A stretch of DNA of 35,170 nt, taken from the NCBI GenBank assembly GCA_024278345.1, contig JAJRTK010000420.1:1-35170 (forward strand). The letters are read 5' to 3'. Each line of letters starts with the position of its first letter. The stretch's first letter is position 1. Of this stretch, positions 1-35,170 are shown piece after piece. The stretch comes from a bacterium (lineage in GTDB: Bacteria > CSSED10-310 > JAJRTK01). Under the pieces are notes generated by a model. It did no database searches. It worked only from the letters and a program-made list of their open reading frames with translations, and was not told where the DNA came from. Made by a program: the position numbers and the translations under genes.

Positions 1-4
1 CCGG

Positions 5-75
5 CGGAGGCTCTGCCTCCGGACCTCCGCTGGGAGCGCCGCTCCCAGACCCACGCCAGGGAGCCAGCTCCCTGG
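5..75. repeat. Three tandem perfect hairpins
   Basis: Three perfect inverted repeats follow one another. CGGAGGC/GCCTCCG (5-11/15-21) has a 3-nt loop, CTGGGAGC/GCTCCCAG (30-37/41-48) has a 3-nt loop, and CCAGGGAGC/GCTCCCTGG (56-64/67-75) has a 2-nt spacer. They lie beyond the 3' end of the minus-strand glycosyltransferase gene. They could act as a folded RNA or DNA element, a dispersed genomic repeat, or a terminator-like block. No T-tract that would define an intrinsic terminator is seen directly next to them. Confidence 0.75.
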
Positions 76-121
76 ACCCACATCTTTGTGCGCTGCGCGC
101 TTTTTTCGGGTGGCCGGTACC

Positions 122-217
122 ATGACCGAGGCCGTAATTGCGCACTACGCCTCCGGTGTCCCGCTCTCCTCGTCCTTGGTGATGACCGGGGCCGTCCTGC
201 TCTCCTCATCCTTGGTG
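122..217. repeat. Degenerate short direct repeats in non-coding DNA
   Basis: Two motifs recur imperfectly. ATGACCGAGGCCGT (122-135) returns as ATGACCGGGGCCGT (182-195). GCTCTCCTCGTCCTTGGTG (163-181) returns with one change at 199-217. The two motifs recur at different intervals (60 and 36 bp), so this looks like a decayed tandem duplication with an indel. I see no credible gene in 1-291; the frame open from 88 to 300 has an arginine-rich composition typical of non-coding GC-rich sequence. Confidence 0.5.
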
Positions 218-291
218 GAAACCCGCCCGCCTTCCTTGGATTCGTGATGAGAGATCCGGGCCTACGGTGGGCAGGGCGTGCTTGTCGATTT

Positions 292-1344
292 CTAGGCTAG
301 AAACTGCCGGAAGCAATCCGCTACCCTTTCCCAGGTGATTTCACGAACCGACTTCAGTCCTTCCCGGCCCATCTCTTCAAGCTTGTTTTTTGGGGCTTGG
401 AGTGTTTGAAGCACATTTCCCACTTCTTTTGCATCGGGTTCGACGATCCAGCCATTGCAGCGATCCTCCACGAATTCAAGTGGCCCTCCAGAGTCGCTGC
501 AGGTCAAGACCGGTTTCCCGGAAAGAAATGCCTCGATGGTGACGTATCCGTAATCCTCGTCAAAGGGCGCATAGTAAACAGCGCGACACTCGGAAAAAAG
601 GGTGACGAGATCCTTGTCCTCCACTCGTCCCAGGAGGGTGACTCGATCCGTCAGCTCCAGATCCTCGATGAGGCGCGCCAAGAGATCGCGCTGAGAGCCC
701 TCTCCCACGATGAGGCATCGGAGCCCCCCAGGGGCGAACTGCATGGCCCGGACCAGCAGATCCACGCGCTTGATGGCTTCGAGGCGGCCTACGGACAAAA
801 TGTAGTCGCCAAAGGGGCCGGGCCGGTATCGTTCAGGGTCCGTGGGCGGCGGATAGAGAGGCCGAGAGAGAATCCCGTTGTACCGCATGAGGCGGCGGGA
901 GACATTCCCAGAGATCGTATAAATGTGGCGGCATTCCCGGAGCGTTATATTATCGATTTCGACGATGGCTTCCCGGAGCTCCACGTCTTCCCTGGAGCTC
1001 GTAAAGTGGTAATAGTCGCTGTCGAATACATCGTACACATCCCGGAACTGGTGAAGGAGCCAGGGAATCTTGAGCGGATGACGGATGGCATAAGCCGGAA
1101 ATTTGAGGGGGATACAGAGATCGATTTTGGGCAGCACCGGAGCCGCCAGATCCAGGAGCCGGTAGTTCAAAGCGCTCTGGAGAAGATTGCGCTTGGGATA
1201 GGAGACGAAGGGAAACTGAATGAGCTCGGTCTCGAAGCCAAACCTCCGGAGCTGGTGCGTGAGAGCCGCCGCGAGAATCTCGGCGCCCCCGCGAATGAAC
1301 GGAGACTGGACGGTGCAGATGCAGATCCTTTTTGGGCGGCTCAC
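292..1344 (-). CDS. Glycosyltransferase family 4 (GT-B fold)
   Basis: This is probably a retaining, nucleotide-sugar-dependent glycosyltransferase of about 350 residues. The N-terminal half carries the acceptor-domain signature RGGAEILAAAL near residue 15-25. The C-terminal half has the donor-site region: ILSVGRLEAIKR, IVGEGSQRDL and the EX7E motif in EDYGYVTIEAF, followed by SGKPVLTCSDSGGPLEFV. This is standard for GT4 enzymes building surface polysaccharides or glycolipids. I chose GTG 1344 as the start because it overlaps the stop of the upstream methyltransferase gene by 4 nt (GTGA), implying translational coupling. The frame stays open upstream to 1461, but that stretch is only the shadow of the methyltransferase gene. 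Donor and acceptor are not predictable. It is probably part of a capsule, O-antigen or exopolysaccharide operon entering from the right on the minus strand. Confidence 0.88.
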   Translation of the reverse strand: MSRPKRICICTVQSPFIRGGAEILAAALTHQLRRFGFETELIQFPFVSYPKRNLLQSALNYRLLDLAAPVLPKIDLCIPLKFPAYAIRHPLKIPWLLHQFRDVYDVFDSDYYHFTSSREDVELREAIVEIDNITLRECRHIYTISGNVSRRLMRYNGILSRPLYPPPTDPERYRPGPFGDYILSVGRLEAIKRVDLLVRAMQFAPGGLRCLIVGEGSQRDLLARLIEDLELTDRVTLLGRVEDKDLVTLFSECRAVYYAPFDEDYGYVTIEAFLSGKPVLTCSDSGGPLEFVEDRCNGWIVEPDAKEVGNVLQTLQAPKNKLEEMGREGLKSVREITWERVADCFRQFLA

Positions 1345-2975
1345 GGCAAGGATTCCCCGGCTTGGGACGGGGGGCGTCTGGCGACGAGCGCGTAGTCTTG
1401 GTAGGTGAAGAGGAGCTCGTTGAGCTTGGCGAAGTTGCCGTTGATGATCTCCCACTTCCACCGCTCTTCGCCGCTACTCGATTCGATGGGAACCTGTTCC
1501 AGCTTCGCTCCGTCGGGAACCGGAGAAGAGTAAAGGACGAAGGTCTCGCGGAAATCAAGACTCTTGGCAAGGAATTCCAGCGTGGAGGAGGGAATGGGTC
1601 GAACGTGGGTGATATCGGCGTAGAAACGGCTGGCCCCCACCACGAGGTTGTCCGTGTTCAGCGTTTCCAGGATCAGATAGCTTCCCGGCTTGAGCTTCAG
1701 GCGGGAGAGTCTCAACAGCTCGATGAGAAGATCCTTCTCAAGGTGCTCGATGACTTGTGCCGAGAAGATCCCGTCAAGAGAGCCGTCCGGTTGCGCCGAT
1801 AACCACGAAATGATGTCTGCTTCCGTCGCCTCCAGTTCCCGCTCCCGACAAATCCGGATCATTTCCGAGTTGATATCGATTCCCACCGCTCCCACCCCGA
1901 AACAATTGCAGAGCTCCAGGAATTCGCCGCGGCCACAGCCGAGGTCCACAACTCTTTGACACCCGAAGAAATACCCGATGTAACGCCGCTGGCGGCGTAT
2001 GATCTCTTCACGGCTGCCGCGGAAAAGATCCTCGAACTCGTGGTACCTGTGGTCCCGGAGGTGATCCAGCCCATCTTGCGGCTTCGGCGGAGCGCCTTCC
2101 TGGCCCGCGTCTCGTTTGAGATCCGACAAAAGCTGTTCCAGGCGCAAAAGGAGGCCCTCGACATCCGACGGCTTTTGAGACCCCACCCTGCTGGCTGCCA
2201 CCGTTTCTTCCATGAGATCGAGGCGTTGAGTGAGCGATTCGTACAATTGCTCCAGTTGGACCGGTATGCCTTCCAATAACGCCTTGGTCTCTTGGTTGAA
2301 CCGTTTCTGCCGCACGAACAAAACGTAATGCGTGAGTTCGTTCAGCAGGCGAACGACCTCGGCATTGAAATCTGCCTGGCGCTTGAAAAGAAGGGTCTGG
2401 ATGGTCTCGCGGTGGAGCGCGGCGGAGATCTCCTGGAATTCCAGGCGCTTCGTGCTTTCCGTGTGGATAAGCTCCAGGACGCGTTCAAGATAGGGTTCCA
2501 GGAGGTGAGAAAACAACCTCTTGAGCCAGACGATAGGACGTCCCAATAGCCGGCGATGGCTCGTGGGTTCGTAGTCCAGCGCCATCGATTGAGCCGCTTC
2601 GACGCGATGGAGCCGGGCAAGGAGCCGGGCGTGGGCCTCTTCATCGTCGGGCCCCGACACCCGCGGTGGCGCGTACCGGATGTTCCAGCGCCGGTTGATC
2701 TCTTCGAAATGCCGATACCACGCTTCGCTACGCCTATTCCCCTCCTCCCGGTAGAAATCAACTTCGATATTCCAGACTTTCCCTAGAAAATCGAGTTTCG
2801 TCAAAAACCTGGACGCGGGAGTGCCCGACGTTTTCTTGAGGTCCGAAAGCGTCGCCTGTTCCAGATCTTCGAGGGCGGAGCGGAGGAGAGTGGCTTCCTC
2901 TTGCGTGAGGCCAGAGGGCTTCGGAGGCTTGGGAAGAGCCTTTCGATCCGTCTTGGGGGCGTCGATACGGGCCAT
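1341..2975 (-). CDS. SAM-dependent class I methyltransferase with long helical N-terminal region
   Basis: This is a 544-residue protein. The first ~300 residues are charged and helical, including a stretch that reads LGRPIVWLKRLFSHLLEPYL, which I recognise only in general form from methyltransferases of polysaccharide clusters. A Rossmann-type methyltransferase domain follows at about residues 335-470: motif I VVDLGCGRGEFLEL, an acidic ribose-binding GIDIN at the end of strand 2, then AQVIEHL and a post-motif LKPGSYLILETLN. It may methylate a glycan end or an intermediate, by analogy with chain-terminating methyltransferases; that function is inferred from context. The ATG at 2975 is preceded by an AGGGAAG-like SD. 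It is co-transcribed with the glycosyltransferase gene, overlapping it by 4 nt. Confidence 0.82.
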   Translation of the reverse strand: MARIDAPKTDRKALPKPPKPSGLTQEEATLLRSALEDLEQATLSDLKKTSGTPASRFLTKLDFLGKVWNIEVDFYREEGNRRSEAWYRHFEEINRRWNIRYAPPRVSGPDDEEAHARLLARLHRVEAAQSMALDYEPTSHRRLLGRPIVWLKRLFSHLLEPYLERVLELIHTESTKRLEFQEISAALHRETIQTLLFKRQADFNAEVVRLLNELTHYVLFVRQKRFNQETKALLEGIPVQLEQLYESLTQRLDLMEETVAASRVGSQKPSDVEGLLLRLEQLLSDLKRDAGQEGAPPKPQDGLDHLRDHRYHEFEDLFRGSREEIIRRQRRYIGYFFGCQRVVDLGCGRGEFLELCNCFGVGAVGIDINSEMIRICRERELEATEADIISWLSAQPDGSLDGIFSAQVIEHLEKDLLIELLRLSRLKLKPGSYLILETLNTDNLVVGASRFYADITHVRPIPSSTLEFLAKSLDFRETFVLYSSPVPDGAKLEQVPIESSSGEERWKWEIINGNFAKLNELLFTYQDYALVARRPPSQAGESLP

Positions 2976-3397
2976 TTTTTTTCTTCCCTAGCTTTGGAGG
3001 ATCGGCAGCGAACTAAACATGGCAAAGCACATTAGCGAAGCCTCCCGCTAGCGGCAAGCTCTTGCCTCTGAGTTTCGCTCTCCTCCTTTTTCTTGCCGGA
3101 CGAGGAACCTCCAAGCTCTTCTTTTGCGTTGTCTTCCGCTCTCGTCGCTCACGGCCGTTCGCGCCCATCGCCCCATTTCCCCATGGACGGAGCCTTGTCC
3201 CCTAAAATGGGGTGAAACCCGAGAGTCTCCCGCCAGGGCTCCGGAGAAAGAAATGTGACCCTTCGGGAATTTGCATTCTGCGGCCAGGGGTAGTGGGATA
3301 GCGGAGTTCGGGGTGTTTGCGTCGGCACCGGTTTCGAGAAACGCCGGCGGGGCTTGCTGGTCTTGTGGTGCCGAAGGAAAGAGTGGAGGAAGGCCTG
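2976..3397. other. Intergenic region between divergent genes, carries dispersed repeat copy A
   Basis: This 422-nt stretch separates the minus-strand methyltransferase gene from the plus-strand lipid kinase gene, so promoters for both should lie here. I could not pick a convincing -35/-10 pair. Positions 3118-3174 closely match 26284-26339 (see the repeat entries). Open frames here (for example minus 3149-3571) have low-complexity Pro/Arg/Ser composition and look non-coding. Confidence 0.6.
3118..3174 (+). repeat. Dispersed intergenic repeat, copy A
   Basis: This ~56-bp segment aligns with 26284-26339 in the same orientation. The shared core is CTTCCGCTC-y-CGTCGCTCAC followed by CCGTT and GCGCCC-n-TCGCCC. 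A few substitutions and single-base indels separate the copies, and neither copy lies in a gene. It may be a small dispersed repeat family; only two copies are visible here. Confidence 0.6.
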
Positions 3398-4333
3398 GTG
3401 TTTGATGACAAATTGCCAGTTTGCATCGTGAACCCCCAATCCGCTGGTGGAAAGACAGGGAAGCGTTGGCCTCGGCTTCGGTGCGAGCTGGAACAGTATT
3501 TGGGGGAGATTGATGTGGTTCTCACCGGCGGAGAGGGGGATGCCGTTTCTCTTGCCCGACGGGCGGCCCAACGGAATGTCAAATTGATCGTCGTCGTTGG
3601 TGGCGATGGCACCGTCAACGAAGTCGTTAACGGAGTGATGCGGGTTCCGGGCCGCCCGGAGCAGTTGACCCTGGGGATCTTGCCGGCGGGTACCGGGAGC
3701 GATCTGGCGAGGAGCCTGGGCATTCCCTCCAACTCATCGGAGGCCTTGAGGATTTTTTCCGAGGGCCGCCAGAAGGTAGTGGATGTCGGCAAAATCGAGT
3801 TCTTGGCGCTACAGGCGGAAAGAAGCTGCCGCTATTTTTTGAATATCGCCAGTTTGGGGCTCGAGGGAATTGTGGACAAAAAAGTCCGGGAGATGTCGAA
3901 GTTCCTTTCGGGGAAATTGGCCTATTTGGCCGCGTCCGTCGCCGCCCTGGCGACTTTTCGGCCTAAGGAAGTCGTGCTGCGGTCCGGGGACGTCGAGTTT
4001 CGGCGGACCATCTTGAACGTGTCGGTGGCAAATGGCCGCTTTTTTGGGGGGGGGATGCAGATTGCTCCCACGGCATCCTTGGACGATGGCCTTTTCGAGG
4101 TCGTCGTCGTTCGGGGCGCCCCCCTCTGGCGGTTGGCTGGCGCACTTCGAAGCTTATACGACGGGACTATCTACGAAACAGACCGTGTGGAGCATTATCG
4201 CCTACGCTCCCTGGAGGTCAGGAGTGCCAATGGGCAGAAAGTCTGCTTGGGGATCGACGGAGAACCGGTGGGCGAGCTGCCCGTCCGATTCAGCCTGGTG
4301 CCGGGAGCACTCAGGGTCCTGGTCTCCGGCTGA
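3398..4333 (+). CDS. Diacylglycerol-kinase-family lipid kinase (YegS/BmrU type)
   Basis: This soluble ATP-dependent lipid kinase is about 311 residues long, typical for the family. It contains the DAGK catalytic signatures: PVCIVNPQSAGGKTGKRWP at the N-terminus, the nucleotide-binding GGDGTVNEVVNGV, LPAGTGSDLARSLGIP, then NVSVANGRFFGGGMQIAP and a C-terminal beta domain with DGLFEVVVV and GIDGEP. Such enzymes phosphorylate diacylglycerol, sphingoid bases or phosphatidylglycerol; the substrate here is unknown. The frame is open from a TTG at 3317, but I prefer GTG 3398 because GGAGGA sits at 3385-3390 with 7-nt spacing and the family domain begins right after it. GTG 3365, 3368 and 3383 are less likely alternatives. 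Confidence 0.9.
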   Translation: MFDDKLPVCIVNPQSAGGKTGKRWPRLRCELEQYLGEIDVVLTGGEGDAVSLARRAAQRNVKLIVVVGGDGTVNEVVNGVMRVPGRPEQLTLGILPAGTGSDLARSLGIPSNSSEALRIFSEGRQKVVDVGKIEFLALQAERSCRYFLNIASLGLEGIVDKKVREMSKFLSGKLAYLAASVAALATFRPKEVVLRSGDVEFRRTILNVSVANGRFFGGGMQIAPTASLDDGLFEVVVVRGAPLWRLAGALRSLYDGTIYETDRVEHYRLRSLEVRSANGQKVCLGIDGEPVGELPVRFSLVPGALRVLVSG

Positions 4334-4777
4334 ACCGATCCAGGGGGGGGAGGCTCGGGAGGCCGAGGTCCTTGGTGGGAGGTTTCGGGCAGTCCATGGT
4401 AAGAGGGGCGTAAGTGGCGAGGAGCGGGCGTCGGACGGCGCCCGATGGGAGCGGAACTCTACACAAAGTGGAGAAGAGGGGCTTCCAACTGCATGCCCCA
4501 AGGAAAGGGGACGGCCTAGTTTTCCTCTTTCTTGAGAGTTTCTGGCTGCTCATGAACCACTGGGAACGGTGCATCTCGGGTCGTGGAAAACTTGCGGCGA
4601 GAGGTTCGGGGCAAAGGGGAGCAGTGGACAAGCTTGGTCCAAACATGATGAACAAAGAAGTTCTCAAGCAGGAGGAACCCAGTCCTACGGGGCTAGTTCT
4701 CATCGATGGAAGAAAACCTTGCCATGCATCTGGTAGAGGTGCCTGCTAAGAGTGTTTACAGAACTCAGGAGTACTGC
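4334..4777. other. Gene-free stretch
   Basis: There are 444 nt between the lipid kinase and the phosphodiesterase genes. All frames look like non-coding translations, and no tRNA or clear terminator is seen. The open frame in register with the phosphodiesterase begins at 4706 but lacks an SD. A G-run lies just downstream of the kinase stop. Confidence 0.5.
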
Positions 4778-6880
4778 ATGAAGCGGTTCGGGTGGGTGGC
4801 CATTGGGCTGCTCGTGGCATTGAGTAACTGTGGTCCGAAGTTCAGGGAAACCAACCGGAAAGTCGTCATTCTTGGCTTCGATGGAGTGGATCCCGATCTT
4901 GTCAGGCAGTTCATCGGCGAGGGGGTGCTCCCCAATCTGGCGGAGCTCCAGAAGCAGGGAACACTGATGGATCTTGGGACGACCTGTCCGCCGGAATCAC
5001 CGGTGGCCTGGGCTTCGTTCCACACTGGCACGAATCCAGGAAAACACGGAATCTTCGACTTTCTTAGGCGTAGCCCAAAGACCTATTTCCCGAATATCGC
5101 AACCGTGGATAAAGTTGAGCCGGAATTCTTGTTCAGCTTATTTCCCTGGCGCCTGCCCCGGGCCATCAGCTTGATGAAGGGAACTCCCTTTTGGAAGACC
5201 ATTGCCGATTCCGGAATCAGAACGATCATCCTTCAGGCGCCCGTGATCTTTCCGCCCATCGAACTGCCCGGCGGCTACATGACCTCTGGCCTGACGACCC
5301 CGGATATTCGCGGCACGCAGGCCACTTATCACTTCTATTCCACCGATGTTGCCAGCGAGAAGGCAGAGGACACCGAGTTCGGAGGGAAAGTGACTGGGCT
5401 TACCCTCCGTGAAGGCCGGGCCGAAACCAAGATCATCGGACCGTGGGATCCCGTGGTCCGACAAGAGAAGAAGGAGAGCCGGAAGCGCCTGCGGGAGATC
5501 GAGAAAAAACTGAGGAAAGATTCTTCGGACTCGTCGGCGCTGCGGGATGAAAAGAACTCCCTCAAAGAGCGATTGCGGGAATTGGAGGACCATCGGTATA
5601 TCGAGGTCCCCCTCAAGTTTGAGGTCGATATCTCTTCCAAATCTGTTGTCATCCAGTTGCAGGGACAGCGGCAAACCGTCCTTGAAGGAACCTGGAGCAA
5701 CTGGCTTGACGTTCGTTTCCAAGTGACGCCTCTTATCTCCATCTACGGAATCTGCAAGTTCTATCCGCGGGAAATCGGCGACCAGGTCAGGATCTACATG
5801 AGCCCCATCGAGTTCGACCCCAGGAATCCCCCACTCCCCATTTCTTACCCCTCTGGCTTCACCGCCGAGCTAGCCTCTGAGGTGGGGCTTTACAAGACTC
5901 GCGGATGGGCGGCTGAATCAGCGGCGCTCAAGGAACTCAAAATTGACGAGAAGGCCTATATTGAAGACCAAATGGAGATCATAGAGAAACGCGAGGCAAT
6001 CACCCTATATACCTTGAAGAACAAGCCTTGGTCTCTTTTTATCTCCGTCTTCTCCGCACCCGACCGAACGCAGCACATGTTCTGGCGCCTCATCGATCCC
6101 AAGCATTCCCTCTATGACCCGAAACTGGTGGAGAAATACGGGACGACCATCCGGCGAATCTACCAGAGAATGGACGAAACCATTGGCAAGGTTCGAGCAT
6201 TGCTCGGGCCGGACACGATTCTATTTATCTGCTCCGACCACGGCTTCCATTCGTTCCGGACTGGCCTCAATATCAATACCTGGCTCGCGGAAAATGGATT
6301 CTTGTTTCTGAAGGGTCAAGCCGGGCACCGGATGAACCTTCGGGATCTCTATACGCAGAAGAATTTCTTCTTGAATGTCGATTGGAGTCGGACTCAGGCT
6401 TATTCCCTGGGGCTCGGTTTGATCTTCATCAATCTGCAGGGCCGGGAGTCGCGGGGGATTGTTGCGCCGGGGGAAGAATATGATCGAGTGAAACGTGACA
6501 TCAGCGATGGCCTCAAAGCTCTCATCGACCCAGAATTTGGGGCCAACGTGGTGGATAACGTCTACGATACGGCGAAAGTCTATTTTGGTCCCGAGGTGGG
6601 AAACGCTCCCGACCTCATCGTGGGCTTTGCCGAAGGCTATCGAGTCAGCTGGCAGACCGCGTTGGGCGCGATTCCTCCCGGAGTCCTTGTCGTCAACGAC
6701 CAAAAATGGAGCGGAGACCATTGTAGCGTCGATGCCAAAACGACAAGTGGATTTCTCGTGAGCAACCGGAAATTGGGGAAGACCACGGCGAATATCGTGG
6801 ATATCGCGCCGACGATCCTTGGATTGTTCGGAATCAATCCGCCGGCTGAGTTGGACGGCGAAGCAATTTTGGAGCCTTGA
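4778..6880 (+). CDS. Alkaline-phosphatase-superfamily phosphodiesterase/phosphatase, probable exported protein
   Basis: This 700-residue protein belongs to the type I phosphodiesterase/nucleotide pyrophosphatase group. Metal-site motifs are visible: GFDGVD (Asp35), the nucleophile region ESPVAWASFHTGTNPGKHG (Ser74 is the likely nucleophile position), APDRTQHMFW near residue 428, CSDHGFHSF near 486 and a C-terminal GDHCS near 646. A charged, coiled-coil-like insertion (RKRLREIEKKLRK onward) and a beta-rich insertion lie at about residues 225-370. ATG 4778 is supported by AGGAG at 4767-4771 with 6-nt spacing. It gives a short N-terminal signal ending in LVALSNC, an atypical lipobox (Asn at -1), so the protein is exported and possibly a lipoprotein. 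The substrate is not predictable; nucleotide or phosphonate/lipid headgroup esters are possible. Confidence 0.85.
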   Translation: MKRFGWVAIGLLVALSNCGPKFRETNRKVVILGFDGVDPDLVRQFIGEGVLPNLAELQKQGTLMDLGTTCPPESPVAWASFHTGTNPGKHGIFDFLRRSPKTYFPNIATVDKVEPEFLFSLFPWRLPRAISLMKGTPFWKTIADSGIRTIILQAPVIFPPIELPGGYMTSGLTTPDIRGTQATYHFYSTDVASEKAEDTEFGGKVTGLTLREGRAETKIIGPWDPVVRQEKKESRKRLREIEKKLRKDSSDSSALRDEKNSLKERLRELEDHRYIEVPLKFEVDISSKSVVIQLQGQRQTVLEGTWSNWLDVRFQVTPLISIYGICKFYPREIGDQVRIYMSPIEFDPRNPPLPISYPSGFTAELASEVGLYKTRGWAAESAALKELKIDEKAYIEDQMEIIEKREAITLYTLKNKPWSLFISVFSAPDRTQHMFWRLIDPKHSLYDPKLVEKYGTTIRRIYQRMDETIGKVRALLGPDTILFICSDHGFHSFRTGLNINTWLAENGFLFLKGQAGHRMNLRDLYTQKNFFLNVDWSRTQAYSLGLGLIFINLQGRESRGIVAPGEEYDRVKRDISDGLKALIDPEFGANVVDNVYDTAKVYFGPEVGNAPDLIVGFAEGYRVSWQTALGAIPPGVLVVNDQKWSGDHCSVDAKTTSGFLVSNRKLGKTTANIVDIAPTILGLFGINPPAELDGEAILEP

Positions 6881-7175
6881 ACCCCTATTTTATGGTATGA
6901 AATAAGGAGTGCATCTTCAGAGGGGTTTCGTGCCCGAAATCGCTCTTGGGAATGCCATGAGCTGTTCTGGCTTCCGGTGGAAGTCGCCGGGCTGCGGAAA
7001 CGCGGTGGAAACCCGGTCGATTCGTGGCTCTGAAGAGTACGCAAAGGGTCAAGGTGGGGGGCTGAAACAACGGAAATAGTTGGGGGGCGAAGCGAAGGAA
7101 AAAGGAGTCTGTTGTCTTGCTGGCAGGCCCAGCGGGGATCATATATGGAAAAACCTTGTCAACATGTGACGTTCC
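6881..7175. other. Intergenic stretch upstream of the pilus operon
   Basis: An A/T-rich hairpin, TATTTTAT/ATGAAATA with one G-T pair, lies at 6886-6904 just after the phosphodiesterase stop and may mark its 3' end. A 56-codon open frame (GTG 6909 to TAG 7079) follows AAGGAG, but with only 1-nt spacing and no recognisable sequence; I do not call it a gene. Confidence 0.45.
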
Positions 7176-7205
7176 TTGACGGGGGGATTCTGGGCGGTTT
7201 ATACT
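7176..7205 (+). promoter_or_regulatory. Sigma70-type promoter for the pil operon
   Basis: TTGACG (7176-7181) and TATACT (7200-7205) are separated by 18 nt, close to the sigma70 consensus. The expected start near 7212 gives a ~45-nt leader before pilM. It stands immediately upstream of the first gene of the pilus cluster. Confidence 0.7.
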
Positions 7206-7256
7206 CTACCCCGAGGGTCGCGGCGTGGCTTTTCTCGTGCCCAATAAGGTGGATGA

Positions 7257-8315
7257 ATGTTCGGGTCCAAAGGTAAACGCCTCGTAGGGTTGGATATAGG
7301 GACGAGTTCGGTCAAGGCGGTCGTGCTCAAAAAATCGGCGAAGGGCTATTCCCTTGAGAGCCTGGGAATTGAGCCACTACCGCCAGAGGTCATTGTTGAT
7401 CGCTCGATTTTGGACGCCGCGGTCGTGGTCGATGCCATCACGAAGCTGTTCAGCCAGAACCGCATTAAGGTGAAGGATGTGGCGATCAGCATGAGTGGCA
7501 ATGCCGTGATCGTGAAGAAGATCCCGATACCCTATCAATCGTCGCAAGATTTGCAGGAATCGATCCGTTGGGAGGCGGAGCCCCACATTCCCGACATCGA
7601 CGACGTGCATCTTGATTTCGCTATCCTCAACGAGGGGCAGGAAGACGGCGACATGGATGTCGTCGTGGCGGCCGTCAAGAAAGAGAAGATCAACGAATAC
7701 TTGGGGCTTATCGGGCAGGCTGGACTCCGAGCACGCGTTGTCGATGTGGACGGGTTTGCCATAGAAAACCAGTATTTCGTCAACTATGGCGAAGAATCTC
7801 GCGATACCGTCGCTCTCATCGACATCGGCGCGAGCTTGATGAACGTCGTGCTTCTGGCCAATGGCAAACATGCACTTTCGAGGTACGTTCGGACTGGCGG
7901 CAATACTTATACAGATGCCATCCAGAAGGAACTCAACGTCAGTTTTGACCAGGCAGAGGCCCTGAAGATGGGCGAAGAGGTCGAGGGGGTTTCCACGCGG
8001 ACGGTCCTCGATATTCTGAACTCCGTTACGGAGGACCTCTCCATGGAGATTCAGCGCTCCTTCGACTTCTTTTGGACGACCAATTCGTCTGAATCCATCG
8101 ACAAAGTCATCCTCACTGGTGGGTGTGCATTGATACCTGGAATCGATGCTTTCCTGGCTTCGCGCTTGAACTTGCAGGTGGAGATAGGCAATCCGTTTCT
8201 TGCTATACCGTATAGCGAGCGGCGGTTTCCGCCCGAGTTCATGCAGCAGGCGGCACCGATGTGCGCGGTGGCTGTCGGGTTGGCCATTCGAACGATAGGG
8301 GATCGCGAGCCATGA
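7257..8315 (+). CDS. pilM: Type IV pilus assembly protein PilM
   Basis: This 352-residue cytoplasmic actin-like ATPase is the usual PilM length. It has the FtsA/actin fold signatures LVGLDIGTSSVKAVVL (phosphate 1), ALIDIGASLMNVVLL (phosphate 2) and VILTGGCALIPGIDAFL (adenosine site), plus the PilM-typical WEAEPHIPDIDDVHLDF. PilM binds the PilN cytoplasmic tail and links the inner-membrane alignment complex to the pilus motor. ATG 7257 follows AAGGTGG. The gene leads a cluster in the order M-N-O-P-Q and its stop overlaps the pilN start (ATGA). Confidence 0.95.
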   Translation: MFGSKGKRLVGLDIGTSSVKAVVLKKSAKGYSLESLGIEPLPPEVIVDRSILDAAVVVDAITKLFSQNRIKVKDVAISMSGNAVIVKKIPIPYQSSQDLQESIRWEAEPHIPDIDDVHLDFAILNEGQEDGDMDVVVAAVKKEKINEYLGLIGQAGLRARVVDVDGFAIENQYFVNYGEESRDTVALIDIGASLMNVVLLANGKHALSRYVRTGGNTYTDAIQKELNVSFDQAEALKMGEEVEGVSTRTVLDILNSVTEDLSMEIQRSFDFFWTTNSSESIDKVILTGGCALIPGIDAFLASRLNLQVEIGNPFLAIPYSERRFPPEFMQQAAPMCAVAVGLAIRTIGDREP

Positions 8316-8920
8316 TCCGAATCAATCTACTTCCCGTGGAAACCAAGGTCCAGATTCCCAAAGCTTACACGCATTTGGCCTTGGCATTGGTCCTCTTGCT
8401 CATTGGCGGAGGGGCCGTCTACCTGAGAAACAGCATTGTCCAAACCGCGCTGGCCGCAAAGAGATCCAAGGCCAAGGAAAAGACGGCAAGAGTCAAGGAG
8501 CTCCAGAAGTTCATCAAAGGGGTCAAGACCTTTAGGAAGACCAAAAAAAGATTGGAACGCAAGCTCGAGACGATCCAAACCCTAAAGGAGAATCAGAAGG
8601 GGCCGCTTCGTTTACTCGCCGAGCTTCAGAATCGGATCCCGCGTTCTGTCTGGGTGACGCAGGTCAAGTTGGTGAGGAATAGAGTGACGCTCAACGGACT
8701 TGGTGTCACTCTCAGCGCCGTCGGTGATTTGCTGGAAAATCTCAAGAAATCGAAATTCTTTTCCAATATTGACTACAAGAAGTCCAGGGTCACAACGAAG
8801 CGAGGCCACAAGATTTATACATTTATCATGACTGCCAGATTTATCGCTGACCCAGAGAGGCATGCCAAGAAAGCCAAAAAGAAGAAGAAAAAGAAAAGAG
8901 GTCGGCGCAGGCGCCGCTAG
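8312..8920 (+). CDS. pilN: Type IV pilus assembly protein PilN, with polybasic C-terminus
   Basis: This 202-residue bitopic inner-membrane protein opens with MIRINLLPVE, the conserved PilN INLLP motif that docks into PilM. A transmembrane helix (LALALVLLLIGGGAVYL) and a periplasmic coiled coil and ferredoxin-like domain follow. It forms heterodimers with PilO. The start overlaps the pilM stop by 4 nt. The oddity is a C-terminal run made almost only of Lys and Arg, about 20 residues at ~8862-8917, encoded by a purine-rich, slippage-prone stretch. Confidence 0.93.
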   Translation: MIRINLLPVETKVQIPKAYTHLALALVLLLIGGGAVYLRNSIVQTALAAKRSKAKEKTARVKELQKFIKGVKTFRKTKKRLERKLETIQTLKENQKGPLRLLAELQNRIPRSVWVTQVKLVRNRVTLNGLGVTLSAVGDLLENLKKSKFFSNIDYKKSRVTTKRGHKIYTFIMTARFIADPERHAKKAKKKKKKKRGRRRRR

Positions 8921-8977
8921 GCTTCGCTTCTGTCGATGGAAAGTGAAGGGCTGGTTTTCTTCTAGGGAGGTCGTGGA

Positions 8978-9535
8978 ATGGCCGGGATCGATGACATCAA
9001 GAATCTGGATTGGAAGCCCATTTGGGGGGCAACGGTCGTGCTGCTCGCCATCATGGCGGGTAGTTATTGGTATTTTCTCGAAAAGCCCGCCAACGAGAGC
9101 ATGAAGAGGCTGCAGGTCCGGATCGGCAAGCTTGACGGAAAGATCCGCGTGGGAGAGGCTGCCGAAAGGAATTACGGAAAGCTGTCTCTGGAGATTCGGA
9201 AGCTAGAAGACAAGCTCCAACAGACCATCTCAATCCTTCCTCAAGAAAGCGCCTTGGACAGGCTGGTCCGGCAGGTGGAAAGCTTGGCATTACAGTCCAA
9301 CTTGGACGTCAAGGTTTTTGATCCGGGCCGCAGACGGAAGAAGGGCTTTTACGGTATCCAGCCTGTCAGTCTGAGACTCAAGGGTACCTACAAGGATTTG
9401 GCCGGTTTCGTGGAAAAAGTCGCCAAGGAAGAGAGAATTATCAATCTGACGGATATCGTGATGAACGTGTCTAAGCGGTCGCTCAATATCTCCATGAAAG
9501 TGCAGGTGTTTTGGTTTGTCGCTGGAAAAAAATAG
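8978..9535 (+). CDS. pilO: Type IV pilus assembly protein PilO
   Basis: This is a 185-residue bitopic membrane protein. A short cytoplasmic tail is followed by one helix (ATVVLLAIMAGSYWYFL), a coiled coil to about residue 85 (LEIRKLEDKLQQTISILP), and a periplasmic ferredoxin-like domain with SLRLKGTYKDLAGFVEKVA, the typical PilO core. The ATG has an excellent SD, AGGGAGG at 8964-8970. It partners PilN in the inner-membrane platform. The gene lies 57 nt after pilN. Confidence 0.92.
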   Translation: MAGIDDIKNLDWKPIWGATVVLLAIMAGSYWYFLEKPANESMKRLQVRIGKLDGKIRVGEAAERNYGKLSLEIRKLEDKLQQTISILPQESALDRLVRQVESLALQSNLDVKVFDPGRRRKKGFYGIQPVSLRLKGTYKDLAGFVEKVAKEERIINLTDIVMNVSKRSLNISMKVQVFWFVAGKK

Positions 9536-9841
9536 ACCACTTGCGAAGAAAAGTTGGGTATAATCAACTGTACTCCCAAACCTGGATATCTCCTCGTGGA
9601 TCGTGACCGCCCGGTGGGGCGCGTTTCCATCAAGGACCAGAAAAGCCCCACCGGAGGCGTCGGATACATAGGGTGGGGTTTTCAACTCACCCGTGCGTGA
9701 CGTTCTTGGATCGACCGATGAGGATGACGGTGGAAATGTATGGGGCATTCCCCAGTAGGGACTTGATGAGAGTTCCGGTGTCAAGGGTGCAGGCGGTAAA
9801 CTGACTTTCTAGTGAGAGACGCCATGGATAGGAGCAACGAA
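9536..9841 (+). other. 306-nt structured spacer between pilO and pilP
   Basis: No gene is visible. The spacer holds TATAAT at 9559-9564 inside a small inverted repeat, AGTTG/CAACT (9552-9556/9565-9569). A perfect 10-bp inverted repeat, CCGGTGGGGC/GCCCCACCGG (9611-9620/9645-9654), follows, then a hairpin GGGTGGG/CTCACCC (9671-9677/9686-9692). PilP genes usually follow pilO closely, so this may be an internal promoter with a structured leader. I could not match it to a known riboswitch consensus. Confidence 0.55.
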
Positions 9842-10375
9842 GTGAAAAAAATACTTGGGTTCGCGGCTCTGGCGCTGTCCCTGTTTTGGGGCGGTCAGCT
9901 TTATGCTCAACAAACCGCCGATCCGTTGGGAGACTCTCCGGAGAAGGAAACGGCTCCTGGCGAGGTTCCTCAGGATCTCGAAACCAACCCCGCTCTGCTC
10001 GAAGGTGGAGAACAGTTCGACCAAGGTGGCCGAAACATCTTCGACGAAGTGATTGCGCCGAGCGGCACGAAAAGAGGTCCTCGCGCCGAAGGCCTTCCAG
10101 GAATGGACATCAACCGGGTCGTTCTCCAGGGCATCCTCATGGGAGGCCTCGGGAATGTCGCCTTGTTGCTGGGGTCGGACAAGCAGCTCTACCATGCGAA
10201 AGTCAATCAACGTTTTTACGATGGAGTCTTGATCGCCATCGAAAGAAACAAGGTGGTTTTTAAACAGGAGGACTTTAACGAGCTTGGGCAGCCCCGGCCG
10301 CCCATTCGCCGAGAGAAATTGTTGCACAAGAAGAAGAGAAATAAACGGTTGAAGATCGCTGACGGAGGTTCTTGA
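9842..10375 (+). CDS. pilP: Type IV pilus assembly protein PilP-like
   Basis: This ~177-residue exported protein is called PilP from position and fold features. After a cleavable-looking signal peptide (MKKILGFAALALSLFWGG, ending QLYA before QQ) comes a disordered acidic linker. A small beta domain follows, with DINRVVLQGILMGG, VALLLGSDKQLYHAKVNQ and IERNKVVFKQE, typical of PilP/HofP. It would bridge PilN/PilO to the PilQ secretin in the periplasm. I prefer GTG 9842, because AGGAG at 9830-9834 gives 7-nt spacing and a clean signal peptide. ATG 9824 and GTG 9812 are in-frame alternatives. No lipobox cysteine is present, unlike lipoprotein PilP homologues. Confidence 0.82.
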   Translation: MKKILGFAALALSLFWGGQLYAQQTADPLGDSPEKETAPGEVPQDLETNPALLEGGEQFDQGGRNIFDEVIAPSGTKRGPRAEGLPGMDINRVVLQGILMGGLGNVALLLGSDKQLYHAKVNQRFYDGVLIAIERNKVVFKQEDFNELGQPRPPIRREKLLHKKKRNKRLKIADGGS

Positions 10376-10484
10376 TGGAACGTTTCAGCTTCCGTTTTGC
10401 CCTTAGGGCTAAGCAGATTGTTGGAGCTCCGGTTCATTGTCGATCCGTGAGTTTGTACCAGACACAACAGGGGAGGGAGTGAAC

Positions 10485-12596
10485 GTGTTTCCAGGGGCCC
10501 GATGGTTGCGCCTAAACCGACTCGTACGATTTGGTTTTGCATTGGCGTTTCTTGCAGTAGTTCATGTGGTGGCGGCATCGGATGCGCCGACTCTCATTAC
10601 GGGAGTCGATGCGCATTCTATTGCCGGTGGAACTGAGGTTCTCGTTCAAACCGAGGGTCGTCCCCACTACACAGCTTACCTCTTAAACGAACCTCTGCGG
10701 TTGGCGATCGATTTTGAGCAAACATCGCTTACCGAGAGTGACTTGAGTCATCTCCCATCCCTAGATGCCTATATCCAGAAGGTCGAGGGAAAACCATTCT
10801 ACGGTCGCCACGGAAAGAGCGTTCGCTTGGAGTTTTTTCTTCGCGATGACGTGGCTTACCAACTCGCGCCATCCGACGGTGGACTACTTGTGTCGTTTTA
10901 CGGGGGGGCCCCCAGCCTGAGCGAGGCAACGGATAGCGCGGAACTTCCGGCAGCGGAGAAAGTAGAGGATTCCTCCGGCTTGAGCTTGGATGTTCTGAAT
11001 GTTGAACCACGGGCTGACTCCGTGGCTTTTGTGCAGGTAGCCGAGTCCATCGACCTTTCGGCCAATTCTGTCGCGGATCCCGTGGCGGAGACTCCAGAAA
11101 GTCTCGGCGAGGAGATGGTCGCGAGCGAGCCTCTCGAAGACCACGTGGCTCCAGCTTTGTCACTCACCAGCCCTTTGGATACGTCTCCGGCCGTTGACGG
11201 TGTGACAGCCACCAGCGAAGAGAAACTTGCTGATGAGCTCGTGGCTTCCGTGGTCAAGCCCGTCGCGGAAGAAGTCTGGATCGACTATCGCGAGCTGGAA
11301 GAAGCCCGCACCGTGGGAGATTCCCTCGTGGCAGCGGGGAAGGCCAATGAGTTCATCACGCTGGCTCAGGCAGACTCCCCCGCGGGTATCGATGTCTTGA
11401 GTGGCATGGATGCCTCTTCCACCCGATTCAGTGGCCGCCCCATCAGCTTCGACGTCAAAAAAGTCGATATTGTTGAGCTCTTACGCGTCTTTTCGGATCT
11501 CACGCAAATGAACATTCTCATCGACCGCGGGGTGCGGGGACGGGTGACAGCGAAACTCAGAGACGTTCCTTGGGATCAGGCTTTCATCATCATCCTCAAG
11601 AACCAGGGATTGGGGTTCACCATCGAGCAGAACATTCTGCGAGTGGCTCCGCTTAAAACGTTGCGCCGTGAAATCCGTGATCAACAACGGCTCAGAGAGG
11701 CTCGTCTTGTGTCCGAACCTCTCAATACGGAGATTGTCTACGTCAACTACGCCAACCCGAAACAGCTCCTGCGAATGTTGAAGCCACAACTTTCCAGGCG
11801 GGGCAAGATCCTCAGCGATGCGCGAACGAACACCCTGATGATCCGGGATGTGCAGCAAAATATCGACAAAGCCAAGCGAATGGTTGAGATCCTGGACGTG
11901 AGAACGAAGCAGATCTCCATCAGCGCGCAAATTGTTCGGGCGAACAAAAACTTCACTCGTGACCTTGGGATTGAGTGGGGCGGGACCTTGGAGGCTTCCC
12001 CGCGCCTGGGCAATGACACGGGTTTGAACTTTCCAAACGACATTTCCTCGACTTTTGGGATCTCAGTACCAGGTGGTGGCACCGGCACCGTGGCCTTTGA
12101 TTTCGGCAATGTTCTCGACAGCGTGAACATCAATGCGATCCTGGGCGCGTCAGAGGCTGTCGGGTTGACGAAGACCATCTCCACGCCTCAAGTGACGACG
12201 TCGGACAATGTCGCGGCAAACCTTTCCAGTGGCGTGAACATTCCCTATGTCAGCACGACGATTACGGGCGGAGTCGCGGTGGGCACCATCGTCTTCCAGT
12301 CGGCGACGACGAGCATCAGGGTGACGCCACACGTCACATCCGATGGCTTCATCAAGCTCAAAGTGCAGCTCAGCAACAATTTCCCCAGCGCGTTCACGGT
12401 GGAAGCGGGGCCTGTCATTGCCACCAACAGTCTCAGGACCGAAGTATTGGTCCGAGACGGAGACACTTTTGTCGTGGGCGGATTGAACTCTAGCGTCGAA
12501 GGTACTTCCCAGACGCGAGTTCCCTGGTTCCACAAAATTCCGTTTCTGGGAAACCTGTTTAAGAACAATTCCGTGACGAATGATTACACGGATTAA
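10485..12596 (+). CDS. pilQ: Type IV pilus secretin PilQ, ended early by an in-frame TAA
   Basis: This is the outer-membrane secretin through which the pilus exits. It has a signal peptide (FGFALAFLAVVHVVAASDA), then an AMIN-like peptidoglycan-binding domain at about residues 34-95. A long acidic linker to ~310 follows, then an STN/N0-type domain (~320-390), a secretin_N domain (~415-475) and the secretin core from ~479. GTG 10485 has GGGAGGGA 8 nt upstream. The frame ends at TAA 12594-12596 after VPWFHKIPFLGNLFKNN and NDYTD. Secretins at this point normally run on through T-E-L-L-I-F-I-T-P. Exactly this sequence continues in the same frame after the stop, so the product is 703 residues instead of about 743. 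See the adjacent entry. Confidence 0.92.
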   Translation: MFPGARWLRLNRLVRFGFALAFLAVVHVVAASDAPTLITGVDAHSIAGGTEVLVQTEGRPHYTAYLLNEPLRLAIDFEQTSLTESDLSHLPSLDAYIQKVEGKPFYGRHGKSVRLEFFLRDDVAYQLAPSDGGLLVSFYGGAPSLSEATDSAELPAAEKVEDSSGLSLDVLNVEPRADSVAFVQVAESIDLSANSVADPVAETPESLGEEMVASEPLEDHVAPALSLTSPLDTSPAVDGVTATSEEKLADELVASVVKPVAEEVWIDYRELEEARTVGDSLVAAGKANEFITLAQADSPAGIDVLSGMDASSTRFSGRPISFDVKKVDIVELLRVFSDLTQMNILIDRGVRGRVTAKLRDVPWDQAFIIILKNQGLGFTIEQNILRVAPLKTLRREIRDQQRLREARLVSEPLNTEIVYVNYANPKQLLRMLKPQLSRRGKILSDARTNTLMIRDVQQNIDKAKRMVEILDVRTKQISISAQIVRANKNFTRDLGIEWGGTLEASPRLGNDTGLNFPNDISSTFGISVPGGGTGTVAFDFGNVLDSVNINAILGASEAVGLTKTISTPQVTTSDNVAANLSSGVNIPYVSTTITGGVAVGTIVFQSATTSIRVTPHVTSDGFIKLKVQLSNNFPSAFTVEAGPVIATNSLRTEVLVRDGDTFVVGGLNSSVEGTSQTRVPWFHKIPFLGNLFKNNSVTNDYTD

Positions 12597-12716
12597 CTCA
12601 TCTTCATCACGCCCACAATCGTTGGGGATGAGACGGTCGAACGGCGGAGCCTGGTCTTTGAGGCCTATGAAAAAGAAGGCAACAGAGACGGCACGCCGGA
12701 GTCCAGCAATCCATGA
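12597..12716 (+). pseudogene. pilQ: In-frame continuation of pilQ beyond the TAA
   Basis: Thirty-nine sense codons follow the TAA in the same frame before a TGA at 12714-12716. They begin LIFITPTIVGDETVERRSLV. LIFITP is the conserved last strand of the secretin barrel, so the coding sequence was built to be read. A single-base change (for example TTA to TAA) would explain the stop. CTCATC directly after the stop can pair with GATGAG at 12627-12632, with an inner CCCA/TGGG. Whether this is a real mutation, an assembly error or readthrough cannot be told here. Confidence 0.85.
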
Positions 12717-12739
12717 TTCGTGGGGAAGGAGGGAATCTC

Positions 12740-13333
12740 ATGCGTTCAATTAAGTTTTCCCTGCAGGTCGTGGTCACGGCGGTAACTCTCGCTGGGTTGG
12801 GCTTGGGACTGGTGAGCTGCTCGGATTTAGGCAACACGAAAGCGCTTTCACATCTCATTTTTAACGGCATCCTGAAAGGAGACGGCGGGGCCTTTCTGTC
12901 CGCTGACGGAATCGTTTCCGAGGTGGCGGTTACCCTTAACGACGAAGCCGACATCTCCATCACGAACGATCCGGTTCGCGATACTACGGACGTCGCTTCC
13001 AATGAACTCTACGACGTACTTCTGAAGACTTACACGGTTTCTTTCGAGCGGACGGACGGAGGAACTGCCGTGCCTTCCACGTTTGGTGTGCGGTTGACAC
13101 AAAGGCTGCCCATCAACGCAACGAGTACGGTGACCTTGTTGGTGCTTCGGCCAGAGCAGAAATATGTGCCGCCGCTGGGAGATCTACAGAACTTCGGCGT
13201 GGAGCTTGAAACCGGGTATCCCACCATTCAAACTCTGGCGACTGTTCACATGTACGGGGAAAACCTCGTCGGGGATGGCATTGAACTGAAGTTCCAGTTC
13301 AAGGTGACCTTCTGCCGGAAATGCAAGGCTTGA
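12740..13333 (+). CDS. Predicted lipoprotein, unknown function
   Basis: This 197-residue protein has a lipoprotein signal peptide: basic MRSIK, a hydrophobic core, and lipobox LVSC at Cys27. The mature part is beta-rich with no family I recognise. It ends in FQFKVTFCRKCKA, a CxxC near the terminus. ATG 12740 has a strong SD, AAGGAGGG at 12726-12733. It is the sixth gene of the pil cluster, so it may be a pilus-associated or outer-membrane factor, but that is inference from position only. Confidence 0.82.
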   Translation: MRSIKFSLQVVVTAVTLAGLGLGLVSCSDLGNTKALSHLIFNGILKGDGGAFLSADGIVSEVAVTLNDEADISITNDPVRDTTDVASNELYDVLLKTYTVSFERTDGGTAVPSTFGVRLTQRLPINATSTVTLLVLRPEQKYVPPLGDLQNFGVELETGYPTIQTLATVHMYGENLVGDGIELKFQFKVTFCRKCKA

Positions 13334-13349
13334 AAGGAGCAGGAAGGCG

Positions 13350-14276
13350 ATGAAGTCAAAGACAACTCCCATGATGAACTGGCTCAGCATCCGCTCGACG
13401 CTAGTTTTTGCCCTCTTGCTTGGAGCACTCGTGGCCGCTTGCTCGCTGGATGAAGGCAGTGAAAACAACCTTCCCGTCGATCCAAGCGTCGTCATCGATC
13501 CCACGCAAATTACACTTTCGGTGGAACTGTTGCCCTTCAACGTCCCAGCCGATGGCGTGACCCACACAACCATCGTGGCGCAAATCCTGGTGGAAGGGAA
13601 GCCCGTGCCAAACGTGCCGGTGCTCTTCTACAGCGAATGGGGGCGCCTGTATACCGCGTGTACGACGCCGCAAACGGTGACTGCGGGGGCTTTTTCCAAG
13701 GGGCTTTCCACCAATTCCGAGGGCTTCGCCTCGACGTTGCTCCAGTCTCCCGTGCTGCCACACCTGTACAAGGACGACAACGAATCCAACACCATCGGTG
13801 CCTTTTTCCTGGTCAATGGCCAGATCTTCCAGACCATTAACTCCAGCATCATCTGGCAAGTTGGGCTAGCATCTTTGCGCTCCGCTCCAAATGACGTCGA
13901 TGATTCGATTTCAGTCACCGCCGAGTTCGTCAGTGGGCGTGGAGATCCGGTCTCCGGATGTTCCGGTGTTTCCTGGTCGACGGTTCCCACCAGCGGCGTA
14001 GAGATCCAGAACAAGAGCCTTTGTGATTCCTCGGGGCGAGCCCGCACGACGGTGAAGTTCAAGCGCTACTGCGATGCCGACAAGCCATCCTGCGATTCAA
14101 TCCTGGAGAATAATAAGTGTCCCGGCGGAACCACTGACGTCTGCAGTGTCACACTGGAAATGGTGGCGACGTTCAATGGGGCGGGCCTCAACGAATGCGT
14201 CTTGGATACCGATGCCAGCCTTGCGATCATCGGTTTGCTGGGCCTGAGTAGGCCAAGGGGTTGCAAGTGCATCTGA
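13350..14276 (+). CDS. Predicted lipoprotein with Ig-like (Big-1/invasin-like) domains
   Basis: This 308-residue protein has a lipobox VAAC (Cys31) after a long hydrophobic signal. The mature part contains two Ig-like stretches. The first runs ITLSVELLPFNVPADGVTHT, with VPVLFYSEWG and TNSEGFASTLL, which resembles the Big-1 pattern of adhesins. The second, around residues 175-300, is cysteine-rich (at least nine Cys). It lies 16 nt after the preceding lipoprotein gene, and AGGAG and AGGAAGG stand upstream of the ATG. The two are probably cotranscribed and surface or periplasm exposed. A role in pilus biogenesis or adhesion is a guess. Confidence 0.8.
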   Translation: MKSKTTPMMNWLSIRSTLVFALLLGALVAACSLDEGSENNLPVDPSVVIDPTQITLSVELLPFNVPADGVTHTTIVAQILVEGKPVPNVPVLFYSEWGRLYTACTTPQTVTAGAFSKGLSTNSEGFASTLLQSPVLPHLYKDDNESNTIGAFFLVNGQIFQTINSSIIWQVGLASLRSAPNDVDDSISVTAEFVSGRGDPVSGCSGVSWSTVPTSGVEIQNKSLCDSSGRARTTVKFKRYCDADKPSCDSILENNKCPGGTTDVCSVTLEMVATFNGAGLNECVLDTDASLAIIGLLGLSRPRGCKCI

Positions 14277-14419
14277 CCCCCGCCTTGATTCTTCTTGCAG
14301 GCTAGCTCCTTGCACCGGCAAAAAGCGGGCAACCGCTTCCATGAGTGAGTAGGTTCTAATGTAAACCGCTTGCCGTTGGCCTTTTGCCCCTAAGGGCGTG
14401 CCGGCGGGAGTCCCGCATG

Positions 14420-14442
14420 AAAGGGAGGTACGCCTCCCTTTT
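14420..14442 (+). terminator. Probable intrinsic terminator-like hairpin
   Basis: AAAGGGAGG (14420-14428) pairs perfectly with CCTCCCTTT (14433-14441) around a 4-nt TACG loop. Only a short T stretch follows. It lies 144 nt after the second lipoprotein gene and just before the next ORF, so it may end the pil transcript. The rest of 14277-14475 holds smaller hairpins (for example AGCGG/CCGCT near 14325-14340) and no gene. Confidence 0.5.
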
Positions 14443-14475
14443 GTGCATGGTCACGGTGTGATGTTGTGAGGTCCC

Positions 14476-15081
14476 ATGTCCTCTGTTTCTCGACAACCTG
14501 GTTCTTCGGATCCCACGACGTTTGAAGAATCTTTCGCCTTGGCTCACTTCATGGGTTCCCCGGTGGAGCTCACCCGGGAGGTCATCCTTCAGGAAGTTTT
14601 TCCCGGTGCCTTCCCGGACTCGGTTCCAGTTCAGGTTTCCATGAGCGAGCAGCGTGCCGGCGATGCGTCTCTCTCTTTGGCGGAAGTCGCGGAGTTCTCA
14701 TTCTAGGAGTCCGCGGAGGGGATTGCCGCTGAATCCTCCGATGAAGTGGCTGTTCCGGCTGCCGAGGTCACTCTGGCGGTGGATGATGCCTTTGGCCAAG
14801 CTGATGGGCAGCGTCGAGTTGTGGAGCTTCCGGAAACGGCACCCATCCAGACGTTGGCGTTGGTGGATCTTTATCTGGATCAGGGACTGGTCACCGAGGC
14901 GGGGGAGATGTTGGAGGCGATGCTTCTGGTGAACCCGAATGACGTGGGAATCCGCCAAAAATTGGCCGAGATCCAGGGCGGTTCTTTGGCCGTACTAACG
15001 CCGGAGGGAGCTCTTCTGGGCTGGCTGGCGGGAATTGAGTCAGTCAAGCGTCAGCGGGGTCTCGCCTTGTTGGTGGGGTGA
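14476..15081 (+). pseudogene. TPR-like gene interrupted by an in-frame TAG
   Basis: One reading frame runs from ATG 14476 to TGA 15079-15081, interrupted only by TAG at 14704-14706. Upstream of the stop the product reads SLSLAEVAEFSF; downstream it continues ESAEGIAAESSDEVAVPAAE. A TPR-like helix pair follows (ALVDLYLDQGLVTEAGEMLE, then AMLLVNPNDVGIRQKLAEIQ). Both halves have the same acidic composition, and the second half has no SD-supported start of its own (GTG 14746 has none). A single change such as GAG to TAG would explain it. If intact the protein would be about 201 residues. The function is unknown; it sits directly before a Roadblock-like gene. Confidence 0.72.
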
Positions 15082-15106
15082 TTGGCGAGCTATTGGGAGC
15101 TTTTTC

Positions 15107-15484
15107 ATGCCAGTTGAAACGGTGAACTCCATCGGTGGGCGCCTGAGGGAGCTTGTGGATCGAGTTCAGTCTGCCCATGCAGCCAGTTTGGTCGATGAGG
15201 AAGGTTTGACCATCGACAGCTACTGCGATGATTCGGCCAGCGTTGATTTCGACTCCCTGAGCGCCGAGCTCAACATGGTCCTCAACCGGGCGCGGAGTGT
15301 GGTGCAGCATCTTGAATACGGCAACATCCGCGAGCTCTCACTGGGGACAGAGGAGGTAACGTTGCTTTGCCACTCGCTCCCGGACGGATATTGCTTGGTA
15401 TTAGTTCTGGGAGCCGGTGCATTCATCGGCCAGGGGCACTTCTATCTGAAGCGGGCTGCCTATACGCTTCGTGCTGAATTGTGA
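15107..15484 (+). CDS. Roadblock/LC7-like (MglB family) protein
   Basis: This 125-residue protein has the single alpha/beta domain order of Roadblock/LC7 proteins: a first helix, then SLVDEEGLTIDSY, a helix ELNMVLNRARSVVQHL, LGTEEVTLLCHSLPDGYCLVLVLG, and a final helix. Such proteins act as co-GAPs or scaffolds for small Ras-like GTPases, for example MglB with MglA in cell polarity and pilus control. No mglA is in the window. ATG 15107 has GGGAG at 15095-15099 with 7-nt spacing. The call rests on fold pattern only and is moderate. Confidence 0.6.
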   Translation: MPVETVNSIGGRLRELVDRVQSAHAASLVDEEGLTIDSYCDDSASVDFDSLSAELNMVLNRARSVVQHLEYGNIRELSLGTEEVTLLCHSLPDGYCLVLVLGAGAFIGQGHFYLKRAAYTLRAEL

Positions 15485-15981
15485 GGATGACGTTGGTGGG
15501 GAATCGGCCCCGGGTGCTGGTGATCAACGGCCCGAACCTGAATCTACTGGAGCGGCGTGATCCCGAGCATTACGGGCGGCTCAGTTATGCTGAGCTTCTG
15601 GAGCAAATGCGGAAGACCGCACGGCTTCTGAGTCTGGATATCGTTTTTTTCCAGTCCAACCATGAGGGCGCCATCATTGACGCCATCCAACAAGCTGACG
15701 TGGATTGCCTTGTTGTGAATCTAGGGGGGTACACTCACACTTCCATAGCCATCGCGGATGCTTTGGATGCCTCCGGTGCTCTTGTCATCGAAGTGCATCT
15801 GAGCAATATTCATGCCCGTGAGCCTTTTCGGCATGTTTCCCACGTGGCGCGTCTGGCGTGGGGGCAGATTTGCGGTTTTGGTGCCATGGGGTACGATCTT
15901 GCCCTTCGGGCTGTCCATGAACGGTTTCAGGACCAAATCCACGCCAGCAATCCAAGACAAGAAAGAACCCAGGAGACCTGA
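15481..15981 (+). CDS. aroQ: 3-dehydroquinate dehydratase, type II
   Basis: This catalyses dehydration of 3-dehydroquinate to 3-dehydroshikimate in the shikimate pathway. The ~166-residue protein carries the family hallmarks: VLVINGPNLNLLERRDPEHY with the catalytic Tyr region, QSNHEGAIID (Asn and Glu), NLGGYTHTSIAIADAL, and VHLSNIHAREPFRH containing the catalytic His and an Arg. The more common NPGAYTHTS reads NLGGYTHTS here. GTG 15481 overlaps the preceding stop by 4 nt (GTGA), like other pairs in this window. ATG 15487 and GTG 15496 are possible alternatives. It is the first of an aroQ-efp pair, a common bacterial arrangement. Confidence 0.95.
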   Translation: MRMTLVGNRPRVLVINGPNLNLLERRDPEHYGRLSYAELLEQMRKTARLLSLDIVFFQSNHEGAIIDAIQQADVDCLVVNLGGYTHTSIAIADALDASGALVIEVHLSNIHAREPFRHVSHVARLAWGQICGFGAMGYDLALRAVHERFQDQIHASNPRQERTQET

Positions 15982-15992
15982 GGGCGAGTTGA

Positions 15993-16565
15993 ATGACGGT
16001 GTACGATACTTCTGATTTTAGGAATGGCCTCAAGATCGAGGTCCGTGGCGAGCCTTACGTAATCGTTGAATTCCAGCACGTGAAACCCGGAAAAGGCAAC
16101 CAGTTCACCCGAACGAAAATGAGGAATCTCAGAACAGGTGGAGTCCTGGAAAACAATTTCCGGTCAGGCGAGAAGCTGGGGAAACCAGATCTCGAAGAAA
16201 AAGAGATGCAGTTCCTCTATAGGGATGGTGACCAATACCATTTCATGGACAACGAAACCTACGAACAGACCTTTTTGACGGTAGCGCAGCTTGGGGGAGT
16301 CGAAAAGTTCATGCCGGAGAATACGATCGTCCAGATCCTATTCTATCAGGGGCAAGCAATCTCCGCCGATCTTCCCAACTTTGTGGAGATCAAGGTGGCC
16401 CAGACTGATCCCGGCGTCAAGGGCGACACGGCCTCCGGCGGAACAAAACCCGCGACATTGGAAACCGGCGCGACCATCCAGGTGCCGTTCCATATCGATG
16501 AGGGGGATCTTCTGAGGGTTGACACGCGTGCCGGGCAATTCGTTCAGAGAGTCAGGGGAGCATGA
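15993..16565 (+). CDS. efp: Elongation factor P
   Basis: EF-P relieves ribosome stalling at polyproline stretches. At 190 residues it has the usual length and three beta domains. The tip loop HVKPGKGNQF places the modifiable lysine at residue 34, the position used for beta-lysylation in some bacteria. The C-terminal domain has VPFHIDEGDLLRVDTRAGQF, matching the family end signature. It starts 12 nt after aroQ. No modification enzymes (EpmA/B, EarP or similar) are in the window, so the modification type is unknown. Confidence 0.97.
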   Translation: MTVYDTSDFRNGLKIEVRGEPYVIVEFQHVKPGKGNQFTRTKMRNLRTGGVLENNFRSGEKLGKPDLEEKEMQFLYRDGDQYHFMDNETYEQTFLTVAQLGGVEKFMPENTIVQILFYQGQAISADLPNFVEIKVAQTDPGVKGDTASGGTKPATLETGATIQVPFHIDEGDLLRVDTRAGQFVQRVRGA

Positions 16566-16571
16566 CGGGCT

Positions 16572-17510
16572 CTATTCGCGAGGGCTGGGAGACTCCACGA
16601 ACTCTGGAAACCAGTAGAGGGTCTTTGTGGCTGAAGTCTCCTTCTTTGCGATTCCTGTGTGGCAGAAATCGGTCAAAACAGCTTTCAACTCTGAGACGGC
16701 GTGAGGACAATCGAGCGCGAGTCGGCCCAGGGTGACTTGGCCTCGGTTGACTTGAGCATGGCGCAGGATGCTTTTTTCTACGGCCACCCGTGCGGATCCC
16801 GTGGCCGGGAGGCGCAAGAGATCGGCGAATTCGTAAATGATGCCACCATCTTCTTGGACTGAGAGTTCGACCTGTCCGGCCATGGCAAGGGACTCTAGAA
16901 TCGCCTCGGCATCGCCAAGGCTCATCCCCGTAGCTTGAACCACGCGGCCAAGAGTGAGTCGGCCTCCGTGGTGCGATGCCAACTTGATGATGCCGACTTC
17001 TGGAGGCTCCCCAGTTTCGATGTGGCTTCTTCGTCTAGCGCTTTTCTTGCCTTTTGCCGAGATGCTCCCCACAGCTCCCAACGCCACCATTCCAGCCCCC
17101 AACAGAAGAACCATGAGACTTCCCGTAGCGGCCCCGGCCATCGTCAGCAAAAAACCAAAAATAGCATAAAGCCCGCTGCGGATTGGGGAGTTGTGCCCAC
17201 GGGACAACTGCGCATTTTCCATGACGAGCAGTGGTGATTCTTCTTCCCGGGAATCCGTAGACTCCGCCAGGAATCGCTTGGAACCGCGCTCGGCCAAGGC
17301 GAGGACTCTGTTGTGGACCTTCGCTGAGTTGTACGCGTCATAGAGGGCAAGGGGAAGCGACATGGGGTAGGTGATGATCACCAGTAACGCTTTTCCCAGA
17401 TGGCCGTTGTAAATTTGCCCTCCTCCGGGAAAAAGACTCAGCAAGAGAGCCAATACCGGGTCTCTGGCCTGGAGCAGGATAGGATTGCGATCATCGAGGG
17501 TGCTAGGCAT
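16572..17510 (-). CDS. Membrane protein with TM2-like N-terminus and two tandem winged-helix-like domains
   Basis: This 312-residue protein opens with a TM2-like hairpin: LALLLSLFPGGGQIYNGHLG then KALLVIITYPMSLPLALY. More membrane helices follow at about residues 110-150 (AIFGFLLTMAGAATGSLMVL). The C-terminal half holds two similar ~60-residue units. The first has GGRLTLGRVVQATGMSLGDA and ILESLAMAGQVEL; the second has RGQVTLGRLALDCPHAVSEL and VLTDFCHTGI. These look like duplicated winged-helix domains, which would be cytoplasmic. I know no named family with this order. The gene converges on efp with a 6-nt gap and diverges from the EF-G-like gene. Confidence 0.78.
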   Translation of the reverse strand: MPSTLDDRNPILLQARDPVLALLLSLFPGGGQIYNGHLGKALLVIITYPMSLPLALYDAYNSAKVHNRVLALAERGSKRFLAESTDSREEESPLLVMENAQLSRGHNSPIRSGLYAIFGFLLTMAGAATGSLMVLLLGAGMVALGAVGSISAKGKKSARRRSHIETGEPPEVGIIKLASHHGGRLTLGRVVQATGMSLGDAEAILESLAMAGQVELSVQEDGGIIYEFADLLRLPATGSARVAVEKSILRHAQVNRGQVTLGRLALDCPHAVSELKAVLTDFCHTGIAKKETSATKTLYWFPEFVESPSPRE

Positions 17511-17694
17511 GGTAGGGAACTCCGTACTTCCAACAACATGCTAGCGGAGGCGTTTGTTCCTGGCAAGCGGGAGAACCATCGGATGTTGCAGTGCTTGGGC
17601 CTTTGTGTTAGCCATCATGCATTGTGGCCGGGCTGCGGCTTCGTGAGTTGAGTCATGTTAGCCTGAGGCTGGCGGGGTGTTCAAGGAGTTTTCG

Positions 17695-19770
17695 ATGACC
17701 GATTATAGCAGTGATCATCTTAGGAACGTGGCATTGGTCGGCCATGGGTCGGCGGGCAAGACCTCTTTGGCTTCGGCTGTGCTTTACAATGCCGGCATGG
17801 TCAATCGTCTCGGACGGATTGACGATGGTACCACGGTAACCGACTACGATGAGGATGAGATTCAGAAAAGACTGTCCATCAGTCTGACGCCCTGCTATGC
17901 CGAGTCTGGCAAAATGAAGGTGAATATTGTCGATACACCTGGATTCGGCGACTTCGTTGCCGATGCTCGTGCGGCTCTCCGGGTCGTCGAAGGTGCGGTG
18001 CTGGCAGTTTGTGGCGTTTCCGGAGTCGAGGTTTATACGGAGAAAACTTGGGAATGGGCCCGCGATTTTGGTGTGGTTCGCCTGGCATTCATCAACAAGC
18101 TGGACCGAGAACGAGCAGACTTCGACAGAGCCCTTGCTTCCCTCAAGGACACGTTTGGTGATGGCTTTGTTCCCCTCGCGATTCCCATCGGCAAGGAAGG
18201 GGAGTTCCAGGGGGTCATCGATCTTTTTTCCATGAAGGCGCATTACGCCGTCGAGAGTGGGAAGAGCCAAACAGGTGAAATTCCAGAAGAACTAAAAAGT
18301 CAGGCCGAAAGTTTCCGGGAAAGTTTGGTGGAGGCTGTTGTCGAAGTGGACGACGAGCTCTTGGAAAAATACCTGGAAGGGGAGACTGTCGCCCATGAGG
18401 AGCTCAGAGAGGCTCTCCGCAAAGGTGTGTTGGATGGTTCTCTTTTTCCGGTCTTGTGTGGTTCCGCCACAAAGAACATCGGAACCGACTTGCTTCTCCG
18501 TTATGTTCTGGAGAATGTGCCCTCCCCCGTGGTCGGGGATGACTGCCAAGGCAAGTCGCCATCGGGAGATTCGTTGACCCGGCCCCGCTCAGGTGTTGCG
18601 CCGTTCTCGGCCTATGTATTCAAGACCATCGCCGACCCCTATGCGGGGAAGATCACTCTTTTTCGTGTGTTTTCCGGGAGCCTCCAGAGTGATTCCTCGA
18701 CGTACAACTCTACCCGGACCACCTCCGAGCGCGTGGGGCATTTGCTCCTGCTACAGGGGAAGGAAAGTAAGTCGGTTCCCCAGGTCGTAGCCGGGGACAT
18801 TGCGGCAGTTGCCAAGCTCAAGGCGACGGGAACGGGAGACACTCTCTGCGATGCGTCCGATCCCATCTGCTACGAATCCTTGCCCCCACTGCCCAGATTG
18901 ATGTCATTTGCAATCGAACCTAAGAGCAGAGGTGACGAAGAAAAGATCACCAGCTCTATCAAACGGCTTTGTGAAGAAGATCCCACTCTGGAGTTTAGCC
19001 GTGAAGAGCAGACGAAGCAGCTCATCCTCAGTGGCATGGGCCAGCAGCATATCGAGGTCGCTCTTGGTCGTCTGAAGAGAAAATTTGGCGTCGAAGCGAC
19101 CTTGAAGCTTCCGAAAATTCCCTATCTGGAAACCCTTGCAGGCAAGGCGGACATTCGTTATCGCCATAAAAAGCAGACTGGGGGAGCCGGGCAATTTGGC
19201 GAATGTGCGATTCGCATCATGCCAAATCGGGGAGAGGGTTTTGAATTCATCGACAAGATTGTCGGTGGTGTGATCCCCGCGCAGTACATTCCCAGTGTCA
19301 AGAAGGGCGTCCTCGACAAGATGAAAGAAGGCGTGCTGGCTGGATTTCCCGTGGTGGATGTACGGGTCGAGCTCTATGATGGGAAATACCATCCGGTGGA
19401 CTCTAAGGACATTGCTTTTCAGATCGCCGGGCGGCAGGCTTTCAAGGAAGGTGCTCTCAAGGCCAAACCTGTCCTCTTGGAGCCGATTATGATTCTGGAA
19501 GTGGTGGCTCCGGAGGAGAAAGCCGGAGATATCATGGGGGACTTGAATTCCAGACGGGGCCGCGTTCTGGGAATGGAGGCGGTTGGGCGTAAGCAGCGAA
19601 TTCGCGCCGAAGTCCCTTTGGCTGAGGTGCAGCGCTATGCGCCGGATTTGCAGTCCATGACTGGGGGGCGCGGAACGTTCTCTTTGGAGTTTTGTCGCTA
19701 CGATCAGGTGCCAGCGCTTCTGCAGGACAAGATTGTTCAGCGGAAATTGGCGGAAAAGGAAGCGAGCTGA
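17695..19770 (+). CDS. fusA2: Elongation factor G-like GTPase (EF-G2 paralogue type)
   Basis: This 691-residue translational GTPase has the five-domain EF-G layout. The G1 loop is GHGSAGKTS (residues 16-24), different from the AHIDAGKTT of canonical EF-G. DTPGF (G3), NKLDRER (G4) and GSATKN (G5) are present. Domains II-V are recognisable: GKITLFRVFSG, the domain IV region GGAGQFGECAIRI and SRRGRVLGME near the end. The divergent G1 places it with EF-G-like paralogues whose cellular role is unsettled. ATG 17695 has AAGGAG at 17683-17688 with 6-nt spacing. The gene is alone, not in a str operon with rpsL/rpsG/tuf, which supports a paralogue rather than the main fusA. Confidence 0.88.
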   Translation: MTDYSSDHLRNVALVGHGSAGKTSLASAVLYNAGMVNRLGRIDDGTTVTDYDEDEIQKRLSISLTPCYAESGKMKVNIVDTPGFGDFVADARAALRVVEGAVLAVCGVSGVEVYTEKTWEWARDFGVVRLAFINKLDRERADFDRALASLKDTFGDGFVPLAIPIGKEGEFQGVIDLFSMKAHYAVESGKSQTGEIPEELKSQAESFRESLVEAVVEVDDELLEKYLEGETVAHEELREALRKGVLDGSLFPVLCGSATKNIGTDLLLRYVLENVPSPVVGDDCQGKSPSGDSLTRPRSGVAPFSAYVFKTIADPYAGKITLFRVFSGSLQSDSSTYNSTRTTSERVGHLLLLQGKESKSVPQVVAGDIAAVAKLKATGTGDTLCDASDPICYESLPPLPRLMSFAIEPKSRGDEEKITSSIKRLCEEDPTLEFSREEQTKQLILSGMGQQHIEVALGRLKRKFGVEATLKLPKIPYLETLAGKADIRYRHKKQTGGAGQFGECAIRIMPNRGEGFEFIDKIVGGVIPAQYIPSVKKGVLDKMKEGVLAGFPVVDVRVELYDGKYHPVDSKDIAFQIAGRQAFKEGALKAKPVLLEPIMILEVVAPEEKAGDIMGDLNSRRGRVLGMEAVGRKQRIRAEVPLAEVQRYAPDLQSMTGGRGTFSLEFCRYDQVPALLQDKIVQRKLAEKEAS

Positions 19771-19819
19771 GCTAGATTCATCGGTGCCATGAGCATCTAG
19801 CTCCGGATCCTCGACGGTG

Positions 19820-19846
19820 GTGAGGCGGGTTTGAAACCCTCCTCAC
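19820..19846 (+). terminator. Long near-perfect hairpin after the EF-G-like gene
   Basis: GTGAGG-c-GGGTTT (19820-19832) pairs with AAACCC-t-CCTCAC (19834-19846), giving 12 pairs with one C-T mismatch and a very tight centre. It sits 50 nt after the EF-G-like stop. No T-tract follows directly, although a pyrimidine-rich stretch with TTTTT begins ~30 nt later. It could be a terminator or an operator-like palindrome upstream of clpX. Confidence 0.5.
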
Positions 19847-19939
19847 GACGCCCCTGGGTTCCCTCTTCTTTTTCCTTGGCGGGAACTCGCCTGGACCCGC
19901 TTGGGTGCCATCCGTGGAAAGAAATCCTGGGTAAGCGTC

Positions 19940-19969
19940 TTGACACCGAGCGGGGCAGGATCGAATAAT
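19940..19969 (+). promoter_or_regulatory. Sigma70-type promoter for clpX
   Basis: A consensus TTGACA (19940-19945) is followed after 18 nt by AATAAT (19964-19969), within the AT-rich AATAATATAGA. Transcription would begin near 19977, about 53 nt before the clpX ATG. This indicates clpX is transcribed on its own here. Confidence 0.6.
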
Positions 19970-20029
19970 ATAGACGTTGCCAGGGACGTGAAAAGGCACA
20001 AAGTAAACCCATTTGATCGGGCGGAATCC

Positions 20030-21271
20030 ATGAGTCGACGGCGAACCGAGGAACTCCGGTGTTCCTTTTGTGGGAAAAATCACGAGGACGTGCGCAAGCT
20101 CATTGCGGGGCCGAAGGTCTACATCTGCGATGAATGCATCCTTTTGTGCATTGATATCGTCAATCAAACGGTTCCCGGAATTACCGAGCACGAGAGATCT
20201 CGACGAAAGGAACTCCTCAAGCCCCGGGAGATCAAGCAGCGAATTGACGAGTACGTCATCGGACAAGAAAAGGCTAAAAAAACTCTGTCTGTAGCTGTTT
20301 ACAACCATTATAAACGCATCCAGACCATGCGAGACGACCCCGAGGTGGAACTCCAAAAATCGAACGTCCTGCTCCTTGGCCCTTCTGGTTGCGGAAAGAC
20401 CCTCGTCGCCCAAACGCTGGCCAAGATTTTGGACGTTCCATTTGCCATGGCGGACGCGACGACTCTCACGGAAGCCGGCTATGTTGGGGAAGATGTCGAA
20501 ACCATCATTCTGAAGCTGCTCCAGTCCGCGGACAACAATGTGGAACGAGCGGAAAAAGGGATTGTCTACATCGACGAAATCGACAAAATTGCCCGGAAAT
20601 CAGAGAATGTCTCCATCACACGAGACGTCTCAGGTGAAGGCGTTCAACAAGCGTTACTCAAGATCATCGAGGGTACGGTTGCCAACGTTCCCCCACAAGG
20701 GGGCAGGAAACATCCCCAGCAGGACTACATTGCCGTCAATACGACGAACATACTCTTCATCTGTGGTGGCGCCTTTTCTGGGTTGGAACAGATCATTGGG
20801 CGACGGATTGGGCGCAAGAGTGTTGGATTCCGAGCCGACATCAAGTCACGGGAAGATCGCAACATTGGCGAAGTGTTGCGCCAAGTCGAACCCGAGGATC
20901 TTTTAAAGTTCGGCTTGATTCCAGAATTCATCGGGCGGCTCCCCATTATCGCGACATTGGATGAGCTCGATGAGGGGGCTCTGGTTCGCGTTTTAACAGA
21001 GCCGAAAAACGCTCTGATCAAGCAATACAAAAAGTTGTTCGAGTTCGAAAAAGTGCGCCTTCAATTCACGGAAGATGCCCTCCGATCTATTGCCAAAAAG
21101 GCGATCAAACGGGAGACTGGCGCCCGCGGGTTGCGCTCCATTCTTGAGTCGATCATGTTGGACATTATGTTCGACTTGCCGTCGGAAAGAAACATCAGAG
21201 AGTGTGTCATCAACGAGGAAGTCGTTGCGGAACAAAAGAAACCGATTATGGTCTACGAAAAGGCTTCCTGA
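20030..21271 (+). CDS. clpX: ATP-dependent Clp protease ATP-binding subunit ClpX
   Basis: This AAA+ unfoldase feeds ClpP. The 413-residue protein has an N-terminal zinc-binding domain with Cys11, Cys14, Cys33 and Cys36. It also has Walker A GPSGCGKT (117-124), the pore loop GYVGED, Walker [10 protein letters not shown], and sensor 2 [10 protein letters not shown]. Length and motifs are canonical. ATG 20030 is preferred because the frame open upstream to 19901 crosses the promoter and reads as non-coding. clpP, which often precedes clpX, is not adjacent; the upstream gene is the EF-G-like GTPase. Confidence 0.97.
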
Positions 21272-21503
21272 GTTCTTCTTCATTGATTCCCCTTGGAACC
21301 TGTAAGAATTCTACTTCCCGTGTTGGCTTTCCCTGACTCCCTGATCATCGGAGGCTGCGATCTGAGGGGCGGGAGTCTATTTTACAGGCTCTTACCCCAT
21401 CGCGGCTGAGTGGGAGCATCGGTGGCGGCGGTGCTCTTCCCGTGCTGCCGGGCTCGTAGGACTTCTCCTTCAGGGGGCAAATCAGTCAGTCCCAGGTGGA
21501 ACC

Positions 21504-21617
21504 ATGCTCAAGTTTCTCTTGAACGCTCTCAAAAGACTCTTTATCTGGTTGTTCTTGTTTGCCTTGGTGTTTGGTGGGAGTTTTTATGGCGGCATGTGGC
21601 TCGCGACCCAAATCTGA
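21504..21617 (+). CDS. 37-residue membrane peptide, coupled to the kinase gene
   Basis: ATG 21504 is preceded by AGGTGG (21494-21499) and opens a 37-codon frame. It encodes a basic start (MLKFLLNALKRLF) and then one hydrophobic helix (IWLFLFALVFGGSFYGG). Its TGA at 21615-21617 shares its last base with the ATG of the sensor kinase (TGATG), a typical coupled-translation junction. No family is recognised. It could be a leader peptide driving kinase translation, or a small membrane subunit that binds the kinase. The overlapping +1 frame open from 21410 has no SD and reads as a shadow. Confidence 0.65.
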   Translation: MLKFLLNALKRLFIWLFLFALVFGGSFYGGMWLATQI

Positions 21618-24600
21618 TGGTGGCGCCGCTGGGCGGTCGGGAGGTTCGGAGGGCGATGGCCTGGAGTTGGGACGCGGAAGACCGAATCGGCCATCTCGCC
21701 TTGGTGGCACTCTGTTTTGCGAATTGGCTGGCTAAGGACTCGACCTCCTGGCAGGTACCCGCCTTGTTGGGCGCCTTGGCCTGTAGTCTTCTGTGGTTTT
21801 GGTGGCGACACAATCGGGATCAGCTCTCGCTGGGTTTTTTGTTAGTGGCTTTTTCCGTGGTTTCGCCGTGGGGGGCGCGGACTGTCCAGCCGTTTTTCTC
21901 GACGTCGCAACAGACCACGGCAGGTGTCGCACGGGGTCTTCAAGAGAGGTTTTCCCTCTTGGAGGGGGATCTAGCGGACTGGGCGAAGCAAGTTGCTGAA
22001 AACAGTCTGCTTCAAGAGGCCTTGGAGGGTTATGGAGCAGGCACTTTGTCCGAGGCGGCGGCGCGACTCCAGATTTTTCCCGTGTTACTGGATCTTGAGC
22101 CGCCAGCGCGCCTCCGGCACCTTGAACACGCTCTTGGAGTGTCGGTCCTGGGTCCTAGCCGCGAGCTGCTCGCATGGGCTGGAGCGACTGTGGAGAGTTT
22201 TGATGTAGACCTGGACCTGGTTCGCGAGGGCGCCACCTTCTACGTTGAAGATCTTGCGCTTTCCGCCATCAAAACCGTCGTTCCGCTTCCTGGCCGCACT
22301 CAGGCCAATGGCCATGTCTCTGTGGATCTGGTGGTGCGAAAAACGGGGCTGCTTGGCGAGGAGACGGACTTTCAGAGCCTTGTGGAGCTTCTGGAGCCCC
22401 CAGCCGGCTGGCAAGTCATTTTCATTCCTCGGCGCGAAGCCGTGCGTTTTTTAGGAGCTGCTTCGGATTGGCAGGCGGAGGTCGCCCTTGTGGCGAAGCC
22501 AGGCCGCTCTCTGGGGAAACTGCTCCTCAAAGCCGGTAACCAGGGCTTTCCGCTGATGCGCATCTCTAGCCTATCGACGGTTCGGTGGTGGTTTTGGAAG
22601 TTGATGGTGGGGCTCCTGGTGGTTTTTTCGGCGCTCGTTTGGGGGAGAGGTCTCCAGCGCCTCCATCGACGCAGAGCCGTGGCTGATGCTCTTCTGCTCA
22701 CCGCCGCTTGCGTCATGTTGTTCTTTCCGGCACCAGAGTTTTTCCGAGGCCTAAGATGGGGGTGGGGAGAGGTCCCGGAGTTGTCCGTGCGCTTGGCGTT
22801 TCGAGGCGCGATTGTGCTGACCTTGGCCGTCTGGTCGATTTGGATTTCCATTTGCTTCAACGTGTCAGAGCCGAAAGGGGCGTGGGCTTCCGGATTATCC
22901 GCCGGTGCGGGGGGGGCTCTTTTTGTCTGCTGGGCCACCGTGGGGGATCATTTGGTCGGCGATTTCGTCAGCAGGACTCCCATCGAAACCTGGGGTCCCA
23001 TCGCGGTGAGCGCTGTCAGACTGCGGATGATGGGACACTTTGTGGTCCTTGCCGGTCAGTCCATTGTCTTGGTGTTGGTGGCTGGATTGTTGAATCGCTT
23101 TCGTTCCCCGGTTCGCTGGGCTGTGCTTCTTGCAAGTAGTGTCGTTTCCCTGGCTTTAGGAGCCGAAGTCTGGACCGCCGCTTGGGCGCTGGGGCTTGTG
23201 ACCTTGGCTTCTCCGTGGGCGGGGAGCCGATTTTCCAGGATGCGTTTTCGCTTGTTGCCCGCGGCTCTCGTTGGTTTGTCCTGGGGCTTTGCCACCACGG
23301 TGAGTTATTTTCCTTTGGTGGAAGGTTCAGCAAGGGAGGCTCGCCATGGCAAGGCCGTGGCGGTAGCACTCTCTCTGGTCCAGAGTCCTCGGCCGATTCG
23401 CGGCAAATTCATGGAAAGACAGCTCAATGACTTCCTGGAGCGGACCAGCCTCTGCACCGATCTCGCCCGTGAAAATGATGAGCTCCTTCGTCGCCTCTCG
23501 GCGCTGTACTGGATCGAATCGGGTTTGTCCCGGTTGCCGTCAGCGGAATCGTCGCTTTTCTTGCTTCTTGCTGATGGCACCAGGGCCAGTAGTTTTTATA
23601 CGTACGTTCAGGATTACGACCTGGTGGAGCAATCGTTCATCGGGGAGTTGCTCCAAAGACGGAGGCCCACGTCAAAAACCGTGCCGCTCAAGGATCATAC
23701 CGTTCAATATGTCGGTTCTCCCGTACATTGCGGCGGAGTGTTGGTGGGATATGTAGGGATGTCTCTCATCACCGGTGAGTTTGTGGAACTTCCTCCGGGT
23801 CTTTTCGAGGGCAGCAAGATATTGCTTGTGGAGCTGGAAGACGGCGCCCCCATCGATCCCTCGGATCCTCCCTTGAGACCCCCCATCACCGAAGGACCCA
23901 GGCAGGTCGGGGGTCGGATTTATGATGTGAAGCTGCTTCCGGTGGAGGGAACCCCAGAGTTCGATCACCTGGCGGTTCTGCTCCGGCGGCCGACCTTTCT
24001 GAAGCGCCTCTACAACTTCCTTTGGGCCGCCGTCTCTTCCGCGGCTTGTGTCGTCTTCCTTTTATTGGCAGGGAGCTTCTTGTTGAAGATCTTGTCCCCC
24101 GGGGAGGACGTAGGGGTGGTCTTGAGCTTTGCCGACAAGATCTTTGCCGGATGTCTCTTCACCAGCCTGATTCCCGTCCTCATCATCTCTCCCGTGTACC
24201 GAACGATCCTCCAGGATCGCTTGGAACGAGGGATCAAAGAGCGCGGGTCACAAGTTTCCAGGGCTGCCCAATCAATGGTTCTCGACGCCGGACTGGATCT
24301 TGCCCAATCTCTTGTAGGACGTTTCGATGGGACTTCTTATGAGCCCTCCTCGAAGACCACTTCGGCGCCCACCCGGCCTCACCTGCCACAGGAGATGCGG
24401 CGAGTTCTTGGCCGTGAACCCATTTTGTGGTGGGTGCTTTACGATTCCAACGGGATCGTCGTCGAAAGCGCCGCCCCTACCAACCGACCTACAGATGCGG
24501 AACTCACTGCTATTGTTCGCGAAGTCCTTCAGCTTGGAGAGCCTGTGGCAACCTTCGCAAGCTCCAGGGGAAGAGCCGTTCAGCTTGTCGTTTTACCAGT

Positions 24601-25933
24601 TTCCGGCGAACAGCCTTCTATCCAAGGCGCCTTGGTCTTGTCCCTCCGCCTCTTTGCGCGCCTGACCGATCAGCTTCTTCTCAAGGCCCGCCAGAGCTTG
24701 GGGTATGAGGTCGAGCTCTATTCCCCCGATGGGTTCCTCCAGGCATCATCCCGCTGGCCTTACTTACAGCTCCGAAGCCCCTCGAGGAGGATTCATCCCG
24801 AGGCCTTCTACCTCATGGGGGTCCATAGCGGAGAGGTACATACGGTGATCCGGAAGCAGCGGGAACAATACAGGACATTCACAACCTTCAGAACCTGCTT
24901 CAGCCGCTCCGGACGACCAAGCGGCTTCCTGGCGGTTTCCATCGATCTTTCCGCTCGCGAGGAATTGGTTGCGGAGCTCCGGGACATGGGGATGCTCATC
25001 TTTCTCATCGCTTTTTTCGGCTTCTTGCTCTCCACATTCGTGGCAACCTGGCTGGCAGGGCGCCTTTCACGGCCCCTCTCTGATCTCATGAAGGCCACGT
25101 CAACCGTTGCCTCCGGAAACCTCGATGTTCGGCTCATTCCCCGGAGCGATGACGAGATCGGCCATCTTGTCACTGCCTTTGACTCCATGGTAGCCAGACT
25201 CAAAAAGCAACGCACCGAGCTCGCTCGGAGTCAGCGCTTGGCCGCCTGGGCCGAAGCCGCACGGAGGGTCGCCCACGAGATCAAGAACCCCTTAACCCCA
25301 ATCCTACTGTCCATCCAGCACTTGAGGCAGGTCTGGGACGAGGGATCTCCCAACTTCGGCCCCCTCTTCTACCGGTGTAGCGACACCATCGTCGAACAAG
25401 TCAAGTCGCTCCAGAGAATCGCCACCGAGTTTTCTCGCTTTGCCCGTCTTCCCGAGCCAAAGCTCGAACCATGCGACCTCAATAGCGTAGTGAAATCCGC
25501 CGTGGCCGTCTTTTCCGAAGGCCTCCCAGACAGAATCCAACTCGACCTCGATCTCACGGACCAGAATACACGATGCAACCTCGACCAGGAAGCCATTTCA
25601 AGAACCCTTGTCAACCTCATCCAGAACGCCGTGCATGCCATCGAAAAAAAAGGCGTGATTCGCATGAGTACGCGGCCAGTAGATCAAGACTCCAAGCGCA
25701 TGATCCGTCTCCGCGTGGAAGACTCTGGGAGTGGAATATCCGAAGAAATCCAAGCGCGGCTCTTCGAACCCTACTTTTCCACGAAGGACCATGGAACCGG
25801 ATTAGGCCTCGCCATCGCAAAGAAAACCCTCGATGAACATGGCTGCACCATCCAGGTGAAGAGCGAAATGGGGCGTGGTACGGTCTTCAAGATCGATTTT
25901 CCCGCCCTCCCCCAAGAACCAGACCCACCATGA
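21617..25933 (+). CDS. Giant NtrY-like membrane sensor histidine kinase
   Basis: This protein has 1438 residues if it begins at ATG 21617, several times the usual sensor-kinase length. Order: membrane helices near residues 25-85; an extracytoplasmic region to ~325; a multi-helix membrane block ~325-590; a second large extracytoplasmic segment with PAS/Cache-like sequence (LFLLLADGTRASSFYTYVQD); helices near 800 and 845. A third sensor-like segment (ILWWVLYDSNGIVVESAAPT) and a helix near 1124 follow, then HAMP (~1135-1195, SRPLSDLMKATSTVASGNLD). The HisKA motif RRVAHEIKNPLTPI has phospho-acceptor His1220. The ATPase has N-box LVNLIQNAVHAI, G1 DSGSGI and G2 GTGLGLAIA. HEIKNPLTP is the NtrY-type H-box. 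No response regulator is adjacent, so it is an orphan kinase. The signal is unknown. Confidence 0.88.
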   Translation: MVAPLGGREVRRAMAWSWDAEDRIGHLALVALCFANWLAKDSTSWQVPALLGALACSLLWFWWRHNRDQLSLGFLLVAFSVVSPWGARTVQPFFSTSQQTTAGVARGLQERFSLLEGDLADWAKQVAENSLLQEALEGYGAGTLSEAAARLQIFPVLLDLEPPARLRHLEHALGVSVLGPSRELLAWAGATVESFDVDLDLVREGATFYVEDLALSAIKTVVPLPGRTQANGHVSVDLVVRKTGLLGEETDFQSLVELLEPPAGWQVIFIPRREAVRFLGAASDWQAEVALVAKPGRSLGKLLLKAGNQGFPLMRISSLSTVRWWFWKLMVGLLVVFSALVWGRGLQRLHRRRAVADALLLTAACVMLFFPAPEFFRGLRWGWGEVPELSVRLAFRGAIVLTLAVWSIWISICFNVSEPKGAWASGLSAGAGGALFVCWATVGDHLVGDFVSRTPIETWGPIAVSAVRLRMMGHFVVLAGQSIVLVLVAGLLNRFRSPVRWAVLLASSVVSLALGAEVWTAAWALGLVTLASPWAGSRFSRMRFRLLPAALVGLSWGFATTVSYFPLVEGSAREARHGKAVAVALSLVQSPRPIRGKFMERQLNDFLERTSLCTDLARENDELLRRLSALYWIESGLSRLPSAESSLFLLLADGTRASSFYTYVQDYDLVEQSFIGELLQRRRPTSKTVPLKDHTVQYVGSPVHCGGVLVGYVGMSLITGEFVELPPGLFEGSKILLVELEDGAPIDPSDPPLRPPITEGPRQVGGRIYDVKLLPVEGTPEFDHLAVLLRRPTFLKRLYNFLWAAVSSAACVVFLLLAGSFLLKILSPGEDVGVVLSFADKIFAGCLFTSLIPVLIISPVYRTILQDRLERGIKERGSQVSRAAQSMVLDAGLDLAQSLVGRFDGTSYEPSSKTTSAPTRPHLPQEMRRVLGREPILWWVLYDSNGIVVESAAPTNRPTDAELTAIVREVLQLGEPVATFASSRGRAVQLVVLPVSGEQPSIQGALVLSLRLFARLTDQLLLKARQSLGYEVELYSPDGFLQASSRWPYLQLRSPSRRIHPEAFYLMGVHSGEVHTVIRKQREQYRTFTTFRTCFSRSGRPSGFLAVSIDLSAREELVAELRDMGMLIFLIAFFGFLLSTFVATWLAGRLSRPLSDLMKATSTVASGNLDVRLIPRSDDEIGHLVTAFDSMVARLKKQRTELARSQRLAAWAEAARRVAHEIKNPLTPILLSIQHLRQVWDEGSPNFGPLFYRCSDTIVEQVKSLQRIATEFSRFARLPEPKLEPCDLNSVVKSAVAVFSEGLPDRIQLDLDLTDQNTRCNLDQEAISRTLVNLIQNAVHAIEKKGVIRMSTRPVDQDSKRMIRLRVEDSGSGISEEIQARLFEPYFSTKDHGTGLGLAIAKKTLDEHGCTIQVKSEMGRGTVFKIDFPALPQEPDPP

Positions 25934-26207
25934 TGCCTATCCCAACAGCACTCCCAAGGACGATGAAAAGCGAGGAGAGCTCCACAAGCCCGTGGCGGCC
26001 CGTGACGGGGGAGAATGCCATGAACCGCAGATAAAGACGCCACAAAAAGTAGGTTCCTCCGCTGGCCATCAGGCTTCCGCGGCTCAGGTTCCGAAAGGAA
26101 CTGTCTCTTCCGCGCTTCCCGCTTACAAGAAAAAGAACGAAACTCGTGGCGATCCAAAGAAGAAGCAGACGGTCAAATACAATTTCCCGAAAAGCGAATT
26201 GCAGCAT
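25887..26207 (-). CDS. Possible small membrane protein
   Basis: This is a 106-residue frame from ATG 26207 (or TTG 26237), with three hydrophobic segments: RLLLLWIATSFVLFLVSG, a middle one around GTYFLWRLYLRFMAF, and SSLFIVLGSAVGIGIMVGLV. It ends in GRENRS. Its 3' end overlaps the end of the convergent kinase gene by 47 nt. No clear SD is present. The positive-inside pattern between helices looks natural, but no family is recognised. The opposite strand here is Lys-rich and looks non-coding. Confidence 0.42.
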   Translation of the reverse strand: MLQFAFREIVFDRLLLLWIATSFVLFLVSGKRGRDSSFRNLSRGSLMASGGTYFLWRLYLRFMAFSPVTGRHGLVELSSLFIVLGSAVGIGIMVGLVLGGGRENRS

Positions 26208-26283
26208 GTTGGTCAGTGGAGAACCCCCTAAAAGCAAATGATTCTATCGCTTTCCAGACGGAGTCACAGCAAATAGGCTTATT

Positions 26284-26339
26284 CTTCTTTGGGTTGCCTT
26301 CCGCTCCCGTCGCTCACATCCGTTGCGCGCCCCTCGCCC
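26284..26339 (+). repeat. Dispersed intergenic repeat, copy B
   Basis: This matches 3118-3174 in the same orientation. The shared core is CTTCCGCTC-n-CGTCGCTCAC, then CCGTT and GCGCCC-n-TCGCCC. It lies between the 3' end of the minus-strand TPR gene and the small membrane ORF, outside coding sequence. Confidence 0.6.
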
Positions 26340-26395
26340 TTCCTCACCCCTAAATGCAGCTTGTACCGCTAGATCAGTTGTTCCAATGTCCTGAG

Positions 26396-27595
26396 CTAAG
26401 GCTGCTTTGGCTCCAGTGAAAGACGGGCTAGCTTCATTTCGGCTTCTCGATCCATTGGCGAGTATTGGAGAAGCTGTTTATAGCTTTCCCGGGCAGCCTG
26501 GATTTCCCGTTGCTCTATCTGTAGCTCCGCCAAGCGGGTCATCGTTTCCGACATCTTCTTCCGAAACTCCAGTTCTTGTGGAGGCATGATCCCACTCTGC
26601 CGAAATATCTCTTCATAGATCCGGTGCCCTTGCTTGTAGTAGTAGAGGGCTTCTGAGAGCGATTCGATCTTCTCTTCTTTCCGCGCTTTGGCCGCCAGGG
26701 TCGTATAGATGTCTAGCATGAATGCCTCAACCTCGGCCCCAGAGAGGAAAACCTTGCCTCGGCGGAGTTCTTCAAGGAGCTCCGGATTGTCCAAGCGCCC
26801 TTGCCATTTCTGGTCGTAGCCAACGGGGACATCGCGAGGCCAGTCCCAACCCACGAAAAAATATCGGCCCTGTTCCATGACTAGGATGGGGGAATCGGAC
26901 TTCAGCTTCATGCGGAAGGAGTGGGAGTGGAAGTGGAAGACGATGGCAAGAATCGCGGTGACCAATAGAATGGCGAGTCCCAGAAAGCCAGCTTGATGCC
27001 TCATGAAGAAACCGCCTCGGGCAGCACCGGAGAGAAGCGCGGCAATTTCCGGATCCTCGAGATCAAGCTCTTCATCCCGCACCATCCGGCGGCGCGGAGG
27101 CCGCCTAGACCTCGAGGCTTGGCACGCCTCTCTTGGGCTAGGGCCACTGGAGTGCATAGCCGCCGGCTTCATTCGCCCCCAGTCGCCGGGTGATTCCTTG
27201 GAGGCGGCCCCTAGTTCCGAGGCCTCATCCCCACTCTGGCTCGGTGTCGCCGAGCCTCTCCCGCTGGCTGCGGCGGGAATGCACGCCGGCTTTTTGGGCA
27301 GCCTAAGTTCCCCGCTGGACCCATCAGCTCTCGATTTCCCGGAGGGTTTCGGGCGGGTCGAGGCCGAGGGCTCTATTTTGGGGGGCGGGAAAGCGTCGTG
27401 AGAACTCCTCCGTTTTCGGAGCCGGCCCTCGAGCTTTTTGATCCAAAGTTGGACTTGTTCGTGCTCCGGATCGAGGTCCAGGACTTGGCGAAATACCCGG
27501 AGCGCCTCGCCTGGCTGACTTCGTTCAAGGTAGGTTTTCGCCTTCTTGATAAGAATCTTGGTTTTCTTTTCTTGCAAGCTGTTGTCGCCGCGCAT
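26396..27595 (-). CDS. TPR protein with one transmembrane helix
   Basis: This 399-residue protein has an N-terminal TPR-like unit (AKTYLERSQPGEALRVFRQV, LDLDPEHEQVQLWIKKLE) in the first ~60 residues. A Pro/Ser/Arg-rich low-complexity linker runs to ~180, then an acidic patch (DEELDLEDPEIAALL). One membrane helix follows at about 200-220 (AGFLGLAILLVTAILAIVF), then a C-terminal helical region with a second TPR-like pair (ETMTRLAELQIEQREIQAAR). The start ATG 27595 has GGAGG upstream on the minus strand. It may scaffold proteins across the inner membrane; no named family is recognised. It follows manA by 27 nt and is probably cotranscribed. Confidence 0.8.
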   Translation of the reverse strand: MRGDNSLQEKKTKILIKKAKTYLERSQPGEALRVFRQVLDLDPEHEQVQLWIKKLEGRLRKRRSSHDAFPPPKIEPSASTRPKPSGKSRADGSSGELRLPKKPACIPAAASGRGSATPSQSGDEASELGAASKESPGDWGRMKPAAMHSSGPSPREACQASRSRRPPRRRMVRDEELDLEDPEIAALLSGAARGGFFMRHQAGFLGLAILLVTAILAIVFHFHSHSFRMKLKSDSPILVMEQGRYFFVGWDWPRDVPVGYDQKWQGRLDNPELLEELRRGKVFLSGAEVEAFMLDIYTTLAAKARKEEKIESLSEALYYYKQGHRIYEEIFRQSGIMPPQELEFRKKMSETMTRLAELQIEQREIQAARESYKQLLQYSPMDREAEMKLARLSLEPKQP

Positions 27596-27622
27596 GCTGC
27601 TCCTCCAGTAGAAGAGGATAGG

Positions 27623-28708
27623 CTAAATCTCTCTTGTGGCCTTGTCAATGAGCTGCCGGCTTTGGCTTTTCACAAGGAGAAGGGAACTTCTAGATCGATT
27701 CGTAATCACCACTTGAAGCTCCCCGGGAATCAGCCAGCACCGCCAGGGAAGCAGATCTTCGGTCCCGCCCGGCCAATGCAGAAGAGATCCCGGGTCTACA
27801 GGAACCAGGAGGGACGGGCCTCCTACCTCTAATCGCTCTTTCTGGCTATTGATGCAGAGTCGTTCCATACTAAAAGGGCACGAGGCTCCAAAATCTGGGC
27901 GTCGAGCGTTCCGAGTCAGGAGTTCGCCATCTTTTCGGGGCGTCCAGCACAGGGCTTGGGCAGCTTTCTCCAGGTGCAGATCCCTGCCCTGTCTCTGCCA
28001 GTCGTGAATCCGATAGGTTCGATCAGATGTCTGTTGTACCTCAAGAAGGGTGACACCAGAACCAACGTAATGGATCTCCCTCCCCGGAACAAGCAAGAAG
28101 TCATTGGGCTGAACCTCGAGCCGCCGGAGTGCGCCGAGGAGCTCAGTGCTTCCAAGGAATTGAGCGTTTCGTTGCTTCGGTTGGCCAGTGAACCCGAGTC
28201 CAACATGCCCGCCCTCGGAGGCCAAAATAAACCAGGCTTCCGTCTTCCCGTTGACATCCCCTTCTAGCAGTTGGGCCATTTCGTCGTCGGGATGCACTTG
28301 AACCGAAAGTGCGTGGCGGCTCTTGAGGATCTTGATCAAGAGTGGAAAACTCCCGTCCTTGCCCACTCCGGGAAAGGGGCTATCCAGCTCCTTCAGAGCC
28401 TCTCCGATGGTGAGCCCGGCAAGGGGGCCTTTGGCTACGGGTGTTCGAGCCTTGGGGTGGTCGGAAGCCAGCCAGACCTCTCCAATGGCCTCGTCCTTTT
28501 CCTGTCCAAAGCTCCTCCCCAGCTTGGGATCACCCCAGACTTTCGGAATGAGTTGGGGTTGGAAGAGGAGAGGCCGTGCGTCGCGCCATTTTGGCGCCCT
28601 TTCCTCGCGGACTTTCCTGAGTCGCGCCATTTTGGCGTGATTCTGTGGGGCGCTCTGGCCGCGTGGCGGGTAAGGTTTGGGTTTTAATGGTTTTTTTTGT
28701 TTTGGCAT
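27623..28708 (-). CDS. manA: Mannose-6-phosphate isomerase, class I
   Basis: This interconverts fructose-6-phosphate and mannose-6-phosphate, supplying GDP-mannose for glycans. The cupin metal site is visible: LSVQVHPDDEMA (Gln and His), KTEAWF (Glu) and PGREIHYVGSGVTLLEVQQT (His), with the active-site SDRTYRIHDW. The catalytic domain starts near residue 47 (LLFQPQLIPKVWGDPKLG) and follows the shorter Bacillus-type form. The first ~46 residues are an unusual basic, Lys/Pro-rich extension. ATG 28708 and ATG 28630 are both possible, neither with a strong SD; no start codon lies closer to the domain. The extension overlaps two palindromic sites (see 28580-28637). It may connect with the glycan genes at the left of the window. 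Confidence 0.88.
   Translation of the reverse strand: MPKQKKPLKPKPYPPRGQSAPQNHAKMARLRKVREERAPKWRDARPLLFQPQLIPKVWGDPKLGRSFGQEKDEAIGEVWLASDHPKARTPVAKGPLAGLTIGEALKELDSPFPGVGKDGSFPLLIKILKSRHALSVQVHPDDEMAQLLEGDVNGKTEAWFILASEGGHVGLGFTGQPKQRNAQFLGSTELLGALRRLEVQPNDFLLVPGREIHYVGSGVTLLEVQQTSDRTYRIHDWQRQGRDLHLEKAAQALCWTPRKDGELLTRNARRPDFGASCPFSMERLCINSQKERLEVGGPSLLVPVDPGSLLHWPGGTEDLLPWRCWLIPGELQVVITNRSRSSLLLVKSQSRQLIDKATREI
28580..28637. promoter_or_regulatory. Two identical palindrome-containing 17-bp sites, possible operators
   Basis: GTCGCGCCATTTTGGCG occurs twice in the same orientation, at 28580-28596 and 28621-28637, offset by 41 bp (about four helical turns). The first contains a perfect GCGCCA-TTT-TGGCGC palindrome; the second lacks only the outer base pair. 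The offset is not a multiple of three, so the copies fall in different codon frames of the manA 5' end. That argues for DNA-level function. The second site covers the alternative manA ATG at 28630. groES diverges ~150 bp away. Confidence 0.5.
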
Positions 28709-28783
28709 TGCACTTGCTTCTTGGCGGGGCGTGCCTTCGAAGTGAAGGTTGGATGAACGCAGTGGATTTTGGAGGAGAAGAGA

Positions 28784-29071
28784 ATGAAGATTCGACCATT
28801 AGGTGAGAGAGTTTTGGTTAAGCGCATCGAAGAAGAAGAGGTCCGCAAGGGCAACATTATCATCCCCGATACCGCGAAAGAGAAGCCCCAACAGGGTGAG
28901 GTTATCGCCGTGGGTCCAGGTCGATGGGATGACGGTGGGAAGCGTCGTGCGCCAGAAGTCAAGGAAGGTGATCGGATTCTGTTCGGCAAGTATGCTGGCA
29001 ATGAGGTTAAGGTTGGGGACGAAGAGTTCTTGATCATGCGCGAAGACGATATTCTTGGGATTATCGAGTAA
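28784..29071 (+). CDS. groES: Co-chaperonin GroES, without groEL
   Basis: This 95-residue co-chaperonin caps the GroEL ring. The canonical start [17 protein letters not shown] is present, as are the mobile-loop region [27 protein letters not shown], the [15 protein letters not shown] segment, and the family end [13 protein letters not shown] 28784 follows a strong SD, GGAGGAGAAG (28771-28780). It is one of only two genes here that stop at TAA (the other is pilQ), and it ends at the normal family terminus. groEL is not downstream; a terminator follows instead. No CIRCE-type inverted repeat is seen upstream. Confidence 0.96.
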
Positions 29072-29083
29072 ACTTTCGCTCTC

Positions 29084-29114
29084 AAGGGCGGGTCTTGGCC
29101 CGCCTTTCCTTTTT
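29084..29114 (+). terminator. Intrinsic terminator after groES
   Basis: The stem AAGGGCGGG (29084-29092) pairs with CCCGCCTTT (29099-29107), with one G-T pair and a 6-nt loop TCTTGG. It is followed by CCTTTTT. It begins 13 nt after the groES stop, so groES is probably a single-gene transcript. Confidence 0.8.
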
Positions 29115-29534
29115 GGCGTAGCTTTTTTGTGCGGCCTCTTTTTTTCTTTCTTGGCCATTCTCGGGATTGAGCCCTTGAGGTGGCTCTGTTTGAGTCGTCT
29201 AGGCGGTTGTGTGGAACCGGTTTCGCGGGATTCTGTTCATGTTGTCTCGTGGCGTCTTGCCAACCGGCTTTTTCTTGTCGGTGGTGGTTCGTCAGGGCCA
29301 GCGCACCATGCGAGGGACGGGAGCGGCCGCGAGTGGCCTGAGCGGAACGCAACAAGAAGGAAAGCCCGGCGATTCTCCAGGCTTTTATCGTTGGGGCTTG
29401 GTCTCGGCGTGCTCCTGCCTCTGGAACTTGTATGATGAGGGCTTGGTCTCGCCGAACTCCTGCCTCCAGAACTTGTGGCCGTGGCTTGAAGGGCGATCTC
29501 GCGACATCATACTCATGGGAAGTGGGGCGGTAAA
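29115..29534 (+). other. Gene-free stretch with a 38-nt tandem repeat
   Basis: There are 420 nt between the groES terminator and moxR. No groEL fragment or other gene is recognisable. Two 38-nt copies beginning GGGCTTGGTCTCG and ending AGAACTTGT or GGAACTTGT lie at 29394-29431 and 29439-29476, with 33 of 38 positions identical. The first part (29115-29160) is T-rich. A promoter for the moxR-bat operon should lie here but is not obvious. Confidence 0.6.
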
Positions 29535-30521
29535 ATGGCAGATTCGATGGAAGAGGTGCATCGTCAGGTCGAGGCGGAGTCAGCTTTTGTCACGGATCTC
29601 ATGGCGGAGATCGGACGAGTTATCGTCGGGCAGAAGAGGATGGTGGAGCGTCTGCTCATCGGTTTGGTAACCGGTGGCCATGTGTTGCTCGAAGGCGTTC
29701 CTGGGCTGGCGAAAACGCTGACGATCAAATCGTTGGCATCCAGTGTCAAGGCATCGTTCCAGAGAATTCAATTTACGCCTGACATGCTTCCCGCCGATAT
29801 TCTTGGCACCCTGATTTTCAACCAGAAGACCAGCGAATTCGTGCCCCGAAAAGGCCCGATATTCGCGAATTTCGTTCTTGCCGACGAGATCAATCGGGCT
29901 CCCGCGAAAGTCCAATCAGCCCTCCTTGAGGCGATGCAGGAAAAGCAGGTCACCATCGGCGACCGCACCTATCCTCTGGAGGAGCCTTTTCTGGTCCTTG
30001 CAACACAGAATCCCGTGGAGCAGGAAGGGACTTATCCTCTTCCCGAGGCGCAGGTTGATCGCTTCATGCTGAAAGTGACCATCGGCTATCCCACCAAAGC
30101 GGAGGAGCGGCTCATTCTTGACCGCATGACCGCCGAGGAAATCCCGGAGATCCGAGATGTCATCACGCCGGAGCGGATCGAGAAGGCTCGGGGTGTCGTT
30201 CGCAAGATCTATCTTGACGACAAGCTCAAAGGTTATATCATCGACCTCGTCAGTGCCACGAGGAGCCCTAGCGACTACGGGCTCCCCATTGACAACCTCA
30301 TTGAATATGGCGCTTCGCCGCGGGCCTCAATTTACCTGGCTCAAGCGGCAAAGGCTCATGCGTTCTTGCGTCGCCGGGGCTACGTCATTCCCGAGGACAT
30401 CAAGGCGGTTGCCGAGGATGTTTTTCGCCATCGTGTCATTTTGACATATGAAGCGGAGGCTGAAGAGATTGGGCCTGAGCAAGTGATCCAGCAGATTTTT
30501 GATGCCGTCGAGGTTCCCTAG
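29535..30521 (+). CDS. moxR: MoxR-family AAA+ ATPase
   Basis: This 328-residue AAA+ chaperone-like ATPase acts with von Willebrand factor A (VWA) proteins encoded beside it. Signatures: GQKRMVERLLIGLVTGGHVL, Walker A GVPGLAKT, FTPDMLPADILGT, Walker B FVLADEINRAPAKVQSALLE, sensor region VLATQNPVEQEGTYPLPEAQ with DRFML, and a C-terminal lid domain with ASPRASIYLAQAAKA. This is the MoxR Proper (MRP) type usually found with DUF58 and Bat genes. It is the first gene of the cluster and is followed by a 118-nt gap. The SD is weak (GGGGCGG). Confidence 0.93.
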   Translation: MADSMEEVHRQVEAESAFVTDLMAEIGRVIVGQKRMVERLLIGLVTGGHVLLEGVPGLAKTLTIKSLASSVKASFQRIQFTPDMLPADILGTLIFNQKTSEFVPRKGPIFANFVLADEINRAPAKVQSALLEAMQEKQVTIGDRTYPLEEPFLVLATQNPVEQEGTYPLPEAQVDRFMLKVTIGYPTKAEERLILDRMTAEEIPEIRDVITPERIEKARGVVRKIYLDDKLKGYIIDLVSATRSPSDYGLPIDNLIEYGASPRASIYLAQAAKAHAFLRRRGYVIPEDIKAVAEDVFRHRVILTYEAEAEEIGPEQVIQQIFDAVEVP

Positions 30522-30639
30522 CTGAACAGGTGGCATGAAGGGCCTTTTGTTTTACGGTTTGGTGCTGTCGCCAAAGGAGTTCCGGTGCTCTCGAGCTCGC
30601 TCCTGACGGTCGGCCACTTGAAAAGAGTGTGCAAGTTCG

Positions 30640-31524
30640 ATGCTCCCCAAGGAAATCTTTAAAAAAATAAAGAAGATAGAGATTTCCACCCGCCGCCTCG
30701 TCAACGACATGATGGCCGGTGAGTATCACTCCATTTTCAAAGGTCGGGGGATGGAATTCGCCGAGGTGCGGGAATACTCCGTTGGAGATGATATCCGGAC
30801 GGTGGATTGGAACGTCTCGGCTCGAATGGGGAATCCCTTTGTCAAAGTCTTCGACGAAGAAAGAGAGTTGACAGTCATCTTCGTGGTTGATGCCAGTGCC
30901 TCCGGTCGTTTTGGATCGGCTAACCAGATGAAGGGGGAGCTGGCCGCGGAGGTCTGTGCCGTCCTGGCCTTTTCCGCCATCAAGAACAACGACCGCGTCG
31001 GGCTGGTCATCTTCACGGACCGTATCGAGAAGTTCATTCCCCCGAAGAAAGGCCGCAAGCACGTGCTGCGGGTGATTCGAGAGCTGCTCTACCTCCAGCC
31101 AGCGGGGCGCGGTACGGATATTGCCGGAGCTTTGAATTACCTCAACCGGGTCTTTCGCCGGAGGTCTATTGTTTTTGTGGTTTCGGATTTTTTGGCGCCG
31201 ACCTACGAGAAAGAGCTCCGGATCGCGTCAAAACGGCACGATATTGTGGCGATCTCGATTACCGATCCAAGGGAAGGCGAGATGCCGGCTGCGGGACTCA
31301 TTTGTCTCGAAGATCCAGAGTCGGGAGAAACACTGGTTGTCGATAGCTCGGATCGTCGTTTCCGAGAGTTTTTTCGCCAAGAGGCTGAGGGAGAGAAAAG
31401 GGAGCGGGAGCAGCTTTTGCAGAGGATGGGGATCGATGCCATCGAGCTTTGCACGGGGGAAAGCTATGTGGCGCCCCTTATCGGTTTTTTCAGAAAGCGC
31501 TTGCGAGCGACGGCACGTTTGTGA
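30640..31524 (+). CDS. DUF58 protein with VWA-like fold
   Basis: This is a 294-residue cytoplasmic protein of the DUF58 family, the usual partner after moxR. The hallmark GRGMEFAEVREYSVGDDIRT then VDWNVSARMGNPFVKVFDEE lies at about residues 35-75. A VWA-like core follows, with VDASAS (MIDAS-like DxSxS) and later VSDF. The ATG at 30640 lacks a strong SD. The expected role is as a substrate or adaptor of the MoxR ATPase. Confidence 0.92.
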   Translation: MLPKEIFKKIKKIEISTRRLVNDMMAGEYHSIFKGRGMEFAEVREYSVGDDIRTVDWNVSARMGNPFVKVFDEERELTVIFVVDASASGRFGSANQMKGELAAEVCAVLAFSAIKNNDRVGLVIFTDRIEKFIPPKKGRKHVLRVIRELLYLQPAGRGTDIAGALNYLNRVFRRRSIVFVVSDFLAPTYEKELRIASKRHDIVAISITDPREGEMPAAGLICLEDPESGETLVVDSSDRRFREFFRQEAEGEKREREQLLQRMGIDAIELCTGESYVAPLIGFFRKRLRATARL

Positions 31525-31600
31525 TGAACCGAGGGCGGCGGCGGGAACGTACTATAGGGCATCAGGGTTTCCAAAGAGTGCTGTTTTTGGGGAGTCATCG

Positions 31601-32722
31601 ATGGAGACGACGACAATGAAGCGAGGGGAATGGATGCCTTGGCAAGGGGCTGAGACGTGGCAACTCCCCCATGGAGCGTCGCCGATGATGGCTGGGATTT
31701 GCTGTCGCTTACGGGGACGCTCCACGTCAGGTTTCTTCCTGTTGAGTCTATTTTTCTTTTTTGCGAGCCTTGGCATTGGCGGGGAGCATCCCGCACAGCC
31801 GTCGGCGGAGCTCCTGGTCAAAAAGAACGAGATTGAGACCGTCGAGGATTTCGAGGTGGAGCTTCGGATCATGGTGCCGGCGGGGAGTTTGGTTCGCCTT
31901 CCGGAGACCTTGCCGTGGGAAGCACCGTTTGAGTTGGCATCTTTCGAGTCTTCTCGAGAGGAGAAGGAGGGTGGAATCCAGGTGGTGGCCTCTTACCACC
32001 TCTGGTGCCGTCGGGCTGGCAGTTTCAAGGTCGGTCCGGTCAAGGTCGCCGTCACGCTTCCGGATGGTAAGGAAGTTTTGGTTGAAGCGGCTGCCGTGGA
32101 GATCCAAGTAGCCTCTTTTCTGGCGACTCTCCAATCTTCGCCGGGAGAGCTCCGCCCCCTCAAGGGTTTTTTGCCGCCGCCGCCTGAACAGGCGGGAAGC
32201 GCTAGGCTTTATTGGGGAGTTTTGGGGGCACTCTTGTTCGCCAGCTTCCTCTGGTGGTGGTTCCGCTTGCGAAATTCCCGTGGGTTCGGGGGTGGCGCCT
32301 TTCCGCCCCACGAGATTGCTCTGCGACGTTTGAAGGCATTGGAGCAGCGGGAACTGGACTCAGCGCGTTCTGTTGAGGCCTTCTACGTGGACCTTTCCGG
32401 GGCTTTGCGGCACTATCTTGAGGAACGGTATCGCATGCCAGTCATGGAGCAGACGACCCAGGAGATCAAACGGCATTTCGAGCCAAACCTGTTTGGCGTG
32501 AACTGGACGTTTCGGCTTTACCAGCTCCTTGAGCGGATGGATTTGGTGAAGTTCGCTAAGTTCCGCATTAGCGGCTCCGCGGCGTTTGAGGATCTCCAGG
32601 TCGCCCGAGCCTTGGTTGTGGAAGTCGTCGAGCGTGACCAGCGGTTACTGGAAGAGGAGCGCCGGAGGGCGGCGTTGGCCAAAAAGGGAGATCCCACGAG
32701 CCGGAAGGAGGCTGAGCGGTGA
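31601..32722 (+). CDS. BatD/DUF4381-like membrane protein
   Basis: This ~373-residue protein has an N-terminal signal helix (GFFLLSLFFFFASLG), then an exported beta-rich domain (ELLVKKNEIETVEDFEVELR, AGSFKVGPVKVAVTLPDGKE). One membrane helix follows (LYWGVLGALLFASFLWWWF), then a cytoplasmic helical tail (ALRRLKALEQRELDSARSVE, ALRHYLEERYRMPVMEQTT) that resembles DUF4381. ATG 31601 has GGGGAG 6 nt upstream but leaves 28 residues before the signal core. ATG 31685, with GGAG at 8-nt spacing, would give a conventional signal peptide and is a fair alternative. It stands at the BatD position of moxR-bat operons and its stop overlaps the next start (GTGA). Confidence 0.75.
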   Translation: METTTMKRGEWMPWQGAETWQLPHGASPMMAGICCRLRGRSTSGFFLLSLFFFFASLGIGGEHPAQPSAELLVKKNEIETVEDFEVELRIMVPAGSLVRLPETLPWEAPFELASFESSREEKEGGIQVVASYHLWCRRAGSFKVGPVKVAVTLPDGKEVLVEAAAVEIQVASFLATLQSSPGELRPLKGFLPPPPEQAGSARLYWGVLGALLFASFLWWWFRLRNSRGFGGGAFPPHEIALRRLKALEQRELDSARSVEAFYVDLSGALRHYLEERYRMPVMEQTTQEIKRHFEPNLFGVNWTFRLYQLLERMDLVKFAKFRISGSAAFEDLQVARALVVEVVERDQRLLEEERRRAALAKKGDPTSRKEAER

Positions 32723-33720
32723 GGTTTGCCCATCCCATCTTCTTTCTTTTGACGCTCTCTTTGCCGCTCTTGGCTCTGCGTTATTTTCATCCTCGTTTCA
32801 AGGCGTCATTGCCGAGCCTACAGTTTTCAGTCGTCGCCAGAGCCCGAAGAGCGGCGTGCTTGGCGGGCGGCTCTTGGGTGTGGCTGCCGCCATGGTTACG
32901 GCTTACAGCAGTGTTCCTTTTCGTCGTGGCCGCAGCCCGTCCCCAGCTTGTGAGTACGGAGCAGAAGCTGCGGGGAGAAGGTATCGACATTGTTCTTGCC
33001 CTGGATATCTCGGGATCGATGGAAGCCGCTGATTTCCAGCCAAAGAATCGCCTCAATGTAGCCATTGAGGTGATGGAGCGCTTTATCGAAGGTCGAGTGG
33101 GGGATCGCATTGGGTTGGTGGTTTTTGCGGGAAAAAGTTTTACCCAATGTCCTCTAACCCTTGATTACCGGGTATTGACGGAGCTTCTTCAACAGGTAGA
33201 TCCAAAATTGTCATCACAAGACGGAACGGCCATTGGGATGGGGTTGGCCAATTCACTCAACCGGTTGAAGGATTCTGATGCTTCCAGCCGCGTGGTGATT
33301 CTTGTGACGGATGGGCGAAATAATGTCGGCAAGATCGATCCTGTCACCGCGGCTCAGATGGCTAGCTCATTGGGTATTCGCGTCTATACGATAGGCGTGG
33401 GCAAGGATCGGTATCCGCCTGTTCTGGTGCAAGACTGGACTGGCCGTAAGAGGTATGTACGATCTGATGTACCGATGGAGCCCGACGAGGAGCTACTCAA
33501 GAAGATCGCAAAAAAAACTGGGGGCCGGTTTTATAGAGCGACGGATCGTCAGAAGTTTCAGGCAATCTTTGACGAAATCGATGCCTTGGAGAGGACGGAA
33601 TTCGAGTATGAGGTCTATGCCCAGTACGAAGAGCTGATGAAATGGCCCCTTGGATTGGGCGTCATCCTGTTGATGATTGAGCTCCTCCTGTCCCACGGAC
33701 GATATCGAGTACTGCCTTGA
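32719..33720 (+). CDS. batA: BatA-like VWA membrane protein
   Basis: This 333-residue inner-membrane protein has two N-terminal helices (residues ~5-20 and ~55-72) and one at the C-terminus (LGVILLMIELLLS). Between them is a VWA domain facing one compartment. The MIDAS motif is complete: DISGS in VLALDISGSM, Thr in QDGTAIGMGLANSL, and Asp in LVTDGRNN. The start GTG overlaps the previous stop by 4 nt. Bat proteins are proposed to form a complex with MoxR affecting envelope stress or aerotolerance; the role in this organism is unknown. Confidence 0.9.
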   Translation: MRFAHPIFFLLTLSLPLLALRYFHPRFKASLPSLQFSVVARARRAACLAGGSWVWLPPWLRLTAVFLFVVAAARPQLVSTEQKLRGEGIDIVLALDISGSMEAADFQPKNRLNVAIEVMERFIEGRVGDRIGLVVFAGKSFTQCPLTLDYRVLTELLQQVDPKLSSQDGTAIGMGLANSLNRLKDSDASSRVVILVTDGRNNVGKIDPVTAAQMASSLGIRVYTIGVGKDRYPPVLVQDWTGRKRYVRSDVPMEPDEELLKKIAKKTGGRFYRATDRQKFQAIFDEIDALERTEFEYEVYAQYEELMKWPLGLGVILLMIELLLSHGRYRVLP

Positions 33721-33738
33721 AAAGATGAAGGCTGAACG

Positions 33739-34761
33739 ATGCATTTTGCCGAGCCGAAAATGATCCTGTTGCTCCTGTTGGTGCCATCCTATTGGGTTCT
33801 GGTGTGGCGGGCGTATCGTCTCCATGATCGGCGCATCGAGCGGGTCGTCTCGAAATCGATGCGGCAGAGACTTGTTTCCCCTGCTTCCGGCCGGCGGAAG
33901 CTGCTCAAGCTGGTGTTGATTTCTCTGGCGTTGGCTTTTGCGGCACTGGCTGTAGCCCGGCCCCAGACCGGAATTCGCCTGGAGAGAGTAGAACAAAAAG
34001 GCGTCGATCTCTGCATTGCCGTGGACACCAGTCGAAGCATGTTGGCTTCGGATGTTGCTCCAACCCGGTTACAGGTTGCCAAACTCGAGATCCGCCGGCT
34101 TCTCGATGGGCTGCGGGGCGAGCGGATTGCGCTCATTGCCTTTGCCGGGGCGGCTTTTCTACAGTGTCCGTTGACAGTGGATTATGGTGCGGCGAGGGTA
34201 TTTCTCCAAGTCATCGACGAATCCCTGATCCCGCTTCCCGGGACGAACATTTCGGCGGCAATCGATTTGGCTCGGAAAAAAGTCTTTGCCGGGAAGGATG
34301 GTGGCGGAGTCCTGGTTTTGTTGACGGACGGCGAGGATCATTCGGGCAAAGTATCGGAAGCCGCTCAACGCGCTGCTCGCGAGGGGATGAGGATCTACAC
34401 GATAGGTTTCGGTTCTACGTTGGGTTCTCCTGTACCGGACGAAAGCGGAGAGGAGGGGAAATACAAGAAAAACTCGGAAGGCGAAATCGTGCTTTCAAAG
34501 TTGGATGTCTCAACCCTCCAACGAATTGCCGAAGTGACCGGGGGGCGTTATTTCCACGTGGAAGCTGGCGAGAGTGCTTTGTCGGCGGTCTTCGACGAGA
34601 TCGGGGCCCTGGAGGGCAAGCATCGGGGAGAGCGCCTTCGAACCGTATACGATGAACAGTTTCCCATGGTCCTCTTGTTTGCCATTCTCTTTCTTGCTCT
34701 TGAGCCGGTGCTCGGGGTGCGCCGCCGTGTGCGGGAAGACTGGAGAGGTAGATTCCAATGA
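33739..34761 (+). CDS. batB: BatB-like VWA membrane protein
   Basis: This 340-residue paralogue of the preceding gene has the same layout: N-terminal helices (MILLLLLVPSYWVLVW; VLISLALAFAALAVA), then a VWA domain with CIAVDTSRSM, PGTNISAAIDLA and LLTDGEDHSG completing the MIDAS. A C-terminal helix (MVLLFAILFLALEPVLG) follows. The 18-nt gap from batA and the overlap with the next gene (ATGA) show one operon. Confidence 0.9.
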   Translation: MHFAEPKMILLLLLVPSYWVLVWRAYRLHDRRIERVVSKSMRQRLVSPASGRRKLLKLVLISLALAFAALAVARPQTGIRLERVEQKGVDLCIAVDTSRSMLASDVAPTRLQVAKLEIRRLLDGLRGERIALIAFAGAAFLQCPLTVDYGAARVFLQVIDESLIPLPGTNISAAIDLARKKVFAGKDGGGVLVLLTDGEDHSGKVSEAAQRAAREGMRIYTIGFGSTLGSPVPDESGEEGKYKKNSEGEIVLSKLDVSTLQRIAEVTGGRYFHVEAGESALSAVFDEIGALEGKHRGERLRTVYDEQFPMVLLFAILFLALEPVLGVRRRVREDWRGRFQ

Positions 34762-35170
34762 GCTTGACTCGAAACTCGCATCCGGAATCCTGGACGACAA
34801 TCTTCCGATTTCCCAAGAGAAACGCAGGCGTGAGATGGACCTATTTTTTCTGGGGGGCCCTGTTGATCGCTTCAGTGAAAGTAGCGTCGGCCGCCACGAA
34901 TTGGGAGCCGGAATTGAGGGAGTTGGTTCAGGAGGCGGAGACTCTTTACGGAGAAGATAAGTTTGTCGAGGCGCAGCAGCGCCTTGAACAGGCTCTTGAC
35001 AAGAGGCCGGATTCCAAGCTGCTCCTCTACGATCTAGGTGTCTTGCTCTACCGCTTGGGGAACTACCAGGGTGCCTTGGGGAAGTTTCAGGGGGCTTTGG
35101 GCGATGTTGATTCCAAATTTGTGGCTAGTGTATACTACAACATAGGGAATTGCCAGTTTCGTCTGGAGAG
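34758..35170 (+). CDS. batC: BatC-like TPR protein, cut by the window end
   Basis: The frame opens at ATG 34758, overlapping the batB stop, and is still open at 35170, so 137 codons are visible and the 3' end is missing. A signal or anchor helix (TYFFWGALLIASVKVASA) is followed by TPR units: LVQEAETLYGEDKFVEAQQR, LEQALDKRPDSKLLLYDLGV and YRLGNYQGALGKFQGAL, then VASVYYNIGNCQFRLE. This matches the TPR BatC protein at this place in bat operons. It would be periplasmic. Confidence 0.85.
   Translation, partial: MSLTRNSHPESWTTIFRFPKRNAGVRWTYFFWGALLIASVKVASAATNWEPELRELVQEAETLYGEDKFVEAQQRLEQALDKRPDSKLLLYDLGVLLYRLGNYQGALGKFQGALGDVDSKFVASVYYNIGNCQFRLE

Follow-up and report, generated by a model that had tools for sequence, protein, structure and literature searches.

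The closest described counterpart of the locus discussed here is PilQ, the secretin of the type IVa pilus (TIGR02515). The two share the AMIN-N0-N3-Secretin domain order, a place in a pilMNOPQ operon and a strand ending in (I/V)FITP, and differ in that the present gene carries one in-frame TAA codon in the last strand. In Vibrio cholerae, the PilQ barrel is assembled from four strands per subunit, and the structural model extends to residue 571, the end of the solved chain (PMC7545093). In the phage secretin pIV, C-terminal tags (His-tags) abolish function (PMC8563730). Premature stops in pilQ are documented both in gonococcal collections, which contain 18 such alleles (PMC7860988), and in Pseudomonas, where pilQ Q428* is selected by a pilus phage (PMC13170266).

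The window, by which we mean the whole stretch of 35,170 nucleotides analysed, corresponds to C358, one of the 550 contigs into which a 6.06 Mb draft genome, 87.9% complete, is divided. Below, we describe the interruption of its pilQ gene, which is most simply read as a recent loss-of-function mutation or a sequencing or assembly error, and not as a novel mode of stop-codon decoding.

The pilQ gene and its operon

The pilQ frame runs on the forward strand from a GTG near 10,479 or 10,485 to a TAA at 12,594–12,596, continues through 39 sense codons (12,597–12,713) and ends at a TGA at 12,714–12,716. The preliminary description had reported this in-frame TAA, the 39 open codons beginning LIFITPTIVG and the TGA at 12,714, and its coordinates proved accurate throughout. 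The start is probably GTG 10,479 or GTG 10,485, behind GGGGAGGGAG, as picked by eye from the sequence. The part before the stop (10,479–12,593, forward strand, ~705 residues) contains AMIN, N0/STN, Secretin_N and Secretin domains according to Pfam, and even when truncated it passes the TIGR02515 model (IV_pilus_PilQ) with 310.9 bits against a cut-off of 284.35, aligning to positions 1–413 of 428.

Upstream of pilQ lie PilM, PilN and PilO genes, recognised by Pfam PilM_2, PilN and PilO matches, and a gene in the position of pilP; all four occupy 7,257–10,375 on the forward strand with uninterrupted frames. The fourth frame (9,812–10,375) has no Pfam match and is named pilP by position alone. 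Only one PilQ was found in the genome, and its other three secretins have no internal stop. A second pilQ copy that could act as a substitute was sought in the genome and none was found, the remaining secretins being GspD-like or more distant. Two further secretins are located on contigs C3 and C163, which also bear PF00437 ATPases, and the genome as a whole has 22 matches to secretion or pilus ATPases of this family, far above the need of one pilus system.

The original end of pilQ

The 39 codons behind the TAA (12,597–12,713, forward strand) encode a conserved PilQ end (LIFITPTIVGDETVERRSLVFEAYEKEGNRDGTPESSNP). When the frame is read on with X at the stop, the Pfam Secretin score rises from 118.4 to 136.2 bits (+17.8) and the match, which otherwise ends at profile position 155, extends to 168 of 169, while the TIGR02515 score increases from 310.9 to 329.6 bits and the match covers positions 1–427 of 428. 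In an alignment of 11 secretins (this PilQ, with a placeholder as its stop residue, and ten others, of which five belong to the same phylum), the TAA falls in a column that is leucine in the aligned relatives and methionine in one. In the tail, all 11 sequences have an invariant F, T and P, and the earlier designation of this segment as the most conserved tail is a fair one.

Codon usage points in the same direction. The tail scores 0.35 bits per codon, compared with 0.20 ± 0.21 for the final 39 codons of the genes sampled and an average of −0.16 ± 0.19 for 126 start-less continuations, defined as a stop followed by at least 25 codons with no start codon. The sample consists of stretches amounting to 1.09 Mb, or 18% of the genome, with 620 genes. 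Among the start-less continuations, the pilQ tail ranks second by codon score, after a Gly/Ala-rich stretch that is taken for the putative antisense of another gene. The scan for interrupted genes detects only late stops with no start codon behind them; since it covers 18% of the genome and this class of stop only, it yields no pseudogene rate.

Gene spacing also bears on the position of the original end. The next gene (12,740–13,333, forward strand) encodes a lipoprotein of 197 residues with a signal peptide ending in LVSC, and phmmer identifies homologues of it immediately after pilQ in five relatives (E-values of 5e-14 to 4e-22). Its ATG at 12,740, which is preceded by a good ribosome-binding site (GGAAGGAGGG), is separated from the TGA by 26 nt and from the TAA by 146 nt; in the five relatives, the distance from the pilQ stop to the lipoprotein start is 16–30 nt. 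The order pilQ, lipoprotein, second lipoprotein and TPR/aroQ is kept in relatives. Because the spacing and gene order match the TGA, unlike the TAA, we infer that the TGA (12,714–12,716) is the old end of pilQ. Judged from sequence comparison, the gene truly ends with the 39 codons, and the proposal that the TAA interrupts a genuine coding sequence within its conserved last strand finds support in the gain of Pfam and TIGR02515 score, the codon usage and the alignment of relatives.

Two genes follow pilQ: the lipoprotein gene at 12,740–13,333 (about 200 residues, with no Pfam match) and a gene for a Big_1-like Ig-domain protein at 13,350–14,276. In several families of the phylum both seem to hold that position, homology having been checked for the first of them, and its conservation hints at an uncharacterised connection with the pilus machinery.

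The nearest genomes available for comparison come from different families within the phylum. A comparison with related genomes, which the preliminary description had proposed, places a sense codon at the TAA column in the aligned relatives: among the aligned sequences that were read, none has a stop there, which excludes a stop common to a clade of these relatives. The readable stops within matches from other genomes fall behind the ITP motif, and a search for relatives in the contig collection returned one distant locus only. Past the stop the tail is intact and homologous, and the relatives are uninterrupted, as in a nonsense allele or a recent pseudogene.

Predicted structural consequence

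The read-through secretin fragment (11,400–12,713) was modelled with AlphaFold2, using a placeholder residue at the stop; the mean pLDDT of the model is modest, at 69. The last beta-strand comprises residues 389–408, with a local pLDDT of ~80, and the stop corresponds to residue 399, midway along it. With the TAA inside this strand, the encoded PilQ is predicted to lack a complete last barrel strand.

PilQ function is likely lost through the TAA. In the mechanism we propose, a codon midway along the final beta-strand of the secretin domain would have become TAA, and RF1 or RF2 would terminate translation there. The PilQ released, of ~705 residues, would be missing the 39-residue tail and half of its last barrel strand. 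It would not be expected to form a working secretin ring, so that cells with the TAA allele should have no type IV pili that depend on PilQ. The other genes of the operon are intact, and the tail shows no decay so far.

Could the truncated PilQ instead be functional, with the TAA as a new gene end reached by adaptive shortening? The frame and operon are intact upstream of the stop, as this would require, but the stop halves the predicted last beta-strand and the lost tail includes the invariant F, T and P. The four-strand barrel of V. cholerae PilQ, modelled to the end of the chain at residue 571 (PMC7545093), and the inactivation of pIV by C-terminal His-tags alone (PMC8563730) likewise argue against a dispensable C-terminus. 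We regard adaptive shortening as very improbable.

Termination at the TAA codon

A further reading is that the TAA is read through, in a programmed or leaky manner, to give both short and full-length PilQ. The intact and coding tail would fit such a scheme, as would the C that directly follows the stop, a base correctly given in the preliminary description. That description had also raised leaky termination as an option, which the analysis leaves unsupported. TAA is the terminator of 96 of the 620 sampled genes, and prfA and prfB, encoding RF1 and RF2, are both present and uninterrupted; these observations rule out stop reassignment in this genome, and the presence of both release factors also argues against readthrough. 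Among the 48 tRNA genes detected, an ARAGORN scan of their loci found no stop anticodon and thus no stop-reading or suppressor tRNA, within a genome that is 87.9% complete and has one tRNA-like gene, on contig C257, for which no anticodon could be called.

Two observations on the tRNA complement stand apart from this question. On C257 (locus L079), tRNA-like sequences, some of them truncated and one with no readable anticodon, cluster at positions 2,500–2,950 of the minus strand and are perhaps of phage origin. A tRNA-Leu(UAA) was not found in the genome, though TTA accounts for 2 codons per thousand; this absence is probably a gap in the draft.

RNA structure offers mixed evidence. The suggested pairing of CTCATC (12,597–12,602) with GATGAG (12,627–12,632) is indeed possible, but the candidate hairpin that it forms directly 3' of the TAA (12,597–12,632, forward strand) is by itself of chance-level strength against shuffled sequence (z = 0.16), and it was rejected as a stimulatory element. 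The 157-nt stretch at 12,560–12,716 folds better than its shuffles (z −3.6), a level that is rare in this genome, where z −3.4 or lower occurs in 1 of 240 intervals lying within genes and in 6 of 238 that surround true stops; this favours readthrough, although the span was picked after the finding had been seen. Its fold consists mainly of three hairpins in series: the first precedes the TAA, the second follows it immediately and the third, which is long, lies at ~12,640–12,700. In two relatives, the homologous stretches fold no better than chance (z 0.06 and −0.19), which also speaks against readthrough. The good folding of the 157-nt stretch is a weak point that is left unexplained.

Every relative that was read lacks a stop at this column, so nothing points to selection for the TAA. 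Literature searches on readthrough in secretins and on assembly errors provided nothing useful. Overall, programmed or leaky readthrough appears highly unlikely, and its regulated form, in which the surrounding RNA structure would help to produce mostly short PilQ with few full-length subunits, is less credible still.

Nonsense mutation or sequence error

Both a nonsense mutation and an assembly or base-call error, the other options named in the preliminary description, are live explanations of the TAA. We lean, by a little, towards a recent nonsense mutation in the bacterium's only pilQ. The position and frame of the TAA, the family tail behind it and the gene order can be read directly from the assembly, and the TAA base itself is marginally the more probable state of the organism's own gene. 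Leucine codons one substitution away from TAA make up ~2 per thousand codons in this genome, against ~114 for all leucine codons, and this rarity renders a one-step origin from leucine somewhat less probable a priori.

The organism's pilQ may instead be intact, with the TAA stemming from a consensus or assembly error or from a minority strain allele in a metagenome-type draft. A consensus error is conceivable because the draft is spread over 550 contigs and is 87.9% complete, and it has no close relative with which to be compared. Only one codon is affected, the gene and operon being otherwise normal, and the 1.09 Mb sampled contain no second clear case of this kind, as sporadic errors would predict. 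No positive evidence tells against an error; consensus substitution errors are rare at good coverage, however, and no other lesion was recognised in the window. We give this explanation a substantial probability that falls short of even. The weights placed on a real nonsense allele and on an error or minority allele are judgements, not computed values.

As it is known so far, this is a lesion of one codon in one draft, and it matters mainly for annotation. Automatic gene calling would report a complete PilQ of ~705–719 residues and miss the loss of half of the last strand. If reads confirmed the TAA, the locus would add one more natural case of type IV pilus loss; only proven readthrough of the TAA would come as a surprise.

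Comparison with known systems

Premature pilQ stops are well known, both natural and phage-selected, so even a real nonsense allele at this locus would be ordinary. Like the alleles of Neisseria gonorrhoeae and the Q428* allele of Pseudomonas aeruginosa, the gene described here has a stop within an otherwise normal pilQ. It differs from them in that the stop is very late, in the last strand, and in that it comes from a sparsely sampled lineage and is known from a draft assembly alone. With programmed readthrough and recoding, such as TGA decoded as selenocysteine with a SECIS element or TAG decoded as pyrrolysine, the locus shares a conserved open frame beyond the stop. Unlike those systems, its stop codon is TAA, no dedicated tRNA was found in the genome, the adjacent hairpin is at chance level, and the relatives have no stop at the same column.
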